Assembly (NCBI RefSeq): GCF_000243155.2
Contig: NC_018017.1
Span: forward strand, 3,224,001-3,288,000
DNA: 64,000 bases
Reading direction: 5' to 3'
From: Desulfitobacterium dehalogenans ATCC 51507
Lineage (GTDB): Bacteria; Bacillota; Desulfitobacteriia; Desulfitobacteriales; Desulfitobacteriaceae
Shown: one piece after another, positions 1 through 64,000 of the stretch
How positions within the stretch are numbered: the stretch's first letter is position 1
How the letters are laid out: each line of letters starts with the position of its first letter
Program-made: the position numbers and the translations under genes
The notes under the pieces: model-generated
Seen by the model: the letters and a program-made list of their open reading frames with translations, nothing else
Database searches by the model: none
Told to the model about the DNA's origin: nothing

Positions 1-566
1 TGCATCTGGGTGGAGCCGGTGAGTCCATAGATAAGGCTGATACCATAGAGAAGCACTGCCGAGGAAGCGGCTCCAAGAACTAAATACTTAATACCGGCTT
101 CTGAGGATTTTGGATCATTAGGATGGTAGGCTACGAGAATATAGAAGGTTATGGTCATCATCTCTAAGCCTACATACATGGTGATAAGATCCCCTGCTCC
201 AGCCATGAGCATCATGCCCAAAGTAGCTATGAGCAATAAGGGATAGAACTCTCCACGATGAGCCTGGAATTTAGCCACATAGTCTTTCGTTGAGAGCACC
301 ACAAGGAATGCCGCAATGACGAAAAGAATCTTAAAAAAGCTTGCAAACTGGTCATGCATATACATTCCTTGCAGGAACGCCGCATTTCCACCATAGAAGA
401 AATCATAGACGGCATAAGCAAGGGTTCCCAAGAGGGCGAATAAGGTAAGAGGGAACATTCCCTGTCTTGACCCGCGGGGAAGGATTAATCCTACTGCGAA
501 TAAGCCAAGGCCAAGGACTGCCATAATGATTTCCGTTGAGAGTAAAGATAATTCGAAACTCACCAT
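1..566 (-). CDS. nuoN: NADH-quinone oxidoreductase subunit N (partial, C-terminus outside window)
   Basis: Antiporter-like membrane subunit of respiratory complex I, which pumps protons during quinone reduction. Only the N-terminal 188 or so residues are present because the gene runs off the left edge. The visible part begins MVSFELSLLSTEIIM and is made of successive hydrophobic helices, with the conserved stretch GDLITMYVGLEMM carrying the key membrane glutamate. The ATG shares its first base with the nuoM TAA stop (TAATG), so translation is probably coupled. It is the last gene of the nuo operon, as usual. Identification is by family pattern and operon position. Confidence 0.93.
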   Translation of the reverse strand, partial: MVSFELSLLSTEIIMAVLGLGLFAVGLILPRGSRQGMFPLTLFALLGTLAYAVYDFFYGGNAAFLQGMYMHDQFASFFKILFVIAAFLVVLSTKDYVAKFQAHRGEFYPLLLIATLGMMLMAGAGDLITMYVGLEMMTITFYILVAYHPNDPKSSEAGIKYLVLGAASSAVLLYGISLIYGLTGSTQM

Positions 567-2125
567 TAGAACAACCCCCCCATCTTCGCCTGAGTCACAG
601 CTTCAAGCACCTTGGCTAACCCTGAGGATTGGACCCCGGTGTCAATCAATTGCAGTACGGTGTTCGGGAACACACCAGTGATGATGATGACAAAGACCAG
701 AACAACCAAAGGAACAAGCTCAGGACCGCGCAGGTCTTTCAGATGATCCCATTCCTTACGGCGAGGTCCGAAGAGGACATTGGCAATAAGTCGGAGGGAA
801 TAAACCGCTGTGAAGATAATCCCGGCGATACCAACTATCGCATGGACCGGCAATACCTTAACCGTTCCAATGAAGATCGTAAATTCACCGATAAAGTTCA
901 CTGTGCCGGGCAATCCCAGGCCAGCCATACCTGCCAGTAAGAAACCTACGGCCAGGCGTGGCATCTGATGGGCAAGCCCGCCCAGTTCCGCAATATTGCG
1001 GGTATGGGTCTTCTCATAGATAAATCCGATCATGGAGAAGAAGAGGGCTGACATCACGCCGTGCGCAAACATCATGGCCACTGCGCCATTGATACTGGTT
1101 ATATTAAGTGCCGCCACGGCAATCAGAACATAACCCATATGGCTTACGGAAGAATATCCGACCACATATTTGAGGTCTTTCTGTGCTAAAGCGATGAAGG
1201 CTGCATAGAGAACGTTAATCACCGCTAAGACGGCAATCACCGGCGCCCAGAATTTTGCACCCAAGGGGAACACCATAAGTCCCAGGCGAATTAAACCGTA
1301 ACCCCCGATCTTCTTCAAGACTCCGGCGTGAATCATACTGACCGCTGTAGGAGCGCCGGCATAACCGTCAGGAGACCATGAATGGAAGGGGAACATAGAA
1401 ATCAGCGAACCAAAGCCTAACGTTAAAAGACCGAAGCAAATGATCTGGAAGGTCTGGTCATACTGAAGCTTTGCCAGCTCATCGAACATAAAGGTCGGCC
1501 CCTGGCCCAGGGCGGCCAGCTGGTTGGTAGCATTGACCCAAAGGGAAACCATAGCCACCAGCAATAAAGCGGATCCGATCAACAGGTAGATGGTCAGCTT
1601 CATCCCTGCATACTCTTTGGTCACCCGTTTTGTACTTCCCCAGATGATAACCATGATATAAATGGGAATAACCACGATTTCATAGAAAAGGAAGAAGATA
1701 AACAGGTCGCGGGCAATGAAGGTTCCCATAACCCCGGCAATCAGGATCAGGAGAAGAACGAAGAACTCTTTGACACGATTGTCGATGTTCCAAGAGGAAT
1801 ACACGGCAGTAAAGCCGATGAGGTTCGTGAGTAAGAGCATAGGAATACTAATGCCGTCCACCCCGAAAGCCAGATTAACACCGATATCCGGAATCAGCGG
1901 AATCGTGAGATTAAACTGCATGCCTGCTAAGGAGCGGTCATAGGCAAAGAATACATAGAGAGAAAGTAACAATGAAGTGAGGGTACCCAGAGCTGCCACC
2001 AGTTTAATCGTCTTTCCTTCCTCTTTGGGCAGGAACACAATAAGCAGTGCTGCCAGAATGGGTGCTAACAGTGCGAATGGCAGAATAAAGGAGCCCACTT
2101 CAGGCTGAAGTGCCAAAGTCGACAT
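566..2125 (-). CDS. nuoM: NADH-quinone oxidoreductase subunit M
   Basis: Antiporter-like proton-pumping subunit of complex I in the cytoplasmic membrane, 519 residues, close to the usual size of about 500. It shows 13-14 hydrophobic helices and the signature FLFYEIVVIPIY, whose glutamate is the conserved TM5 residue of the Mrp-like family, followed by the lysine-containing helices around FPFHSWSPDGYAGAPTAVS. Start and stop overlap both neighbours by a base or so (TAATG at both ends), which argues for tight translational coupling with nuoL upstream and nuoN downstream. Confidence 0.97.
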   Translation of the reverse strand: MSTLALQPEVGSFILPFALLAPILAALLIVFLPKEEGKTIKLVAALGTLTSLLLSLYVFFAYDRSLAGMQFNLTIPLIPDIGVNLAFGVDGISIPMLLLTNLIGFTAVYSSWNIDNRVKEFFVLLLILIAGVMGTFIARDLFIFFLFYEIVVIPIYIMVIIWGSTKRVTKEYAGMKLTIYLLIGSALLLVAMVSLWVNATNQLAALGQGPTFMFDELAKLQYDQTFQIICFGLLTLGFGSLISMFPFHSWSPDGYAGAPTAVSMIHAGVLKKIGGYGLIRLGLMVFPLGAKFWAPVIAVLAVINVLYAAFIALAQKDLKYVVGYSSVSHMGYVLIAVAALNITSINGAVAMMFAHGVMSALFFSMIGFIYEKTHTRNIAELGGLAHQMPRLAVGFLLAGMAGLGLPGTVNFIGEFTIFIGTVKVLPVHAIVGIAGIIFTAVYSLRLIANVLFGPRRKEWDHLKDLRGPELVPLVVLVFVIIITGVFPNTVLQLIDTGVQSSGLAKVLEAVTQAKMGGLF

Positions 2126-4083
2126 TACTTAACACCTCCTAGCATAGCTGCGGGATTAAGCGCCGAAAGCTGTCCCTCTCCCAAGGCGAAGACAAGATAG
2201 ATTACGACTATAGCAAAGAAGAATACCAAAGCATAGGTTTGCAGCTGACCAGTGGTGGTCCGGCGTAAGACGCGGCCCGAACCCCGGGTAACCGCTGCCA
2301 ACCCGTTAACAATACCATCGATAATATAGAGGTCAAACCAATAAAGTACTTTGGCTACAACGCCATCCATAACCTTATGAATGAACCAGAGATAGATTTC
2401 GTCGATATAGTACTTGTTTTTAAGAAGCTTATAGACACCAGGGAAACGGGCAACCACATTTTCAGCTTTAATAGCCCGGGTCACATAAGTGATGTAGGCC
2501 AAACCGATCCCCAATACTCCTGCGATAATGGAAACAGAGGCAACAAGCCAATCCATAGCATGAGGGTGGAACGCGCCGTAACGAACGAAGAAACCAAAAC
2601 TATGCTCAGGCAAGGCAACCCATCCGCCGACCACGCTGAAGAAGGCCAGGATGATCAAAGGCAAGGTCATCACCCAAGGAGATTCGTGAGGATGATTTTC
2701 CGGCTTCTCTTTACCCATGAAGGCCACAAAGAAGAGACGGCTCATATAGAAGGCGGTCAGGAAGGCGGTAAACAAGCCTACTGCAAAGATGATAGGATGA
2801 CCATTATGCAATGCGGCGGCAAGAATTTCATCTTTGGAGAAGAATCCGGCAAAAGGCGGAATACCGGCGATAGCCAAGACCCCAATGAAGAAGGTCGTGC
2901 CTGTAATCGGCATCTTCTTCCAAAGTCCACCCATATCCCAGATGTTTTGCTTTTCATGCAGGGCATGAATGACAGAACCTGCTCCTAAGAACATTAAGGC
3001 CTTAAAGAAGGCATGGGTCATCAGGTGGAACATGGAGGCGGTTAAGGAGCCGACACCAAGGGCGAACATCATATACCCCAATTGGCTTAAAGTTGAATAA
3101 GCCAAGATCCGTTTGATATCGTCCTGCGCAATGGCAATGGTGGCCGCAAAAATTGCCGTAAAGGCACCCATTCCTGCCACCAGCTGCAGAGCAAAAGGAG
3201 ACGCGTTATCAAAGAGGAAGAACATCCGTGCGACCAAATAGACCCCGGCTACAACCATGGTTGCAGCGTGGATCAAGGCGCTGACGGGTGTAGGACCTTC
3301 CATGGCATCAGGCAGCCAGACGTGTAAGGGGAACTGACCGGATTTCCCAACAGGCCCGATGAAGACCAAAATTGCCATGATGGTAAGATAACTTACTCCG
3401 CCGATCAGGGCAAAATCCTGGAAGTTGGTCGCCATTTGAACGGATAAGGAACCAGGACCATAAAAATCCAAGGTACCGAATTGGTTATAGAGGAAGAGAA
3501 TTCCCAAGAGCAAGCCAAAGTCCCCTACACGGGTGGTAATGAAGGCCTTCTTGGCCGCTTCCCGGGCGGACACCTTAAAGAACCAGAATCCGATGAGCAG
3601 ATAAGAGCATAGTCCTACGAGCTCCCAGAAGATAAACAATTGCAAAAGGTTTGTTGCTAAAACCATGCCCAGCATGGAAGCTGCGAATAAAGATTGAAAG
3701 GCATAATAACGTGAAAAACCGGGGTCTCCATGCATATATCCGATGGAGTAAATCTGAACCATGGATGCAACCAAGGTCACTACAAATAACATCATCGCAC
3801 TCATAGGATCAATGAGTGTTCCAAAGTCAATATGAAGTCCGCCGATGCTGAGCCAGTTCACAGTGGTCAACACGGGGTTTTCAACGACTTGCGAGCCAGA
3901 CTGAATTACACCAAGACCGATAGCTATGGACAATCCAAACGAAGTAAGAATCGCCAAAATAGAAATGGTGGAGGACAGTCTTTTGGATCGCTTTGTGACT
4001 AAGGCGATGAGTAGAAACGACAGGAAGGGCAAAAAGGGAATCAACCATGCCCATTGAAAAAGATCATTCATTTCCTTGAACAC
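2125..4083 (-). CDS. nuoL: NADH-quinone oxidoreductase subunit L
   Basis: Largest antiporter-like subunit of complex I, 652 residues (family about 610-660). It carries the conserved FWELVGLCSYLLIGFWF helix and the FPLHVWLPDAMEGPTPVSA motif with the essential lysine and histidine region, and a long C-terminal part consistent with the lateral helix that spans NuoM and NuoN. The start is a GTG preceded by GGAGAGGTAG; an ATG four codons later (position 4071) is a possible alternative. It follows nuoK by about 20 bases and its TAA overlaps the nuoM ATG. Confidence 0.96.
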   Translation of the reverse strand: MFKEMNDLFQWAWLIPFLPFLSFLLIALVTKRSKRLSSTISILAILTSFGLSIAIGLGVIQSGSQVVENPVLTTVNWLSIGGLHIDFGTLIDPMSAMMLFVVTLVASMVQIYSIGYMHGDPGFSRYYAFQSLFAASMLGMVLATNLLQLFIFWELVGLCSYLLIGFWFFKVSAREAAKKAFITTRVGDFGLLLGILFLYNQFGTLDFYGPGSLSVQMATNFQDFALIGGVSYLTIMAILVFIGPVGKSGQFPLHVWLPDAMEGPTPVSALIHAATMVVAGVYLVARMFFLFDNASPFALQLVAGMGAFTAIFAATIAIAQDDIKRILAYSTLSQLGYMMFALGVGSLTASMFHLMTHAFFKALMFLGAGSVIHALHEKQNIWDMGGLWKKMPITGTTFFIGVLAIAGIPPFAGFFSKDEILAAALHNGHPIIFAVGLFTAFLTAFYMSRLFFVAFMGKEKPENHPHESPWVMTLPLIILAFFSVVGGWVALPEHSFGFFVRYGAFHPHAMDWLVASVSIIAGVLGIGLAYITYVTRAIKAENVVARFPGVYKLLKNKYYIDEIYLWFIHKVMDGVVAKVLYWFDLYIIDGIVNGLAAVTRGSGRVLRRTTTGQLQTYALVFFFAIVVIYLVFALGEGQLSALNPAAMLGGVK

Positions 4084-4102
4084 CTACCTCTCCATAGACT
4101 CT

Positions 4103-4435
4103 CTACCACTTCAACCAGTTGAATTCATCCACATTCGTGGTACGGCGATTGCGGTAAATGGCGATAACCAACGCCAATCCCACGGCAATTTCCGCTGCAG
4201 CAACAACGATAACAAAGATTGCGGCCACCTGTCCAATGAGGGGATTTGTCCCGGGACTAGCCCAGGGGGCAAACCGACTAAAAGCAATGAAGTTAATATT
4301 CACTGCGTTAAGCATCAATTCAACGGACATGAGAATGGCAATGATGTTTCGCTTCACGAAAACTCCGTAGAGCCCCAGGCAAAAAAGCATCGCTCCAACC
4401 AAAAGATAGGATCCAAGCCCAACGCTTATACTCAT
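4103..4435 (-). CDS. nuoK: NADH-quinone oxidoreductase subunit K
   Basis: Small three-helix proton-channel subunit of complex I, 110 residues (family about 100). The conserved segment [14 protein letters not shown] contains the membrane glutamate needed for proton transfer, and a second acidic residue lies in the [12 protein letters not shown] helix. The ATG overlaps the nuoJ stop (ATGA), so it is very likely translated by coupling; an AGGAGG lies 12 bases upstream inside the end of nuoJ. Downstream nuoL begins after about 20 bases. Confidence 0.96.
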
Positions 4436-4944
4436 TTGCTTTCATGCCCTCCTTTCGCGATAATCACTGCCCCAATCAATGCTACTGTAATAAGGATGGC
4501 AGCTGCTTCAAAAGGTACCATATACCATGTCAAGAGCAGCTTGGAGAGCTCCACTGTAGTCCCTCCCGCAAGTGCAGGCATGGCAAGAATTCGCCAATCA
4601 CTGTTGGTCAGAATAACCAAGGCCAAAACAATAAAGACAAGGGAACCCACCAAAGCCCCTTGGGTCCATTTTTTTGTAACAGGGCTGCTTACAGCCACAT
4701 CGCCCCTTAAGGTCAGCATGACTGCAAAGATAACCATAATCGAAATTGCTCCTGCATAAACTAAAAGTTGAACTGCTGCAAGATACTCAGCATTTAAGAG
4801 AACATACAGGACGGCAACTCCAGCAAAGGAAAGAGCCAAGAAAAAGGCACTGTGTACAATATTTTTCGAGGTGACAACTCCCCATGCTGAAGCCACGGCG
4901 ATTATGGCGAAAATGAAAAATACAATCGTCGCCATAGTACTCAT
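4432..4944 (-). CDS. nuoJ: NADH-quinone oxidoreductase subunit J
   Basis: Five-helix membrane subunit of complex I, 170 residues, about the family length. It shows the characteristic [19 protein letters not shown] helix followed by the [21 protein letters not shown] region, which forms the pi-bulge helix near the proton path. A strong site GGAAGGAGGGCAACGA precedes the ATG, and that ATG overlaps the nuoI stop (ATGA). The stop in turn overlaps nuoK. Identification rests on hydrophobic pattern, conserved motif and operon order. Confidence 0.95.
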
Positions 4945-5348
4945 TCGTTGCCCTCCTTCCGATTACGCTTCGAACGCTCAATCATGTCCCAATATAAATC
5001 CTCGGGATAGAAGACGGAGTTCTCAAACTCTTGGGTCACTGTCAGTGCATCCGTCGGACATGCTTCCGTGCATAGGCCGCAGAACAAACAACGTCCCACA
5101 TCCATGTGATAGGATTTAAGAACTTTTTTATTGTTTTCATCCTTTTCACTGGTTAAAGTAATGACCTTGTTCGGACAGGCCAAAGCACACAATGTGCAGG
5201 AAATGCATTTTTCCGGTTCCAGTCCCATCGAGCTGCGAACGGCCTTGGGAAGATCCGGCATGACCTCAGGATAGAACTCTGTGACGTTTGGTCCGAGCAT
5301 CTTCTTGAGTACGATGCCCATTCCCGTTAATAATCCTTTACCTAACAC
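4941..5348 (-). CDS. nuoI: NADH-quinone oxidoreductase subunit I (two 4Fe-4S clusters)
   Basis: Iron-sulfur subunit of the peripheral arm of complex I, carrying clusters N6a and N6b. Two complete ferredoxin motifs are visible, CISCTLCALACP and CLFCGLCTEACP, spaced as in the family. The longer reading frame opens with TTG at 5363, but GGAGGGTG lies inside that extension and is ideally placed (6 bases) before a GTG at 5348, so the 135-residue form is preferred. It begins just after the nuoH stop and its TGA overlaps the nuoJ ATG. Confidence 0.95.
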   Translation of the reverse strand: MLGKGLLTGMGIVLKKMLGPNVTEFYPEVMPDLPKAVRSSMGLEPEKCISCTLCALACPNKVITLTSEKDENNKKVLKSYHMDVGRCLFCGLCTEACPTDALTVTQEFENSVFYPEDLYWDMIERSKRNRKEGNE

Positions 5349-5352
5349 TCTG

Positions 5353-6408
5353 TCACCCTCCAATCACGAGTTGATAGATGTAAATCCCCAAACCCGTCAA
5401 CAAGATGTTGAGAAGCGCGAGCGGTAACAAGACCTTCCAGGCCAAATGCATTAAGTGGTCAATCCGAATCCGCGGGAACGTCCAACGAACCCACATGGAG
5501 ACAAAGATCAAGAGACCTACTTTTAACCAGAACCAAGCCCAGCCCGGTAAAACTGCCGGCCCTTGCCAGCCACCAAGGAATACGGTGGTTGCTAATGCGC
5601 ACATAGCTACAAGATTAGCGTACTCACCAAGGTAGAATAATCCCCAGCGCAATCCTGTGTACTCCGTAAAGGGTCCGGCGATGATTTCCTGGTCAGCTTC
5701 TAAAAGGTCGAATGGCGCCCTGTTGACTTCCGCTTGTCCGCAAATCAAAAAGATTATAAATGCTAAAGGCTGTAAGAAAATAAAGGGCAATGTCGCCTGT
5801 GCTTCCACGATTTTCGTTAAATTAAAGGTCTGAGTCAGCATGACAACCCCAAGAAGTGAGAAGATCAAGGGGATCTCGTAACTGATCATCTGTGCAACAG
5901 CACGCATACCACCCAGCAATGAATACTTATTGTTGGAACTCCATCCTGCCATTAACAGGGCAAGAGTGGATATCGAGGTAATTCCCAGATAGAAAAACAC
6001 ACCCAGTTCCAGATCGATAACGGTCATGGCATAACCAAAGGGAATAATGGTCAAGGTCAAAATGGGAATACCAAATATAAACATAGGAGCAATCTTAAAC
6101 ATAAACCGATCCGCGTTTGCGGGCACAAGATCTTCTTTACCCAGCAACTTCAGAGCATCGGCAATCGTTTGAAACCATCCACGTGGACCTAAGCGGTTTG
6201 GACCGGGACGCTGGGATCCCCAACCAGCAATTTTACGTTCGAGAACAATCAGTAAAAGCGCTGAAATGACGATCACTACGATGATAAGTATCATCCCGAT
6301 TAAGGTCATGGTTAAGTCTGCCCAAATCGAATTCGGATCCGCAAACAAACCACGGATGGCATCCGCAATATTTTGTGGCAACTCATTTAAAGCACGTATA
6401 GCTTCCAT
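5353..6408 (-). CDS. nuoH: NADH-quinone oxidoreductase subunit H
   Basis: Eight-helix membrane subunit of complex I that forms the quinone entry chamber together with NuoB and NuoD, 351 residues. The conserved loop [20 protein letters not shown] and the acidic quinone-site segment [17 protein letters not shown] are both present, as is the late motif [15 protein letters not shown]. The ATG is preceded by AGGGGAGAAGAAG. The gene sits between nuoD and nuoI as in most complex I operons. Confidence 0.97.
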
Positions 6409-6432
6409 CTTCTTCTCCCCTCGTTGAGAGTA

Positions 6433-7545
6433 TTACTTATCCACTTCACCAAGTACTGCATCCAAGGATGCAAAGCTTGCGATAAGATCTTGAATATAGG
6501 TGCCCACACCAATTTCACTTAAACATTGAAGGTTGACGAAGGCGCCGGCCCGAATCTTAACCCGCTCAGGTTTCGGTGTTCCATTACTTACGATATAGAA
6601 ACCGAGTTCACCTTTGGGATTTTCCACGCGATGATAGACTTCACCGACCGGTGGTTTAATAATTTTAGGCACTTTAGCCATAATCGGACCCTCAGGGATA
6701 TCCCTGATTGCTTGGCGAATGATCTTAAGGCTTTCGTTCATCTCCATGAAACGGATCAGATTGCGATCATAGTTATCGCAACCGTAAAGCACCGGAACTT
6801 CAAAATCAAAGCGATCATAAATCCCATAAGGCTCAGCCTTCCGTACATCATATTGGACACCGGAAGCCCGTAAAGCCGGACCCGTGATGCAAAGATTCTC
6901 TGCAGCCTCCTTGGTGAGAATACCTATCTTTTTCATCCGTGCCTGGGCAATTTCATTGCCCATATAAATGTTAAAATACTCCTCAATCTTTTCCGGCATA
7001 TCATCCAGGAAGGATTCCAAAGCAGGCCAGAATTCTGCGGGAGGCTCTGAACTGACTCCGCCAATCCGCATGCAATTCACAGTCAAACGACTGCCTGCTA
7101 TCATTTCAAACAGATCAAGGATTCTCTCCCGATCCCGGAAAGGATATCCCCAAGCCGTCCATCCTGCCATATCCAAGGCGGAACTGGCGATGAATACCTG
7201 GTGGCTGGCGATACGAGCCAACTCGGCTAAAATAATCCTGAGGTATTCCGCTCTCTCCGGAATCTCAAGGCCCATTAATTTTTCAACAGTTTGGACATAG
7301 GCCAGATTATTATGAGGTGAGGCCAGATAATCCAAACGATCGGTATAGGGAATAAATTGCGGATAGGTACGGCTTTCTGCGATCTTCTCCAACCCGCGAT
7401 GCAAATAACCAATCTTAGGTTCAATACCGGTAACAGTTTCCCCCTGTAAACGAACAATCATACGAAATACGCCGTGCATACTCGGATGTTGGGGGCCCAT
7501 GTTTAAAAGGAGTTCTTCTGTTCCTTCATTGTATATATCAGACAT
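6433..7545 (-). CDS. nuoD: NADH-quinone oxidoreductase subunit D (49-kDa)
   Basis: Quinone-binding subunit of the peripheral arm of complex I, related to the large subunit of NiFe hydrogenases but without the nickel cysteines. It is 370 residues long, shorter than the E. coli NuoCD fusion. Visible family marks are [15 protein letters not shown] (quinone-site histidines), [12 protein letters not shown], and the C-terminal [15 protein letters not shown]. The start has GGGGTAGAGCC before ATG. nuoC lies 12 bases upstream, nuoH 24 bases downstream. Confidence 0.97.
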
Positions 7546-7557
7546 GGCTCTACCCCC

Positions 7558-8049
7558 TTAATCATCTTCCCTGCGCACGCGCATAACATTTCGAACTTCC
7601 GCAGGCTCTGTGACATAATCTTTGCGAAGTGGAAACCCTTCGAAGTCATCCCACATATAAATCCGTTTCAGATTGGGATGCCCTTTGAATTGAATGCCAA
7701 ACATATCATAAGCTTCCCGCTCCATGAAATCGGCACCTGCCCAAAGTCGGGTTACTGAATCAATCACTGGATTGTCGCGATCTACAATCGCTTTGACTCT
7801 GAGTTTTTGTGGTCCGCGCAAACTGTTTAATTGATAGACCACTTCGAAGTGGTCTAACTTATCCACTCCCCCAATGTCGTGGAGAAAGTCACAAGGCACT
7901 TCTTCGAAGCTTTTTGCTGCCGTTAAGGTTTCCGTAATATAAGGTGCCTTAACGGTAAGCACTAAAGTATCGAGCATCTCTTCGACGGTTCCGCCGACCC
8001 GGGATGCTAAATCATCCACACGTTTTTTTAATACTTCATTATTTCCCAT
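7558..8049 (-). CDS. nuoC: NADH-quinone oxidoreductase subunit C (30-kDa)
   Basis: Structural subunit of the peripheral arm of complex I, 163 residues. The family signature is clear near the C-terminus: [20 protein letters not shown] followed by [13 protein letters not shown]. It is a separate gene rather than fused to nuoD. The start ATG lies inside the end of nuoB (11-base overlap), and AGGTTATTGAAAC precedes it. The N-terminal third is poorly conserved, as is normal for this subunit. Confidence 0.95.
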
Positions 8050-8560
8050 GTTTCAATAACCTCACCTTGTCTGGGTGATTCACCTTATGTTGAAGTTGAA
8101 GCAACCCATATACTAAGGACTCCGGCCGTGGAGGGCAGCCAGGAATATAGACATCGACAGGGACTACTTTGTCCACACCTGTCAACATGGAATAGGAATC
8201 CGCAAAAGGACCACCTGCAGCGGCACAGCTGCCCATAGCAATAACCCATTTCGGTTCAGGCATCTGGTCATAAATCATCCGCAGAAGAGGAGCCATTTTG
8301 CGAGTACATGTTCCAGCGACAATCATGACATCGGCATGGCGAGGTGACGCCCGGAAGACCTCATACCCAAAACGAGAGATGTCAACACGCGGACCACCTG
8401 CAGCCATCATTTCGATAGCACAGCAAGCTAAACCGAAGGTTACCGGCCAAAAAGAATGCCCCCGTCCCCAGTTCAGAATTTTATCAACACTGGTGAGCAG
8501 CATGTTTTTTTCCATAAGAGCTTCGGCTTCGCGGAGTTCTTTCTCTTTTGCTACATCCAC
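8039..8560 (-). CDS. nuoB: NADH-quinone oxidoreductase subunit B (cluster N2)
   Basis: Peripheral-arm subunit that ligates the terminal 4Fe-4S cluster N2 next to the quinone site. The tandem cysteines in [11 protein letters not shown], plus [17 protein letters not shown] and PGCPPRPE, supply the ligands. A longer frame reaches 8581, but GGAAGG is placed 9 bases before a GTG at 8560, so the 173-residue form is preferred; this start overlaps the end of nuoA by 10 bases. Family length is about 160-220. Confidence 0.95.
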
Positions 8561-8907
8561 TCTAATGCACCTTCCTTCCAAGCATACCAGAAACCAACTA
8601 AGAGAATGACAATGAATACGAACATTTCAATAAAAGCGAAGGTTCCAAGTTGTCGGAACGACAACGCCCATGGAAACAGGAATACCGTTTCTACATCAAA
8701 AGCTGTAAAAACAAGAGCATAAAGAAAATAATTGCTTTTGAAACCCAACCAGGTCCTTCCTATGGTCACGTTACCGCCTTCATAGGGTGTTAACTTTTCA
8801 GGAACCGGTTTTTTTGGAGCTAAGAGTTTTGGCATCAACATCATAATTAAGTTGATGGCAATTGCTACCACAAGAGCAATCCCCACAGCAGCAAAGTTAT
8901 CTGACAT
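8551..8907 (-). CDS. nuoA: NADH-quinone oxidoreductase subunit A
   Basis: Three-helix membrane subunit of complex I, 118 residues. The conserved central region [19 protein letters not shown] and the helix with [13 protein letters not shown] (acidic residues lining the quinone pocket) identify it. The start chosen is the ATG at 8907, because a strong AGGGGGGTAGGGAG lies directly before it; the frame could extend 17 codons upstream but that part reads over the ribosome site. It is the first gene of the operon. Confidence 0.95.
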
Positions 8908-8956
8908 CTCCCTACCCCCCTTCATATAAAAAATATATTTCCCATAAGCCAAACTC

Positions 8957-8986
8957 ATTGTGCCATATTTGTTTATGAATAGTCAA
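8957..8986 (-). promoter_or_regulatory. Candidate sigma-A type promoter of the nuo operon
   Basis: On the minus strand TTGACT (8981-8986) and CACAAT (8957-8962) are separated by 18 bases, about 50 bases before the nuoA start. The -35 is good, the -10 is weak. Inferred by eye only. Confidence 0.4.
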
Positions 8987-9030
8987 CATTTATGTATGTC
9001 TAATATCTTGAATGCAAATTATAAGTATTT

Positions 9031-9813
9031 TCAAACGATATCCAGTTGCTGTTGAACCGGCGCAAAGCTCCTTCGATGAATGGGACTCACTCCATAACGG
9101 CGCAGAGCCATAAGATGTTCTCTGGTACCATAGCCTTTGTTTTTGGCAAATCCATACTCAGGATAAACCTTGTCCAGTTCACTCATTAAGTGATCCCTTG
9201 AGACTTTTGCCAAAATGGATGCGGCCGCTATACTGGCACTTAAGGCATCTCCGTCCACGATGCCTTTTTGGGGTATCTTGAAACCTGGTAATTCCAAGGC
9301 ATCAATCAATAAAAAATGGGGACGCACTTTTAAACTTTCCACGGCTCTCTTCATGGCCAATTTGGTGGCCTGAAGTATATTCAATCCATCGATCTCGGCA
9401 GGTTCCGCACTGCCGACAGCATACCCGATAGCTTGCTCTTTTATCTGTTGGAACAGTTTTTCCCGTCTGCTCTCGGTCAACTTTTTGGAATCGTTGAGTC
9501 CGGGCAAATTAAATTTGGCAGGGAGAATGCAGGTAGCTGCCACGACGGGGCCGGCCAGAGGACCTCTCCCCGCTTCATCAATCCCGGCTATATGTAAATA
9601 CCCGCTGCTCCACAACTGTTTCTCTTCCATTAATAACGCTTCGATGCGTTCTTCTTCGACTTGACGAGCTTCCCACTCCTTATAATAACGAGCAATCAGA
9701 TTCTGTATACCTTGACGTGAGTCCTGAGCACAGGCTTTAAGAAGTTCCTCCGAAGGTTCAGTATTGAGAACCTCACTCACTTCACGAATACTCATTCGAG
9801 ATATTGCCTTCAA
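9031..9813 (-). CDS. rnhB: Ribonuclease HII
   Basis: Endonuclease that cuts the RNA strand of RNA-DNA hybrids and removes misincorporated ribonucleotides. The catalytic DEAGRGPLAGPVVAA block lies in the middle, with further family motifs LNDSKKLTESRRE, AASILAKVSRD and DKVYPEYGFAKNKGYGT. The enzyme has an N-terminal helical extension of about 70 residues before the catalytic core, as in Bacillus RNase HII. The start is uncertain: TTG at 9813 has AAAGAGG 9 bases upstream, while a TTG at 9843 and an ATG at 9795 are alternatives. Confidence 0.93.
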   Translation of the reverse strand: MKAISRMSIREVSEVLNTEPSEELLKACAQDSRQGIQNLIARYYKEWEARQVEEERIEALLMEEKQLWSSGYLHIAGIDEAGRGPLAGPVVAATCILPAKFNLPGLNDSKKLTESRREKLFQQIKEQAIGYAVGSAEPAEIDGLNILQATKLAMKRAVESLKVRPHFLLIDALELPGFKIPQKGIVDGDALSASIAAASILAKVSRDHLMSELDKVYPEYGFAKNKGYGTREHLMALRRYGVSPIHRRSFAPVQQQLDIV

Positions 9814-9869
9814 CGTATTTTTCCTCTTTCCTAATCTCTTCAAAAATTTCTTTTGGATAGTATCATCAA

Positions 9870-10700
9870 TTATTTCGGCGTACGATCTAAAGTAAACTTC
9901 CCTAAAGATCCTGCCCGAAATTCCCTTATAAAAATCTGAGCCGCTTTCAGGGTATCCACCTGTCCCCCTTTAACCAAACAGCCCCTCTTTCGTCCAATCC
10001 CTTCCAGATCCAAACCTTGGACATCTTCAGTGTATCGTTTTAAAGCCTCCGGATAATTCTCCTTTAAATGCTCCAATACCCAAAGGGACAGCTCCTCAAG
10101 ATTTAAAACCTCATCCCGGATAGCGCCTACAGCACCTAATTTTCTGCCCACTTCTGGGTCTTCGAACTTCGGCCAAAGCAATCCCGGCGTATCGAGCAAT
10201 TCCACCCTGTCGTGAATGCGAATCCATTGATTGCCCCGGGTCACTCCCGGTTTATTCCCTGTTTTAGCTTTTGCACTTCCTATGAGATTATTCACCAGAG
10301 AGGATTTTCCACAATTGGGTATTCCCGCGATCATCACCCGGATACTGCGGGCACGAATTCCTTTGGCCGTCCATTTCTCTATTTTATGGGCCATGAGCCG
10401 CTCGACTTCAGGAACAATTTTGCCCACCCCGGCACCGCCGGTTGCGCTTACTGCCAATACCGGGCTGGACTGACGAAGTTTACGTGTCCAGATCTCCGTC
10501 CAATAAGGATCAGCCAAATCCACCTTGTTCAGTATAACGATTTTAGGCTTATCCCCCAACATCTCTTGCAGCAGAGGGTTTCTGCTGCTTTCTGGCAAAC
10601 GGGCATCTCCCAATTCGATGACCACATCCACCCAACGCAGCTGTTCCACTAACAACCGCTTTGCTTTGGCCATATGGCCGGGAAACCACTGAATACTCAA
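9870..10700 (-). CDS. rbgA: Ribosome biogenesis GTPase RbgA (YlqF)
   Basis: Circularly permuted GTPase required for late assembly of the 50S subunit. Motifs occur in the permuted order G4 (LNKVDL) then G5, then G1 (GIPNCGKSSLVN), then G3 (DTPGLLWP), which is diagnostic of the YlqF family. The start MSIQWFPGHMAKAKR is the conserved N-terminus. Length is 276 residues, as expected. It lies between lepB and rnhB, the usual neighbourhood in Firmicutes. Confidence 0.96.
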   Translation of the reverse strand: MSIQWFPGHMAKAKRLLVEQLRWVDVVIELGDARLPESSRNPLLQEMLGDKPKIVILNKVDLADPYWTEIWTRKLRQSSPVLAVSATGGAGVGKIVPEVERLMAHKIEKWTAKGIRARSIRVMIAGIPNCGKSSLVNNLIGSAKAKTGNKPGVTRGNQWIRIHDRVELLDTPGLLWPKFEDPEVGRKLGAVGAIRDEVLNLEELSLWVLEHLKENYPEALKRYTEDVQGLDLEGIGRKRGCLVKGGQVDTLKAAQIFIREFRAGSLGKFTLDRTPK

Positions 10701-10723
10701 CGAAACACCTTCTTATCTACCGT

Positions 10724-11236
10724 CTACCAAAAAAACTTAAATCTTTGGAGCGGACTATAAACAAACCAAGCTTTCCCTATGATATAACTTTTCGGCAAAA
10801 CTCCCCATTCTCTTGAATCACCGCTCTCCCGACGGTTGTCGCCTAAAACAAAGATATTTTCAGCAGGGATCGTTTCGGGTTCAAAGGGTGAATGATCCCC
10901 TTGCTTCAGATAAGGTTCCTGAATCAGTGATCCGTTGACATAGACTTGATTCCCTTTGAGCTCAACGGTCTCACCCTCCACTGCAATGACCCGCTTGACG
11001 AAAGTACGGCTGGTATCTTTCGGATAGGCAAAAACCACAATATCTCCCCGAGCGGGTGCTCCGTATTGGTAAGCAAAACGATTCACGAGAATTCTATCCC
11101 CTGGAAGCAAAGTAGGCTCCATGGAATTTGAAGAAATAGTATAGGGCTGAAGTACAAATAAACGTAAAAGAGCAGCACAAATGACGACTGCTGCAATGAC
11201 CCAGATTAACCATCCGATTTTTGTCTTATTCCTCAC
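10724..11236 (-). CDS. lepB: Signal peptidase I
   Basis: Membrane-bound serine protease that removes signal peptides from exported proteins. It has one N-terminal membrane helix (IGWLIWVIAAVVICAALLRL), the catalytic serine in SNSMEPTLLPGDR, and the catalytic lysine in FVKRVIAVEGE, followed by GDNRRESGDSR. The start is the GTG at 11236, 7 bases after GGGAGGAG; the frame could extend 20 codons upstream but has no better site. The result, 170 residues, fits the short Gram-positive type. Confidence 0.95.
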   Translation of the reverse strand: MRNKTKIGWLIWVIAAVVICAALLRLFVLQPYTISSNSMEPTLLPGDRILVNRFAYQYGAPARGDIVVFAYPKDTSRTFVKRVIAVEGETVELKGNQVYVNGSLIQEPYLKQGDHSPFEPETIPAENIFVLGDNRRESGDSREWGVLPKSYIIGKAWFVYSPLQRFKFFW

Positions 11237-11350
11237 TGTTTTTCTCCTCCCTATTTCAAACTCTTCACTAGTATGAACAGAAATTTTAAGGAGCATACAG
11301 CGTTTTTAAGACAAAACGAATGGTTTTTTTACTAATGTCTTCCCCTATCT

Positions 11351-11380
11351 ATAAATAAAAGGGCCGGATAGCTCCGGCCC
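11351..11380 (-). terminator. Intrinsic terminator after rplS
   Basis: Perfect 8-bp stem GGGCCGGA/TCCGGCCC with a four-base loop at 11361-11380, followed on the minus strand by TTTTATTTAT. It lies 10 bases after the rplS stop, so the ribosomal transcript ends here and lepB needs its own promoter. Confidence 0.9.
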
Positions 11381-11389
11381 ATCTTATTG

Positions 11390-11731
11390 CTAGCGACGGT
11401 CGCGAATCCGCGCAGCTTTACCTGAAAGTCCACGTAGGTAGTAGAGTTTGGCACGGCGTACAACACCACGGCGTACCACCTCAATACGGTCAATTCGAGG
11501 AGAATGCAGCGGGAAAGACCGCTCTACTCCTACACCATAGGTTACCCGACGCACTGTGAAAGACCGACGAAGACCGCCGCCTTTCATCTTGATAACAACC
11601 CCTTCAAAAGCCTGGATACGTTCCCGAGAACCCTCGACAACTTTTACATGGACACGTACAGTATCTCCAGGACGGAAGGCAGGAAGATCTTTTTTCATTT
11701 GCTCTTCTTCAATCATGCGAATAAAATCCAT
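11390..11731 (-). CDS. rplS: 50S ribosomal protein L19
   Basis: Ribosomal protein at the 30S-50S interface, 113 residues. Conserved features are [20 protein letters not shown], the basic segment [20 protein letters not shown] and the C-terminal [16 protein letters not shown]. The start is the ATG at 11731, 8 bases after AAGGGGGG; an upstream extension of eight codons reads through that site. In this genome it is cut off from trmD by the SPOUT gene and a 306-bp palindromic repeat. Confidence 0.97.
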
Positions 11732-11891
11732 TATTGATTCCCCCCTTCCTTGCATAGATGTTCATACACTGAGCCGATGTTTAAGCACCATGCTTTTCAC
11801 AGTGAGCGGACCATCCGTTTTACCGTGATATTGTATCATAAACAATAAGCTGTATGCAACTTTAAAAATCACAAAATATTATTTGGGTCGA

Positions 11892-12197
11892 GTAGCTTTA
11901 CGCACAACACTCACTCCATAGCTCCGGGGCTGACCAACTTGCTCTCTTAACAGCATCTGCGGCGGATAAGTGTTCTTTGAGGAGTGCCGCCTTGAGCGAA
12001 ACTGTCCACTGGACACTTTCGTCGCCAAACCCCGCTGTTTTCTGCATGTGAACCGTGGCTGCGCTACGTTAAGAAAGCCTCGTTGACCGGACCGCCCCTC
12101 CGCTTAAAGAAAGCTGGCTTATGGTGAGTGAAGCGAATCAGAAGCCTTAGCTGCCTTATACACAGTGAAATCCGTTCGCTTTTGTGCGTAAAGCTAC
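11892..12197 (-). repeat. Solo palindromic module A (copy A1)
   Basis: A 306-bp element bounded by perfect 16-bp inverted repeats, GTAGCTTTACGCACAA at 11892-11907 and its complement at 12182-12197. The right 115 bp are nearly identical, in reverse complement, to 14575-14700, so this is a second copy in opposite orientation. The middle differs from other copies: it carries a hairpin GCGAAACTGTCC-ACTGGACA-CTTTCG and a second GC-rich hairpin. It fills the rplS to methyltransferase gap (11732-12242); nothing else coding was seen there. Confidence 0.85.
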
Positions 12198-12242
12198 GCT
12201 AGTAGGTCATTAGATCACTATTTGAGGGCTTTTAAAATTCCC

Positions 12243-12800
12243 TTAATGTCCCCTTAAACGATCGAGAATAATAGCTGCTGCTGAACGAACGGAAAGATGA
12301 TTCCATTCACCAGGCCCATAGATAGGTTCAAGGATGATATCACAATCCTCCATAACTTCCCTGAGCAGCCCCCAGCCTGTGCCGAAGAGCAACAGCAAAG
12401 GTTCCTCCCCATTCTCGATCTTATCCCGTACGGCAGCATAACCTAAGGTATTGGGATATCGCCGGGCATCCGTGGCTATTTTCAAAGGCTTTCTCCCTTG
12501 TTCCTTAAAAATCTCCTCTTCAACCTCGGCAAGTTCACTAGCCAATTTAACCCGGGCAAAGGCTTCCTGGCGATTGGGATTATATTCTGCACCAAAGCCC
12601 TCCTGCCAATACCCCATAATCCGCTGAGCTAAGGCTCTTTGAGCTTCAGCGGGATGGACAATATAGTAGCGCTTCACTCCGTATGTAGTGGCACTGCGAG
12701 CGATGTCATGAATATCCAAATTGGTGATGGAGGTCGCGATGGTTTCCATGTTTTTATTATAGACTGGAGCATGAAGCAATGCGACGTACAAATCGCCCAT
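12243..12800 (-). CDS. Predicted SPOUT-type RNA methyltransferase (PF09936-like)
   Basis: Predicted S-adenosylmethionine-dependent RNA methyltransferase of the small TM1570-like family, 185 residues. The N-terminus MGDLYVALLHAPVYNKN, the early NLDIHDIARSATTYGVKRYY, and the C-terminal LLLFGTGWGLL followed by IYGPGEWNHLSVRSAAAII resemble the trefoil-knot SAM site of SPOUT enzymes. It sits 12 bases after trmD, itself a SPOUT enzyme, and before rplS, an arrangement common in Clostridia. The RNA target is not known from sequence. Ribosome site: AAGGAGGAACC before ATG. Confidence 0.75.
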   Translation of the reverse strand: MGDLYVALLHAPVYNKNMETIATSITNLDIHDIARSATTYGVKRYYIVHPAEAQRALAQRIMGYWQEGFGAEYNPNRQEAFARVKLASELAEVEEEIFKEQGRKPLKIATDARRYPNTLGYAAVRDKIENGEEPLLLLFGTGWGLLREVMEDCDIILEPIYGPGEWNHLSVRSAAAIILDRLRGH

Positions 12801-12812
12801 GATGGTTCCTCC

Positions 12813-13643
12813 TTATTCTGCATTCTCAGTCCCATTAAATTCAGACTTCTTCTGTCTGCGTTTTTTGGGCTTGGGCCTTAAATGTTCCCAGCGAGAACGT
12901 TCTTTCCCCAGTTCGGGATGCTCATGAATCAGTTCCTCTAATAAATTAAAATCTCCCGCTTGAAATTCTACCTTGGCGAACAAATCAGGGCGCTTTAAGA
13001 AAGTACGACGCAGGGATTCCTTTCTTCGCCAATCCTCAATACGCCGATGATGACCGGATAAAAGAATGTCTGGAACCTCCATCCCCTCAAACAAGGGGGG
13101 ACGAGTATACTGAGGGTATTCCAAAAGCCCCTCGCTATGGGAATCTTCCTCAGCCGATGCCTTTTCCCCCAGCACGCCGGGCAATAAACGAGCCACTGCA
13201 TCCATCATCACCATGGCTGCCAGTTCTCCTCCCGTCAGAACGAAATCCCCCAAAGAAACCTCTTCATCAGCAAGACTGCGAATACGTTCGTCAAATCCCT
13301 CATAGTGACCGCAAATAAAGACCAGCTCATCCAACCTGCTCCATTCTTTGGCCTTCTGCTGCTGAAACACTTCCCCTTGAGGAGAGAGCAAAACAACCCG
13401 CCGTCGACGGTCGCAGGGCGGCAAATCCCGCAGAGCAGCAAAGAGAGGCTCCGGCTTGAGCACCATCCCCGCTCCTCCACCATAAGGAACATCATCCACA
13501 TTCTTATGCTTACTTGCAGCGTAATCCCGAAAATTAATCAAACTCACGTCAATGAGGTGTGCTGCTTGAGCGCGTTTCAAAATACTCTCATGAACAGGTG
13601 CAAACATCTCCGGAAATAGGGTTAACACGGTAAACTTCATCAT
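12813..13643 (-). CDS. trmD: tRNA (guanine37-N1)-methyltransferase
   Basis: SPOUT enzyme that methylates G37 next to the anticodon and prevents frameshifting. The start MMKFTVLTLFPEMF is typical; later motifs are KHKNVDDVPYGGGAGMV, FICGHYEGFDERI and GDFVLTGGELAAMVMMDA, which build the knot. It is 276 residues, slightly longer than the usual 240-250 owing to a basic C-terminal tail (RPKPKKRRQKK). The ATGATG start overlaps the rimM stop by four bases. Confidence 0.96.
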   Translation of the reverse strand: MMKFTVLTLFPEMFAPVHESILKRAQAAHLIDVSLINFRDYAASKHKNVDDVPYGGGAGMVLKPEPLFAALRDLPPCDRRRRVVLLSPQGEVFQQQKAKEWSRLDELVFICGHYEGFDERIRSLADEEVSLGDFVLTGGELAAMVMMDAVARLLPGVLGEKASAEEDSHSEGLLEYPQYTRPPLFEGMEVPDILLSGHHRRIEDWRRKESLRRTFLKRPDLFAKVEFQAGDFNLLEELIHEHPELGKERSRWEHLRPKPKKRRQKKSEFNGTENAE

Positions 13644-14161
13644 CGTATTTCGTCACCATCAATCAGTCCGGAGGGCAGCTCTACATCCATCCGCTTTCCG
13701 GCTACATCCACATGCTTCACTACCGTCTTCAAAGCCGGCACGCAGATCTCCCCTTTATCCCCCTTAACAAGATAAACATCATTAGCCCCCGTTTGAATCA
13801 CCTGGGTCAAGGTCCCTAATAAAGCCTCTCCCTCATAGACTTGCATACCCTCCAGTTCGAAGTAATACCAGCCTTCTTTAAGAGGGGGAACCTGGTCGCG
13901 GTCCGTTTTTACCGCCCATCCTCTTAGGACGTCTGCCTCATCTCTGGTATTAACCCCTTCCAAAGTCAGGTACACTTCCGATTGATGGACTTTGGCATTA
14001 AGAACCTTCAAGCAACGCCGCTCCTGATTCTGCACCAGGATAACTTCCTTAAGCTTCTTGAACCGCTTGGGATTATCCGTAATGGGATACACTTTGATTT
14101 CCCCTTGAACCCCATGGGGCTTTATGACTTCACCGATTAAAACCTCATCCATAAAAGACAT
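13640..14161 (-). CDS. rimM: 16S rRNA processing protein RimM
   Basis: Ribosome maturation factor for the 30S head, 173 residues with an N-terminal RimM beta barrel and a C-terminal PRC barrel. Diagnostic segments are IGEVIKPHGVQGEIKV and VNTRDEADVLRGWAV, then YYFELEGMQVYEGEALLGT and GANDVYLVKG. Its stop overlaps trmD. Upstream, the expected neighbour khpA is separated by a 745-bp gap filled with the composite palindromic repeat, so co-transcription with rpsP would need read-through of that element. Confidence 0.95.
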   Translation of the reverse strand: MSFMDEVLIGEVIKPHGVQGEIKVYPITDNPKRFKKLKEVILVQNQERRCLKVLNAKVHQSEVYLTLEGVNTRDEADVLRGWAVKTDRDQVPPLKEGWYYFELEGMQVYEGEALLGTLTQVIQTGANDVYLVKGDKGEICVPALKTVVKHVDVAGKRMDVELPSGLIDGDEIR

Positions 14162-14209
14162 TACTCCTTCTTTGAGGAAAGTACTTTAAAAAGCGCAAAA
14201 ACTAAATTC

Positions 14210-14819
14210 TCCAGGATTTTGCTTTCGGCGTTCACTCCATAAGCTGCGCGGAGCAATCTAATCGCTCAAGACCTCCGCTCCGTCGGGTGCCCGCCCAAAT
14301 CGCTCCTGCTCAATGGGCGGTTGGAAACGTCCTGTTTCCAACCCGACTCCGCTGCTGTCTTTTCGCGAAGATTGCTTTCCTGCTCGCTTAAATCCGTTCT
14401 CTGCCTGAAAGCAAAATCCTTGAGCTGCTTCTTAGGTTTGAGCGGGCGGGGTGTTGTGAATTTTGGCTTGGGCCGCTTGTTCAGCCTTGCCGACGCCGCT
14501 TGCGGCATGGTCGGCGACCCGCTCGGGAAAGGCTTAGGTGAAGCCCGAAAGAAGACTAAGCAAGACCCGCGAGTGTAGCTTTAGGCACAAAAGGGAACGG
14601 ATTTCACTGTGTATAAGGCAGCTAAGGCTTCTGATTCGCTTCACTCACCATAAGCCAAGCTTTCTTTAAGCGGAGGGGCGGCCAGGTGAACGAGGCTTTC
14701 TTAACATAGCTCAGCCACTGGTTCACTTCAGGTATTACCCAGAGGTTTGGCTGAGCTGTTAAGAAAGCGAGTGAACCAGCCCCGGAGCTATGAAGTGACC
14801 GTTGTGCGTAAAGCTACAC
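14210..14819 (+). repeat. Composite palindromic repeat, copy 1 (modules B and A)
   Basis: A roughly 610-bp composite. Module B (14214-14419) has ends GGATTTTGCTTTC and its complement, with inner hairpins such as GGTTGGAAAC-GTCCT-GTTTCCAACC (14319-14343) and CCGCCCA/TGGGCGG. A GC-rich spacer with a GCCGACGCCG-type hairpin follows, then module A (14575-14817) with GTAGCTTTA[G/C]GCACAA ends and an inner inverted repeat around GCTTTCTTAAC. The same B-spacer-A order is found inverted at 48326-48817. It lies between khpA and rimM; no gene was found in 14162-14906. Confidence 0.85.
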
Positions 14820-14906
14820 GCCCCAGTATTCTGGATACACCCCTACCCAAATCTAAAAAGCAGAAGCACCTAACGTCAAAAAGGGCTCAAGGCCCTTCTC
14901 AACACA

Positions 14907-15137
14907 TCACTGATCAATGTCAACATGCACTCTACGGCCATCTTTGACCGCAGCAGCTTTTACTAACGTGCGTATAGCGTTAGCAATCCTTCCCTGCTTA
15001 CCAATCACTTTGCCCATATCCTCCGGAGCAACGGTGAGCTGCAGGTGAACGGATTTCTCCGTTTCCGATTGAGCAACCAACACTTGATCCGGGTGATCGA
15101 CTAAAGCTTTCGCAAGAACTTCTACGAGTTCCTTCAC
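14907..15137 (-). CDS. khpA: KH-domain RNA-binding protein KhpA (YlqC)
   Basis: Small single-KH RNA-binding protein, 76 residues, which in other Firmicutes pairs with KhpB and affects cell division and RNA stability. The KH signature with its GxxG loop is in MGKVIGKQGRIANAIRTLVK. The start GTG at 15137 follows GGGGGTG by 5 bases; the longer frame to 15239 overlaps rpsP in the wrong register and is rejected. It stands between rpsP and rimM, its standard place, although here a palindromic repeat separates it from rimM. Confidence 0.93.
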   Translation of the reverse strand: MKELVEVLAKALVDHPDQVLVAQSETEKSVHLQLTVAPEDMGKVIGKQGRIANAIRTLVKAAAVKDGRRVHVDIDQ

Positions 15138-15159
15138 AGGAACACCCCCAACAATCCAA

Positions 15160-15426
15160 TTACTTCTTGGACTCATGGTACTTAGCGAGAACCCCAGCTT
15201 TACGAAGAAGAGACTTCGCTGTATCTGAAGGTTGAGCACCAGTTGCTAACCATTTCATTACTTTTTCTTCATCAATATTCAGGACTTCCGGTTGTTTCGT
15301 AGGATCATAGAAGCCAATCTCCTCAATGAAACGACCATCGCGTGGAGAACTAGAATCCGCAACGATTAAACGGTAGAAAGGATTCTTCTTAGCACCCATG
15401 CGGCGAAGACGAATTTTTGTTGCCAT
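15160..15426 (-). CDS. rpsP: 30S ribosomal protein S16
   Basis: Small-subunit ribosomal protein, 88 residues. The N-terminus [20 protein letters not shown] and the following [21 protein letters not shown] are strongly conserved. The start is the ATG at 15426, 8 bases after AGGAGGTG; three codons further upstream are possible but lie within the ribosome site. It is the first ribosomal gene after ffh and starts the rpsP-khpA-rimM-trmD-rplS series. Confidence 0.97.
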
Positions 15427-15487
15427 GTTTTTCACCTCCTCACCAGGATACTTATCACCTTTCGGAAAGATAAGTAGAACTAGAAAA

Positions 15488-16849
15488 TTATTTAAAAGGG
15501 AAAGGAAAACCTATTTTCTTCCCTTTTTTACCCTTTTTGCCCTTGCCCATCATCCCCATACCTGAACCGCCGGCAAACTGCTTCATCATCTTTTGCATCT
15601 GCTCGAACTGCTTCAGCAAGCGCCCTACCTCCTGAACACTGGTCCCGCTTCCTTTAGCGATGCGGCGCTTTCTGGAATCCTTAATCAGGGCGGGTTTTCT
15701 GCGCTCTTCGGGAGTCATGGAATGAATAATGGCTTCGACATGGGCCATATCTTTTTCATCGACCTGAACATCTTTCATCTGCTTCCCGACACCGGGTATC
15801 ATTTCCAGCAGGGAATTTAGCGGCCCCATCTTCTTAAGCTGCTGCATCTGGTCCAGGAAATCGTCCAAGGTAAATTCCTGCTTGCGAAGCTTCTGCTCCA
15901 TTTCCCGGGCCTGCTTCTCGTCAAAAGCTTCCTGAGCCTTTTCAATCAGGGTCAGGACATCTCCCATTCCCAAAATACGGGAAGCCATTCGTTCCGGGAA
16001 AAAGGGTTCGATAGCATCCATCTTTTCCCCGATACCGGCAAATTTAATCGGGCAACCGGTTACGGCTTTCACGGAGAGAGCCGCTCCCCCACGAGTATCC
16101 CCATCCAGTTTGGTCAGGATGATTCCATCCACCCCAAGCTCGTTGTGGAAGCTTTCTGCTACATTCACGGCATCCTGCCCGGTCATGGCATCGACCACCA
16201 GCAGGATTTCGTGAGGCTTCACAGAGGCCTTAATATCTCTGAGTTCCCCCATAAGCTCTTCATTAATATGCAGCCGGCCTGCAGTATCGATGATCACCAC
16301 ATCCAAGCCTTGACTGTTGGCGTGCTGAAGGCTGGCAGCAGCGATCTCTACAGGGTTTTCCTGGCCTAATGAAAACACAGGAACCTTGATTTGTTCACCA
16401 AGGACTTGAAGCTGTTTGATAGCTGCCGGACGATAAATGTCACAGGCGACCAACAAAGGATGTTTCCCTTGCTTCTTTAACATATTGGCCAGCTTAGCGC
16501 CATGGGTCGTCTTACCGGCCCCTTGCAAGCCCACCAGCATAATGATCGTGGGAGGCTTGGATGAAATATTTATCTTACTGGAAACGCCGCCCATTAAGGC
16601 TACCATTTCCTCGTTAACAATCTTAATCACCTGCTGTCCAGGGGAGAGAGATTCGAGAACCTCCTGTCCAATCGAACGTTCCTTGACTTTGGCGACAAAA
16701 TCCTTAACCACTTTAAAGTTCACATCGGCTTCCAACAAGGCCATACGGACTTCACGCATGGCTTCATTGACATCCGCTTCCGTGAGCTTGCCTTTGCTTT
16801 TTAACCGTTTAAACGTTTCTTGTAATTTTTCACTTAGGCCTTGAAACAT
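15488..16849 (-). CDS. ffh: Signal recognition particle protein Ffh
   Basis: GTPase of the signal recognition particle that binds signal sequences and SRP RNA. It contains the N domain, the G domain with [41 protein letters not shown] and [12 protein letters not shown], and a methionine-rich M domain ending in [16 protein letters not shown]. Length is 453 residues. The start is the ATG at 16849 behind GTGAGGGCTGGT; the GTG four codons upstream lies in the ribosome site. ylxM is 32 bases upstream, the usual ylxM-ffh pair. Confidence 0.97.
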
Positions 16850-16881
16850 ACCAGCCCTCACTTTCCGGACCCGATCTAAGA

Positions 16882-17250
16882 CTAGGAAGCTTCAATATCC
16901 CTATACATTTCATCAATCTTTTGACTTATGGATTGATGCCGTTCCCAGGCTTTCTCGTTGGAAAAATCCTTTTGCTCGAATTCCTGCACTAATTGATAGA
17001 CTTCGGATAATTTATGCTGCTCGTCCACAAAGCGATGAATCAAGCCCAGCTTATCCTCATACCCCTGCAAGATCTTTTCCGTCCTCTTTAACAAATCATA
17101 GACTGCTTGCCGACTGATATTCTCAAGTTCAGCAATCTCCACCAAAGAGAAATCCTGCTCATAATGGAGATCCCAAATCCTCCCCTGCTTGGGAGTTAAA
17201 AGAGGACCATAAAAATCCGCCAGTAATGCCATTTTTGCAAATCGTTCCAA
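16882..17250 (-). CDS. ylxM: YlxM helix-turn-helix protein, ffh partner
   Basis: Small DNA-binding-like protein of the YlxM/p13 family (122 residues), found next to ffh and reported to associate with the SRP system in Firmicutes. A sigma-like helix-turn-helix is visible in TPKQGRIWDLHYEQDFSLVE and EIAELENISRQAVYDLLKR. The start is TTG at 17250, 9 bases after GGGAGG; an ATG sits seven codons later. The exact role is not evident from sequence. Confidence 0.88.
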   Translation of the reverse strand: MERFAKMALLADFYGPLLTPKQGRIWDLHYEQDFSLVEIAELENISRQAVYDLLKRTEKILQGYEDKLGLIHRFVDEQHKLSEVYQLVQEFEQKDFSNEKAWERHQSISQKIDEMYRDIEAS

Positions 17251-17435
17251 TGCAAAAAGCCTCCCGTAAAGGATTTTTACTTTACTGCGCTATTTTAGGG
17301 TATATTTCCTGCTTTGTCAAGTAATTTTACTTTCTCTTCAAACATATTTTTCACATATTTTTTCTCTTTTCCTATTTCAAGAATTTTGCGCCTATATTAA
17401 TGAAGGAAAGTTTTATTTTATAGAATTAAAAAAGA

Positions 17436-18731
17436 CTACAAGCCTTGCGCTATCTCCTTGGCCCGCTTTTCCACCTCATGACAAACCCGTTTGATATCCA
17501 TTGTCATGAGCCGGCGTTCCTGCATAAGGATTTTGCCATCCACCATGACTGTACGTACATCCCCGGCATGGGCTACATAGACCAAATGGGCGGAAATGGA
17601 GAACCTCGGATAAAAATGAGGCTGATCAAAATTGATGGAGATTAAATCCGCTTTATAGCCCGGTGCCAGCTTACCCAAGTCAGAAAGCCCCAAAGCCCGC
17701 GCCCCGTCCACGGTGGCCATATGCAACACCTCATAGGCAGGCATAGCGGTGGCACCTTTTAAGAGCTTCTGCTGAAATGCCGCTGAGCGCATTTCCCCAA
17801 ACATATCCAGATTATTATTGCTGGAAGTTCCATCCGTCCCTAATCCAACCACAACTCCCCGTGAACGGAGTTCGGGAATCGGCGCCGTGCCGCTGTTTAA
17901 TTTCATATTGCTTTCGGGGTTATGGGCAACAAAAACATTCCTTTTGGCCATAATCTCCTGATCTTCCTCGGTCAAGTGAACACAATGGGCGGCAACCACA
18001 TGCCCTCCGAATAAGCCCAGCTCTTCCAGCCATTGTACCGGAGTCTTGCCGTATTGCTCCCGTATGGTTTTTATCTCGTCCTCTGTCTCCGCCACATGAA
18101 TGTGAATCCCCACCCCAAGACGGTCCGCTTCCCTCTTGACCCGCTGCAGATACTCCCCGGAACAAGTATAAGGAGCATGAGGACCAAACATAACCTGAAT
18201 CCGTCCGTTACCGGAACCATGATAATTCTTCACTAAGTCTATGTTCTCAGCAAAAGCTCTTTCCCCATTGGGAGCGTTGCCAATCATTCCCCGTGATAAA
18301 ACCCCTCGGGTTCCGGCTTCCAAAACGGCTTTCGCCACCTGTTCCATAGAAGCATACATATCCAGCATGGTGGTGGTTCCTGATTGGATCATTTCTCCCA
18401 GAGCCAGCAATGTTCCCCAATAGATATCTTCATCGGATAGTTTATCCTCAAAAGGCCAAATCTTCGTATGCAGCCAAGGCATCAAAGGCAAATCATCAGC
18501 ATAACTTCTCAACATGGTCATTGCTGCATGGGTATGAGTATTAATGAGTCCCGGCATGACCACATCTTCAGGCAAATCTATGATCTGATCAGGAATAAAG
18601 CCCTCCGGAGCAGAGCCCTTCTCCCCAACGAAAAGAATCCGATCATTTTCAATCCCTATTTCCCCCTCGGGATAGAAATCCTCCGGTCCGGTCATGGGCA
18701 ATACCATAGCGCGAATGAGAATTTTGGACAT
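17436..18731 (-). CDS. mtaD: 5-methylthioadenosine/S-adenosylhomocysteine deaminase
   Basis: Metal-dependent amidohydrolase that deaminates methylthioadenosine, S-adenosylhomocysteine and probably 5'-deoxyadenosine. The metal site is seen in VMPGLINTHTHAAMTML, then FGPHAPYTCS, HIHVAETEDE, VAAHCVHL and LGTDGTSSNN. Length is 431 residues. The start is ATG at 18731, 8 bases after GGAG. It lies in the same cluster as mtnA, mtnP and a class II aldolase, which fits a role in salvage of adenosyl by-products. Distinguishing it from guanine or other deaminases rests on this context and overall similarity. Confidence 0.85.
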   Translation of the reverse strand: MSKILIRAMVLPMTGPEDFYPEGEIGIENDRILFVGEKGSAPEGFIPDQIIDLPEDVVMPGLINTHTHAAMTMLRSYADDLPLMPWLHTKIWPFEDKLSDEDIYWGTLLALGEMIQSGTTTMLDMYASMEQVAKAVLEAGTRGVLSRGMIGNAPNGERAFAENIDLVKNYHGSGNGRIQVMFGPHAPYTCSGEYLQRVKREADRLGVGIHIHVAETEDEIKTIREQYGKTPVQWLEELGLFGGHVVAAHCVHLTEEDQEIMAKRNVFVAHNPESNMKLNSGTAPIPELRSRGVVVGLGTDGTSSNNNLDMFGEMRSAAFQQKLLKGATAMPAYEVLHMATVDGARALGLSDLGKLAPGYKADLISINFDQPHFYPRFSISAHLVYVAHAGDVRTVMVDGKILMQERRLMTMDIKRVCHEVEKRAKEIAQGL

Positions 18732-18759
18732 AAATATCACTCCTTAACAACCAATGATT

Positions 18760-18786
18760 TAGACCCCCAATCCTTTGGAGGTCTAA
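18760..18786 (-). other. Intergenic hairpin between aldolase gene and mtaD
   Basis: Inverted repeat TTAGACC[C/T]CC (18759-18768 and 18777-18786) just after the aldolase stop. No clear T-run follows on the minus strand, so it is a weak terminator or a processing/stability hairpin at best. Confidence 0.35.
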
Positions 18787-18796
18787 TCTACCCGGT

Positions 18797-19429
18797 TCAT
18801 TGCCCATAGCTTTCTTGATAGGTGCGGCGCATGAGTTGAATATCCTCATGGCTTAACACTGCCGGTTCACCTAACAGCCGGGACATAATATGAATCTGAG
18901 CGCTTTTTTCCACGACTTGACATACCTTAAAAGCTTCCTCCAGAGAATAACCAACCCCAACCAAGCCATGATTGGCAAGAAAGACAGCATTCTTGTCCTC
19001 CAGTGCCTGCACAGCACTAAGAGCAAGCTCCAGCGTGCCGGGTAAATCATAGTGGGCGACCTCCACCTGACCTCCTGCAATCATGACCAAATCCTCCACA
19101 ATCCCAGGGAGGGGAATCCGGGATACGGCATGGGCTGTGGCAAATGAGGAATGAGTGTGCACAATTCCCTTAACATCAGGCCGCTGTTTATAAATCTCCC
19201 CATGGAGCAGCAGCTCCGAGGAAGGCTTGCGCTTTCCCTCCAGCACAGTGCTGTCCAGACTCAGCAGTACCAGATCCTCTTCCTTTAGGATGAAATAATC
19301 CATCCCGCTGGGAGTAATCCAATACCCATTCTGAGGGGCATCCCAGGCGGAGATGTTCCCCCAAGTACCGGCAACCATACCACTTTGAGCTATTTTTTGA
19401 CCAATTTCAAGGATTTTCTTTTTGAGCAT
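18797..19429 (-). CDS. Class II aldolase, probable 5-(methylthio)ribulose-1-phosphate / 5-deoxyribulose-1-phosphate aldolase
   Basis: Zinc-dependent class II aldolase/adducin-fold enzyme, 210 residues. The metal-binding histidines are in GIVHTHSS and in FLANHGLVGVG, with an early GTWGNISAWD and the acidic SSELLLHGEIY. Position directly after mtnA (ATG overlaps the mtnA stop region at 19429) and next to mtnP suggests it splits the MtnA product into dihydroxyacetone phosphate and an aldehyde, as Ald2 does in the oxygen-independent methionine shunt of Rhodospirillum and some E. coli. Fuculose-phosphate aldolase activity is the main alternative. The substrate is inferred from context. Confidence 0.72.
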   Translation of the reverse strand: MLKKKILEIGQKIAQSGMVAGTWGNISAWDAPQNGYWITPSGMDYFILKEEDLVLLSLDSTVLEGKRKPSSELLLHGEIYKQRPDVKGIVHTHSSFATAHAVSRIPLPGIVEDLVMIAGGQVEVAHYDLPGTLELALSAVQALEDKNAVFLANHGLVGVGYSLEEAFKVCQVVEKSAQIHIMSRLLGEPAVLSHEDIQLMRRTYQESYGQ

Positions 19430-20466
19430 TAAGAGCGCACCATCATCTTTAATAAATTCACAGAGTAAGGGGAAGATACGATACCCTTTTCCGTGATAAT
19501 TCCAGTAATCAATTTCGAAGGGGTCACATCAAAAGCAGGATTATAGACAGGAACTTCCATCGGGGCAACCTGAACCCCAAAAACCTCTCTTAACTCCTTA
19601 GGATGTCTTTCTTCAATGGGAATATCCTGCCCGCCAGGGACCTTCAGATCAATAGTCGAAGTGGGGGCCGCCACATAGAAAGGTATTCCATGAGCATGAG
19701 CCAATACGGCTAAGGAGTAAGTGCCTATTTTATTGGCCGTATCTCCGTTGGCTGCGATACGATCCGCACCCACAATGACCAAATCAATTTTACCCTGCTG
19801 CATTAAAAAACCAGCCATATTATCCGCAATGAGTGTCACGGGAATCTGATCATTCATCAATTCAAAGGCTGTTAAACGGGCCCCCTGCAAGAAGGGCCGG
19901 GTCTCACCTGCGTAGACATGAACTTTCTTCCCCGCCTGCTGTGCGGCACGTATCACCCCAAGGGCAGTACCATACTCCACCGTGGCTAAAGCACCTGCAT
20001 TGCAATGGGTAAGAATGCTGGCTTCAGCGGTCACGATGGTGTTCCCATGTTCTCCTATTAAACGATTGACACGACGATCGTCCTCAGCTATGCTTTCCGC
20101 TTCTCCCACCAACGCTTTGCGGATTTCCGACAGTTCCTTGACCCCATGCTGATCCCTGAGCCGATCCTCCATACGGCGCAGGGCCCAAAAAAGATTGACC
20201 GCTGTAGGACGGGTCCCTGCCAAACGGTGCTGAACTTTTTCCATATGGCTTTGCAAGCCTTCCGGCTCACCAGAGTAACCCATCGCTCCCAAGGCATATC
20301 CATAGGCAGCTGCTGCACCGATAGCCGGAGCACCCCGAACTTCCATTTTCTCAATGGCCTCCGCCACTTCCTCATAGGTTGTAGCCATCCGATAATTAAC
20401 TTCTACAGGTAAACGGGTCTGATCCAATATTTTCAGGGAATCCCCCATCCACTCTAATGCTTTCAC
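19429..20466 (-). CDS. mtnA: S-methyl-5-thioribose-1-phosphate isomerase
   Basis: Converts 5-methylthioribose-1-phosphate (and 5-deoxyribose-1-phosphate) to the ribulose form in salvage of adenosyl moieties. Catalytic cysteine and aspartate regions are visible as THCNAGALATVEYGTALGV and IVGADRIAANGDTANKIGTY; the early KMEVRGAPAIGAAAAYG is also conserved and separates it from eIF2B proteins. Length is 345 residues. The start is GTG at 20466 behind AAAGGCGG. It lies 15 bases after mtnP and abuts the aldolase gene. Confidence 0.95.
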   Translation of the reverse strand: MKALEWMGDSLKILDQTRLPVEVNYRMATTYEEVAEAIEKMEVRGAPAIGAAAAYGYALGAMGYSGEPEGLQSHMEKVQHRLAGTRPTAVNLFWALRRMEDRLRDQHGVKELSEIRKALVGEAESIAEDDRRVNRLIGEHGNTIVTAEASILTHCNAGALATVEYGTALGVIRAAQQAGKKVHVYAGETRPFLQGARLTAFELMNDQIPVTLIADNMAGFLMQQGKIDLVIVGADRIAANGDTANKIGTYSLAVLAHAHGIPFYVAAPTSTIDLKVPGGQDIPIEERHPKELREVFGVQVAPMEVPVYNPAFDVTPSKLITGIITEKGIVSSPYSVNLLKMMVRS

Positions 20467-20481
20467 CTTCGTACCGCCTTT

Positions 20482-21273
20482 CTAAAACTTACCGACCTCT
20501 GCATTACCCATTTGACACCGGCAATCCTGTTCGTGGCGAAGTATCCGAAATGCTTCTTGTATTAACCCGGCCACCGTCTTTCCGGCAGCTTGCAAACTTT
20601 CAACGACTTCTTTATGGGTTAAGGGGTGATTGGCTATTCCTGCCGCTTCATTGGTAACCATCCCAATCGAAGCATAGCACATACCGCATTCTCTGGCCAA
20701 AATAACTTCGGGCACGCTGGTCATCCCTACGCATTCTCCGCCGAGAATTTGGTACATCCTGATTTCAGCCGGGGTCTCAAAGCGCGGCCCCTCTGTACAT
20801 ACATATGTAGCCCCGTCCTCCAATGACACACCCAGGGACTCACCAGCTTCACGAATGACTGCTTGTACAGACTTACAATAGGGTTCTGTCATATCCACAT
20901 GGAGTACGCCCTGCTCTCCCCCTTCATAAAAGGTCTGGGGACGACTCTTGGTAAAGTCAAGAAATTGATCCAAAAGCACAATATCTCCCAATTTGAATCG
21001 GGAGGAAAGGGAGCCCACAGCAGCCGTGGCAATGATTTTACGGACACCAAGGTCTTTTAAAGCCCATAGATTGGCCCGATAATTGACCAAATGGGGAGGC
21101 ACCGTATGCCCTTTGCCATGACGGCTCATGAAAACAATCGGATCATCATGAGTCCCAAAGCGCCCGATATCCACGGATACCCTTCCATAAGGGGTATCGA
21201 TGCTTTCTGCGCGGAAATCCAGCAGAGCAACATTCTCTAATCCTGTTCCGCCGATCAATGCGAAGGTATTCAG
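20482..21273 (-). CDS. mtnP: S-methyl-5'-thioadenosine phosphorylase, probable CTG start
   Basis: Phosphorolytic cleavage of methylthioadenosine to adenine and methylthioribose-1-phosphate. The family N-terminus FALIGGTGLE, MSRHGKGHTVPPHLVNYRAN and the base-site CTEGPRFETPAEIRM and GMTSVPEVILARE are present. An open frame with a usual start begins only at TTG 21258, inside the conserved strand and far from any ribosome site. A CTG at 21273 is 7 bases after AGGAGG, overlaps the ftsY stop, and gives the natural N-terminus MNTFALIGGTG, so CTG is preferred (263 residues). It heads the mtnP-mtnA-aldolase-mtaD cluster. Confidence 0.9.
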   Translation of the reverse strand: MNTFALIGGTGLENVALLDFRAESIDTPYGRVSVDIGRFGTHDDPIVFMSRHGKGHTVPPHLVNYRANLWALKDLGVRKIIATAAVGSLSSRFKLGDIVLLDQFLDFTKSRPQTFYEGGEQGVLHVDMTEPYCKSVQAVIREAGESLGVSLEDGATYVCTEGPRFETPAEIRMYQILGGECVGMTSVPEVILARECGMCYASIGMVTNEAAGIANHPLTHKEVVESLQAAGKTVAGLIQEAFRILRHEQDCRCQMGNAEVGKF

Positions 21274-22208
21274 ATCTCTTCCTCCTCATCCTGAGGTTGG
21301 TCAAAAAGAGCATTGGCAAAGTCTTGTGGAACAAAGGGACGTAAATCCTCCATCCCTTCCCCTACTCCGATCCATTTCACCGGGATATTGACTTCACCTT
21401 GAATGCCCAGGACCACTCCGCCCTTGGCAGTACCATCCAGTTTCGTGAGAACAATTCCCGTCACACCGGCGACTTCCTGAAAAAGCTTGGCTTGCTGGAG
21501 AGCATTCTGCCCCGTTGTCGCATCAAGCACGAGGAGAACTTCATGAGGCGCTCCGGGAATTTCCCGTTCAATGACCCGTTTAACCTTGCGCAGTTCTTCC
21601 ATTAGATTGACTTTATTATGTAGTCGGCCGGCAGTATCCATAATGACCAGATCCGCTCCCCGGGACTTCGCCGCCTGGAGAGCATCATAGGCTACCGCCG
21701 CAGGGTCTGCTCCCTCTTTCTGTTTAACCACTTCCACACCGGCCCGCTGTCCCCAAACCTCAAGCTGATCAATGGCCGCTGCCCGAAAGGTATCTCCGGC
21801 AGCCAAAATAACTTTTTTCCCTTCACTTTGGAAATAATGAGCTAATTTGCCGATAGTCGTGGTTTTTCCCACACCATTGACACCAACCACCAGAAAGATG
21901 CTGGGACCGCGTTCTGCCCAATTCATGGATTCTTCTTGCCCCAGCAGCTCAGCAATAAGTTCTTTGAGAACAACCTTTAACTCTTCGGCCTCCTGTAATT
22001 TTCTTTTCTTGACCTCTTTGCGTAACCCTTCAACCAGCTCAAAGGAAGTATTCACTCCCACATCGGAGCGAATCAATACTTCTTCAAGTTCTTCGTAAAG
22101 CTCTTCATCAATTTTCCGTTTTCCTGTTAAAATTTCTTCGACTTTAGTAACAAACTGATCCCGAGTTTTTGTCAATCCTTCTTTTAATTTCGTAAAAAAA
22201 CCAGCCAC
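21270..22208 (-). CDS. ftsY: SRP receptor FtsY
   Basis: GTPase docking protein for signal recognition particles at the membrane, 312 residues. The NG domain is complete: VVGVNGVGKTTTIGKLAHY, DTFRAAAIDQLE, DTAGRLHNKVNLM, TKLDGTAKGGVV and WIGVGEGMEDLRPF. There is only a very short acidic N-terminal A region, typical of Clostridia. The start is GTG at 22208, 8 bases after AAGGAGG. Here it is not linked to smc (which lies at 39431) but precedes the mtn cluster, whose first start overlaps its stop. Confidence 0.96.
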   Translation of the reverse strand: MAGFFTKLKEGLTKTRDQFVTKVEEILTGKRKIDEELYEELEEVLIRSDVGVNTSFELVEGLRKEVKKRKLQEAEELKVVLKELIAELLGQEESMNWAERGPSIFLVVGVNGVGKTTTIGKLAHYFQSEGKKVILAAGDTFRAAAIDQLEVWGQRAGVEVVKQKEGADPAAVAYDALQAAKSRGADLVIMDTAGRLHNKVNLMEELRKVKRVIEREIPGAPHEVLLVLDATTGQNALQQAKLFQEVAGVTGIVLTKLDGTAKGGVVLGIQGEVNIPVKWIGVGEGMEDLRPFVPQDFANALFDQPQDEEEEI

Positions 22209-22290
22209 CTGGACTTCCTCCTTATACATAGGCACACCTTTGACGCTATTGTATCACAATCTGGTCAGGCTCTCAAACTAATCCAGTTTA

Positions 22291-22332
22291 AATTAAAAAG
22301 AGTTATATTCCAACAAAATGGAATATAACTCT
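22291..22332 (-). terminator. Intrinsic terminator after the feo operon
   Basis: Perfect 14-bp stem AGAGTTATATTCCA/TGGAATATAACTCT (22299-22312 and 22319-22332) with a six-base loop, followed on the minus strand by TTTTTAATT. It lies about 80 bases after the feoB transmembrane gene and before ftsY. Confidence 0.85.
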
Positions 22333-22414
22333 TCATTATCTTAGCTTCTTATTACCACTAAATACAGCACTTACTCCAGCTCTTAAGCGGATTGAAGAAC
22401 TCACCCATACTCTA

Positions 22415-23812
22415 TTAAACGAGCCCCAATCCATAAACAATCTGAGCCAGGACAAAACATACTGCAAAGGCAATAATCGTGGGGAGAAAAAAGCCCAGGG
22501 CGGTCCATTTTTTACTTCCGGTCTCTTTATACATACTAAGGAGGGTGGTGGCACAGGGCCAATGCAATAGGGAGAAGAGCATGGTGTTCAGAGCTGTAAG
22601 CCAAGTCCAGCCATTGGCTAAGAGCACCTCTTTCAACTCCGCCAGACTGCTGAAATCTGTTAATTGTCCGGTAGCCAAATAGCTCATCAGGAGGACCGGG
22701 ATCACGATTTCATTGGCCGGTATCCCTAAGATAAAGGCCATGAGAATAAAACCGTCCAGCCCGATTGCTCTAGCCACCGGATCAAGGAACGCTGCAATAT
22801 GGGTAAGAACGCTTGCATCCCCTACGGTGATATTGGCCAAAGTCCAGGTCAAGGCTCCTGCAGGGGCTGCCACAATAACCGCCCGGCGTAAAACAAATAA
22901 AGTACGGTCCAGCATGGAGCGATAAAGGACGGCGCGTATTTTTGGCCGGCGATAGGGGGGCAGTTCCAGAACCATGGAGGAAGGTTCTCCTTTTAAGAGG
23001 GTCACGGACAACCCCCAGGACACCGCAAAGGTGACCAAGATACCCAGAAGCACCATTAAAATGACCGAACCTGCCGCTAAAAGAGACTGGGAAAAGGCTG
23101 CCATACCCGCTATAAAGATCGAGGCAATGGCAATGAGGGTCGGAAAACGTCCATTACAGGGAACGAAATTATTGGTTAGAATAGCAATCAGTCTCTCCCT
23201 TGGGGAATCGATAATCCGGGTGGATACCACACCTGCTGCATTGCAGCCGAAGCCCATACACATCGTTAAGCATTGCTTGCCGCAAGCCCTGGCTTTCTTG
23301 AACATATTATCCAGATTAAAGGCCACTCTGGGCAGATAGCCCAAATCCTCCAGGAGGGTAAACAGGGGAAAGAAGATAGCCATAGGCGGCAGCATCACTG
23401 AAACCACCCAAGCCAGTGTACGATACATCCCCAACACCAGGAAACCATGGAGCCAGGCCGGGGCACCTAAGGTATTAAAACCTTGGGTAAGAAGATCCTG
23501 GAAAGCGAAAAGTACCGTAGCCAGGAGTTGGGAGGGAAGATTAGCCCCCACGATAGTAATCCAAAAGATTAACCCGAGAAGACCCAGCATGATTGGGTAA
23601 CCAAAGGTTCTGGAAATGACAATCTTATCGATGCTTTCCCTCCACGAGCTTGCCTGCACTTTTTCACGACAGACCACTCGATTGGCCAGTTTTTCCGAAT
23701 ACGCAAAAATATCGATAACCACACGATCTGTGATGGAGTGGCCGAAATCTTCCCTGATCGTTTCTGAATCTCTATAGAGTTTTAATAAAGGATCCGGATT
23801 GATACTGCTCAT
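22415..23812 (-). CDS. feoB: Ferrous iron transporter FeoB, membrane half (split gene)
   Basis: Membrane channel part of the FeoB Fe(II) importer, encoded apart from its G-protein. It is 465 residues and starts within what is normally the linker after the helical domain (DSETIREDFGHSITDRVV), then shows the two nucleoside-recognition/Gate repeats with MGFGCNAAGVVSTRIIDS, the FVPCNGRFPTLIAIA segment and IPANEIVIPVLLM, the cysteines and glutamate typical of FeoB. Its ATG overlaps the stop of the G-protein gene (ATGA), so both halves are likely made in equal amounts. Confidence 0.9.
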   Translation of the reverse strand: MSSINPDPLLKLYRDSETIREDFGHSITDRVVIDIFAYSEKLANRVVCREKVQASSWRESIDKIVISRTFGYPIMLGLLGLIFWITIVGANLPSQLLATVLFAFQDLLTQGFNTLGAPAWLHGFLVLGMYRTLAWVVSVMLPPMAIFFPLFTLLEDLGYLPRVAFNLDNMFKKARACGKQCLTMCMGFGCNAAGVVSTRIIDSPRERLIAILTNNFVPCNGRFPTLIAIASIFIAGMAAFSQSLLAAGSVILMVLLGILVTFAVSWGLSVTLLKGEPSSMVLELPPYRRPKIRAVLYRSMLDRTLFVLRRAVIVAAPAGALTWTLANITVGDASVLTHIAAFLDPVARAIGLDGFILMAFILGIPANEIVIPVLLMSYLATGQLTDFSSLAELKEVLLANGWTWLTALNTMLFSLLHWPCATTLLSMYKETGSKKWTALGFFLPTIIAFAVCFVLAQIVYGLGLV

Positions 23813-24591
23813 AACGCTACCTTCCCCCCCTTGCTCTGGGGGTTATCCTCTTTATCTTCATTTAATGAAACGAAACGACCGATCTCTTCAAGGAAGGCAG
23901 GATCGCTATCCAAAAGCCGAAGGGCGAGCCAGCGCGGGCTGAGAACATTACCCATACCTACTTTTTCAATCTTGGGCTGGAGGAGCTGAATGGCTCGCTC
24001 CACATCCTCAGAATAGACAATTTGCTTGGGCTGAGTCGCTTGATTTCTCACTACAATATCAAAAATTGCTTTTTGCAAGTCCTCGAGCCCTTGATTGAGC
24101 CGGGCCGCCGTGGCTACCACCGGTACTCCAAGTTCCTTCTGCAAAGCATCAAAATCAATGATGATTCCTCTTTTGCGGGCTTCATCCATTAAGTTGACAC
24201 AGACTATGATCCGGGGAGTGATCTCCATAATCTGCAGGGCTAGATTAAGATTACGCTCCAAGGAGGTGGCATCCAAAACCACCACCGTGGCATCCGGCTG
24301 ACCAAAGCAAATAAAGTCCCGGGCAATTTCTTCTTCAACACTATGAGCCAGAAGGGAATAAGTACCCGGTAAATCAACGAGCATGAAGCTTTGATCCCGA
24401 TAAGTAAAGTAACCCTGGGCATTGTTCACTGTTTTTCCCGGCCAGTTACCGGTGTGTTGGCGCAGACCGGTTAAAGCGTTAAACACTGTGCTTTTACCCA
24501 CATTGGGGTTTCCGGCTAAAGCAATAATCCATTGGTTTTCCGCATTGCTTATACCAAAGCTTTCTCTCTGGATTCTTCCTTTTAAATTCAT
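23809..24591 (-). CDS. feoB: Ferrous iron transporter FeoB, GTPase half (split gene)
   Basis: Cytoplasmic G-protein part of FeoB, 260 residues. All G motifs are visible: GNPNVGKSTVFNALTG (G1), NWPGKTVNNAQG, DLPGTYSLLAHS (G3) and CVNLMDEA (G4), followed by the regulatory helical domain. The frame ends after GGKVAL at a TGA that overlaps the ATG of the membrane half. The start is ATG at 24591 with GGAGAGTGAG upstream. An intact FeoB would be one protein of about 700 residues; here the break lies between domains, so both parts may work as a complex. Confidence 0.9.
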   Translation of the reverse strand: MNLKGRIQRESFGISNAENQWIIALAGNPNVGKSTVFNALTGLRQHTGNWPGKTVNNAQGYFTYRDQSFMLVDLPGTYSLLAHSVEEEIARDFICFGQPDATVVVLDATSLERNLNLALQIMEITPRIIVCVNLMDEARKRGIIIDFDALQKELGVPVVATAARLNQGLEDLQKAIFDIVVRNQATQPKQIVYSEDVERAIQLLQPKIEKVGMGNVLSPRWLALRLLDSDPAFLEEIGRFVSLNEDKEDNPQSKGGKVAL

Positions 24592-24644
24592 TGTACTCAC
24601 TCTCCATAGACATCCATATTCACCACAACGGTAGACTTGGCCTT

Positions 24645-24893
24645 TTATACTAAGGTTGAATTTACTCGGATTGACTTCGCATCCTTACTTCTGAGAGCAA
24701 TCACTGTTCCGCGAACTAAGTAAGCAATAGGGTCTCCCGCTGGGGCGGTTCCCACACATTGGAGGGAGGTTCCGGGAACGATGCCCAAATCAAGCACTCT
24801 ACGTCTTAATAAACCATCCAGTTCAAGATCGACTACATAAGCTTTCTCTCCTTGCTTAAGGGTAGATAGAGGAATAAGCGATAGTGAATCCAT
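24645..24893 (-). CDS. feoA: Ferrous iron transport accessory protein FeoA
   Basis: Small SH3-like protein that assists FeoB, 82 residues. The family pattern LSTLKQGEKAYVVDLELDG, RRRVLDLGIVPGTSLQC and GDPIAYLVRGTVIALR is clear. It is the first gene of the feo operon, about 50 bases before the G-protein gene. A DtxR-family regulator gene is encoded just upstream in the same direction, so iron control of the pair is plausible. Confidence 0.94.
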   Translation of the reverse strand: MDSLSLIPLSTLKQGEKAYVVDLELDGLLRRRVLDLGIVPGTSLQCVGTAPAGDPIAYLVRGTVIALRSKDAKSIRVNSTLV

Positions 24894-24913
24894 GAGTCAC
24901 AACTCCCTTCAGT

Positions 24914-24929
24914 GTTAGACTGAGTTAAC
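24914..24929 (-). promoter_or_regulatory. Possible metalloregulator dyad upstream of feoA
   Basis: The sequence GTTAACTCAGTCTAAC (minus strand) is an imperfect dyad with GTTA/TAAC ends, about 20 bases before the feoA start. It loosely resembles DtxR-type half sites. Weak evidence, offered because the adjacent gene encodes a DtxR-family protein. Confidence 0.2.
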
Positions 24930-25130
24930 TTTTTAACCAATTCCTTTTTTCAGGTGAATTATGTTTTTTTATACTGTATTAAAGATGAAAATAAAGTGTG
25001 ACTTGGATAGCAAGGAAACTCTGCCTTGCCAAGAATAAAATCTAACCACACTCCCCGGGGAACAACAAAGGAGCCGTTCTCTACTGCTCAGGTAGGAAAC
25101 GGCCCCGCGAATTCGTCGTTAGGGTTATCT

Positions 25131-25544
25131 TTAATTCTGATCACACTCAAACCGAATGAAGGCTTCATAACAGGTTGGGTTTTCCTTAAAAAAAGTAACC
25201 AGCCGACGTAGGGACTGTATCGTAGAATCGGATATATAGTGCTCTATGGCTTCCGTCTCAGCGGGAATATCACATTGACTTTGAATCAAGGACAGAAACT
25301 CTTGCAGCATTTGGTTTCTCTCCACCAAGTAACTGCCTTTCAGACACCCCTGATCCGTAAGGACAATTTCACCGTAACGGCGATAATTGATATAGCTTTG
25401 ATTGTTTAGTTTATGAAGGGCCTTGGACACCGAAGGCAGAGATACGCCAAGTTTCTTACTGATATCCGTTACTCTTACTACACTGTTTTCCAAGGAAAAA
25501 CGGTAGATTTCTTCCAAGTAATCTTCCAGGCTCGGGGACAGCAC
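25131..25544 (-). CDS. DtxR/MntR-family metal-dependent regulator
   Basis: Winged-helix repressor of the DtxR family, 137 residues. The DNA-binding part reads SPSLEDYLEEIYRFS, then VTDISKKLGVSLPSVSKALHKL, followed by the dimerisation and metal domain with CDIPAETEAIEHYISD carrying E and H ligands. There is no C-terminal SH3 domain, so the protein is the short MntR-like type. The start is GTG at 25544 behind GGAGGTGA. It is encoded upstream of feoAB and probably senses Fe(II) or Mn(II). A weak hairpin (GCCGTT/AACGGC, 25077-25108) follows its stop. Confidence 0.85.
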   Translation of the reverse strand: MLSPSLEDYLEEIYRFSLENSVVRVTDISKKLGVSLPSVSKALHKLNNQSYINYRRYGEIVLTDQGCLKGSYLVERNQMLQEFLSLIQSQCDIPAETEAIEHYISDSTIQSLRRLVTFFKENPTCYEAFIRFECDQN

Positions 25545-25877
25545 CCTCCTCACCTCCAAGGCATTCCCTTTCTAATACTATATGTCTGGGATAGTTTGCC
25601 TTATGACCTTGTTCTCCAGTGCAAACCACTCAAGCTTTCTCCCCTCTTATGTTGTCAACTTCAACCTCTTTTTCTAATAAAAATGGAACATAAAAACACA
25701 GTCCGGTTGGTAGTCCGGATGTACCGAATTGACCGGTGTCGTATCCTTCCCCCCTCGGGATGTCCATTGTTCCCCGCCATATGGCATACGAACAACAAGA
25801 CGGCTTCTGGCATCTGCCAGTCGCCGTCTGCATAAAGGTGGATATCATGCTGTCAACAGTATCAAACAACCGACATG
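25545..25877. other. Gap between the DtxR gene and the truncated Fe-S gene, no feature seen
   Basis: About 330 bases without a convincing gene. A 79-codon minus-strand frame (25630-25869) has no recognisable motif and no ribosome site. If the upstream Fe-S gene was once longer, its catalytic continuation is not detectable here. Confidence 0.4.
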
Positions 25878-26819
25878 TTACTCCGCCAGCAAGGCGAGCT
25901 TCTCAGCAATATTCCCCAGTCCGAGGAATTCCGCCCAGGTAATTTGGACAAACTCTCCATCCTTATTGACAAAGGGTTTTTCTTTACGCTCGGGGTTATA
26001 ACGGAAATCAGAACCAATTCGTCCTTTGAGGCAAAGAGGCCGTCCACTGGACGCTGATTTGGCAGTGACTCCGATGACTTTGCCATCCTTGGAATTGATT
26101 TCGAATTTACAGCCTGATTCACAGAAGGTGCAAGTGACTTCTTCTTTCCGGATCTCCCATGCTCTGCCTTTACCCAGTGTGTTTCTGTCAATTAAAGCCC
26201 CAACCGGACAAATTGCCACACAGCGGTTACAGTAGACACAGGTTGAATCCTTCAGGTCGGTATCCATAAAGGTAGCCACCTTGGCCTGAAAACCACGATA
26301 GGCGAATCCGATGATACCTCTTTCCTCCACAGCTTCACAGGTAGCAATACACTTTCCGCATAGAATGCATTTGTTCAGATCCCGCAAAATATAGGGGTTG
26401 GAATCTTCGATGGGAAGTTGACGCTTCTCCCCCTGGTATTTTTCACCCTTTACGCCGTACTCATAGGCATACTCGGCCAAGGAACAATCCCCCATTTTCT
26501 GGCAGGTCATACAATCCAAAGGATGATTGGCCACCAAGAGTTCTAAAATGGTTTTGCGCGCTTCTCGTACCTTTTCATTTTGGGTATGAACCACCATGCC
26601 CTGAGTCGCCTGGGTGACACAGGATGGCGGTAGATTGCGCATTCCCTCAATCTGAACGACACACAAGCGGCAGGCTCCGGCAGGGGTAAGCTCCGGGTCG
26701 TGGCACAACGTAGGAATCGGGATATCATGCATCCGGCAAGCTTCCAGCACGGTCGTTCCCTTTGGTACGCTGACTTCACGCCCATTGATGCTTAGTGTCA
26801 ACCATTCCAATTCTCTCAC
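25878..26819 (-). CDS. NuoG/FdhA-like iron-sulfur protein lacking the molybdopterin domain
   Basis: Electron-transfer protein of 313 residues that looks like the N-terminal third of NuoG or of an NAD-linked formate dehydrogenase. In order it has a 2Fe-2S domain (PTLCHDPELTPAGACRLC, then C in PPSCV), a His-Cys cluster site (HPLDCMTCQKMGDCSLAEYA), two 4Fe-4S motifs (CILCGKCIATCE and CVYCNRCVAICP), and the start of a molybdopterin Fe4S4 domain (CTFCESGCKFEI). It ends abruptly at WAEFLGLGNIAEKLALLAE with TAA, where the catalytic domain should begin. It is either a truncated relic or a free-standing electron adaptor. Confidence 0.8.
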   Translation of the reverse strand: MRELEWLTLSINGREVSVPKGTTVLEACRMHDIPIPTLCHDPELTPAGACRLCVVQIEGMRNLPPSCVTQATQGMVVHTQNEKVREARKTILELLVANHPLDCMTCQKMGDCSLAEYAYEYGVKGEKYQGEKRQLPIEDSNPYILRDLNKCILCGKCIATCEAVEERGIIGFAYRGFQAKVATFMDTDLKDSTCVYCNRCVAICPVGALIDRNTLGKGRAWEIRKEEVTCTFCESGCKFEINSKDGKVIGVTAKSASSGRPLCLKGRIGSDFRYNPERKEKPFVNKDGEFVQITWAEFLGLGNIAEKLALLAE

Positions 26820-26959
26820 TCCTCATTTTATATTGCTAAAATAGTCATCAACTAGTGTCGCACTCTGATAAGTAACAGCTTAATTATATCTATTATAAGA
26901 ATATTTTGCAATTTCTTAAAATCATTAAGCAAGATCAAGATTGCACTCCAAAGAGATAA

Positions 26960-27016
26960 GATCTCAAACTGAGCGAAATCTTCATAACAGTCTGGGGTTT
27001 CCTTAGAAAAATAAAC
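26960..27016 (-). pseudogene. Fragment of a second DtxR-family gene (C-terminal end)
   Basis: Read on the minus strand, these 57 bases give VYFSKETPDCYEDFAQFEI, which matches the end of the nearby DtxR protein (FFKENPTCYEAFIRFEC) in the pattern F-KE-P-CYE-F--FE; the DNA also matches 25140-25197 at most positions. No helix-turn-helix part remains. It appears to be the tail of a lost paralog. Confidence 0.5.
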
Positions 27017-27088
27017 TTTTGCAGCATTTGAATATTATTTTGCAATAGTGTGTTATATACAGCATAATACACTCAAGGCGGTGGTTTG

Positions 27089-27151
27089 ATGAACTCTATC
27101 GATGAGCGAATGGCTTCCTTGATTGCGGAGCTGCGGCGAGGTACCCCATGA
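27089..27151 (+). pseudogene. Truncated PadR-like N-terminus (20 codons)
   Basis: A tiny frame with a good ribosome site (AAGGCGGTGGTTTG then ATG) encodes MNSIDERMASLIAELRRGTP and stops in an ATGA overlap with the next gene. LIAELRRGT is how many PadR-family regulators begin before their winged helix, so this looks like a regulator head left after a deletion. It may now serve as a leader peptide for the transferase gene. Confidence 0.45.
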
Positions 27152-27684
27152 AATCAATGCCAAATTGGCTATCATTAAGCAGGATATTACTTTCCTTTGG
27201 TTTGCTTTTCGTAGAGCCATTGAGCCTGAGCTTTTACGTCATTTATATTGCCTGTGGACTCAGCGATATGCTCGATGGTTTTATTGCCAGAAAGACAGGA
27301 ACCACAAGCAACCTTGGCGCAAAGATTGATTCCCTAGCCGATCTGGTCATGGTGGGTATATTGCTCGTTATACTTTTGCCAATCATAAACCCGGAAGCAG
27401 CTATTCTCCTGTGGGTTATTTTTATTGGCGTCATTCGATTGGCAGCAATGATTGTTGCCCAGATAAAATATAACAGTTTTGCAAGTCTTCATACTTATGG
27501 AAATAAAGCCACCGGTTTGGTCTTATTTCTATTTCCATTATTACTTTCTTTTTCTCATACAGATGTATTGATGTACATTATCTGTGTTTTGGCGAGCATT
27601 TCGGCGATAGAGGAACTTCTCATCCATCTGACATCAGATGAACTTCTGCTCAACAGAAAAGGCTTGTTGGAAAGAAAGCTATAA
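27148..27684 (+). CDS. CDP-alcohol phosphatidyltransferase family membrane protein
   Basis: Integral membrane enzyme that transfers a phosphatidyl group from CDP-diacylglycerol to an alcohol, 178 residues with about six membrane helices. The family motif is complete: D(x2)DG(x2)AR(x8)G(x3)D(x3)D, here DMLDGFIARKTGTTSNLGAK followed by IDSLAD. The acceptor (glycerol phosphate, serine or other) cannot be told from sequence. The ATG overlaps the stop of a 20-codon frame upstream. It lies outside the usual lipid gene clusters, in a region of gene debris. Confidence 0.85.
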   Translation: MKSMPNWLSLSRILLSFGLLFVEPLSLSFYVIYIACGLSDMLDGFIARKTGTTSNLGAKIDSLADLVMVGILLVILLPIINPEAAILLWVIFIGVIRLAAMIVAQIKYNSFASLHTYGNKATGLVLFLFPLLLSFSHTDVLMYIICVLASISAIEELLIHLTSDELLLNRKGLLERKL

Positions 27685-27769
27685 ATTGCTGCCTTTATCT
27701 CAATCAGGAGAGCTTTTTAACTTAGAAACGCGCAAAACCTTTTAGATATTTGTCCTATTGGAGGATGGA

Positions 27770-30010
27770 CTATGGTTTAAGCTGCGGAGTACTCTGCAGA
27801 AAAACCAGTGTCAGTTCGTTCCCGACAATTTTATACTGATACTCCAGTTCTATCTTGCCATCTTCTTTACTCTTGCGAAAGGTTATAAGATCATACCCGT
27901 CACTGGTTTTATTCTGAGATGTTTCATAGATAAACCGCTCTCCTTGATCAAGGTATTCTTTCGTCCCGATCCAGTAAGGAAAGCGATTCAGCTCGGGATC
28001 CCATTTGGTAAGCTCGGCAAACAGTTTATTGGAAGCTTCTACGTTAATATCAACCAGTTTTTTCTCCACATATCCCAGGCTGACTTGGGCATCCCTGCCG
28101 ATACTTTGCAGATACTGCTTAGCCTGTGCTTCTTTTTGCACTGCTAATTCAGGATAATGTTCAGCGGAGAGTACGTTATCCCATAATCTTTGCGGAAAAT
28201 TCCTTTTGATGGACTCCGTATACCCTTTACCATCCATGGCCTCCTTATATTCCAGCAGGCTGTATTCCCCATTCGAATTCCTGGCAAAGGTCATAACGGT
28301 GGGAATAGCTCCGCTGCCGCTGGTTCCGGTAAAGATACCGTTTTCAAAACCAAACCACCCGACGCTGGCTACAGTATAGGCAATCACTGTCCCGTCCTTT
28401 TCTTCGACTTCAACTATCTTATGGCCTTCGGTCAGGACCTCTCCCTGAAGGTATCCCTTCCCCTGCCCTTTAACAGCAAGACTTACAGCTTCCTCGATGG
28501 ATTGACCCGTTGCGAGCTGATCCTCTAAATTTTGTGATATGACGTCTGCGTTGTTCTCCTGGGCTGCGCTTTTTGGTTTTAACTTAATGCTTTGGCCGAT
28601 TTTGATCAGTTCAGCTTCGTCGCTATATGCCGTGCTGACATAAAAATCGTAGACCCTTTGATCCTGAGCAAAGATCAAATACAGGTGTTTTTCGTCAAGC
28701 ACGGTATTATCCCCGGAGGCTGCACTCTGCGTCAGCTCAAAGTTCATTAAGATGCCTTTTGTGATCAGTCCCGGAAGTTCCCGTTTACTCTTGGTAAGAG
28801 AATGGTTGGGGACAGGAAGGGGCTGATCGGGGTCGTAATTTAAGATCTGAACACCCCCCAAGGGATGATGATCTTTGCTGAAGAACAATTCCGTCCCGCT
28901 CCCGGTTACTTCCCAGTCCGCCGGTGTTTCAAAGGTATAATCACCGATCTCATAAGGCGTTGCTTGAACTGAAGCCGATGTCCACAAAAGACCGGCTAAA
29001 AGTACCACACAGAGAATGCCGGTGAGGACGATCCTTGGCCGATTACGGTTAAAAAAGTCAGCCATTTTAATCATCTTGATCCTTCTTTCGATATTTTTTC
29101 TGTCATCGGCCATACCCACCAGCCTTGGCATTAATGTCGTTTTTGTATTGATCTTTTCCAGAACCGCTAGCAGGGCTTTCCCATACTCCTTATGCTCGTT
29201 TACGCTCAATAAGCTTAAAACACGCTCATCTGCCGCAACTTCCATGTCCTGGCGGATGCGCATGAAACAGTACCAAATAACAGGGTTAAACCAATGAATG
29301 ATTTGCAGGGTAAGCAGAAGGTGGTTAACCCATACATCCTTTCTCCTGTAATGGGTAAGCTCATGCAGCATGATATAGGAAATATCCTGTTCATTCAGGC
29401 GTAATATATCCGGAGTCAGCAAGATCCTTGGTTTAAAAATGCCGATTAAGGAAGGCGCTTTTACGATATCCTGGATAAGGACAGCGATATCCCCTTTTAC
29501 TTTAGCCTTTGTTTTGCATTTCTCTAAAAGGGCCTGAACAGCGGGGGGTGCCGGCTTGGCATGGGTCTTTAGCTTTCCGGCAAAGGAAACATTAGCATAG
29601 ATCAGCCATACAAGCATAAAAGCCAGCCCTGAAAGCCAAATGATAGGAAGTACATCCGCAGCATATGTACTGAAATCCTGAGCTGAAGCAACGGACCCTT
29701 TGGTCGGGGGCCCAGGCAGTTCATTCCCGGTTTGAGCCCCCTCCGACCAAAAAGTGCTTGCATCTCCGACCGTTTCCGGCAGGTCGAAAAATTTGATTTC
29801 CTGAGACAGCGGTTCAAGAAAATTATATAAGCTCAACGCGCTTTCCGGGCCGAACGGAAGAATTAACTTGACCAGCAGGACTATCCACAGCAAATAATGC
29901 CATCGGGGATTGAGTTTATCTTTCAACACGTTTTTAACAAGGAGTATGACCATCCCGACAATACCGGCATAGAAGGATGTTGTTAAAACTATCTTAAAGA
30001 CAGCTTCCAT
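27770..30010 (-). CDS. BlaR1-type M56 family sensor metalloprotease with unusual C-terminal domain
   Basis: Membrane sensor-protease that would inactivate the BlaI-like repressor encoded just upstream. The first 320 or so residues hold membrane helices and the M56 zinc protease site LHELTHYRRKD (around residue 215), then a membrane helix (IVLTGILCVVLLAGLLW). The remaining 400 residues are predicted outside the cell and lack penicillin-binding motifs (no SxxK or KTG seen), so the signal is probably not a beta-lactam. Length is 746 residues; MecR1/BlaR1 proteins are about 590. The function of the outer domain is unknown. Confidence 0.85.
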   Translation of the reverse strand: MEAVFKIVLTTSFYAGIVGMVILLVKNVLKDKLNPRWHYLLWIVLLVKLILPFGPESALSLYNFLEPLSQEIKFFDLPETVGDASTFWSEGAQTGNELPGPPTKGSVASAQDFSTYAADVLPIIWLSGLAFMLVWLIYANVSFAGKLKTHAKPAPPAVQALLEKCKTKAKVKGDIAVLIQDIVKAPSLIGIFKPRILLTPDILRLNEQDISYIMLHELTHYRRKDVWVNHLLLTLQIIHWFNPVIWYCFMRIRQDMEVAADERVLSLLSVNEHKEYGKALLAVLEKINTKTTLMPRLVGMADDRKNIERRIKMIKMADFFNRNRPRIVLTGILCVVLLAGLLWTSASVQATPYEIGDYTFETPADWEVTGSGTELFFSKDHHPLGGVQILNYDPDQPLPVPNHSLTKSKRELPGLITKGILMNFELTQSAASGDNTVLDEKHLYLIFAQDQRVYDFYVSTAYSDEAELIKIGQSIKLKPKSAAQENNADVISQNLEDQLATGQSIEEAVSLAVKGQGKGYLQGEVLTEGHKIVEVEEKDGTVIAYTVASVGWFGFENGIFTGTSGSGAIPTVMTFARNSNGEYSLLEYKEAMDGKGYTESIKRNFPQRLWDNVLSAEHYPELAVQKEAQAKQYLQSIGRDAQVSLGYVEKKLVDINVEASNKLFAELTKWDPELNRFPYWIGTKEYLDQGERFIYETSQNKTSDGYDLITFRKSKEDGKIELEYQYKIVGNELTLVFLQSTPQLKP

Positions 30011-30012
30011 GT

Positions 30013-30387
30013 TTACATCTCCTCATCTAACATCTTTTTAAGTTCTTCTATCTCTCTTTTGGATAGATGCTGCTCTTTAATAAAGCTGGCTAGCATGAGA
30101 TTCAGTGAACCATTATAGAGCTTGTGTAAAAAGGATTTATTCGCATAGCTTTTATATTCCTCTTCACTGACATTAGGTGAATAGAGATAGGATTTACCAT
30201 CGATCTTTACGGCGCTGACCGCCTCTTTCGAGACCAGCCGGGTAATCAAAGTATGGATGGTCTTGGGTTTCCAGTCCGATACTTCCGCTAATCTTTCTAT
30301 GATCTGAGCGCTGGTGCAGCTTTTCAGCTCCCATAGTATTTTCATTACTTCCAGTTCTGCCTCTGAAATTTGAGGAATTGCCTTCAA
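30013..30387 (-). CDS. BlaI/MecI-family transcriptional repressor
   Basis: Winged-helix repressor, 124 residues, partner of the BlaR1-like gene 2 bases downstream. The pattern PQISEAELEVMKILWELKSC, then WKPKTIHTLITRLVSKEAVS and the cleavage-region YKSYANKSFLHKLYNGS is characteristic of BlaI. The start is TTG at 30387, 6 bases after GGAGGTG; a second TTG lies six codons upstream. Tandem TACA-N2-TGTA dyads in the upstream DNA are the expected operators, so the pair should be autoregulated. Confidence 0.92.
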   Translation of the reverse strand: MKAIPQISEAELEVMKILWELKSCTSAQIIERLAEVSDWKPKTIHTLITRLVSKEAVSAVKIDGKSYLYSPNVSEEEYKSYANKSFLHKLYNGSLNLMLASFIKEQHLSKREIEELKKMLDEEM

Positions 30388-30419
30388 GATACGCACCTCC
30401 AACAATCTATTACAAAGTA

Positions 30420-30481
30420 GTTTACAAGTATATCACAACATTTCTTACACTTGTAAGATAATTATATACTACATGTGTAAG
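30420..30481 (-). promoter_or_regulatory. BlaI operator dyads upstream of the blaI-blaR1 pair
   Basis: Two good dyads, CTTACA-CT-TGTAAG (30444-30457) and CTACA-TG-TGTAAG (30469-30481), and a weaker TTACA-AG-TATA near 30423-30433, fit the TACA-N2-TGTA consensus of BlaI/MecI operators. Their 25-base centre spacing places them on roughly the same helix face. Confidence 0.7.
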
Positions 30482-30636
30482 AAATATAAGTCAATCCTGG
30501 AAATCCGCCTAAACTTCCCCATTCACTTCCTTTCGGCACTACTTTTATTTATTTTAGTCCCTTCCCTGGGTGTTACAAGTTGTCACCAATTGGGACAAAT
30601 CCATATACTATAGTAAAAACCCGGGAAGGGATTGTC

Positions 30637-31482
30637 ATGAGTGATTTGGTAAGCGAACGTACTCCGCAGATTATCGCGGCAGAGATCAACAGCTATAAAG
30701 AATCCAGAGGGAGAATCCAGTTAACCTTTGCTGTGGAAATAGGCCGGCGGCTGATCGAGGCCAAATCCCTTCTTCCTTATGGGGATTGGGGAAAATGGCT
30801 GCAAGAACATGTGAATTATTCCCAGTTTACGGCAGAGAGGTATATGAAAGTCGCCCGAGAGTACGGGCATGCAAGGAGAGGCTCCCCGGAGGGGGAAGAT
30901 GAAGAATCATCAACGTTGCAGATTCTATCCTACTCCCAGGCTTTAGCCCTTCTGGATGTTCCGGAAGAAGAGCGGGCAGAGTTCATCGCCGAACTGGATA
31001 TAGAAAATATGTCCGTGCGCCAGCTACAGAGGGCCATCAAGGAGCGGGGGCAGGCCAAGCAGGAAAAAGAGGAAGCCGAGCAGGAGAATAGGGAGCTGCA
31101 GGAAGCTCTGGAGAGTGAAAAGGAGAAAAACAACCAGCTGAAAAAAGAGCGCGATGGGCTGAAGCTCAGAACAGAGGAGCTGGAAAAGGAAAAACAAAAT
31201 CTGGAACAGGATGTGGCGAAAAAGACAGCTGAGAACAGTAAACTCAAAGAGAGCCAGCTCTTCAAAAACAATCAGAAGTTGAGGACCGATCTTACCGCCG
31301 TCCAAATTAAAAACGCCACTCATCGAGTCGCTTTTAAATTTGAAGCTCTGGAAAAAGCATTCAAGGAACTGACCTATGAGCTGGATCTACTGGTTAACAT
31401 TGATAAGGATGTGCATGGGGAGTATCGAAAAAATCTGAGAAAGTTTCTGCTTAAATGTCTGGATGAGAGAGTGGAAAACTGA
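30637..31482 (+). CDS. DUF3102-type protein with long coiled coil
   Basis: Protein of unknown function, 281 residues. The N-terminal 110 residues resemble DUF3102 (INSYKESRGRIQLTFAVEIG, then LLPYGDWGKWLQEHVNYSQF, ERYMKVARE), a domain often found near mobile or replication genes. From about residue 130 to 215 there is a strong coiled coil rich in E, K and Q. The C-terminal 50 residues are helical and basic. The start is ATG at 30637 behind GGGAAGGG. It stands alone with its own terminator; no partner gene suggests a role. Confidence 0.75.
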   Translation: MSDLVSERTPQIIAAEINSYKESRGRIQLTFAVEIGRRLIEAKSLLPYGDWGKWLQEHVNYSQFTAERYMKVAREYGHARRGSPEGEDEESSTLQILSYSQALALLDVPEEERAEFIAELDIENMSVRQLQRAIKERGQAKQEKEEAEQENRELQEALESEKEKNNQLKKERDGLKLRTEELEKEKQNLEQDVAKKTAENSKLKESQLFKNNQKLRTDLTAVQIKNATHRVAFKFEALEKAFKELTYELDLLVNIDKDVHGEYRKNLRKFLLKCLDERVEN

Positions 31483-31506
31483 TGGATACAGCGCACTTCA
31501 ATGAAA

Positions 31507-31545
31507 AGCGAGTCCTTTGGCGTAAAACGCGGACTCGCTTTTTCG
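31507..31545 (+). terminator. Terminator after the DUF3102 gene
   Basis: Stem AGCGAGTCC/GGACTCGCT (31507-31515 and 31531-31539) followed by TTTTTCG on the plus strand, about 25 bases after the stop. Confidence 0.85.
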
Positions 31546-31591
31546 TTCTATTGCCACTCTATATGTATAATCTGTCGAATTATGAGGGGGC

Positions 31592-31620
31592 TTGTATGTT
31601 CATAGTGTGCTAGTTATAAT
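31592..31620 (+). promoter_or_regulatory. Promoter of cooA
   Basis: TTGTAT (31592-31597) and a perfect TATAAT (31615-31620) separated by 17 bases, 40 bases before the cooA ATG. Looks like a housekeeping sigma promoter giving basal CooA. Confidence 0.65.
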
Positions 31621-31659
31621 AGGGGAAATTAGGAAACTAACAGCGAAAGGTGGATCATC

Positions 31660-32328
31660 ATGCCTGCCAGAATGAAATTGACAGATATTGATTTGATAAA
31701 GGCTTTGAGGTCACCGGAATACAGTGATTTATTATCCATATTTCAAGAGCGGGCTTTCCAAAAGAAGCAGATCATATCTTTTCCTAATCATGAAGAGGAT
31801 TTAGTCATGCTCGTTGAAAACGGGCGGGTACGGGTTTTTTTATCTTATGAAGATAAGGAGTTTACCCTATCTATTTTAGAAAAAGGGGATATCTTCTCCA
31901 TGCATACTAGAGCCTTTACCCAGGCTTTGGATAATGACACCGTACTGTTGGTGGCTGAGACTAAAAAGTTTGGTGAGATGATCACCCGCTATCCACAATT
32001 TTCTCTGATTATGATTAAAGTATTGGGAGACCTTTTGAAAAACTCAATCACCATTATTAATGGGCTGGTTTTTCAGGAAGCGCACACTCGATTAGCTGAA
32101 TTTTTAATGAATGCAGCAAAAGATAAGGGGTGTCAAGTGGATGAGGGAATTCAGCTGGAGTTGGGGTTAAATGTGGAGGATATATCAACTATATTGGGAA
32201 CAAGCCGCCAGACCGTATCCTTTCTGCTCAACGATTTTTACAGGAGCGGCATATTGCTGAAAGTGAATAGGCGAACCCTTATTATTAAAGACATGGACAT
32301 GTTAAAGAAGATGCTCGATAAAGAATGA
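31660..32328 (+). CDS. cooA: CooA-like CO-sensing heme regulator (Crp/Fnr family)
   Basis: CRP-fold transcription activator, 222 residues, just before cooF-cooS-cooC. It starts MPARMKL, with Pro at position 2 as in the Rhodospirillum protein where the N-terminal proline is a heme ligand. The segment EKGDIFSMHTRAF places a histidine at residue 82, matching the proximal heme ligand of CooA proteins; the position of the Rhodospirillum redox-switch cysteine is serine here (Ser80). The C-terminus has a helix-turn-helix, VEDISTILGTSRQTVSFLL. Without spectra the CO response is inferred from these ligands and the neighbours. Confidence 0.85.
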   Translation: MPARMKLTDIDLIKALRSPEYSDLLSIFQERAFQKKQIISFPNHEEDLVMLVENGRVRVFLSYEDKEFTLSILEKGDIFSMHTRAFTQALDNDTVLLVAETKKFGEMITRYPQFSLIMIKVLGDLLKNSITIINGLVFQEAHTRLAEFLMNAAKDKGCQVDEGIQLELGLNVEDISTILGTSRQTVSFLLNDFYRSGILLKVNRRTLIIKDMDMLKKMLDKE

Positions 32329-32370
32329 TAAGCTGAAATAAAACCAAACTGCCAATGGAATAGTTTTTAT

Positions 32371-32406
32371 AGACAAAGGAGAGTGAAAATTCACTCTCCT
32401 TTGTCT
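32371..32406 (+). terminator. Terminator after cooA
   Basis: Perfect 16-bp inverted repeat AGACAAAGGAGAGTGA/TCACTCTCCTTTGTCT with a four-base loop, ending in TTTGTCT. Its last bases overlap the proposed CooA operator in front of cooF. Confidence 0.85.
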
Positions 32407-32444
32407 GCTAATTGACATAATTCTGTAATCATACATGGTACGAT
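32402..32444 (+). promoter_or_regulatory. CooA operator and cooFSC promoter
   Basis: Dyad TGTCT-GCTAAT-TGACA at 32402-32417 fits the CooA/CRP-type pattern TGTC-N8-GACA. A possible -10, TACGAT, is at 32439-32444, which puts the start near 32451 and the operator centre about 41.5 bases upstream, the class II activator position. The operator replaces a separate -35. Confidence 0.55.
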
Positions 32445-32505
32445 GAAATCGACATAATTTACCCTTTCTATCGATGAAAGGGCAGAGATGAGGAGGTGTT
32501 GCTTT

Positions 32506-32976
32506 ATGTCTAATGGAAAGAACCGTTTCATCCATGCTGATCTTAGCCGTTGTTTAGCCTGCAAAAGCTGTGAACTGGCTTGTGGCCTGGCCCATGCAGG
32601 ATGTGAGATCGAAATGAAGCTTAAGCCGCGCATGCGTGTCCTCCAGCAAGGAACCACAGTGGTGATCGCTCAATGCCGTCAGTGTGAGGATGCTCCTTGT
32701 GTTAAGGTTTGCCCGAACGGCTCACTGTATCAGGAAGAGGGGATCGTCAAGCTTAATCGGGAAACTTGTATTGGTTGCAAGCTTTGTGCCAAGGCCTGCC
32801 CCTTCGATTCAATCACCATGACGACGGAAGTGGTCGAAAGATCGGATGGAAGAAAGAACAACCGGACCAAAGCCCTCAAATGTGACCTGTGTTTTAGCCG
32901 GAATAAAGAAATTAAAGCAGAAGGCTGTGCTTGCATTCAGGCCTGCCCGACAAAAGCCCTTTCGCTCAGCTTATAA
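32506..32976 (+). CDS. cooF: Carbon monoxide dehydrogenase electron-transfer subunit CooF
   Basis: Ferredoxin-like protein that takes electrons from CooS, 156 residues. Four cysteine groups are present: CLACKSCELACG, CRQCEDAPCVKVCP, CIGCKLCAKACPFDS and CDLCFSR with a later CACIQACP, enough for four 4Fe-4S clusters. The start is ATG at 32506 behind GAGGAGGTG. It is followed by cooS after 46 bases. CooF normally links the dehydrogenase to a hydrogenase or to other reductases; no CO-linked hydrogenase genes are in this window. Confidence 0.92.
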   Translation: MSNGKNRFIHADLSRCLACKSCELACGLAHAGCEIEMKLKPRMRVLQQGTTVVIAQCRQCEDAPCVKVCPNGSLYQEEGIVKLNRETCIGCKLCAKACPFDSITMTTEVVERSDGRKNNRTKALKCDLCFSRNKEIKAEGCACIQACPTKALSLSL

Positions 32977-33022
32977 AGGAATAGCGAATGCAGAGTGTCG
33001 TAGACTAAAGGAGGAAAGGATC

Positions 33023-34930
33023 ATGAATTTAAGATTTTCCATCGACGAAGCAGTACAGCAACTGCTGCCTGTGGCCGAAAAAGAGAAGATCCAAACCGTT
33101 TGGGATCGCCATAAAGATCAGCAACCTCAATGCGGTTTTGGCAAAATGGGTGTTTGCTGCCGCATTTGCTGGAAAGGTCCCTGCCGGGTCGATCCCTTTG
33201 GCAATGGAGCCCAACGAGGAATTTGCGGCGCAGATGCTCATACCATCGTGGCCCGCAATTTGATCCGCGGCATTGCTGCCGGAGCAGCCTCTCACTCCGA
33301 CCACGGCCGCCATATTGCCCTGACCATGCAGGAGGTCGGAAAAGGAAATGCCCCCGCCTATAAGATTAAGGATGAAGAAAAGTTGAAAAGAATCGCCCAA
33401 AGGCTGGGGATCGATTGCGAAGGAAAAAGCATTCGTGAATTGACCAAAGAAGTGGCTGAAGTGTCCCTGGAGGATTACTCCCGTCAGGATTCTAAAGTTC
33501 CGTGCCGCTGGGCAGAATTGACTATGACTGAAGAGCGGGCGGCCAAATTAAAACAATGGGATGTCATGCCTCACAATATCGATGCTACCGTTGCTGAGAT
33601 TATGAGCCGGACTCATGTGGGCTGTGATGCCGATCCGGTGAATATTCTTCTGGGAGGAGTAAAAGGAGCGGTAGCCGATTATACGGGAATGTATATTTCG
33701 ACCGAGCTTTCCGATGCTCTCTTCGGAACCCCTACACCCACAGTAACCGAGGCCAACCTGGGCGTCATTAGGGAAGATGCCATTAATATTGCCGTCCATG
33801 GGCATAATCCCCTGCTCAGTGAGATGGTGTGCGATGCAGCGGCTATGATGAATGACTTGGCTAAGCAAGCCGGAGCACCAGGTGGATTTAATGTCGTTGG
33901 CGTATGCTGTACCGGGAATGAAGTGATGGTACGTCATGGTGTGCCCCTGGCGACCAACTATCTTTCCCAGGAGATGCCTATTCTAACAGGCGCTTTGGAA
34001 GCCATGGTGGTGGATGTTCAGTGTATTATGCCTTCCCTGGGAGCGATTGCCCAGTGTTTCCATACTCAGCTCATCACCACTATGCCTACCACAAAAATCC
34101 CGGGTGCTACCCATATTCAGTTCGAGACGGAGACGGCCATAGAGTCCGCTAAAAAAATCCTGGAGCTGGCTGTGGAAGCTTACCAGCGTCGGGATCCCAA
34201 GCGGGTGAATATCCCTCAGGTTAAAGAAAAGGCGATCGTCGGTTTCAGCGCCGAAGCGGTGGTCGGAGCCCTGAGTCAGCTTGATGCTCACGATCCTCTT
34301 AAACCTTTATTGGACAATATTGTGAATGGAAATATTCAAGGGATCTGTCTATTTGCCGGCTGCAACAGCACCAACACCCTACAGGATCGAAACTTTGTTG
34401 AGCTGGCCAAACGGTTGGCAGCCGATAATGTTCTTCTTTTAGCAACAGGCTGTGGAGCCGGTGCTTTGGCTAAGCATGGACTGATGACCCAGGAAGCAAC
34501 CATGGAATATGCGGGGGATGGATTGAAAGCTGTCCTGACAGCCATCGGCCAGGCCAATGGTTTGAATGGGCCTCTGCCTCTCGTTCTCCACATGGGATCA
34601 TGCGTAGACAATACCCGTGCCGTTTCCGTAGCTGTCGCCATAGCGCAAAAGCTGGGGGTTGATCTGGATCGCTTGCCACTGGTGGCCTCCGCTCCTGAAG
34701 CGATGTCGGAAAAAGCGGTAGCCATCGGCACCTGGGCCGTAGCCTTAGGCCTGCCCACTCATCTGGGAACTGTTCCTCAAGTCCTGGGGTCCCAGGTGGT
34801 CACAGAAGTATTGACAGAGAAGATCAAGGATATTACGGGGGGCTATTTTATCGTTGAGACTGATCCCGAAGAGGCGGCCAAGAAATTATTCGCCGTGATT
34901 CAGGAGAAGCGGGCCGGATTAAATCTATAG
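33023..34930 (+). CDS. cooS: Anaerobic carbon monoxide dehydrogenase catalytic subunit CooS
   Basis: Nickel-iron CO dehydrogenase (CO plus water to CO2, two electrons and protons), 635 residues, a normal length. B- and D-cluster cysteines are in the N-terminal QCGFGKMGVCCRICWKGPCR. C-cluster ligands appear in HGHNPLLSEM, CCTGNEVMVRHG, AIAQCFHTQ, FAGCNSTNT, ATGCGAGALAKHG and HMGSCVDNTRAV, and the catalytic lysine region is SAPEAMSEKAVAIGTW. The start is ATG at 33023 after AAAGGAGGAAAGG. It is the monofunctional type, not the acetyl-CoA synthase beta-subunit partner, judging from cooF and cooC beside it. Confidence 0.95.
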   Translation: MNLRFSIDEAVQQLLPVAEKEKIQTVWDRHKDQQPQCGFGKMGVCCRICWKGPCRVDPFGNGAQRGICGADAHTIVARNLIRGIAAGAASHSDHGRHIALTMQEVGKGNAPAYKIKDEEKLKRIAQRLGIDCEGKSIRELTKEVAEVSLEDYSRQDSKVPCRWAELTMTEERAAKLKQWDVMPHNIDATVAEIMSRTHVGCDADPVNILLGGVKGAVADYTGMYISTELSDALFGTPTPTVTEANLGVIREDAINIAVHGHNPLLSEMVCDAAAMMNDLAKQAGAPGGFNVVGVCCTGNEVMVRHGVPLATNYLSQEMPILTGALEAMVVDVQCIMPSLGAIAQCFHTQLITTMPTTKIPGATHIQFETETAIESAKKILELAVEAYQRRDPKRVNIPQVKEKAIVGFSAEAVVGALSQLDAHDPLKPLLDNIVNGNIQGICLFAGCNSTNTLQDRNFVELAKRLAADNVLLLATGCGAGALAKHGLMTQEATMEYAGDGLKAVLTAIGQANGLNGPLPLVLHMGSCVDNTRAVSVAVAIAQKLGVDLDRLPLVASAPEAMSEKAVAIGTWAVALGLPTHLGTVPQVLGSQVVTEVLTEKIKDITGGYFIVETDPEEAAKKLFAVIQEKRAGLNL

Positions 34931-34954
34931 AAACAACAAACAGGGGGTTAAGTG

Positions 34955-35734
34955 ATGAAAATAGCGGTAACAGGCAAAGGCGGTGTCGGAAAGACAACCC
35001 TTTCCGGAACATTGGCTCGCCTATTGGCATCTGATGGTTACCGGGTATTGGCGGTGGATGCAGATCCTGATGCTAATCTGGCTTCCTCTCTGGGTATTCC
35101 TGAGGAAAACTACCGGGGAATTACTCCCTTCGCCAAGATGAAGGCACTGGCTGAGGAGAGGACGGGGGCAGACGGTGGTTATGGCACCTTTTTCATCCTC
35201 AACCCTAAGGTAGATGATTTGCCGGAGCAGTTTTGTGTTGAGCATGAAGGTGTTAAGCTGCTCTTGATGGGTACGGTGGAGCAGGGCGGATCAGGATGCG
35301 TTTGCCCGGAACACACCCTCATCAAGCGGCTGATGCAGCACCTTTTAGTGCAGAGAGACGAAGTGGTCATCATGGACATGGAAGCCGGCATTGAGCATTT
35401 GGGCCGGGGAACGGCAGGTGCGGTGGATGCCTTGATCGTGGTGGTCGAGCCGGGGCGGCGAAGTGTTCAGACGGCACATCAAATTCAGGAACTGGCCCAT
35501 GATCTGGGAATCGAAAGGGTTTTTGTGGTGGCCAGCAAAGTGAGAAGCGCTAAGGATTTGGAGTTTGTACAAGAAGCTCTGAGTGATTTTCCTCTGCTGG
35601 GCCATGTCACTTTCAGCCGAGAGATTATGGATGCCGACCTGGATGGCAAAGCCCTCTTTGATCTGGGCGGAGAGCCGGTCGAGGAGATCAAAAGAATAAA
35701 AGAGAACTTGGTTCAATTGATAAGTAAGCTATAA
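34955..35734 (+). CDS. cooC: CO dehydrogenase nickel-insertion ATPase CooC
   Basis: P-loop ATPase that helps insert nickel into CooS, 259 residues. The N-terminus MKIAVTGKGGVGKTTLSGTL is the deviant Walker A with the signature lysine of the MinD/ArsA type. The dimer zinc/nickel-site cysteines are in GSGCVCPEH, and Walker B is VVIMDMEAGIEHLGRG. The start is the ATG at 34955 (a second in-frame ATG-like codon precedes it) behind GGGGGTTAAG. It closes the cooFSC operon and is followed by a strong terminator. Confidence 0.93.
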   Translation: MKIAVTGKGGVGKTTLSGTLARLLASDGYRVLAVDADPDANLASSLGIPEENYRGITPFAKMKALAEERTGADGGYGTFFILNPKVDDLPEQFCVEHEGVKLLLMGTVEQGGSGCVCPEHTLIKRLMQHLLVQRDEVVIMDMEAGIEHLGRGTAGAVDALIVVVEPGRRSVQTAHQIQELAHDLGIERVFVVASKVRSAKDLEFVQEALSDFPLLGHVTFSREIMDADLDGKALFDLGGEPVEEIKRIKENLVQLISKL

Positions 35735-35748
35735 ATTTTCCCAGGCAA

Positions 35749-35795
35749 ACAGAGTCCTGAATGACCGGAGGTGACATTCAGGACTCTGTATTATT
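35749..35795 (+). terminator. Terminator after cooC
   Basis: Near-perfect 15-bp stem ACAGAGTCCTGAATG/CATTCAGGACTCTGT (35749-35763 and 35775-35789) followed by ATTATTTTG. Placed between cooC and convergent sequence, so it may work in both directions. Confidence 0.8.
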
Positions 35796-35938
35796 TTGTA
35801 GTTTTGATCCAGGGTGCTCATCTTGGTAATGTGGGTGAATAACCCCCAAAAGCGGTACGTAGGTTCAGCCTTCGCCTTTTGATGGATTCGTCGTCTTAGT
35901 TCCTGCAAATCTTGCTTTGTATATTGATGTCGAGTATG
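35786..35938 (-). pseudogene. Relic of a group II intron reverse transcriptase (N-terminal piece)
   Basis: The minus strand codes HTRHQYTKQDLQELRRRI and then KAKAEPTYRFWGLFTHITKM and LDQNYKIIQ, which resembles the opening of group II intron reverse transcriptase/maturases. The similarity ends exactly where the cooC terminator hairpin starts, and no reverse transcriptase core, X domain or intron RNA domain V was found nearby. It looks like the stump left by a deletion. Recognised from family memory, without a search. Confidence 0.5.
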
Positions 35939-35963
35939 TACAAGAATTGGTAAAAAAACTCTA

Positions 35964-36722
35964 CTATAGAGTGTGCATGAATTCCATGATAGCCTTATTG
36001 ACAGCTTCCGGCTGTTCAATCATGGACATATGACCGGCATCTGGAATGAGCGCAAGTAATGCCTGAGGTATTTGCTGAGCAAGATATTCAGAATACTTAA
36101 CCGGCGTCATTCTATCCTCCTGTCCGCAAATAACCAAAGTAGGCAGATTAATCCGCTGAACACTCTCTATTACATTAAAGTTATTGCAGGCTTGAAAATC
36201 TGCCCATAAAACCTGAGTTGATACAGCTCTCATTTCTTCAACAGCATCTTCCAGAATCTTTGCAGCAGCCTTAGGAGAATAGCTGAATTGAACACTCTCC
36301 AGCAGATGTTCTCCCCGTGACAAGCTTTCCAGCATCACAGGGTTCACCCTCAATCTTCCGCCGCTGTCAACAATGATCAGGCCTTTTAACCAATCCGGAT
36401 AGTCTAAAGCAAACTGCATGGCAATCGCGCCACCCATGGAATGCCCCGTGATGACAAAAGATTTTAACTCTATGGCTTGGGCAAATTCCCAGATATATTC
36501 CTTATAACTCTGTATGGAATTAATCGCTTCTCCTTCCGAAAGTCCATGGCCAGGAAGGTCGAGAGCAATAAGATGATAATCCTTGATACCGGATAGTTGA
36601 TTTGCCCACTTCTCTCCAGTTCCGCCGGCACCATGCACACATAAGATGGTCGGTCTGTGGGAAATAGCTTTATCGTTTTGCCGGTAAAAAATATCTTTCC
36701 CTTGAACTTTAATGTAAGGCAT
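35964..36722 (-). CDS. Alpha/beta hydrolase fold protein
   Basis: Cytosolic hydrolase of unknown substrate, 252 residues. The fold marks are LCVHGAGGTGEKW (oxyanion loop), the nucleophile elbow GHSMGGAIAMQF with the catalytic serine, an acid in LVICGQEDRMTPV, and the catalytic histidine in IPDAGHMSMIEQPE. This arrangement fits lipase/esterase or MhpC-like hydrolases. The start ATG at 36722 has AGGAGGGAAAA upstream. No operon partner is intact; the only upstream same-strand frame is a broken 60-residue frame. There is no signal peptide. Confidence 0.85.
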   Translation of the reverse strand: MPYIKVQGKDIFYRQNDKAISHRPTILCVHGAGGTGEKWANQLSGIKDYHLIALDLPGHGLSEGEAINSIQSYKEYIWEFAQAIELKSFVITGHSMGGAIAMQFALDYPDWLKGLIIVDSGGRLRVNPVMLESLSRGEHLLESVQFSYSPKAAAKILEDAVEEMRAVSTQVLWADFQACNNFNVIESVQRINLPTLVICGQEDRMTPVKYSEYLAQQIPQALLALIPDAGHMSMIEQPEAVNKAIMEFMHTL

Positions 36723-36759
36723 TTTTCCCTCCTGCTTATAAAGTTTTTAAAAGCTATGA

Positions 36760-36943
36760 TTACTCTAGATTGTTGATTTTTAACTCCGCCTTCTCACATA
36801 TTACAACTGGATCAGACTGCACCACAGAAGCAACATCTTCATCCTTCTCTTTCAGGGATTCTCAAATCAAAGGGAGCAGCAAAAACCATACAAGATGTAC
36901 CGAAAAGGTGATTGGATATCTGTCTGTAAAGCGGCAGGGACAT
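36760..36943 (-). pseudogene. Small frameshifted gene upstream of the hydrolase
   Basis: A strong ribosome site (AAAGGAGTGGGATTT) precedes an ATG at 36943 that opens MSLPLYRQISNHLFGTSCMV and runs to a TGA after about 34 codons. One base later the neighbouring frame continues as DEDVASVVQSDPVVICEKAE to a stop at 36760, giving about 60 residues if repaired. The break is near 36836-36848. Not recognised as any family; low confidence that it was a gene. Confidence 0.3.
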
Positions 36944-37159
36944 AAATCCCACTCCTTTCAGGAACGATGCAGGCCATTCTCAAAAACATTCTCATTACAG
37001 ATTATACCATGAATTTAAAGAGCAAAGACCATCAGGAGCATATACTTCCCCTTTGGGCATAAAAACGGCATAGAAGTTATCATTGTAAGGAAATTCCTAT
37101 TATGCCTAATTAAATAATCAATTTAAGCTGAAGAGGGTACTAAATGAATACAAATGTAA

Positions 37160-37393
37160 TGGCGACTATTCCTTTACTATCGATCGGGATTTGCTTTTAC
37201 ACATATACATATCAAGCCGGACAAACCTTATGCCGAGGATGTAGAAGACATGATTGAGCAAGCATTCGAAATTGGCAAACTCAAGGTTGCCTATAGATTA
37301 GCCTATATAGAGTCCAAGGGAGACGATTTTATCGTAGTGGACGGGATTAAGTTTACCAGTAGAGGTTTTCATTTCGCTTTGTTCTGGAAATAA
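37160..37393 (+). pseudogene. Fragment resembling a B12-dependent methionine synthase activation-domain protein
   Basis: An open stretch without a start codon encodes IKPDKPYAEDVEDMIEQAFE, GKLKVAYRLAYIE and GDDFIVVDGIKFTSR before ending in an unrelated tail and TAA. The spacing of acidic helix, K-AYR---IE and FTSR resembles the first part of cobalamin-binding activation proteins that accompany corrinoid methyltransferases. The conserved C-terminal half is missing and a stop lies directly before the open part. The rest of 36944-37447 shows nothing clear. Confidence 0.4.
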
Positions 37394-37416
37394 TTACAAT
37401 ATTAAAGTTTTATGTT

Positions 37417-37433
37417 ATACTTATATTAAGTAT
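37417..37433 (+). promoter_or_regulatory. Palindrome in the HEPN/MNT promoter region
   Basis: Perfect inverted repeat ATACTTA-TAT-TAAGTAT, 15 bases before the HEPN gene and overlapping a likely -10 region (TATATT). A good position for autorepression by the toxin-antitoxin pair; inferred. Confidence 0.5.
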
Positions 37434-37447
37434 GGGGGTGGTGAACG

Positions 37448-37846
37448 ATGCAGGCGGAAGATATTATTAACTATTGGAGAGATTCATCAGATAAAGACTA
37501 TCTTACAATGATGAATTTGTTCAAAAGTAAAGATTATCACTGGAGTCTATTCCTTGGACATTTAGTTATAGAAAAACTTCTCAAAGCGTTATTCGTTAAA
37601 AATGTTGCTGAAGAAAACGTGCCACGAACTCATAATTTGCTTTTACTAGCAAACAAAGCAGGGCTATCTACAGATAATACAAGGGAAGATTTACTTGACC
37701 TTATAACAACTTTTAACATAAGTACCAGATATCCTGATTACCAACAAACTTTCTATAAGAAGTGCACAGATACATACACCGAGGAAAGGATAACAGAGAT
37801 TAAGGAGCTGAGATTATGGCTGATTTCGATACTAGAGAGCAACTAA
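37448..37846 (+). CDS. HEPN-domain protein, probable toxin of a HEPN/MNT pair
   Basis: Helical HEPN-domain protein, 132 residues, probably an RNase-type toxin. It has the usual LVIEKLLKALFVKN helix followed by PRTHNLLLLANKAG, which holds the arginine and histidine expected for the Rx4-6H-type motif (Arg60, His62), and a long C-terminal helix. The frame overlaps the MNT gene by 31 bases. The pair stands alone behind a palindromic promoter and before its own terminator, among decayed genes, consistent with a mobile toxin-antitoxin unit. Confidence 0.82.
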   Translation: MQAEDIINYWRDSSDKDYLTMMNLFKSKDYHWSLFLGHLVIEKLLKALFVKNVAEENVPRTHNLLLLANKAGLSTDNTREDLLDLITTFNISTRYPDYQQTFYKKCTDTYTEERITEIKELRLWLISILESN

Positions 37847-38136
37847 ATGCAATTATTTTCAAGTATGCAGCCAACCTCAAAAAACATTTGGATTTGCATA
37901 GCGTCTATCTTTTTGGTTCTTATGCAAATGGCAAAAATCGGCAAGATAGTGACATTGATGTCGCTGTAGTTGCTGAAGGCTTTTCAGGTGATATTATTGA
38001 GGATACACATATGTTAATGAAGTTAAGACGAAACATCGACAATAGAATAGAACCTCACCCCTTTTCCCTACACGAATTTACTGAGAATAATCCGTTTGTA
38101 AGAGAAATTATAAATAACGGAATAAAAGTTATTTAG
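37816..38136 (+). CDS. Minimal nucleotidyltransferase (MNT), probable antitoxin
   Basis: MNT-domain protein of 106 residues. The active-site pattern GSx10DxD is complete in FGSYANGKNRQDSDIDVAVV, so it may be catalytically active; related MNT antitoxins block the HEPN partner by AMP transfer. The start ATG at 37816 lies inside the HEPN gene behind TAAGGAGCTGAGATT, and the two are surely translated together. Codon use is AT-rich compared with the neighbouring core genes, consistent with acquisition by transfer. Confidence 0.85.
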   Translation: MADFDTREQLNAIIFKYAANLKKHLDLHSVYLFGSYANGKNRQDSDIDVAVVAEGFSGDIIEDTHMLMKLRRNIDNRIEPHPFSLHEFTENNPFVREIINNGIKVI

Positions 38137-38176
38137 TGCCTGAAATCTGATACAAAAAACTATTTATTGACCAAAG

Positions 38177-38215
38177 AATAGGTATCTCCTTTTTGGGAGG
38201 ATACCTATTTTATCT
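38177..38215 (+). terminator. Terminator after the HEPN/MNT pair
   Basis: Stem AATAGGTATCTCC/GGAGGATACCTATT with a one-base bulge and TTTTTG loop (38177-38209), followed by TTATCTTTT. About 40 bases after the MNT stop. Confidence 0.75.
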
Positions 38216-38440
38216 TTTAACCAACAAAATCCTTGGGTATTCTTTACTGGTTAAAGTTAATGAGGATCTAATAAATTCACTCACCATATCTTCATGCCTT
38301 CGATTCGCTATTTTTACTGCCTCAAAAGGCTAAAATCGTTTGTCATTATCTTGCTTAACAAAAACCGCCGCCTTAGAATCAGTGAGAAAAGGCAAAAAAC
38401 AGAAATCGCCATTATCATTGCGTTCATTCCTAAGGAGTAT
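38210..38440 (-). pseudogene. Unidentified decayed gene with an internal TAG
   Basis: On the minus strand a protein-like frame reads NDNGDFCFLPFLTDSKAAVF and VKQDNDKRF, then a TAG, then PFEAVKIANRRHEDMVSEFI up to YPRILLVKR and TAA. Composition looks coding on both sides of the TAG and no better start is visible. The family was not recognised. The 38137-38450 gap otherwise holds only the terminator of the HEPN/MNT pair. Confidence 0.3.
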
Positions 38441-38450
38441 TTTTGAAATT

Positions 38451-38877
38451 TTATTTAGGGTAGGCAGAGAAGTTTAGGAGGCCATGGCTTATCTTTTTTG
38501 CGGCAATCCTTTTACCTTCTTTAATTTCATTATCATATGAATAGTTGTCAGATAAATAATAGCCATATTCAATGCTAAAGTTTGGGTCTGATTTTATCAC
38601 TGTAGGAATACGGAGCGCTTGCTCATAGGCATCACGTAAACTTTGCTCATAATCATTTAAAGACATATTCTTAACATGAGAATAGAAATTTTGTTCTTCA
38701 CCTTGAACCAGTCTTATTTTTGAGTCACCTTCTAAACCATATTCTAAATTTAATTTGTGCATAATATCTAGATATGGCTTAATTTCATTTATGTAATCAG
38801 GCGCTTTTAATATTGTTAAACTTAAAAGCATTAGACTCAAAGCCAGCACAGTAATAAAAAAACTTATTCTTTTTCAC
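38451..38877 (-). pseudogene. Small secreted protein of unknown function, frameshifted in a seven-A run
   Basis: A perfect ribosome site (AAGGAG, 8 bases) precedes a GTG at 38877, whose frame MKKNKFFY shifts at a run of seven A (38856-38862 on the plus strand). With six A the product would begin MKKNKFFITVLALSLMLLSL, a classic signal peptide, and continue as the open frame of about 132 residues ending NFSAYPK. As it stands only the downstream frame (start at or near 38849) is open and lacks a ribosome site. The mature part is acidic and unrecognised. Either a pseudogene, a slippage-controlled gene or a sequence error. Confidence 0.5.
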
Positions 38878-39430
38878 ATTACATTCTCCTTAATCAGTTC
38901 CATAAGGTATTTGGCCCCACACAAAATGGAACAACTCCTAAAAAGACCTACTAGCCTACTTCAGGGACAGGTGATCAATCTTTGTGTTAACAGATAAGAC
39001 ATTAGCATATTGCCAGAAAATCGGGTTATATATTGAATACCCTGTTTTTTAATGTTTAGGATTCTTGTGATCTAATACTATTTTACTCAGAAAACTCGGT
39101 GCAAATGAATTCCTCCAAGGTCCCAATGTACTAACACCTCCTCCCTCTATCGCGTTGGGACTGAAAATTTAGAATTATCCTCACAATTTATGATAGCAAA
39201 AGCCCCCTCACTTGACTAGGGCTAAAATTTTTGCTTTGCAGTTGATCCGTCGTTGCTTTTAGGGGTTATTTCACGTTTATCTCTAGGATATGCCCTTATG
39301 CACCCACAAGCCTATACTCCCCGAGTAGCTAAAAACCAAAGGATACCTCCCTTTAAAAGAGAAGTATCCTTTTTCTATTTAGTCTATATCATTAGGTCTA
39401 TTTTAGCTTATTCAAACTTGCGCAATCCTC
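38878..39430. other. Intergenic stretch before smc, no gene seen
   Basis: About 550 AT-rich bases. The only clear structure is the smc terminator at its right end. A plus-strand 77-codon frame (39253-39486) has no ribosome site and overlaps smc. Confidence 0.4.
39331..39371 (-). terminator. Terminator after smc
   Basis: Stem AAAGGATAC/GTATCCTTT (39338-39346 and 39363-39371) with a 16-base loop, followed on the minus strand by TTTGGTTTTTAG. About 60 bases after the smc stop. Confidence 0.65.
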
Positions 39431-42400
39431 TCAAGCGGTCCGCGTATCCTTGTCCTGGCCTTCCAGCTGAACGGACAGCAGCTTAGATACACCGGATTCC
39501 TCCATGGTGATGCCATAGAGAACATCAGCTGCTTCCATGGTTCCTTTACGGTGAGAGATCACCAGGAACTGGGTGGAGTCCGCCAAGCGGTGGATGTATT
39601 GAGCAAAGCGGCTGACATTGGCATCATCCAGAGAAGCCTCGATTTCATCAAGGATACAGAAAGGGCTGGGCTTCACCTTAAGCAAGGCGAAGAGCAGACC
39701 AATGGCTGTCAGAGCACGCTCTCCACCGGAGAGAAGGGAAAGAAGCTGGGGCTTTTTCCCCGGGGGCTGGGCGATGATTTCTACCCCCGTATCCAGGAGA
39801 TTGGCCGGGTCCACTAAACGAAGTTCCGCATAGCCCCCGTTGAACAGCTCCTTGAAGACCACTTTAAAGGCTTCGTTCACGGCTATAAATCCTTCTTCAA
39901 AGCGTTCCGACATGGTCTTATCCAGTTCGGCAATGAGTTGATGGAGGGACTCATTGGCCTCTTCAAGATCCTGCCCTTGCACCGATAGAAAATCGTAGCG
40001 CTCCTGGAGCTTAGGATATTCTTCAATGGCCGCCTGGTTCACAGGGCCCAGCAGTTCCATCCTTAGTTTGATCTCCTGGACTCTGGACGCCAGCTCGGCA
40101 CGGTTTCTTTCGCTTTGGTAAGACTGAGCCTCATCCCAGGTCAGAGCGAATTCTTCCAGCAAACGCTTGGACCCTGTTTCCCATTCGGCATCCCAGCGAG
40201 CGGTCTTCAGCTCCAGGTTATGCAGCTTTTGTTCCAGAGCTTGCTGCTCCTGTCTTTTCTTTTGGGCGAGGCCTTCCTGATCCATCAGCTCCTTGGACAG
40301 AACTTCCCGCTCTTTGCGCAAAGCGATGAGAACTTCCTGGGCTTGCTGTAGCTGCTCTCCCGCTTCCCTGCGGCGGCCCTCCCAGTCTTCTTGTTCGAAG
40401 GCCAGACGGGCTTTGCCCTCTTCCAAATCCTTTAGATCCTTGCGCTTGCGCTCCAAAAGATGCCGATTCTCCGCCAAAAGGGCCTGATCCTGCTCCAAGC
40501 GCTCCGCTGCCTGTTTCAGCTCCTGCTCCCACTTGGCTGCCTGTACTTTGGTTTGGGTCAGTCTTTCTTGCAGGAGTTCCATCTCCTGGCCGGCTTTTTG
40601 ATTCTTCTCTTCTTGTAAAACCAAGGCCCCTTGAGCTTCTTTGATGCTTGCCGCAAGCTTGCTTTGCTCCCCTTCCCCAAGGGTTTTATGACTTTGCAGG
40701 TCATTCCGTTCCTGCTCTATCCCTGCCATACGGATGGTTAGGGCGGTTATTTCATCGCGAATCCTTTGCATCTGCTCCCGAAGATTAGCCTCTTGAGTTC
40801 TCAGCACCGCCATAGCGGATTTAAGCTCCTGCTCTTCACCCATAAGGCCTTTAAGGCTTTCCTCACCTTTCCGGATCTGGGCGCTGAGAGTCCCCGCCTT
40901 GACTTCAAGTTCTCTCTGCCGGGTACCTCTCTCTTCGCACTCTTTCCGGAGCTCTTCTATTTCCCGGGAACGCCCTAAGATGTTGGAGCCCTTCCTTTGC
41001 AAGCTCCCCCCGGTCAGGGACCCGCCTGGGTGAACCTGTTCCCCCTCCAGAGTCACGATGCGGGCCCGATAGCCCGAAGCTCGCGCTACCCGGGTAGCTG
41101 CCTCCATATCTGTAACGATGAGGGTTCTCCCCAATTGGGATTCGAAAGCCTTGCGGTATTTTTCCTGAAAGGCGATGAGATCCACCGCCACACCGATGAA
41201 GCCAGGGTCCTTAGCGGCCTCTTTGGCTACATTGGTTTTCCCCCCTTGAATCACATCCAGGGGTAAAAAGGTGGCTCGACCCAGATTGCGGCTTTTCAGA
41301 TAATGAACGGCTTCCTTGGCGCCTCGTTCCGTTTCGGTCACGATATTTTGAATGCCTGCCCCCAGTGCAACCTCTATGGCTACCTCATAACGCTCTTCAA
41401 CCTGAAGGAGATCAGCCAGGGTTCCACAGAGGTCTCCGCAGGCAGGAATATTCTTTTTCTTCGCCAGCATCAGCTCCCGGACACCCCGCTGATAGCCTTC
41501 CAAAGAGTCTTCAAGATTCTTAAGGGCATGATAGCGGGCTGATTTTTTCTCCAACTCCCGATGAAGCTCCTGGAGCTCCTTCTGCTCTGTTTTGCTTTGT
41601 TCACGGAGCTGGGTTATCTCCTGATGCGTCCTCTCTGCCTTGAGCCGGATATCTTTCTGTATCCCTTCCTGAGCTTCGATCTGCTCCCGGACATGGTCTT
41701 CCTGTTGCTCATAGGAAAGCAGACCGGTTTCTTTATCCCCTTTTTCTTTAATCAACTGCTGATGGGTTGAGTTCAAGGTATCCAACTGATGGGTAATGCG
41801 GCTTAATCCTGTGGTGGACTCGGCAAGCTTGCTTTGCAGATGGGAGAGATTACCTCTGAGGGTTTCGATTTCCTCTAAGCCATTTCTTGCTTTAGCCTCA
41901 GCTAAGCATTGTTCATCCTCGGCTAACTTTTGATTGGCCTGGTCCAAGGTCTTATGTAAGAGAGATTTTCTATCCTCCAAGGCTCTGAGTTGCTCTGCAC
42001 TCTGGCGAACCTTCTCATCGTAAGTGGATAGTTCCGTGGTGACACGGTTTATTTGCTCACCGAGATAACCTTCCCTCTCCTGGCGGAGCCGCAGTTCCTG
42101 GATGATTTCATTGACCGCTTGATCCAATTGGTAGGTGGTCTCCTGCTGCTTCTGGATGTGCTCATCGAGAAGATTAAGCTTCACTTTATTGCTGAGAATC
42201 TCACTTTCCTTTTGGCCTAAATCCGCTACTGCCGCAGCGATAGCCAATTGAAGCTCTTCCGTTTCCTGTACCGCTGAGGCAAGCTTATTCCGAACTTCTT
42301 TCAGATCAAAGGCCACCACCTCAATCTCCAAAGCCTTTTGTTCTGTGGTTAATTCTACAGCTTCTTTGGCAATGGCGGCTTGCTCTTCCAAAGGTCCTAG

Positions 42401-43027
42401 TTGCCCTTCGATTTCTGCCAGGATATCCCTGATCCGTTCTAAATTGCGTTCCGTTTCATCCAAACGTTTAAGTGCTTCCCGTTTGCGCATGCGGTATTTG
42501 GTTATTCCTGAAGCCTCTTCGATCAAAGTCCGCCGATCTTCGGAGCGCTGATTGAGAAGCTCCTCTACCCGGCCTTGACCAATAATGGAAAAGCCTTCTT
42601 TTCCCGCACCGGTATCCATAAAAAGCTCATGTATGTCCTTAAGCCGGCAGGGGGAGCGATTGATAAAATACTGCCCTTCGCCATCCCGATAGACTCGGCG
42701 GGTGATGATCACTTCCTGATATTCCAGAGGAAAGATCCCTGTGGAGTTATCAAAAAACAGAGAGACTTCCGCCATCCCCACGGGGCGCCTGGCACTGCTT
42801 CCGGAAAAAATGATATCCTCCATCTTGCTGCCCCGGAGGTTCTTGGCACTCTGTTCCCCCAATACCCAGCGAATGGCATCGGCTACATTGCTTTTCCCGC
42901 TCCCATTAGGACCGACCACCACACTCAGGCCATGCCCCAATTCCAGCTTCACTCGGTCCGCAAAGGACTTAAACCCTTGGATTGTAATGGATTTCAAGAA
43001 AACAGGGAGAGTATCGGCCTTAGCCAT
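39431..43027 (-). CDS. smc: Chromosome segregation protein SMC
   Basis: Condensin ATPase that compacts and segregates the chromosome, 1198 residues (family about 1190). The N-terminal head has GPNGSGKSNVADAIRWVLGE, the QGRVEELLNQRSEDRR region follows, then two long coiled coils around a hinge with GGSLTGGS near residue 660. The C-terminal head has LLSGGERALTAIGLLFALL and the Walker B segment FCILDEIEASLDDANV. The ATG overlaps the rnc stop by 8 bases, the standard rnc-smc arrangement. Confidence 0.97.
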   Translation of the reverse strand: MAKADTLPVFLKSITIQGFKSFADRVKLELGHGLSVVVGPNGSGKSNVADAIRWVLGEQSAKNLRGSKMEDIIFSGSSARRPVGMAEVSLFFDNSTGIFPLEYQEVIITRRVYRDGEGQYFINRSPCRLKDIHELFMDTGAGKEGFSIIGQGRVEELLNQRSEDRRTLIEEASGITKYRMRKREALKRLDETERNLERIRDILAEIEGQLGPLEEQAAIAKEAVELTTEQKALEIEVVAFDLKEVRNKLASAVQETEELQLAIAAAVADLGQKESEILSNKVKLNLLDEHIQKQQETTYQLDQAVNEIIQELRLRQEREGYLGEQINRVTTELSTYDEKVRQSAEQLRALEDRKSLLHKTLDQANQKLAEDEQCLAEAKARNGLEEIETLRGNLSHLQSKLAESTTGLSRITHQLDTLNSTHQQLIKEKGDKETGLLSYEQQEDHVREQIEAQEGIQKDIRLKAERTHQEITQLREQSKTEQKELQELHRELEKKSARYHALKNLEDSLEGYQRGVRELMLAKKKNIPACGDLCGTLADLLQVEERYEVAIEVALGAGIQNIVTETERGAKEAVHYLKSRNLGRATFLPLDVIQGGKTNVAKEAAKDPGFIGVAVDLIAFQEKYRKAFESQLGRTLIVTDMEAATRVARASGYRARIVTLEGEQVHPGGSLTGGSLQRKGSNILGRSREIEELRKECEERGTRQRELEVKAGTLSAQIRKGEESLKGLMGEEQELKSAMAVLRTQEANLREQMQRIRDEITALTIRMAGIEQERNDLQSHKTLGEGEQSKLAASIKEAQGALVLQEEKNQKAGQEMELLQERLTQTKVQAAKWEQELKQAAERLEQDQALLAENRHLLERKRKDLKDLEEGKARLAFEQEDWEGRRREAGEQLQQAQEVLIALRKEREVLSKELMDQEGLAQKKRQEQQALEQKLHNLELKTARWDAEWETGSKRLLEEFALTWDEAQSYQSERNRAELASRVQEIKLRMELLGPVNQAAIEEYPKLQERYDFLSVQGQDLEEANESLHQLIAELDKTMSERFEEGFIAVNEAFKVVFKELFNGGYAELRLVDPANLLDTGVEIIAQPPGKKPQLLSLLSGGERALTAIGLLFALLKVKPSPFCILDEIEASLDDANVSRFAQYIHRLADSTQFLVISHRKGTMEAADVLYGITMEESGVSKLLSVQLEGQDKDTRTA

Positions 43028-43808
43028 GTTTCTCCCCCCCTAGCTCATCTAAGACTTGCTGGGCTGCCCGTTGTTCCGCTTCCTTTTTAGTCCGACCGAT
43101 CCCTTTACCCCGTAGATTCCCCTGAAGGAATACCCCGGCTGTAAAACGCTTATTGTGATCCGGACCTTCTTCGGCAAGGATTCGATAGGTCACTTCCATC
43201 TCTTCCCGCTGCGCTTTCTCCTGAAGCATGGTCTTGTAATCGCCGTAGTTCCCTTGGGCCACCTCAGCGATTTCCTCCTTCAGCAAGGTCAGAACCACCC
43301 GCCTGGCCTCTTGGAAGCCATACTGCAGATAAACAGCTCCAACTATGGCCTCCCAGGCATCCGCTAGGATGGAAGGCCTCTCCCTGCCACCTGAGACTTG
43401 TTCTCCTTTACCCAGGAGCAATTCTTCCCCCAGCCGAATCTTCTTAGCGGTGCGGGCCAAGGTGCTCTCATTCACCACCGCAGCCCGCATCTTCGTCAAT
43501 TCTCCTTCAGGTCGCTCCGGATAACTCAAGTAAAGATATTCCGCTACCACAAAATCCAAGATGGCATCACCCAGAAACTCCAGTCTTTGATTGTTTTCCA
43601 GACCGGATTGTGGATTTTCAAACAAGTACGAAGGGTGGGTCAAAGCAGTAGTGAACAAGCGATTGGGGGGATCGTCCAACTCCAATCGTTTCGCTAAGCC
43701 AATTCCTGTAGGAATCCGTTTCACGGTATCCGCATGATACTTATGGCGTTTATTCCCATGAAGATTATGCTTCGTTGTTTTTGCTGTACCCTGATGTTTC
43801 TTTTCCAC
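43020..43808 (-). CDS. rnc: Ribonuclease III
   Basis: Double-strand-specific endoribonuclease for rRNA and mRNA processing. The signature NQRLEFLGDAILDFVVAEYL, the second catalytic stretch LADAWEAIVGAVYLQYG, and a C-terminal double-strand RNA-binding domain (KTMLQEKAQ to AEQRAAQQVLDEL) are present. An N-terminal basic extension of about 35 residues precedes the nuclease domain. GTG at 43808 lies 7 bases after AAGGAG and is preferred to the ATG two codons upstream. Part of a fabF-rnc-smc transcript. Confidence 0.95.
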   Translation of the reverse strand: MEKKHQGTAKTTKHNLHGNKRHKYHADTVKRIPTGIGLAKRLELDDPPNRLFTTALTHPSYLFENPQSGLENNQRLEFLGDAILDFVVAEYLYLSYPERPEGELTKMRAAVVNESTLARTAKKIRLGEELLLGKGEQVSGGRERPSILADAWEAIVGAVYLQYGFQEARRVVLTLLKEEIAEVAQGNYGDYKTMLQEKAQREEMEVTYRILAEEGPDHNKRFTAGVFLQGNLRGKGIGRTKKEAEQRAAQQVLDELGGEKHG

Positions 43809-43826
43809 CGTCATACTCCTTACTCA

Positions 43827-45065
43827 TCAAAAACGTTTTAATACAATTGTAGCATTATGTCCTCCAAAACCAAAGGTATTTGATAAAGCAACGTGAACTT
43901 CTTTTTTCCGCGCGGTATTCGGGACATAATCTAAATCGCAATCCGGGTCAGGTTCCCCGTAGTTCATGGTGGGTGGAATCATACCATTCTTAATCGTCAA
44001 AGCGCAGGCAATGGCTTCGATAGCTCCAGCCGCTCCTAAGAGATGCCCTGTCATAGACTTGGTGGAACTGATGGCAACTTTTTGAGCAGCTTCACCAAAG
44101 AGAGCTTTAATAGCCGCTGTTTCTGCAGAATCGTTGGCCTGGGTTCCCGTGCCGTGAGCATTGATATAATCCACTTCTTCCGGCAATACCTTGGCCCCTG
44201 CCAAAGCTGCCTTCATGGATTGGATGGCCCCTGTTCCTCCCGGTGCCGGGGAAGTGATATGATAGGCATCGCAGGTGCTTCCATATCCTGAAATCTCTGC
44301 ATAAATCCTGGCCTGACGCTTTTGGGCATGCTCAAGGGACTCCAGCACAAGGATTCCCGCTCCTTCACCCATGACAAACCCCGACCTTCTGGCATCGAAA
44401 GGACGGCATGCTTCCTTGGGGTTTTCCTTCTCTGTGGACATGGCCTTCATGGCACAGAAACCCGCAAAGGCCAAGGGGACAATGGGCGCTTCCGTTCCAC
44501 CGCAAACAACTACATCGGCATAGCCATGCTCGATAAGACGCATGGCCTCTCCGATAGCATTGGTCGCCGAGGCACAAGCCGTGACAACGCTTAAGCTGGA
44601 ACCCTGGAAACCAAATTCAATGGAAATATGACCTGCTGCCATATTGGAGATCAGCATGGGAACAAAGAAGGGACTGATTCTCCCCGGCCCCTTATTCATG
44701 AGGACCTCTTTCTGTTGTTCCAGGGTCGCGACCCCGCCCACTCCGGTTCCCACAATGCAGCTGGCTCGTTCCTTATTCACTTGCTCCAGATTTAACCCGG
44801 AATCCTGGACGGCCATTTTAGCCGCAGCCATAGCCAATTGGGTAAAGCGATCCATATGCCGGCTTTCTTTGCGATCCAACCAATCCGTAGGTTCAAAATC
44901 CTTAATTTCGGCTGCCACCTTGGTGGGCATGTCTCCCACATCAAAGCGAGTAACAACATCAATTCCTGATTGTCCTCCAATTAAGCTGTCCCAGAATTTT
45001 TCAAGGTTATTCCCGACCGGGGAAACCACTCCCATTCCTGTAATAACCGCTCGCTTCTTTTCCAT
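43827..45065 (-). CDS. fabF: 3-oxoacyl-[ACP] synthase II
   Basis: Elongating condensing enzyme of type II fatty-acid synthesis, 412 residues. The catalytic cysteine is in VVTACASATNAIGEAM, with the two histidines in NAHGTGTQANDSAE and TGHLLGAAGAIEAI. It lies 12 bases upstream of rnc and 50 bases after a flavin oxidoreductase gene, forming a unit separated from acpP by a terminator. A FapR-like box upstream of the oxidoreductase suggests malonyl-CoA control. Confidence 0.97.
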   Translation of the reverse strand: MEKKRAVITGMGVVSPVGNNLEKFWDSLIGGQSGIDVVTRFDVGDMPTKVAAEIKDFEPTDWLDRKESRHMDRFTQLAMAAAKMAVQDSGLNLEQVNKERASCIVGTGVGGVATLEQQKEVLMNKGPGRISPFFVPMLISNMAAGHISIEFGFQGSSLSVVTACASATNAIGEAMRLIEHGYADVVVCGGTEAPIVPLAFAGFCAMKAMSTEKENPKEACRPFDARRSGFVMGEGAGILVLESLEHAQKRQARIYAEISGYGSTCDAYHITSPAPGGTGAIQSMKAALAGAKVLPEEVDYINAHGTGTQANDSAETAAIKALFGEAAQKVAISSTKSMTGHLLGAAGAIEAIACALTIKNGMIPPTMNYGEPDPDCDLDYVPNTARKKEVHVALSNTFGFGGHNATIVLKRF

Positions 45066-45115
45066 CTTTATCCTCCTTTAATCGCACTATCGGAAAAAAT
45101 AAACCCATCTCTTGT

Positions 45116-46060
45116 TTAGGCCCGGAGTATTTGTTCACGAATATCTTCAAAAATTTCATGAACCGATAAAACTTCTTTGATTCGGGAAAAATGGGCGCCT
45201 GAGAACACAAGACCTTCTTTCATATCCCCTTGCTGAGCTTTGATTAAACGCTCCATAATGCAAAAGTTCCGCTCACAATGCTTTAGACATTGATCACAGC
45301 CTATACGCCGGACATCCTTTCCTTCTGCCAAGGCATCCGTAAAGGGATTGCGGATTCCCCGTCCCGGCAAACCCACAGGGCTATGAAGGATGACTATATC
45401 CTCTTCCTGAGCGTCGATGAGATGCTGCTTCCATTCAGGAGCGGCACTGCTCTCGACACTGAGAGCAAAGCGGGTTCCCATTTGCACTCCGTCAGCCCCT
45501 AAGCGCAGAACCTCCACTACATCGTTGCCATCCATGACTCCCCCCGCTCCAATGACGGGGATCTTCACGGCCTCCTTAACTTCAGGGAGAATCTCCCGCA
45601 TGGAGCGTTCCGTTCCTAAATGTCCCCCTGCTTCATTTCCTTCCACAATCACCGCTGCTGCACCGAGCCTTTCAGATAAGCGTGCCAGCTTCGCTGAAGA
45701 TACGATGGGAACCACAGGAACTCCCGCTTCCTGGCCCCAGGTAAACATATCCCGGGAGAAACCCGCCCCGGAAACCAGCAGATCAATCTTTTCATCAAAG
45801 GCTGCTTTGACAAGCTGAGCAAACTCACGCACTGCAAACATAATATTAACCCCGATAATCCCCTTCGTGCGCTTCCTTGCTTCCCTGATTTCTTGTTTTA
45901 ACTCCTCAATACTTAAACCGCTTCCGGCAATCAAACCGATTCCGCCTTCCTCTGCAACTGCCGCTGCCAAAGGAGCCATGGATACTCTAACGGCCATCCC
46001 TCCTTGAATAATGGGCATCTTGGCGATATGATGGGCAAGGCGCAGTTCTGGAATCTTCAC
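45116..46060 (-). CDS. Nitronate monooxygenase-type flavin oxidoreductase with cysteine-rich tail
   Basis: FMN-dependent TIM-barrel protein of the 2-nitropropane dioxygenase/FabK superfamily, 314 residues. Family marks are MPIIQGGMAVRVSMAPLA, GVNIMFAV, EGNEAGGHLG and GAGGVMDGNDVVEVLRLGAD plus GVQMGTRF. Unlike the FabK at 48869, it has a C-terminal cluster CDQCLKHCERNFC that could bind metal. The start is GTG at 46060 behind GGAGG. Its place between acpP and fabF hints at a lipid role, but substrate and role are not known. Confidence 0.75.
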   Translation of the reverse strand: MKIPELRLAHHIAKMPIIQGGMAVRVSMAPLAAAVAEEGGIGLIAGSGLSIEELKQEIREARKRTKGIIGVNIMFAVREFAQLVKAAFDEKIDLLVSGAGFSRDMFTWGQEAGVPVVPIVSSAKLARLSERLGAAAVIVEGNEAGGHLGTERSMREILPEVKEAVKIPVIGAGGVMDGNDVVEVLRLGADGVQMGTRFALSVESSAAPEWKQHLIDAQEEDIVILHSPVGLPGRGIRNPFTDALAEGKDVRRIGCDQCLKHCERNFCIMERLIKAQQGDMKEGLVFSGAHFSRIKEVLSVHEIFEDIREQILRA

Positions 46061-46180
46061 TTAAGTTCCTCCAATCAAATCTAAAGCATTATGATACCAG
46101 TATTTTCCTCATCGAATGCTTAATGTCATTCTTCTATACTAAACCTTTCAGTACAAGAGACAGAGATCAGGGTCTACAAA

Positions 46181-46197
46181 TTAGGACCTGATCCTAA
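46181..46197 (-). promoter_or_regulatory. Candidate FapR box upstream of the oxidoreductase-fabF-rnc-smc unit
   Basis: Minus-strand TTAGGATCAGGTCCTAA agrees at 14 of 17 positions with the box at fapR (TTAGTACCAGGTCGTAA) and is itself nearly palindromic. It lies about 120 bases before the first gene of the unit. Confidence 0.55.
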
Positions 46198-46239
46198 AAT
46201 TAGCTTCTAATTTACCCTCTTGAATTGAAAAGAATAAGG

Positions 46240-46273
46240 CTTTAAAGAAAGTCCCGCAGCATTCTACGGGACT
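46240..46273 (-). terminator. Terminator after acpP
   Basis: Stem AGTCCCG/CGGGACT (46250-46256 and 46267-46273), followed on the minus strand by TTCTTTAAAG. It lies 17 bases after the acpP stop and ends the fapR-to-acpP transcript. Confidence 0.75.
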
Positions 46274-46289
46274 CTCTATGTACTCAGGA

Positions 46290-46517
46290 TTATTGGTTTT
46301 CCTTGATGTAATTTACTGCATCACCTACAGTACGAATTTTCTCCGCATCTTCATCCGGAATATCAAGATCAAATTCTTCTTCAAGAGCCATAATAAGTTC
46401 AACGATATCCAAAGAATCCGCATTCAGATCTGCGAAGGTGGTTTGTAATGTAATTTCATCTTCCTCTACCCCAAGTTGATCCACTACGATAGATTTCACT
46501 TTGTCAAAAACGCCCAT
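46290..46517 (-). CDS. acpP: Acyl carrier protein
   Basis: Carrier of growing acyl chains, 75 residues and strongly acidic. The phosphopantetheine serine is in [19 protein letters not shown], with the usual flanking helices ([16 protein letters not shown] and [13 protein letters not shown]). The start ATG follows GAGGAGGTGAACAGGCAGC. It lies 37 bases after fabG and is followed by a terminator, so it is the last gene of the main fab transcript. Confidence 0.98.
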
Positions 46518-46554
46518 GCTGCCTGTTCACCTCCTCTCAATGCTTGATGAAAAA

Positions 46555-47298
46555 TTACATAGCCATGCCGCCATCTACGGCTAGGGTTTGCCCAGTGATG
46601 TATGAAGCTGCCGGTGAAGCCAAAAAGACTACCGTCTTGGCTATATCCTCAGGTTGACCCATTCTGCCCAGAGGAATCTGGGTCATGACCTGATCCTTGA
46701 CCTCTTCTCCTAAGGATTCCGTCATATCTGTAGAAATATACCCCGGAGCTACGGCATTAACCCGAATCCCACGGGAGCCCAACTCTCTGGCAATGGATTT
46801 GGTAAAGCCGATGATTCCTGCTTTTGCCGCAGAGTAATTTGCTTGCCCTGCATTACCGCTAATACCTACCACTGAGGAGATATTGATAATGACTCCGGAT
46901 CGCTGCTTCATCATGGACTTGCTGACAGCCTTGGTGCATAGGAAGACTCCTTTGAGGTTCGTATCGAGGACCGCATCCCAATCCGTTTCCTTCATACGCA
47001 GCAGCAAGGTGTCACGGGTAATTCCCGCATTATTGACCAGGATATCGACTTTTCCGTAGGTTTTAAGGGTGGTCTGAATCAGTCGTTCCACATCTTCAAC
47101 CTTGCTTACATCAGCCTGAACCGCACAAGCTTCTCCGCCCAACTCCTGAATGAGACGAAGGGTCTCTTCTGCTTTTTCCCCATGTCCGGCATAGTTCACC
47201 ACCACTTTAGCCCCTGCACGAGCCAGTTCCAAGGCAATGGCACGTCCAATGCCGCGACTTCCTCCCGTGACAATGGCTACACTATTATCCAGCAACAT
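46555..47298 (-). CDS. fabG: 3-oxoacyl-[ACP] reductase
   Basis: NADPH-dependent short-chain reductase of fatty-acid elongation, 247 residues. It has the cofactor motif [27 protein letters not shown], the catalytic [20 protein letters not shown] (Ser-Tyr-Lys), and the C-terminal [13 protein letters not shown]. The start ATG follows AAAGGAGAGTAGATAAA, and there is just one base between the fabD stop and this start. It is part of the fapR-to-acpP series. Confidence 0.97.
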
Positions 47299-47299
47299 T

Positions 47300-48244
47300 T
47301 TATCTACTCTCCTTTAAATATGCAAGTAGCTTTTCCAGAGAAGATAAATCTTCAGCATTCATCAGGGTTACACTGGGGAGAATTTTCTTAACCAGTCCCG
47401 ATAAAACCTTCCCCGGACCCAGTTCAATAAAGGTATCTACTCCTTGTTCTCCCAGGTAGCGAATGGATTGCTCCCAAAGCACCGCCCCGCTGACTTGTCT
47501 CACCAGACTCTCCACAATACTCCTTCTCTCCTTAACCTCTTCCGCATCAATGTTGGAGATCACAGGAGCACTGGGTTCCCGCCAATTCACGGCTTCAAGT
47601 ACCGGGCGCAAATCCTTAGCAGCTTTCTCCATCAAAGGAGAGTGAAAAGGTCCGCTGACCGCTAAAGGCATGGCCCGTTTTGCCCCAAGGTCTTTGGCAT
47701 AGTGACAAGCTTTCTGTACCCCAGAACTTTCTCCGGAGATCACGACCTGCCCCGGAGAATTATAATTAGCCGCTCCAACGACCCAATTTCCTTCCTCCCG
47801 TGCCTTTCGACATGCTTCCTCAACCTTAACATTCTCCAAGCCGAGAACGGCCGCCATGGCTCCTTTGCCCTCAGGGACCGCCGCCTGCATCAATTCTCCC
47901 CGGCGGCGCACAATCTTTAAGGCATCTTCAAGGGAAATACTCCCTGCCGCCACGTAAGCTGAATACTCACCCAAGCTATGACCGGCAAAGTAATCAGGGC
48001 GAATCCCTGCCTCCTGTAGCCCCCGCCAGGCCGCCACACTGGTCAGCAGGATAGCAGGCTGGGTATTGGCGGTTTTTTTCAATTCTTCTTCCGGCCCTTC
48101 GAGAAGGATCTGTATAAATTCTTCCCCAAGAACACGCTGTCCAGTCTCAAACACTTCTTTCCCCCAAGAGGTGGCAAAGAGTTCTTTGCCCATTCCTACA
48201 TATTGGGAGCCTTGGCCAGGGAAAATGCATGCTATTTTGGCCAA
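47300..48244 (-). CDS. fabD: Malonyl-CoA:ACP transacylase
   Basis: Loads malonyl groups onto acyl carrier protein, 314 residues. The opening [19 protein letters not shown], the nucleophile elbow [14 protein letters not shown] with catalytic serine, and the histidine in SGPFHSPLM are diagnostic. The start is TTG at 48244 with AAAGGAG upstream. Unusually, the gap to fabK (48245-48868) is more than 600 bases, filled by the composite palindromic repeat, whereas the other genes in this series are separated by only a few to about 40 bases. Confidence 0.96.
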
Positions 48245-48325
48245 ATCCTTTTGCTCCTTTCACCCTTGAGTTTGCTTTTGGGGTTATTGTTTGGGCGTGT
48301 ACTTCTTTGGTTTTTGCTCGGGTCA

Positions 48326-48817
48326 CGTAGCTTTTCGCACATCGTTCACTCAAACACTCCAGGGCTGGTGCACTCGCTTTCTTAACAGCTGCGCCAAACC
48401 TCCGGGTAATACCTGATGTTAACCGGTGGCTCCGCTACGTTAAGAAAGCCTCGTTCATCCAGCCGCCCCTCCGTGTAAATCGTTCACTATTGTGCGAAAA
48501 GCTACGCTGTCGGGTCTTTAGTGTCTAACAGAAGAGCTCAGACTCTCTCCCGCCCGAAAAGCCGCTAACCTAATAAGACAGACCCAAGGATTTTGCTTTA
48601 AGGCAGAGAACGAATTTAAGCGAGCAGGTAAGCAATCTTCGCGAAAAGACTGCAGCGGAGTCGGGTTGGAAACAGGACGTTTCCAACCGCCCATTGAGAA
48701 CAAGTGCGAAAGCAGTGCTTTCGAGGAGCGATTTGGGCGGCGTCCCGACGGAGCGGAGGTCTTGAGCGATTAGATTGCTCCGCGCGGCTTATGGAGTGAA
48801 CGCCGAAAGCAAAATCC
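48326..48817 (-). repeat. Composite palindromic repeat, copy 2 (modules A and B, inverted)
   Basis: Inverted counterpart of the element at 14210-14819. Module A (48326-48506) has ends CGTAGCTTTTCGCAC and complement, is shorter than the other A copies (it lacks the 70-bp block seen at 11892 and 14575) but keeps the GCTTTCTTAACAGC/GTTAAGAAAGC inner arms. Module B (48588-48817) has GGATTTTGCTTT ends and the hairpin GGTTGGAAAC-AGGAC-GTTTCCAACC (48664-48688), and carries an extra hairpin cassette at 48699-48723. Located between fabK and fabD; no gene was found in 48245-48868. Confidence 0.85.
48699..48723 (+). repeat. Hairpin cassette inside module B
   Basis: AACAAGTG followed by stem CGAAAG/CTTTCG with loop CAGTG. 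Absent from the other B copy at 14214-14419. Occurs with a compensated base pair at 52601-52625 and with a longer stem at 57120-57150. Confidence 0.7.
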
Positions 48818-48868
48818 TGGAGAATCCCGGAGAATCCTAGAGATTCCGACTCAAACGCCCAGATAGAA

Positions 48869-49816
48869 CTATCTCCCAAACCGCTGACTGAGCCGTGCGA
48901 GCTCCCGCTCAGCCCCCCGCATCACATCCTGAACAATATCAGCCGCCGGTTCAATCTTATGAACCGCTCCGGCGATTTGCCCGGACATCACGGACCCGTT
49001 CTGGGTATCTCCTTCCACCATGGCCAAGCGCAGCTTTCCTGCACCCATTTTTTCCAGAACGTCCGGAGCCGTTCCCGTTTTTTCCAATTGCTCGAATTCC
49101 CGGGTTAATTTATTGCCCAGGCAGCGGACAGGGTGGCCCGTGGAGCGCCCTGTAATGACAGTGTCCCGATCCTTGGCCTTGAGTATCATTTCTTTGACCT
49201 TAGGGGAAATGGTACACTCTTCCGCACACATGAAACGGGTTCCCATCTGTACCCCCTCTGCACCTAGAGCTAAGGCCGCCACCATTCCCCGTCCGTCGTA
49301 AATTCCCCCGGCGGCAACGATAGGAATACTTACGGCATCCACCACCTGAGGTACCAAAGGAAGTGTGCTGATCTCACCAATATGGCCCCCGGATTCCATG
49401 CCTTCAGCGATCAGAGCATCGACCCCCGCTTTTTCCAAGCGTTTGGCCAAAGCCACAGAAGCCACTACCGGGATTATTTTCGTTCCCACCTCTTTGAGCA
49501 TGGGAATGTATTTTCCTGGATTGCCCGCTCCCGTAGTAATGACAGGAACCCGCTCCTCCACAATCACTTGCATCACATCATCTACAAAAGGAGACATGAG
49601 CATTACATTGACACCATAAGGCTTGCCGGTTACCTTTTTAATCTTATGGATTTCCTGGCGCAGCCAATCTGCAGGAGCTTGCCCGGCGCCGATGATTCCT
49701 AAGCCCCCTGCTTCCGACACCGCCGCAGCAAGTTCTCCTGTGGCTGTCCAAGCCATCCCTCCTTGAAAAATAGGATACTCAATGCCGATGAGATCACAAA
49801 TTTTTGTTTTTATCAC
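48869..49816 (-). CDS. fabK: Enoyl-[ACP] reductase II (FabK)
   Basis: FMN-dependent enoyl-ACP reductase that replaces FabI in many Firmicutes, 315 residues. It starts CDLIGIEYPIFQGGMAW, with GAGQAPADWLRQEI, YGVNVMLMSPFVDDV, EGMESGGHIGEISTLPLVPQ and GAEGVQMGTRFMCAEEC as in FabK proteins. Position directly after fabH (3 bases between stop and start) supports the role. A related oxidoreductase at 45116 is a paralog. Downstream it is split from fabD by the composite repeat. Confidence 0.93.
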   Translation of the reverse strand: MIKTKICDLIGIEYPIFQGGMAWTATGELAAAVSEAGGLGIIGAGQAPADWLRQEIHKIKKVTGKPYGVNVMLMSPFVDDVMQVIVEERVPVITTGAGNPGKYIPMLKEVGTKIIPVVASVALAKRLEKAGVDALIAEGMESGGHIGEISTLPLVPQVVDAVSIPIVAAGGIYDGRGMVAALALGAEGVQMGTRFMCAEECTISPKVKEMILKAKDRDTVITGRSTGHPVRCLGNKLTREFEQLEKTGTAPDVLEKMGAGKLRLAMVEGDTQNGSVMSGQIAGAVHKIEPAADIVQDVMRGAERELARLSQRFGR

Positions 49817-49819
49817 TGA

Positions 49820-50815
49820 CTAAACCCCTCTCTTGGACCACTTGACTACGGCGGCTCCCCAGGTTAGTCCTCCGCCAAAGCCCACCATTACCATAATATC
49901 TCCATAGTTTAAACGTCCGCTCCGTGCCGCTTCATCCAGGGCCACAGGAATCGAAGCCGCGGACATATTCCCATATCTGTCCAGATTGACAATCACTTTC
50001 TTAGAATCAATACCCAGGCGTTTGATTGCCGAATCCACAATGCGGGTATTGGCCTGATGAGGAATAAGGCAATCCACATCCCCGATCCCTAAACCTGCTT
50101 TTTCCAGAGCTTTTAAAGCGGTCTCACCCATAACGCGGACGGCAAATTTGAACACTTCACTTCCAGCCATATGGATGGTATGCATTTTCTTTTCCACTGT
50201 TTCTATGGAGGCAGGGTGCATGGAGCCACCTCCCGGCATAGCTAAAAGGCTGCCCCCCGAACCATCCATACCCAGATCATAGCCTAAGAATCCATAACCC
50301 TCTTCCACTTGCTGCAAAACTGCCGCACCGGCTCCGTCCCCAAACAGGATGCAGGTTCCCCGGTCTTCCCAGTTCAAAATCTTGCTTAAGGTTTCGCCGC
50401 CAATCACCAGGGCATTTTTATAGATACCGGAAGCAATAAATTGAGCGGCAGTAGCTACTCCGTACAAAAATCCCGTACAGGCAGCCTGCATGTCAAAGCC
50501 TGCAGCCTTTTTTGCTCCGAGACGTTCAGCAACAATACAGGCTGTAGCCGGAAAAGTAAAATCTGGAGTTATGGTAGCGATGATAATTAAATCCAGCTCT
50601 TCCGGAGGTAGTTTTGCATCCTCCAAGGCCCGCAATGCCGCCTGATAGCAAAGCTCAGAGACCGGAGTCTCAGGATCCACGATATGCCGTTCCTTAATCC
50701 CCGTCCTGCTGACAATCCATTCGTCATTGGTATCTACCATTTGTTCCAGATCAAAATTCGTTAAAACCTTGTCGGGTACATATGAACCTGTGCCCACGAT
50801 TCCTACACTAATCAT
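49820..50815 (-). CDS. fabH: 3-oxoacyl-[ACP] synthase III
   Basis: Initiating condensing enzyme that joins acyl-CoA and malonyl-ACP, 331 residues. The catalytic cysteine is in DMQAACTGFLYGVATAAQF, the histidine in CLIPHQANTRIVDSA and the asparagine in LDRYGNMSAASIPVALDE. The N-terminus GIVGTGSYVPDKVLTN and TGIKERHIV are typical. The start ATG follows AAGGAAGCATC. It is placed between plsX and fabK. Confidence 0.97.
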   Translation of the reverse strand: MISVGIVGTGSYVPDKVLTNFDLEQMVDTNDEWIVSRTGIKERHIVDPETPVSELCYQAALRALEDAKLPPEELDLIIIATITPDFTFPATACIVAERLGAKKAAGFDMQAACTGFLYGVATAAQFIASGIYKNALVIGGETLSKILNWEDRGTCILFGDGAGAAVLQQVEEGYGFLGYDLGMDGSGGSLLAMPGGGSMHPASIETVEKKMHTIHMAGSEVFKFAVRVMGETALKALEKAGLGIGDVDCLIPHQANTRIVDSAIKRLGIDSKKVIVNLDRYGNMSAASIPVALDEAARSGRLNYGDIMVMVGFGGGLTWGAAVVKWSKRGV

Positions 50816-50856
50816 GATGCTTCCTTCTTTCCTGAGTACAATAATCTATCAGCAGC

Positions 50857-51864
50857 CTACTCCTGTGGGACGGTAAATCGTGGCAATTCTTTCCTGATCT
50901 CCTCAATAAAACCGCTCTCAATACATTCTTTAGCTACGCGGATAGCATTAAATATGGCCTTCTCGTTAGAACTGCCATGGGAAATAATGCTGATGCCATT
51001 AACTCCAAGCAGGGGGGCCCCTCCATATTCCGCATAATCCATCATTTTGGCGATTTCTTTTAACCCGGGTTTAATGGCCAAAGCCCCCAGTTTACGCAGG
51101 GGTGTGGAGGTTATTTTCTCTTTAATCAGTTGAAAGAGCGCTCCAGCCAATCCTTCGGTGGTCTTTAATACCACATTCCCAACGAATCCTTCGCAGACTA
51201 CCACATCCGCCGCCTGACCGTAAGGTATAGCCCGGCCTTCCACATTCCCGATAAAATTTAAGGGAGCTTTTTGGAGGAGGGGATAGGCGGCTTGGGTCAG
51301 TTCATTCCCTTTGGTCTCTTCCGTTCCAATATTTAAAAGCCCCACTTTGGGATTTTCGATACCCAGGATGCTCTCCGCATAAATGCTTCCCATCATAGCG
51401 TACTGGAGGAGATGTTCCGGTTTGGCGTCGGGATTGGCCCCCACATCAAGCAGGAGCTTTCCTCCTTCTAATGTAGGCAGCACGGTCACGATGGCCGGTC
51501 GATCAATCCCTTTGATGCGGCCCAAACCAAGTAAGGACGCCGCCATTTGCGCCCCTGTGCTTCCTGCACTCACCAAAGCATCAGCTTCTCCCTCTTTCAC
51601 TAAACGGGTGGCCACAACGATGGAGGAATCCTTTTTTCTGCGCACGGCTTGAGCCGGATGCTCATCCATTCCTACCACCTCAGCGGCTTCCTTGATGCGC
51701 ACCTTAGCCGGCAATTCACCCTGAGGCAGAAATTCCTTGATAAGCTCAGGTTGCCCGACTAAAATGATCTCTATATCAAAATATTCTATACTTCGCAATG
51801 CTCCTTTGACAATCTCTCCCGGGGCATGATCCCCTCCCATGGCGTCTACAGCGATTCTTATCAT
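50857..51864 (-). CDS. plsX: Phosphate acyltransferase PlsX
   Basis: Soluble acyl-ACP:phosphate transacylase that makes acyl-phosphate for phospholipid synthesis, 335 residues. The N-terminus IAVDAMGGDHAPGEIVKGAL is diagnostic, with VSAGSTGAQMAASLLGLGRI, NIGTEETKGN, GNVEGRAI and CEGFVGNVVLKTTEG further on. The start ATG follows AAGGGAGAGTTC. It lies 15 bases after fapR, the usual fapR-plsX pair. Confidence 0.97.
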   Translation of the reverse strand: MIRIAVDAMGGDHAPGEIVKGALRSIEYFDIEIILVGQPELIKEFLPQGELPAKVRIKEAAEVVGMDEHPAQAVRRKKDSSIVVATRLVKEGEADALVSAGSTGAQMAASLLGLGRIKGIDRPAIVTVLPTLEGGKLLLDVGANPDAKPEHLLQYAMMGSIYAESILGIENPKVGLLNIGTEETKGNELTQAAYPLLQKAPLNFIGNVEGRAIPYGQAADVVVCEGFVGNVVLKTTEGLAGALFQLIKEKITSTPLRKLGALAIKPGLKEIAKMMDYAEYGGAPLLGVNGISIISHGSSNEKAIFNAIRVAKECIESGFIEEIRKELPRFTVPQE

Positions 51865-51879
51865 ATGAACTCTCCCTTC

Positions 51880-52449
51880 TTACACTTCCAAGGGCTTTTC
51901 GACGGCAAAAACTACCCAAGTCCCGGTCAAAACAATGTCTTGGTTCACATGGGATGTAATCTCAACCCAGTACTTATTCCCTTTGCTCCGCAGGACTTTT
52001 CCCTCAGCCAAGACCATTTCTCCATAACGAACTGGACGTAAAAACTTCATATCCACGCTTCCTGTGACCACAATCTCTGCATCCACAAGGGCAATAGCCA
52101 GGGAATTGGCCTGAGCAAACAAATGATGTCCCCGAGTGACTCGTGCTTTGCTTAAAACCATGGATTCTTCAATCTTAAGTAGGGTGGAACCAGATTCTCC
52201 AATATGAAGCTCCCGGAGCTCCCCAACCAGCTCAGCTTCTCCTAAAGACTTTAGGGTGTCATAAGCTTCATGAGCGACAGCGCGAGTCCGTTCCCGAAGC
52301 TCAGGGATATTGAGTTCCGTCCGGTCCAAACGAATTGTGGAGACGCTTACCCCAAAATGCCTGGCAAGCTCTTCATCTGTAGAAAATGGATTCTTTTCAA
52401 TTTCCTCTCGTAACGCTTGATGGCGTTCATGTTTATGATGTCTTGTCAT
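51880..52449 (-). CDS. fapR: Fatty acid and phospholipid biosynthesis regulator FapR
   Basis: Malonyl-CoA-responsive repressor, 189 residues. The N-terminal DeoR-like helix-turn-helix (STDEELARHFGVSVSTIRLD) is followed by a hotdog domain with LFAQANSLAIALVDAEIVVT, the ligand-binding part. It heads the fapR-plsX-fabH-fabK-fabD-fabG-acpP series and has a matching 17-bp box 22 bases upstream of its start, so autoregulation is expected. The ribosome site is weak (GGTGGTATT). Confidence 0.95.
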   Translation of the reverse strand: MTRHHKHERHQALREEIEKNPFSTDEELARHFGVSVSTIRLDRTELNIPELRERTRAVAHEAYDTLKSLGEAELVGELRELHIGESGSTLLKIEESMVLSKARVTRGHHLFAQANSLAIALVDAEIVVTGSVDMKFLRPVRYGEMVLAEGKVLRSKGNKYWVEITSHVNQDIVLTGTWVVFAVEKPLEV

Positions 52450-52471
52450 AATACCACCAACTTTTATTATT

Positions 52472-52518
52472 TTACGACCTGGTACTAATATTATATCTTA
52501 GGTTGATTCTGATGACAA
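52472..52518 (-). promoter_or_regulatory. fapR promoter with FapR box
   Basis: Minus strand: -35 TTGTCA (52513-52518), 17 bases, -10 TATAAT (52490-52495), then the box TTAGTACCAGGTCGTAA (52472-52488) overlapping the start region. A repressor there would block transcription, as known for FapR. Confidence 0.75.
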
Positions 52519-52578
52519 GCAGCAACCCTTCTACGAATCATGATACTTTAAAATTAGAAGAAAAACGACACAAAATAC

Positions 52579-52625
52579 TAAAGAAAACCCGGCTTCGCCA
52601 CGAAGGCACTGCCTTCGCACTTGTT
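52579..52625 (-). repeat. Hairpin cassette plus 21-base shared block downstream of rpmF
   Basis: Minus strand: AACAAGTG with stem CGAAGG/CCTTCG (52601-52625), then GGCGAAGCCGGGTTTTCTTTA (52579-52599). The first half matches the cassette in module B with one G-C to A-T pair change; the 21-base second half is identical to 58552-58572 in the gpr leader. It lies beyond the rpmF terminator. Confidence 0.65.
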
Positions 52626-52644
52626 GCTTTATATTTTCTGATAG

Positions 52645-52670
52645 TAAAAAAAAGAAGCCCACTTGGCTTC
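52645..52670 (-). terminator. Terminator after rpmF
   Basis: Minus-strand stem GAAGCC-AAGTG-GGCTTC (52654-52670) followed by a run of eight T. It lies 12 bases after the rpmF stop. Confidence 0.88.
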
Positions 52671-52682
52671 TCTCTTTTTACC

Positions 52683-52862
52683 TTATTCACCCATGGAAAT
52701 AACTTCTTTGGCTTTATAAAAACCGCAGCTTGGGCAAACATGATGAGGCATTTTAGGTTTATGGCATTGGGGGCATTCGATGTGGTTTGGTGCAGTTAAC
52801 TTCCACATAGCCCGGCGTTTACGTACTCTGGATTTGGATTGGCGATGTTGAGCAACACCCAT
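52683..52862 (-). CDS. rpmF: 50S ribosomal protein L32
   Basis: Ribosomal protein of 59 residues. The sequence opens MGVAQHRQSKSRVRKRRAMW and has a zinc ribbon, CPQCHKPKMPHHVCPSCGFY, with all four cysteines (the zinc-binding form). The ribosome site is AAAGGGGGTGTAATCA before ATG. It follows the DUF177 gene by 30 bases, the universal yceD-rpmF pair, and is followed by a strong terminator. Confidence 0.97.
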   Translation of the reverse strand: MGVAQHRQSKSRVRKRRAMWKLTAPNHIECPQCHKPKMPHHVCPSCGFYKAKEVISMGE

Positions 52863-52892
52863 TGATTACACCCCCTTTAAACTTTCGAATAA

Positions 52893-53402
52893 TCAATCTT
52901 CACGAGACCAGTTGGCCAGTGCAGCAAAACGCGGATCAATGTTATCCTGGATACACTCGCAAGATTTTACATTAAGATTCGCACCGCAAACAGGACACAA
53001 CCCTTTACACTCGGAAGAACAGATAAACCTCATTGGCAAGGCCAACACGATTTGCTCAAGAATATGCTCTGTGAGTTCGATCTCATCCTTATGGAAAATC
53101 AGCGCCGTCTCCAATTGCTCTTCCGTAGCTTGGGGAGCGAAGACCCATTCATCCTCATAATCCTGATGGATCTGATAGTGAAAAGGTTCGAGACAGCAGC
53201 CACACTGAGCCTTAATCTCAGTCTCAATCGACCCATTAACAACCAAAGATTTCCCCGTGTTGTTCACCTGAAGTTGAACGTGTACAGGAGCGACAAAATC
53301 CACCCCCTCAAGTTCAGATTCAAAGGCCGAAAAATCTTCCTTTAAATCAAAATGAGCAGTTCCATTTTCATCACGGCGAATTTGAGCGACATTAATATTC
53401 AC
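52893..53402 (-). CDS. yceD: DUF177 protein YceD, 23S rRNA accumulation factor
   Basis: Protein of 169 residues in the DUF177 family, linked to large-subunit rRNA processing in bacteria and plants. It has a cysteine pair in the middle (AQCGCCLEPFHYQ) and a C-terminal set CSSECKGLCPVCGANLNVKS with a further C-E-C, all likely zinc ligands. The start is GTG at 53402, 8 bases after GGAG; the frame could extend seven codons but lacks a site. It lies directly before rpmF and after ackA. Confidence 0.9.
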   Translation of the reverse strand: MNINVAQIRRDENGTAHFDLKEDFSAFESELEGVDFVAPVHVQLQVNNTGKSLVVNGSIETEIKAQCGCCLEPFHYQIHQDYEDEWVFAPQATEEQLETALIFHKDEIELTEHILEQIVLALPMRFICSSECKGLCPVCGANLNVKSCECIQDNIDPRFAALANWSRED

Positions 53403-53467
53403 AATGACCACTCCAATACACAACCATTATTATAATTTGCAGGATTTTCTTTGTCAAGGAAAACTCC

Positions 53468-54667
53468 TTACCCCTTCTTAACAATATCCAAAGTGTCCAA
53501 AGCAATCATCAGCTCTTCATTCGTAGGAATGACGAGTACACGACAGGTTGCCTCAGGTGTGGAAATATCAGTTTCTTGCCCACGGACTTTATTCTTTTCC
53601 AGATCCAGTTTGGCACCGAGGTATTGAAGGCCATCCACGACTGCTTCCCGCATCTCCGCGGAATTTTCACCTAAACCGGCAGTAAAGATAATGGCGTCTA
53701 CCCCACCTAAGACGGCCGCATAGGAGCCGATATATTTTTTCACATCATGAGCAAAGACATCAAGCGCTAAGGCGGCACGGTAGTTTCCTTGATCACGAGC
53801 TTGTTCAATATCTCTAAAATCACTGCTCACTCCGGAAAGACCAAGCACTCCGCATTTCTTATTCAGGAAATCGTTGACTTCATCTGATGACAAGTTTTCT
53901 TTTTGTTGGATGAAGGAAACAATGGCCGGATCTAAGTCCCCGGAGCGAGTCCCCATCATTAAGCCTTCCAAAGGGGTAAAACCCATAGAAGTTTCAATGG
54001 ATTTACCATCTTTAATAGCGGTAATAGAAGATCCGTTACCTAAGTGACAGCTAATCAGATTCAAACCTTCAACTGGACGATTGAGGAGTTTTGCTGCCCG
54101 TTGACTTACATATTTATGTGAAGTCCCATGAAAACCATATTTACGGATTTTGTACTTTTCATAAAGTTCATAGGGCAATCCGTAGAGGTAGGCATGAGGG
54201 GGCATGGTTTGGTGAAAGGCAGTATCAAAGACTGCCACTTGAGGCACTCCCGGCATTAATTTTTGACAGGCCTCAATTCCTGCAATATTGGGGGGATTGT
54301 GAAGAGGTGCCAATTCGATGCACTCTTCGAGAGCTTGCATGACTTCATCCGTAATCAATACGGAACTGGCAAATTTTTCACCGCCATGAACCACACGGTG
54401 ACCCACGGAACCGATTTCCTCAAGACTTTTCACTACCCCATATTCAGGATTCACTAAGGCATCCAGAACCATTTGAATAGCTACCGTATGATTAGGAATT
54501 TCCGCAGTGATGATTTCTTTTTCCCCATCAGCCGGACGGTGTGTCAGCACTGCACCCGGAAGTCCGATCCGCTCCACTAAACCTTTTGCGATCGGTGTTT
54601 GAGTATCCATGTCCAATAATTGATATTTCAGCGAGGAACTCCCACAGTTAATAACAAGAATCTTCAC
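53468..54667 (-). CDS. ackA: Acetate kinase
   Basis: Interconverts acetyl phosphate and acetate with ADP/ATP, 399 residues. The first motif [17 protein letters not shown], then [44 protein letters not shown] and [14 protein letters not shown] are all present. The start is GTG at 54667 behind GGGGGTAATCAATA. The phosphotransacetylase gene is not adjacent; instead yceD and rpmF follow, an order seen in other Clostridia. Confidence 0.97.
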
Positions 54668-54989
54668 TATTGATTACCCCCTATTTTTCTTTTCCACCCA
54701 TTTTTTCTTTTGTCTCTTTTCTTTGTCTTTTTTCGCCCTAACTCACATCGTCTGAAAAGAGCTTTTACTCTAGGCAAAGTTCTTCTTTTTCATTTTACCC
54801 AGAAAGAGACTTTTTCTTTTGTTTTTTTAAAAAATAATACAAATTCGTGTGAATCTCTCTTTATATCATCACACGATAAAGGAAACTTGCATCTGGTGGA
54901 GTTTCAATTCCATCTGATGCCTAGTTGACTTATCCACGTAGTGGAAAACACCCTAATAAGTTTAACATAATTCGCTTGCATTTCAATAG
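54668..54989. other. Intergenic stretch between ackA and the patatin gene, no gene seen
   Basis: About 320 AT-rich bases that must hold the ackA promoter. No convincing dyad, terminator or small gene was seen by eye. Confidence 0.35.
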
Positions 54990-55748
54990 TCAGTGGAAAT
55001 TTCGAACAATTTCAAAAAGTTTCGACTTTGCTGCAGTTCTTCCCAAGGCAATGGCCTCTGCGGCCAAATCAAATTGCAAAACGCCTATATGGCCGACTTC
55101 GGGCTGTATCAGTACATCAGCCTTTTCTTTTTGAGTGCTGAAAGCCTCTTCCTCTAAGATTTCAAGAGCTTGCAGCATGACATCCATTGCCGTATTAAGC
55201 TTCGTGGAAAGCCCCTTCTTTACATCCACTGCCAATACTTTCTCTGCTCCCATGTCCTTAACCACTTGAATGGGCAAACGGTTTTTTACAGCCCCATCCA
55301 CAAAGAGCCGACCTTGATAGGGATAAGGTTTGAAGACACCAGGAATGGAGATGCTGGCCCGCACAGCATGAGCTATACTGCCTTCCCTAAAAACAATCCC
55401 TTCCCCTGTTTCAATATCCGTAGCGACAATAGCCAAGGGAGTCTTCAGCTCTTCAAAGGTTAGGTTCTTGGTTAAAAGGCGCATAGCCTCAAGGATTTTT
55501 TCTCCTTTAATGAGGCCATCCCGAGATACGGAAAGATCCAAAAGCATCTTACTAAAACCCTGGTAAGTAATGAGCTGCTCCAACCGGTAGAGATCCGTCC
55601 CCGCTGCCCAAAGGGCGCCAAATACAGCACCGATGCTGCACCCCACGATATAATCTACCTTGACGGATTCTTCTTCCAGCACCTGCAAAAAACCCAGGTG
55701 CGCCAACCCCCGTGCTCCTCCTGCTCCCAGAACTAAGCCTTTGGCCAT
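54990..55748 (-). CDS. Patatin-like phospholipase
   Basis: Lipid acyl hydrolase with a Ser-Asp dyad, 252 residues. The oxyanion loop LGAGGARGLAHLGFLQVL, the nucleophile GCSIGAVFGALWA (GxSxG) and the DGA motif in LFVDGAVKNRLPIQ are intact, so it should be active; it resembles the YlbK/RssA group. The start ATG at 55748 follows GGGGGGTGGCT; an upstream extension of 17 codons reads through that site. It is divergent from ylbJ, as is often seen with YlbK. Confidence 0.88.
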   Translation of the reverse strand: MAKGLVLGAGGARGLAHLGFLQVLEEESVKVDYIVGCSIGAVFGALWAAGTDLYRLEQLITYQGFSKMLLDLSVSRDGLIKGEKILEAMRLLTKNLTFEELKTPLAIVATDIETGEGIVFREGSIAHAVRASISIPGVFKPYPYQGRLFVDGAVKNRLPIQVVKDMGAEKVLAVDVKKGLSTKLNTAMDVMLQALEILEEEAFSTQKEKADVLIQPEVGHIGVLQFDLAAEAIALGRTAAKSKLFEIVRNFH

Positions 55749-55828
55749 AGCCACCCCCCCTGTGATCAAAACTTCTTCTAATAGACCTCCTTTCTCCATA
55801 TATATTTATGTGGAAGGGCGGGTGAGAT

Positions 55829-56983
55829 ATGGCTTCTATCTTTCGGGTTATTCCCTTTTTTCTTTTAGCCCTAGGAATGTTCTATTACCCACAAGAAGTG
55901 GTTCGTTCGGCAGCGGATGGTCTTTCCTTATGGTGGCATTACGTACTTCCTGCACTGCTGCCCTTCTTTATTCTTTCTGAACTCCTTCTTGCTTCCGGCT
56001 TTGTTCACTTCATGGGAGTATTGATGGAGCCTTTAATGCGTCCGGTATTCCGTTTACCCGGTCAGGCTTCCTTTGTGGTAGCTATGAGCCTCACCTCTGG
56101 TATCCCCATCGGGGCGATCCTTACGACAAGACTGTGCAAGGAAAATGCTCTCACCCAAATAGAAGGGGAGCGGCTCTTAACCTTTACCTGCAACCCCAGC
56201 CCAGGATTCATGTTTGGAGCTGTGGCTTCAAGTATGCTGTTAAAGCCGGAATTGGGAATCGTCTTGGTAGGATCCGTTTACTTAGGCAACCTCTTGGTAG
56301 GCATTCTCTTTCGCTTTTACGGAGCTCAGAAAGCATCCCCCTCGCCTGCTTCTGCCTCCCTCAGCCGAGCCTTTATAGAGTTAAGAAAAGCTCAAGGTCA
56401 GGATTTACGGCCTTTTGGTCAAATGTTCGGGGATGCAGTACGTCAAAGTGTCAATACCATCCTTGTGGTGGGAGGTTTTATTGTTTTTTTCTCTGTACTG
56501 GTGAATATGCTTGAAACCTATCACATAACTCATAGCATCGGCATCTTCATCCATTGGCTATCCGGCGGCTTGATTACCAGCCAGGAAGTCTCAGCTTTGA
56601 TGAACGGAGTGTTGGAGGCAACCTTAGGCTGTCGTTCAGTTATAGACTCCTTTTCCAGCCTTAATCTCAAGGTTGGACTTCTTGCTGCCGTTTTGGGATG
56701 GGGAGGGTTATCCACCTTTGCCCAGGTCGCCAGCTTTACCGGTACTGCGGGTTTACGGCTGCTGCCCTTTGTCATAGGAAGGATCCTTCACTCCATCCTC
56801 GCTTTGGTTTTAAGCCAGTTGTTCTTAAATCTTATGAAGATCCCTGTCTTTGATCTACACCTCGCTCCCGGTCCCTCTGGGTTCATGGAGACCTGGCAAA
56901 TGAGCTCTTGGGTTTTCTGTGGAATTATGCTCTTCTTCTTGCTGCTCAGCCTGGGAATCCGAGTCTTTTATTCACTGAAATAA
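55829..56983 (+). CDS. ylbJ: Sporulation integral membrane protein YlbJ
   Basis: Membrane protein of 384 residues with about eight helices and two nucleoside-recognition (Gate) repeats, required for spore cortex formation in Bacillus. Recognisable parts are AADGLSLWWHYVLPALLPFF, SLTSGIPIGAILTTRLC and TFTCNPSPGFMFGAV. The start ATG follows AAGGGCGGGTGAGAT. It is one of the few plus-strand core genes. A weak hairpin follows the stop. Confidence 0.88.
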   Translation: MASIFRVIPFFLLALGMFYYPQEVVRSAADGLSLWWHYVLPALLPFFILSELLLASGFVHFMGVLMEPLMRPVFRLPGQASFVVAMSLTSGIPIGAILTTRLCKENALTQIEGERLLTFTCNPSPGFMFGAVASSMLLKPELGIVLVGSVYLGNLLVGILFRFYGAQKASPSPASASLSRAFIELRKAQGQDLRPFGQMFGDAVRQSVNTILVVGGFIVFFSVLVNMLETYHITHSIGIFIHWLSGGLITSQEVSALMNGVLEATLGCRSVIDSFSSLNLKVGLLAAVLGWGGLSTFAQVASFTGTAGLRLLPFVIGRILHSILALVLSQLFLNLMKIPVFDLHLAPGPSGFMETWQMSSWVFCGIMLFFLLLSLGIRVFYSLK

Positions 56984-57036
56984 CTTCTGATTTCCATGAT
57001 ATCACATTTGTAATAAAATGCACATACTCTAGCCTG

Positions 57037-57066
57037 AAAAAGGGTACCCTTGGGTATCCCTTATTC
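57037..57066 (+). terminator. Weak hairpin after ylbJ
   Basis: AAGGGTAC and GTATCCCTT pair with one bulge, followed by ATTCTCTT. The run of T is poor, so this is a marginal terminator call. Confidence 0.3.
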
Positions 57067-57119
57067 TCTTGCCTCTGCGGCTTTGTCCTCTGTGAGGATA
57101 TACGAAACTAGGCTTCAGA

Positions 57120-57150
57120 AACAAGTGCGATAGTTCCACCGGAACTATCG
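57120..57150 (+). repeat. Hairpin cassette, long-stem variant
   Basis: AACAAGTG followed by the perfect 10-bp stem CGATAGTTCC/GGAACTATCG with a three-base loop. Shares the AACAAGTGCGA lead with the cassettes at 48699 and 52601 but has a different stem. It sits just beyond the stop of the coiled-coil gene at 57155. Confidence 0.6.
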
Positions 57151-57154
57151 GGAG

Positions 57155-57688
57155 TCAAGACTCCACCTGAGCTGAATTTCCTTTATCGTTCGGCTTTTCC
57201 CTTTGATCACGTTTGGCCAGATTCCGCAGTTCCTCCCGATTGCGGCGGACTGCCTGCAGCGTCTCAGCCACATTTTGTTCCACTTGGAGGAGCATTTCAT
57301 CGGTGTACTGAATGGCACCTAATTTAACTTCTTTAGCATAAACCTGGGCTTGACGGGCAATATCTTCAGCGTAAACTTGAGCTTGCTTCACAACCTCGCT
57401 CTCTTCAGCCATTTTCTCTATGTAAGTTTTTCCACGTTCCAGCAGTCGCTCTGCTTCCGATTGAGCCTCATCTATGATCTTTTGTCTTTCCGACAATACC
57501 CATTTGGCGTTCTGAAGCTCCTCAGGAAGAGCGGCTCTTACCCGATCAATCAAATCAAAAACCACATTATCATCTACCAATACTTTTCCGGTCATCGGGA
57601 TCTTCGTTCCCCGATCCACGATTTCTTCTAATTCATCAAGTAATGCTAATACATCATTTTCCAAGGCTATCCTCTCCAATCTGTTCAT
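57155..57688 (-). CDS. Coiled-coil protein of unknown function next to rsmD
   Basis: Soluble, highly charged protein of 177 residues. After a short N-terminal region (DVLALLDELEEIVDRGTKIP, then TGKVLVDDNVVFDLIDRVRA) it becomes one long helix with repeated AQVYAEDIARQAQVYAKEVK, resembling ATP synthase b-subunit or DivIVA-type coiled coils; such proteins are often mis-annotated as ATPases. The ATG overlaps the rsmD stop (ATGA), so expression is coupled. No catalytic motif is visible. Function not known. Confidence 0.7.
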   Translation of the reverse strand: MNRLERIALENDVLALLDELEEIVDRGTKIPMTGKVLVDDNVVFDLIDRVRAALPEELQNAKWVLSERQKIIDEAQSEAERLLERGKTYIEKMAEESEVVKQAQVYAEDIARQAQVYAKEVKLGAIQYTDEMLLQVEQNVAETLQAVRRNREELRNLAKRDQREKPNDKGNSAQVES

Positions 57689-58227
57689 TCCATTCTTTGC
57701 AGATACCAGATCTTTGTATCTCCGTATTCCCCTGTTTTTTTAATTTCAAAGGGTTCGTAACTCTCCAGATTTTCATCCTTTGCCGTTTCGACGATGATCA
57801 CACCCGAGTAGGTAAGCCGGCAAGGCTCCGCCAAAAGCTTTATGGCTTTCTCCGCCAGGCCTCGATGGTATGGCGGGTCAATAAAAATCAAATCAAAGAC
57901 CTCTTCTCCATGCTGCTCAAGATAAGTAAAGGCATCCATAGTTACGAGCCTGGCATTTTCTACCCCCATATGTTCAATATTCTCACGAATAATGTGTTGC
58001 GCCGTGTGGCTTTTTTCAATCAGTACCGCTTCTTTTGCCCCCCGCGACAAGGCTTCCAGAGCTAAATTTCCCGTGCCTGAGAACAAATCCAAGACTCGGG
58101 CACCTGCGATTTTTTCCCGCAGCACATTGAAAATAGCTCCCTTAATCTTGTCGGCTGTTGGCCGGGTGTTCATTCCGGGAACAGTTTTCAGACGCTGCCC
58201 ACGGTAATATCCGGCAATAATCCGCAT
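57685..58227 (-). CDS. rsmD: 16S rRNA (guanine966-N2)-methyltransferase
   Basis: Rossmann-fold methyltransferase that modifies G966 of 16S rRNA, 180 residues. The start MRIIAGYYRGQRLKTVPG and TRPTADKIKGAIFNVL are characteristic, SAM-binding motif I is VLDLFSGTGNLALEALSRGA and the catalytic motif is FIDPPYHRG. The coiled-coil gene overlaps its stop. The usual downstream partner coaD is absent here. Confidence 0.94.
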   Translation of the reverse strand: MRIIAGYYRGQRLKTVPGMNTRPTADKIKGAIFNVLREKIAGARVLDLFSGTGNLALEALSRGAKEAVLIEKSHTAQHIIRENIEHMGVENARLVTMDAFTYLEQHGEEVFDLIFIDPPYHRGLAEKAIKLLAEPCRLTYSGVIIVETAKDENLESYEPFEIKKTGEYGDTKIWYLQRME

Positions 58228-58427
58228 ATAGTCTTCACTCCGTTCGAGTGGGGTTGTACAGAAAGTATCAATTTTATTTCAGCATAAGTATAACACAATC
58301 TTCTAAATTCTTCCCTAAAAATCTTGAATAAAAGCATTTTTGCTGTAAATACTAAAATTGGTCGTCGAGATTTTTAATTCGGGACCTTTCCCCCATCCAG
58401 TTCTTCCTTTCGTTTTCTCCTCATTGG

Positions 58428-58458
58428 TCACTGGTCGCGAGGGCCAGTGATTTTTTTT
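58428..58458 (+). terminator. Orphan terminator in the rsmD-gpr intergenic region
   Basis: Stem TCACTGG/CCAGTGA (58428-58434 and 58444-58450) followed by eight T on the plus strand. No plus-strand gene ends here. Could close a short leader or small RNA starting after 58320. Confidence 0.7.
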
Positions 58459-58466
58459 ACACTATC

Positions 58467-58497
58467 AGAAAGTATAAACTTGCGTTATATACTTTCT
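58467..58497 (+). promoter_or_regulatory. 10-bp inverted repeat upstream of gpr
   Basis: Perfect arms AGAAAGTATA and TATACTTTCT (58467-58476 and 58488-58497) about 105 bases before the gpr start, within the likely promoter region. May be an operator or overlap a sporulation-sigma promoter; not assigned. Confidence 0.4.
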
Positions 58498-58540
58498 AAG
58501 CATAAGGGCAACCAACGACTTCGCTTCACTGGAGGTATGG

Positions 58541-58574
58541 GTTAAAGGCTCGGCGAAGCCGGGTTTTCTTTAAC
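58541..58574 (+). other. Leader hairpin of gpr
   Basis: Outer arms GTTAAAG/CTTTAAC enclose an inner GGCTCGGCGAAGCC hairpin, ending 15 bases before the AAGGAGG of gpr. Contains the 21-base block (58552-58572) identical to one downstream of rpmF. Confidence 0.5.
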
Positions 58575-58603
58575 GGATATTGAAATTTAAGGAGGATACT
58601 ATT

Positions 58604-59590
58604 TTGGAAAAAGCAGATCTACTTCGCGCCTTTAATGTTAATATCGATCTGGCCGTTGAAGCCCATGAATTATTGAGGGGAGATGCGGAAACCGAGATAC
58701 CGGGTGTGAGCATGGAGAAAGAAGAACTTGAACATGCCACTGTGACAACGATTAAAATTTTGAATGAGCAAGGGATTCAGGAAATGGGACGCCCCAAAGG
58801 AACCTATATCACCATCGACGTCCCGGAGGTTCATGACAACAATTACTTAATCCACCAGGATATTACCAAGACCCTCTCCGATAAACTTTCTGAGTTAATG
58901 AACTTACCCGAAGAAGCCAGCATTCTCTTAGTCGGCTTGGGCAATTGGAATGCCACTCCCGATGCTTTAGGTCCTCAAGTTATTGATAAAAGTCTTGTAA
59001 CTCGTCATTTATTTAATTATACACCGGAAGAACTGCGGGGCAAACTGCGGAAAGTCAGCGCTATAGCTCCCGGAGTTCTGGGTATCACCGGCATCGAAAC
59101 AGCCGAAATCATTCGCGGCATCGTGGAACATGTTAAGCCCGATCTGGTGATCGCCATCGATGCTTTAGCCGCAGGCTCCCTGGAACGTATCGGGACGAGC
59201 ATCCAAATCTCCGATACGGGAATTTCGCCGGGTGCCGGTGTAGGGAATCGCCGCACAGGAATCAATGAAGAGACCTTAGGTTGCCGAGTCATCGCCATCG
59301 GTCTTCCTACTGTCATGAATGCTGCGATCATCGCCAACAATTGTCTGGAATCCCTTCTGGATGAGTTAAAGACCAGTCCATCTCTTTACCGGCTTTACAA
59401 AGAATTCAGCCCCAAATCCTTTGAGCAGATTCTGGAAAAAGCTCTGTATCCCTATCACAACAATCTCATGGTCACTCCCAAAGAAATCGATTCCCTGATT
59501 GAGACCACCGCCCGGATTATCGCCGGAGCTTTAGGCATGAGCCTCCATCCCGGTATCAGCGTCGAGGAATATCAGATGTATATGCAATAA
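58604..59590 (+). CDS. gpr: Spore protease GPR
   Basis: Germination protease that degrades small acid-soluble spore proteins during outgrowth, 328 residues. It carries FNVNIDLAVEAHELL near the N-terminus (region of zymogen processing), LLVGLGNWNATPDALGPQV, and DALAAGSLERIGTSIQISDT followed by GISPGAGVGNRR. The start is TTG at 58604, 8 bases after AAGGAGG. It is transcribed convergently with a tiny SASP-like gene, one of its likely substrates, and with recG. Confidence 0.95.
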   Translation: MEKADLLRAFNVNIDLAVEAHELLRGDAETEIPGVSMEKEELEHATVTTIKILNEQGIQEMGRPKGTYITIDVPEVHDNNYLIHQDITKTLSDKLSELMNLPEEASILLVGLGNWNATPDALGPQVIDKSLVTRHLFNYTPEELRGKLRKVSAIAPGVLGITGIETAEIIRGIVEHVKPDLVIAIDALAAGSLERIGTSIQISDTGISPGAGVGNRRTGINEETLGCRVIAIGLPTVMNAAIIANNCLESLLDELKTSPSLYRLYKEFSPKSFEQILEKALYPYHNNLMVTPKEIDSLIETTARIIAGALGMSLHPGISVEEYQMYMQ

Positions 59591-59595
59591 CAAGA

Positions 59596-59621
59596 AGAGA
59601 GCGATAACTTCGCTCTCTTTT
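59596..59621 (+). terminator. Terminator between gpr and the SASP-like gene
   Basis: Stem AGAGAGCG/CGCTCTCT (59596-59603 and 59611-59618) followed by TTT. Symmetric enough to serve both converging genes. Confidence 0.7.
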
Positions 59622-59636
59622 GCTGAATCCATACTA

Positions 59637-59759
59637 TTAGGTATTAGGGAACTTCTTATGCTTACGATTTGCGATGCCGATTTCCTGAGCCACTTCATAC
59701 TTGAATTGCTCTAAAGCAGCACTGAGTACAGGTTGATTTGTTTGTTTGGTATCTGCCAT
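59637..59759 (-). CDS. Minimal alpha/beta-type small acid-soluble spore protein-like peptide
   Basis: A 40-residue gene with an excellent ribosome site (GAGGAGGGCTTACGT before ATG). The product, beginning MADTKQTNQPVLSAALEQFK, contains FKYEVAQEIGI, the conserved first helix and GPR cleavage region of alpha/beta SASPs, but stops at NRKHKKFPNT before the second conserved half (the GGxMV-type segment). It is encoded beside gpr. It may be a short SASP-like DNA-binding peptide or a truncated gene. Confidence 0.65.
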   Translation of the reverse strand: MADTKQTNQPVLSAALEQFKYEVAQEIGIANRKHKKFPNT

Positions 59760-59894
59760 ACGTAAGCCCTCCTCTTATTTTCTTTAATTTTAGGGCAGAC
59801 CTACATCGCCGCCCTAATCAATTTACTTCACTTTACTTTTATTATCTTCTAAGAAGGTCATAATATTCCCGACAATAGCTGGTGAAGCTGGAAT

Positions 59895-62327
59895 TTAATG
59901 AAGACCAATGTCTTCTAAAGAAAAAAATTGATCGCATTCTTGCCATACTCTGGGATAGCGGTCAGGGTGGGCGAGAACTTTTTGTGCCAATTGATAAGCC
60001 TGTTCCACAAGACGCCCATCACGGGACAAATCTGCCAGACGTAATTCCATAATCCCATGCTGCCTTGTCCCCAGCAATTCTCCTGCTCCCCGGATCTTTA
60101 AGTCTTCTTCGGCAATCTTAAAGCCATCCTGAGTCTCACAAAGAACATCGAGACGGCGGCTGCTTTTCGCATCGGACAAGAGGAAACAATAGGACTGCTC
60201 CCCGCCCCTGCCCACTCTTCCTCTGAGCTGGTGCAACTGGGCTAAACCAAAGCGTTCCGCTCCTTCGATGACCATCACGGTAGCATTGGGAACATTGACT
60301 CCCACTTCCACCACAGTAGTGGAGACCAGGATATCTACTTCCCCTTTCTGGAAGGCCGCCATGATCTCTTCTTTTTGAACCCCTTTCATACGGCCGTGAA
60401 GCAAACTTATCCGGCGGTTAGGGAACCGCTCCTGCAAGGATTCAAACCGCTCTGTAGCCGAAATCAGATCTACGTTTTCCGATTCTTCCACGAGAGGACA
60501 TACCACATAGATTTGTCGGCCCTTTTCCATCTGCTCTTCCATAAACTTTTCCAGGCTTGACCGACCCCGTTCCGTTAATTTTCGCGTCATGATGGGCTTA
60601 CGGCCCTGGGGCATTTCATCCAAAGCGGAGAGCTGGAGATCGCCATAGAGGGTCAGGGCCAATGTCCGGGGAATCGGAGTGGCGGTAAGAACCAGGACGT
60701 GAGGATTCTCACCTTTGGTCTGGAGGGAAGTTCTCTGCTTCACTCCAAAACGATGCTGTTCATCGGTAATGGCTAATCCCAGGGAGTGAAATTGAACACT
60801 TTCTTGGATTAATGCATGAGTTCCGACGATGACATGAGCTTTGCCGTAGGCTATTTCGGCAAGAATCTTATCCCTTTCACTTTTGGTCTGACTGCCCAAA
60901 AGGCAAACAACATGAAGCCCAAGGGGGTTAAAGGCAGCCTCCAGAGATTGGTAATGCTGTAAGGCTAAAATCTCAGTGGGAGCCATCATAGCACCCTGGT
61001 AGCCTGAACCTACAGCCATCAATAAGGCTGCCATAGCCACTGCCGTCTTGCCTGAGCCCACATCTCCCTGGACCAGACGGGCCATACCCTGTGTATTGGC
61101 CATATCCCGAAAGATTTCTTCAATTACCCGCTTTTGGGCATGGGTCAGTTCAAAGGGCAAGTTCGCGAAAAACTTCTGAACCAAGCTCTCTCCGCCCTTG
61201 AGCTGAGGGCTGTTTTCCCTTTGTACCCCAGCTCTTAAGCGTGCGACGGCCAGTTGCAGAAAAAGGACCTCTTCAAAAACCAATCGTTCACGTGCCTGAC
61301 CCAAACTGTGGAGGGACCGGGGAAAATGAATCTCTTGATAGGCCTGGGCACGGAGAACCCATCCTTTTCCTTCCTCTGGAGGTAAAAACTCGGGAAACAG
61401 CTCCGGAGCCTGATCTAAAACTCCCTGAACAATGCTTCGTATCACTTTGGAGGAAAGCCGGGCTGTTTCGGAATAGACGGGAACGATACCCGCCGGCTGT
61501 GCTGCTCCCGCCTTTTGAATATCGGTAGCCTGGATTTCAGGAACCCGCTGCTGCCACCGGACCTTTCCCGTAACAATAACGGGCGTTCCTACGGGGAATT
61601 GTTTGAGGATATAGGTTTGGTTAAACCAGACTCCGTAGACTAAGCGGCCATCCTGCTCAATGCTGAGCTTAACCACCTTCATCTTACCCCTGGCGATTTG
61701 CCCGGCCACTACTTTTCCAGCAACGGATGCGAATTCTCCATCCTTAAGTTCCCCAATACGGCGCAAACTTCTGTCTTCATAACGACGGGGAAAATAAAAA
61801 AAGAGATCCTTTACCGTATGTAAACCGATTTGGGCCAGGAGCTTCGCCCGTTCCGGCCCCACTCCTTTAAGAAACTGCAAAGAGCGGGGTGGAGTGGGCC
61901 TGGTGAGTCTCTCTTTTTTATCGGAGCCGGGGGGCTCGGAGGCAGGGGGGATATCCGATGGCTTCGGTTGTTGCGGTTGTTTAGATATGCCTGGCCCGCC
62001 ATATTCCAGGTTTACAGGTTTCAAGGAATCATAAACCGGAGGAGCTTGGCCTTGAGCCTCTAATTCCTCATGTTCTTCGATAAAGCGGCGAAGATGGGCT
62101 AAAGCCTGACGGCGCTGTAAAGGGCTCCAGTCCTTATAGTGGTTGGTAATATCCTTAAGTACATTAAAATCTCCGTCCTTCTCCAATTGCTCCAAGCGAC
62201 TGAGAATCCCTTTTAAAAAGAGATGAAATCCACCGATGACTCCCGTATTGCAGCAGCCTTGTTTTTCTTCTGCGGCAATCGCTCGTTGGAGATGATTCAG
62301 GACTATTTTTCCTTGGTTTCCGATCAT
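59895..62327 (-). CDS. recG: ATP-dependent DNA helicase RecG
   Basis: Helicase that reverses stalled replication forks and Holliday structures, 810 residues, longer than the usual 680-700. The first 150 residues are an extra helical N-terminal part with a P-rich linker, as in thermophile RecG. Then come the wedge/OB domain (VKDLFFYFPRRYEDRSL), motif I VQGDVGSGKTAVAMAALL, motif II ITDEQHRFG, motif III TATPIPRTLALT and VVEVGVNVPNATVMVIEGAE. Its ATG overlaps the sdaAA stop. After the stop the same frame stays open for 23 codons. Confidence 0.96.
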   Translation of the reverse strand: MIGNQGKIVLNHLQRAIAAEEKQGCCNTGVIGGFHLFLKGILSRLEQLEKDGDFNVLKDITNHYKDWSPLQRRQALAHLRRFIEEHEELEAQGQAPPVYDSLKPVNLEYGGPGISKQPQQPKPSDIPPASEPPGSDKKERLTRPTPPRSLQFLKGVGPERAKLLAQIGLHTVKDLFFYFPRRYEDRSLRRIGELKDGEFASVAGKVVAGQIARGKMKVVKLSIEQDGRLVYGVWFNQTYILKQFPVGTPVIVTGKVRWQQRVPEIQATDIQKAGAAQPAGIVPVYSETARLSSKVIRSIVQGVLDQAPELFPEFLPPEEGKGWVLRAQAYQEIHFPRSLHSLGQARERLVFEEVLFLQLAVARLRAGVQRENSPQLKGGESLVQKFFANLPFELTHAQKRVIEEIFRDMANTQGMARLVQGDVGSGKTAVAMAALLMAVGSGYQGAMMAPTEILALQHYQSLEAAFNPLGLHVVCLLGSQTKSERDKILAEIAYGKAHVIVGTHALIQESVQFHSLGLAITDEQHRFGVKQRTSLQTKGENPHVLVLTATPIPRTLALTLYGDLQLSALDEMPQGRKPIMTRKLTERGRSSLEKFMEEQMEKGRQIYVVCPLVEESENVDLISATERFESLQERFPNRRISLLHGRMKGVQKEEIMAAFQKGEVDILVSTTVVEVGVNVPNATVMVIEGAERFGLAQLHQLRGRVGRGGEQSYCFLLSDAKSSRRLDVLCETQDGFKIAEEDLKIRGAGELLGTRQHGIMELRLADLSRDGRLVEQAYQLAQKVLAHPDRYPRVWQECDQFFSLEDIGLH

Positions 62328-63187
62328 AAGAATTCCGCCTGAATTCTTTGCCCGGTTGGGGTGATGGCTAATCCTCCCTGAGCCGTTTCCCGGAGAGAAC
62401 AGGGCATACTTTTACCGATTTCGTTCATGGCATCAATGACTTCGTCTAAAGGAATCGCACTTTCTATTCCAGCCAAAGCCATCTCCGCTGCGGTAAGAGC
62501 CACTGTGGCTGCGGTAGCATTGCGTTTGACACAGGGGACTTCCACAAGACCGGCTACAGGGTCACAAACCAGACCTAGGAAGGATTTGATAGCTATGGCT
62601 GCAGCGTGGACACAAGCTTTGGGGCTCCCCCCTGCCAATTCTGCTGCTGCCGCTGCGGCCATTCCCGCAGCGGAGCCGATCTCGGCCTGGCACCCACCTT
62701 CCGCTCCTGAGACATTGGCCCGGTCGGCAATGATCATGCCGATTCCGGCAGCACAAAAAAGGGCCGTCACCACTTCTTCCTCGGAAGATCCAAGGGCTTC
62801 CTCAGCAGTTAGAAGTACTGCCGGAAGTACACCACAGGACCCGGCCGTAGGAGATGCCACGATTTTACCCATACTGGCATTGACCTCCACCACCGCTAAG
62901 GCTCTGGCGATAGCTCCATTGACTCGCTCTCCGATTAAGCTCTTTCCTGATCGACGTAGAGTTTCTACTTTAAGGGCTTCCCCGCCCACCAATCCTGATA
63001 AGGACTTTCTTTCTCCCGTCAGTCCGCTTTGAACAGCTTCCCTCATAACCTGAAGATTGACGGCCATTCTTTTTCTTAACTCATCCTGACTTTTCTCTGC
63101 CTCTTCAGCTTGCTCCTTCAAGACGATTTCGCCAAGCGTCTTCCCTTCTTCTTCAGCCAGGGCTAGATAATCCATGGTGGAACGCAT
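62324..63187 (-). CDS. sdaAA: L-serine dehydratase, iron-sulfur alpha subunit
   Basis: Iron-sulfur enzyme subunit that deaminates L-serine to pyruvate and ammonia, 287 residues. The cysteines for the 4Fe-4S cluster lie in TAGSCGVLPAVLLT, VCDPVAGLVEVPCVKRN and the C-terminal SMPCSLRETAQGG, with a glycine-rich AEGGCQAEIGSAAGMAAAAA between. The start ATG follows TTAGGAGGGAAGTTC. It lies 70 bases after sdaAB, the two-subunit arrangement of Gram-positive anaerobes. Confidence 0.96.
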   Translation of the reverse strand: MRSTMDYLALAEEEGKTLGEIVLKEQAEEAEKSQDELRKRMAVNLQVMREAVQSGLTGERKSLSGLVGGEALKVETLRRSGKSLIGERVNGAIARALAVVEVNASMGKIVASPTAGSCGVLPAVLLTAEEALGSSEEEVVTALFCAAGIGMIIADRANVSGAEGGCQAEIGSAAGMAAAAAAELAGGSPKACVHAAAIAIKSFLGLVCDPVAGLVEVPCVKRNATAATVALTAAEMALAGIESAIPLDEVIDAMNEIGKSMPCSLRETAQGGLAITPTGQRIQAEFL

Positions 63188-63257
63188 GAACTTCCCTCCT
63201 AATACACCCTTCGGTAGTTAGTTATTTGTATAAAAACAAGGATTGATCTGAATACCA

Positions 63258-63929
63258 TTATTCCAGGGGTTCTATAGCCATGGCCTGGTTCACAGCCGGA
63301 AGCTTCTTGATCAGAGCCAAGGCTGCCGGATCGATGGCTTGATCCGTCTCAATAATCATCAGAGCGTGAGCCCCTTTTTTCTCCCTGGAAACTCGCATTT
63401 GGGCGATATTGATCTGAGTTGAGGCGATCAAGGAAGTGACCTGGGCTACCACACCGGGCAGATCCTTTTGCAGAACCACTAAGGTATGATAATCCCCCAT
63501 GATCTCTACCTTAAATTGATCAATTCCGCCAATGATTATCCGGCCGCCGCCTATGGAGGAACCCACGACTTCCACCTCTTGTCCCGCCTTGGCTTTTAAC
63601 CTGATCTTGACAGTATTGGGATGCACATCTCCCAAGTCTCCCGTATTAAAACTAACGGCGATTCCCTGCTCTTTAGCAATCTCTAAGGCTTGGGGGATCC
63701 TTTCGTCGTCCGTATGCATTCCTAAAAGTCCGGCAGCCAAAGCGAGATTTGTCCCGTGCCCCTTGCCGGTCTCCGCAAAGGAGCCATGAAGGGTTAACAC
63801 AGCTTCAATGATCTGACCGCCGCATATCTTTCTGGCCATGGCCCCCAGCCGTACCGCTCCTGCAGTATGTGAGCTGGAGGGACCGACCATAACCGGGCCG
63901 ATCAAATCAAAAACGGTACTCCGTCCCAT
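63258..63929 (-). CDS. sdaAB: L-serine dehydratase, iron-sulfur beta subunit
   Basis: Partner of SdaAA, 223 residues. The N-terminal domain has FDLIGPVMVGPSSSHTAGAV and LHGSFAETGKGHGTNLALAA, the substrate-site loops. The C-terminal 75 residues form an ACT domain (HTLVVLQKDLPGVVAQVTSL), probably a serine sensor or oligomer contact. The start ATG follows GGGAGAGATTGCT. It begins the sdaAB-sdaAA-recG series, and a terminator of the preceding gene lies just upstream. Confidence 0.96.
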   Translation of the reverse strand: MGRSTVFDLIGPVMVGPSSSHTAGAVRLGAMARKICGGQIIEAVLTLHGSFAETGKGHGTNLALAAGLLGMHTDDERIPQALEIAKEQGIAVSFNTGDLGDVHPNTVKIRLKAKAGQEVEVVGSSIGGGRIIIGGIDQFKVEIMGDYHTLVVLQKDLPGVVAQVTSLIASTQINIAQMRVSREKKGAHALMIIETDQAIDPAALALIKKLPAVNQAMAIEPLE

Positions 63930-63965
63930 AGCAATCTCTCCCTACTCATCGTCTTGGTCTTCATT

Positions 63966-63995
63966 GTAAAAACCCCTCCGGATGGCTCCGGAGGG
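63966..63995 (-). terminator. Terminator of the gene upstream of sdaAB
   Basis: Stem CCCTCCGGA/TCCGGAGGG (63974-63982 and 63987-63995) followed on the minus strand by GTTTTTAC. The gene it ends lies beyond the right edge. Confidence 0.85.
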
Positions 63996-64000
63996 TATTG

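Follow-up and report, generated by a model that had tools for sequence, protein, structure and literature searches.

An intergenic singlet in Desulfitobacterium dehalogenans likely belongs to a cassette-bearing mobile repeat family comparable to REPINs and BOX elements

The 306-bp segment at 11892-12197 of the window, a 64,000-nucleotide stretch of Desulfitobacterium dehalogenans ATCC 51507 (NC_018017.1, positions 3,224,001 to 3,288,000), appears on balance to be a half-element, or singlet, of a non-autonomous family of intergenic mobile repeats. We refer to it as the solo A module, and read it as a singlet because most A modules (84/100) are followed by a partner module, B. For the family as a whole, the account towards which we lean likens it to REPINs and BOX elements, as a mobile repeat that is non-autonomous and whose copies are remixed by recombining with one another.

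The solo A module was delimited by its paired ends and by alignment; of its two strands, the minus strand folds better. Its 16-bp terminal arms, GTAGCTTTACGCACAA at 11892-11907 and TTGTGCGTAAAGCTAC at 12182-12197 (both on the plus strand), pair perfectly with one another, in keeping with the conserved ends claimed by an earlier sequence-only reading of this DNA, and the GTAG with which the module begins pairs with a CTAC inside the 16-bp arm. The module is composed of a 178-nt core, a 69-nt cassette termed c2 (11954-12022, minus strand), an apical loop region of the Q allele (CCAAACCCCGCTGTTTTCTGCATGTGAACC; 12023-12060, minus strand) and a 63-nt cassette termed c4 (12105-12167, minus strand). 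A conserved GGGTC stands immediately outside the left arm (11885-11889, plus strand), and the right arm is followed by GCTAGTAGGTCATTAG (12198-12213, plus strand), a worn copy of a conserved flank with the consensus GCTTGCGGGTCTTTTTCAG. The GGTC-N-TTAG sequence previously reported to recur outside the ends is therefore a real flank, although it is better described as the worn form of a conserved GCTTGCGGGTCTTTTTCAGC. No open reading frame of at least 120 aa overlaps 11892-12197. The site is flanked by rplS (11390-11755) and by an RNA methyltransferase gene (12243-12800), after which come trmD and rimM; both flanking genes are encoded on the minus strand, the same strand on which the solo A module folds better.

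Two further A modules lie in the window. The second (14575-14817, 243 bp) is inverted, folds better on the plus strand, comprises the core, loop P and c4, and forms part of an A-linker-B doublet; the third (48327-48505, 179 bp, better-folding strand minus) consists of the core and loop P with no cassette. With the 14.6-kb copy the solo A module shares contiguous stretches of 94 nt at 94% identity and 61 nt at 92%, which agrees with the shared block described from the sequence. The middle of the element had been described as replaced by a hairpin, CGAAACTGTCC/GGACACTTTCG, and a second, GC-rich hairpin. Both hairpins are present, the second as a GGCGG/CCGCC stem, and both fall within the single 69-nt c2; the idea of replacement fails, as c2 is an insertion relative to the 178-nt core, and the loop is of a different allele, Q standing for P. 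The claim that these hairpins are missing elsewhere is true of the second and third modules of the window and not of the whole genome, with c2 labelled in 10 of the 66 A modules of D. dehalogenans and in 10 of the 34 fetched from the sister genome G001. Similarly, the third copy does lack the 70-bp block, as had been noted, the block itself being the optional second cassette c4.

Roughly 78 copies of the A module are dispersed through the genome. With up to two mismatches allowed, the end motif matches 78 forward and 79 reverse sites in the 4,321,753-bp single-contig genome, compared with 3 forward and 0 reverse sites genome-wide for the reversed-pattern control, which rules out chance. We took 79 stretches, each surrounding a copy of A or B. 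Pairing of the ends yielded 67 elements, of which 65 are longer than 100 bp. The two excluded, at 53-54 bp, are miniature copies (L046:1157-1209 and L070:485-538) that hold little beyond the two end arms and are apparently internal deletions. Conservation extends past the 16-bp ends into the flanks, with GGGTC on both sides and AAAAAG/CTTTTT tracts. The A modules fall into length classes of 177-180, 235-238, 241-245, 301-308, 366-367 and 433-434 bp, with single modules at 264 and 407. In the alignment, most of these classes are accounted for by the optional cassettes c1, c2 and c4 at fixed positions, c1 being about 58 nt long and close to the left arm. The apical loop exists as two alleles, P and Q, which are different in sequence and similar in length. 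Counts over 100 A modules combine 66 from D. dehalogenans with 34 fetched from G001, and retain the 10 modules, across the two genomes, whose length does not fit their cassette label.

The sequence-only reading had taken no account of the doublet partnership of A. The order of the doublet is A, a linker, then the second palindromic module, B, which in each of the 84 cases is no more than 600 bp away on the right-hand side of A and is never found to the left (55/66 A modules in D. dehalogenans and 29/34 fetched from G001 have B to the right). In the window, the B module of the 14.6-kb doublet lies at 14210-14422 on the minus strand, opposite to its A, and that of the third element at 48585-48821 on the plus strand. 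When run with filters off, the A covariance model finds B at 8 of 16 loci, always on the strand opposite A. These hits score 15-37 bits, and the antisense strand of A itself scores 11-43 bits; because the two ranges overlap, a common descent of A and B in D. dehalogenans is suggested at most. The A-B doublet is thereby of the REPIN type in comprising two related palindromic units in inverted arrangement, and A and B form an outward-facing pair of large rod-like hairpin units around a variable linker. This geometry is repeated in relatives: at 8 of 32 loci from other genomes there are two neighbouring hits on opposite strands, in all eight with the left on the minus and the right on the plus strand. 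The weaker unit of these outward pairs scores 28.6 to 90.5 bits, both units reach at least 37 bits in 7 of the 8, and four of the pairs come from one genome, Desulfosporosinus hippei. One other locus, L247, has two A-model hits on the same strand. B modules themselves fall into length classes of about 212-215, 236-239, 275-278 and 295-301 (e.g. L031, L040, L053), so B probably has optional cassettes of its own. Separately, in one 8-kb stretch of a genome from another genus, G007, A together with its flank is paired in tandem at two separate places (L219:4674-5202 and L219:11972-12489), at a spacing of about 350 bp.

Either strand of a palindrome is able to fold, but a pair that forms a G.T wobble on one of them reads as an A.C mismatch on its complement. 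Among pairs common to both strand folds in the 56 core-length modules of the 100, A in its plus orientation shows 114 A.C against 16 G.T cells, in 28 against 5 columns (sign test 7e-5). The unpaired consensus columns of A on the plus strand are C25 T23 A9 G3, making them purine-rich on the minus strand; those of B on the plus strand are A29 G25 T11 C1. Folding energy is lower on the minus strand in 57/57 A modules without a labelled cassette, and on the plus strand in 83/84 B modules, a set restricted to B modules with A on their left. A and B therefore favour opposite strands for folding, each running outward from the linker. The strand asymmetry of wobble is weaker for B than for A: G.T and A.C are level at 78 cells each, and the columns (27 versus 15; sign test 0.09) are not decisive. 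In an alignment of 43 distinct matches, mostly from other genera, wobble exceeds A.C by 66 to 21 and by 28 to 6 columns, in an alignment that was itself fitted to the structure and has as one row an antisense match of an A module. Because A and B copies share ancestry, these strand counts are not independent events. Covariation in the A module is strong. Across 39 core A modules (36 of the 56 core modules and three relatives), 98.4% of cells are paired compared with 94.2% in shuffles, and two-sided changes are seen at 24 of 49 pairs compared with 5.7 in the shuffles, which ignore relatedness; a control in which partners were slid along the structure gave 32-40% paired.

Comparison with related genomes reveals that occupancy of these sites varies. 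Between aligned flanks, the solo A site (11876-12242) measures 367 bp here, 25 bp in G001 and 44 bp in G002, for which the alignment ends slightly earlier; the site in G003 is also short. The neighbourhood alongside is 90% identical to G001 across 11.3 kb. The presence/absence check proposed on the sequence alone thus finds the site filled in D. dehalogenans, empty in its congeners G001 and G002 and likewise short in a third, G003. G001 does have the A-B copy at 14.2-14.8 kb, which G002 and G003 lack. The two filled/empty sites compared bear no readable target duplication, and their flanks have diverged.

More widely within the order, the A covariance model has matches in 54 of 73 genomes, belonging to 16 of 22 genera, with 0 to at least 37 matches per genome, and the matches listed are mostly full length. 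A paired-end pattern scan of the whole genome-contig collection returned nothing; the exact apical-loop pattern then returned 24 genome-contig stretches, 23 from Desulfosporosinus and one from a Peptococcaceae metagenome bin, in scans that may leave out records very near D. dehalogenans. The exact loop pattern has no match in viral contigs, and with no blastn match in the plasmid and phage collections either, we rejected a plasmid, phage or viral source. A known Rfam family was likewise rejected, no match to the element exceeding a family cut-off: at the gathering score there is no A match in the window or on six loci of other genomes, and a permissive search of four loci gave three weak, sub-threshold hits, of which two (MAT2A_C) lie within A. 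The only Rfam match in the window is an azaaromatic (yjdF) riboswitch at 25680-25783 on the plus strand (80.3 bits against a cut-off of 45). Elsewhere in the window, a 39-nt imperfect inverted repeat (74%; 54873-54911 and 57151-57189) flanks about 2.2 kb. In G006, from another genus, a c2-like hairpin (CGAAACACTTCACTGGAGTGTTTCG) lies in the right flank of locus L153, outside the A module, so the c2 hairpin may occur in other contexts. Among the open-access papers listed in literature searches, some of which covered the top of longer lists and which took in few subscription papers, none describes the repeat in Desulfitobacterium or Desulfosporosinus in its title or the opening of its abstract.

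The strong covariation and the one-strand wobble asymmetry, together with mostly full-length matches (among those listed) across so much of the order, could also be expected if A and B were multicopy structured non-coding RNAs with a cellular role, running outward from a promoter in the linker and kept for their function. That 23 of the 34 modules fetched from G001 sit at orthologous sites holding modules in both genomes points the same way. We nevertheless consider this unlikely. A scan of the solo A region (11740-12260), with the doublet linkers lying outside its range, detected no sigma-70-like promoter and no terminator-like site. By crude ORF calls, the 66 A modules lie between tandem (48), convergent (14) or divergent (4) genes, and the doublets between tandem genes are oriented evenly, 20 in each direction; this even split also led us to reject cis-regulation in one orientation. 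Moreover, the sites are empty in some relatives, and the number of matches per genome runs from none to over 30. The preferred reading, of a mobile repeat whose copies recombine, is taken up below at the loci that the two genomes share.

At the 23 shared loci (L099/L125 was excluded, no A having been found in L125), the cassette label agrees in four cases, where random pairing expects 5.06. Loop alleles differ at 13 of the loci, c1 at 7, c2 at 6 and c4 at 7. Collecting the A modules had been proposed earlier as a way of telling swapping from drift, and these discrete pieces, which differ at shared sites, join the discrete length classes and fixed-position cassettes in upholding the suggestion of cassette-like evolution. 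We ranked the true ortholog among 29 candidates for the 21 of the 23 pairs with B in both genomes. For A the median rank is 13, for B it is 12 (chance 15) and for the linker 2 (21 loci); the 60 bp just outside have medians of 3 and 1, and distant flanks of 1. Thirteen loci have a linker in first or second rank, and at 11 of these the cassette label differs. With linker and flanks behaving as orthologs and A and B ranking near chance, the sites seem to be shared by descent while A and B can hardly be traced by site. Base identity is only slightly higher between orthologs, at 86.3%, than for other cross-genome pairs, at 84.4%. Linkage outside the loop is low even at 1-5 nt (r2 0.125 and 0.194), and the strongest values sit mostly at neighbouring or paired positions. 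Saturation alone could explain this base-level scrambling, and since the point-mutation data could fit it too, the evidence for exchange has to come from the cassettes and the loop alleles. These pieces, each a whole unit of conserved sequence, point to copying between loci.

The c4 cassette is unevenly distributed between the genomes compared — 22 of 66 A modules in D. dehalogenans, none of the 34 fetched from G001 and, in a search of the whole genome, none elsewhere in G001 — and has two matches in G002, at 93% and 85%. All 22 of its matches in D. dehalogenans fall at A loci. The 20 cleanly cut copies are 97.5% identical, compared with about 84% for A cores of the same genome, and within 10 nt of c4 the flanks of carriers are as varied as those of random samples, which fits insertion as an exact unit. 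These features would suit an explanation in which c1, c2 and c4 are each mobile, inserting at a fixed position of the scaffold independently of recombination between A modules, but we regard this as improbable. The conservation of c4 across species, seen in its G002 matches, means that its uniformity need not imply recent spread; c4 may be old and constrained. Furthermore, the P and Q loops are replaced rather than inserted, and the association in D. dehalogenans of c1 with c2 (p 0.004) and of c2 with c4 (p 0.0001) is what recombination of linked pieces leads one to expect. As to what c4 is, two proposals were set aside: a self-standing hairpin is unsupported on the favoured strand (z -0.20), and for a missing partner strand of the core arm the signal is too weak to claim, the c4/core-arm duplex averaging -9.7 in 21 of 22 carriers against -7.3 (sd 2.7) for shuffled arms.

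We searched for enzymes that might move the repeat. The five matches to Y1 transposase in the genus have no A in the stretches of approximately 3.2-3.5 kb fetched around each, and BLAST with 40 of the 84 doublets gave no hit around them; G002, which is 99% complete, has A copies and no Y1 match. On the basis of these fetched stretches, a REPIN driven by a RAYT or Y1 enzyme was rejected. Spread driven by a reverse transcriptase was rejected in the same manner, A being absent from the fetched stretches of approximately 3.2-3.5 kb beside all six RVT_1 matches in the genus. One Y1 (IS200-type) transposase gene, at G000:C1:3415479-3415831, is seemingly split into two overlapping frames. With its perfect 16-bp terminal inverted repeats and no coding capacity (no ORF of at least 120 aa), A is MITE-like, and its high copy number and presence or absence among relatives would also suit a MITE of the ordinary kind, mobilized by a DDE transposase through recognition of those repeats. 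We hold this to be very unlikely: conservation reaches past the 16-bp ends, with GGGTC on either side and AAAAAG tracts, no target duplication could be read at the filled/empty sites, whose flanks have diverged, the usual partner B has a fixed orientation, and the wobble asymmetry indicates that one strand matters. It is highly improbable that there is no exchange at all and that copies drift around a constrained consensus, losing cassettes by precise deletion site by site; near-chance base-level ranks are what saturation alone would give, but c4 occurs in 22/66 modules here against 0/34 fetched from G001, and deletion cannot convert a P loop into a Q, so the differences at 13 of 23 shared loci speak against it.

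Among known systems, REPINs and BIMEs offer a close parallel. The available text of PMC3116915 describes them as dispersed intergenic doublets of inverted palindromes with a less conserved spacer, also found as singlets, which fold as single-stranded DNA or mRNA and show compensatory changes. The present family shares the inverted palindromic doublets, the singlets, the variable spacer and the compensatory changes. In contrast to REPINs and BIMEs, its units measure at least 178 nt rather than being REP-sized and there are optional internal cassettes, and none of the Y1/RAYT-type genes found in the genus adjoins A in the fetched stretches. The BOX element of Streptococcus (boxA-boxB-boxC) has, in the portion of PMC3049150 consulted, end modules, internal modules that can be missing or occur more than once, and a predicted RNA fold; it is intergenic, overrepresented between convergent genes and without a clear insertion footprint. 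The resemblance is one of architecture, conserved end modules with optional internal ones. BOX belongs to another lineage, whereas the optional pieces of A occupy several separate positions inside one rod, the rods form an outward-facing pair, and their content varies between species at the same locus. The repeats bcr1-bcr18 of the Bacillus cereus group are, according to the sections of PMC3446304 available, Firmicute intergenic repeats, several of them MITE-like and some with conserved secondary structure, about half of whose copies are transcribed. Doublet architecture and in-place exchange of cassettes are absent from those sections, and the likeness here is by description, not sequence. 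Finally, GTAG-tagged REPs resemble A in that A begins with GTAG and in the G-T pairing reported within their stems; the accessible part of that report (PMC3733652) gives an unpaired tag and stems of 5-13 bp, whereas in A the GTAG is paired within a 16-bp arm and the core unit is about 178 nt. A word search of the same text returned neither 'Firmicutes' nor 'Desulfito'.

Returning to the mobile repeat that recombines between copies, we suggest that the cassette and loop differences at shared sites would arise by copying between dispersed copies. The route may be ectopic homologous recombination over short tracts, possibly begun by breaks at the palindromes; in E. coli, long palindromes provoke breaks that initiate recombination. 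New copies would arise by transposition aided by some enzyme, and selection may preserve folding as a single strand, whether as RNA or as single-stranded DNA. If the RNA methyltransferase gene and rplS were co-transcribed, their mRNA would bear a large rod between them. A bolder interpretation, possible but in our judgement on the unlikely side, would treat the family as a dispersed element of a new class, belonging to the Desulfitobacterium/Desulfosporosinus order. Its outward pair of rods, large and structured and made of RNA or single-stranded DNA, would have sub-domains that form a shared genomic pool, with a dedicated, structure-guided process copying them between sites, such that loci would be stable while their folded domains were continually swapped.

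These data point to a large family of structured repeats that is spread across the order and for which Rfam 15 gives no match above cut-off. Its anatomy is clear, comprising two rods on opposite strands, an outward doublet and optional cassettes. In the comparison with a sister genome, what happens to a locus can be told apart from what happens to the sequence that it holds, so that remixing of bacterial repeats within a genome can be measured directly. Should the folded strand prove to be RNA, it would be possible to test what it does or how it contributes to mobility, and the position of the solo A module between the RNA methyltransferase gene and rplS, near trmD and rimM, makes any effect on their expression directly testable.
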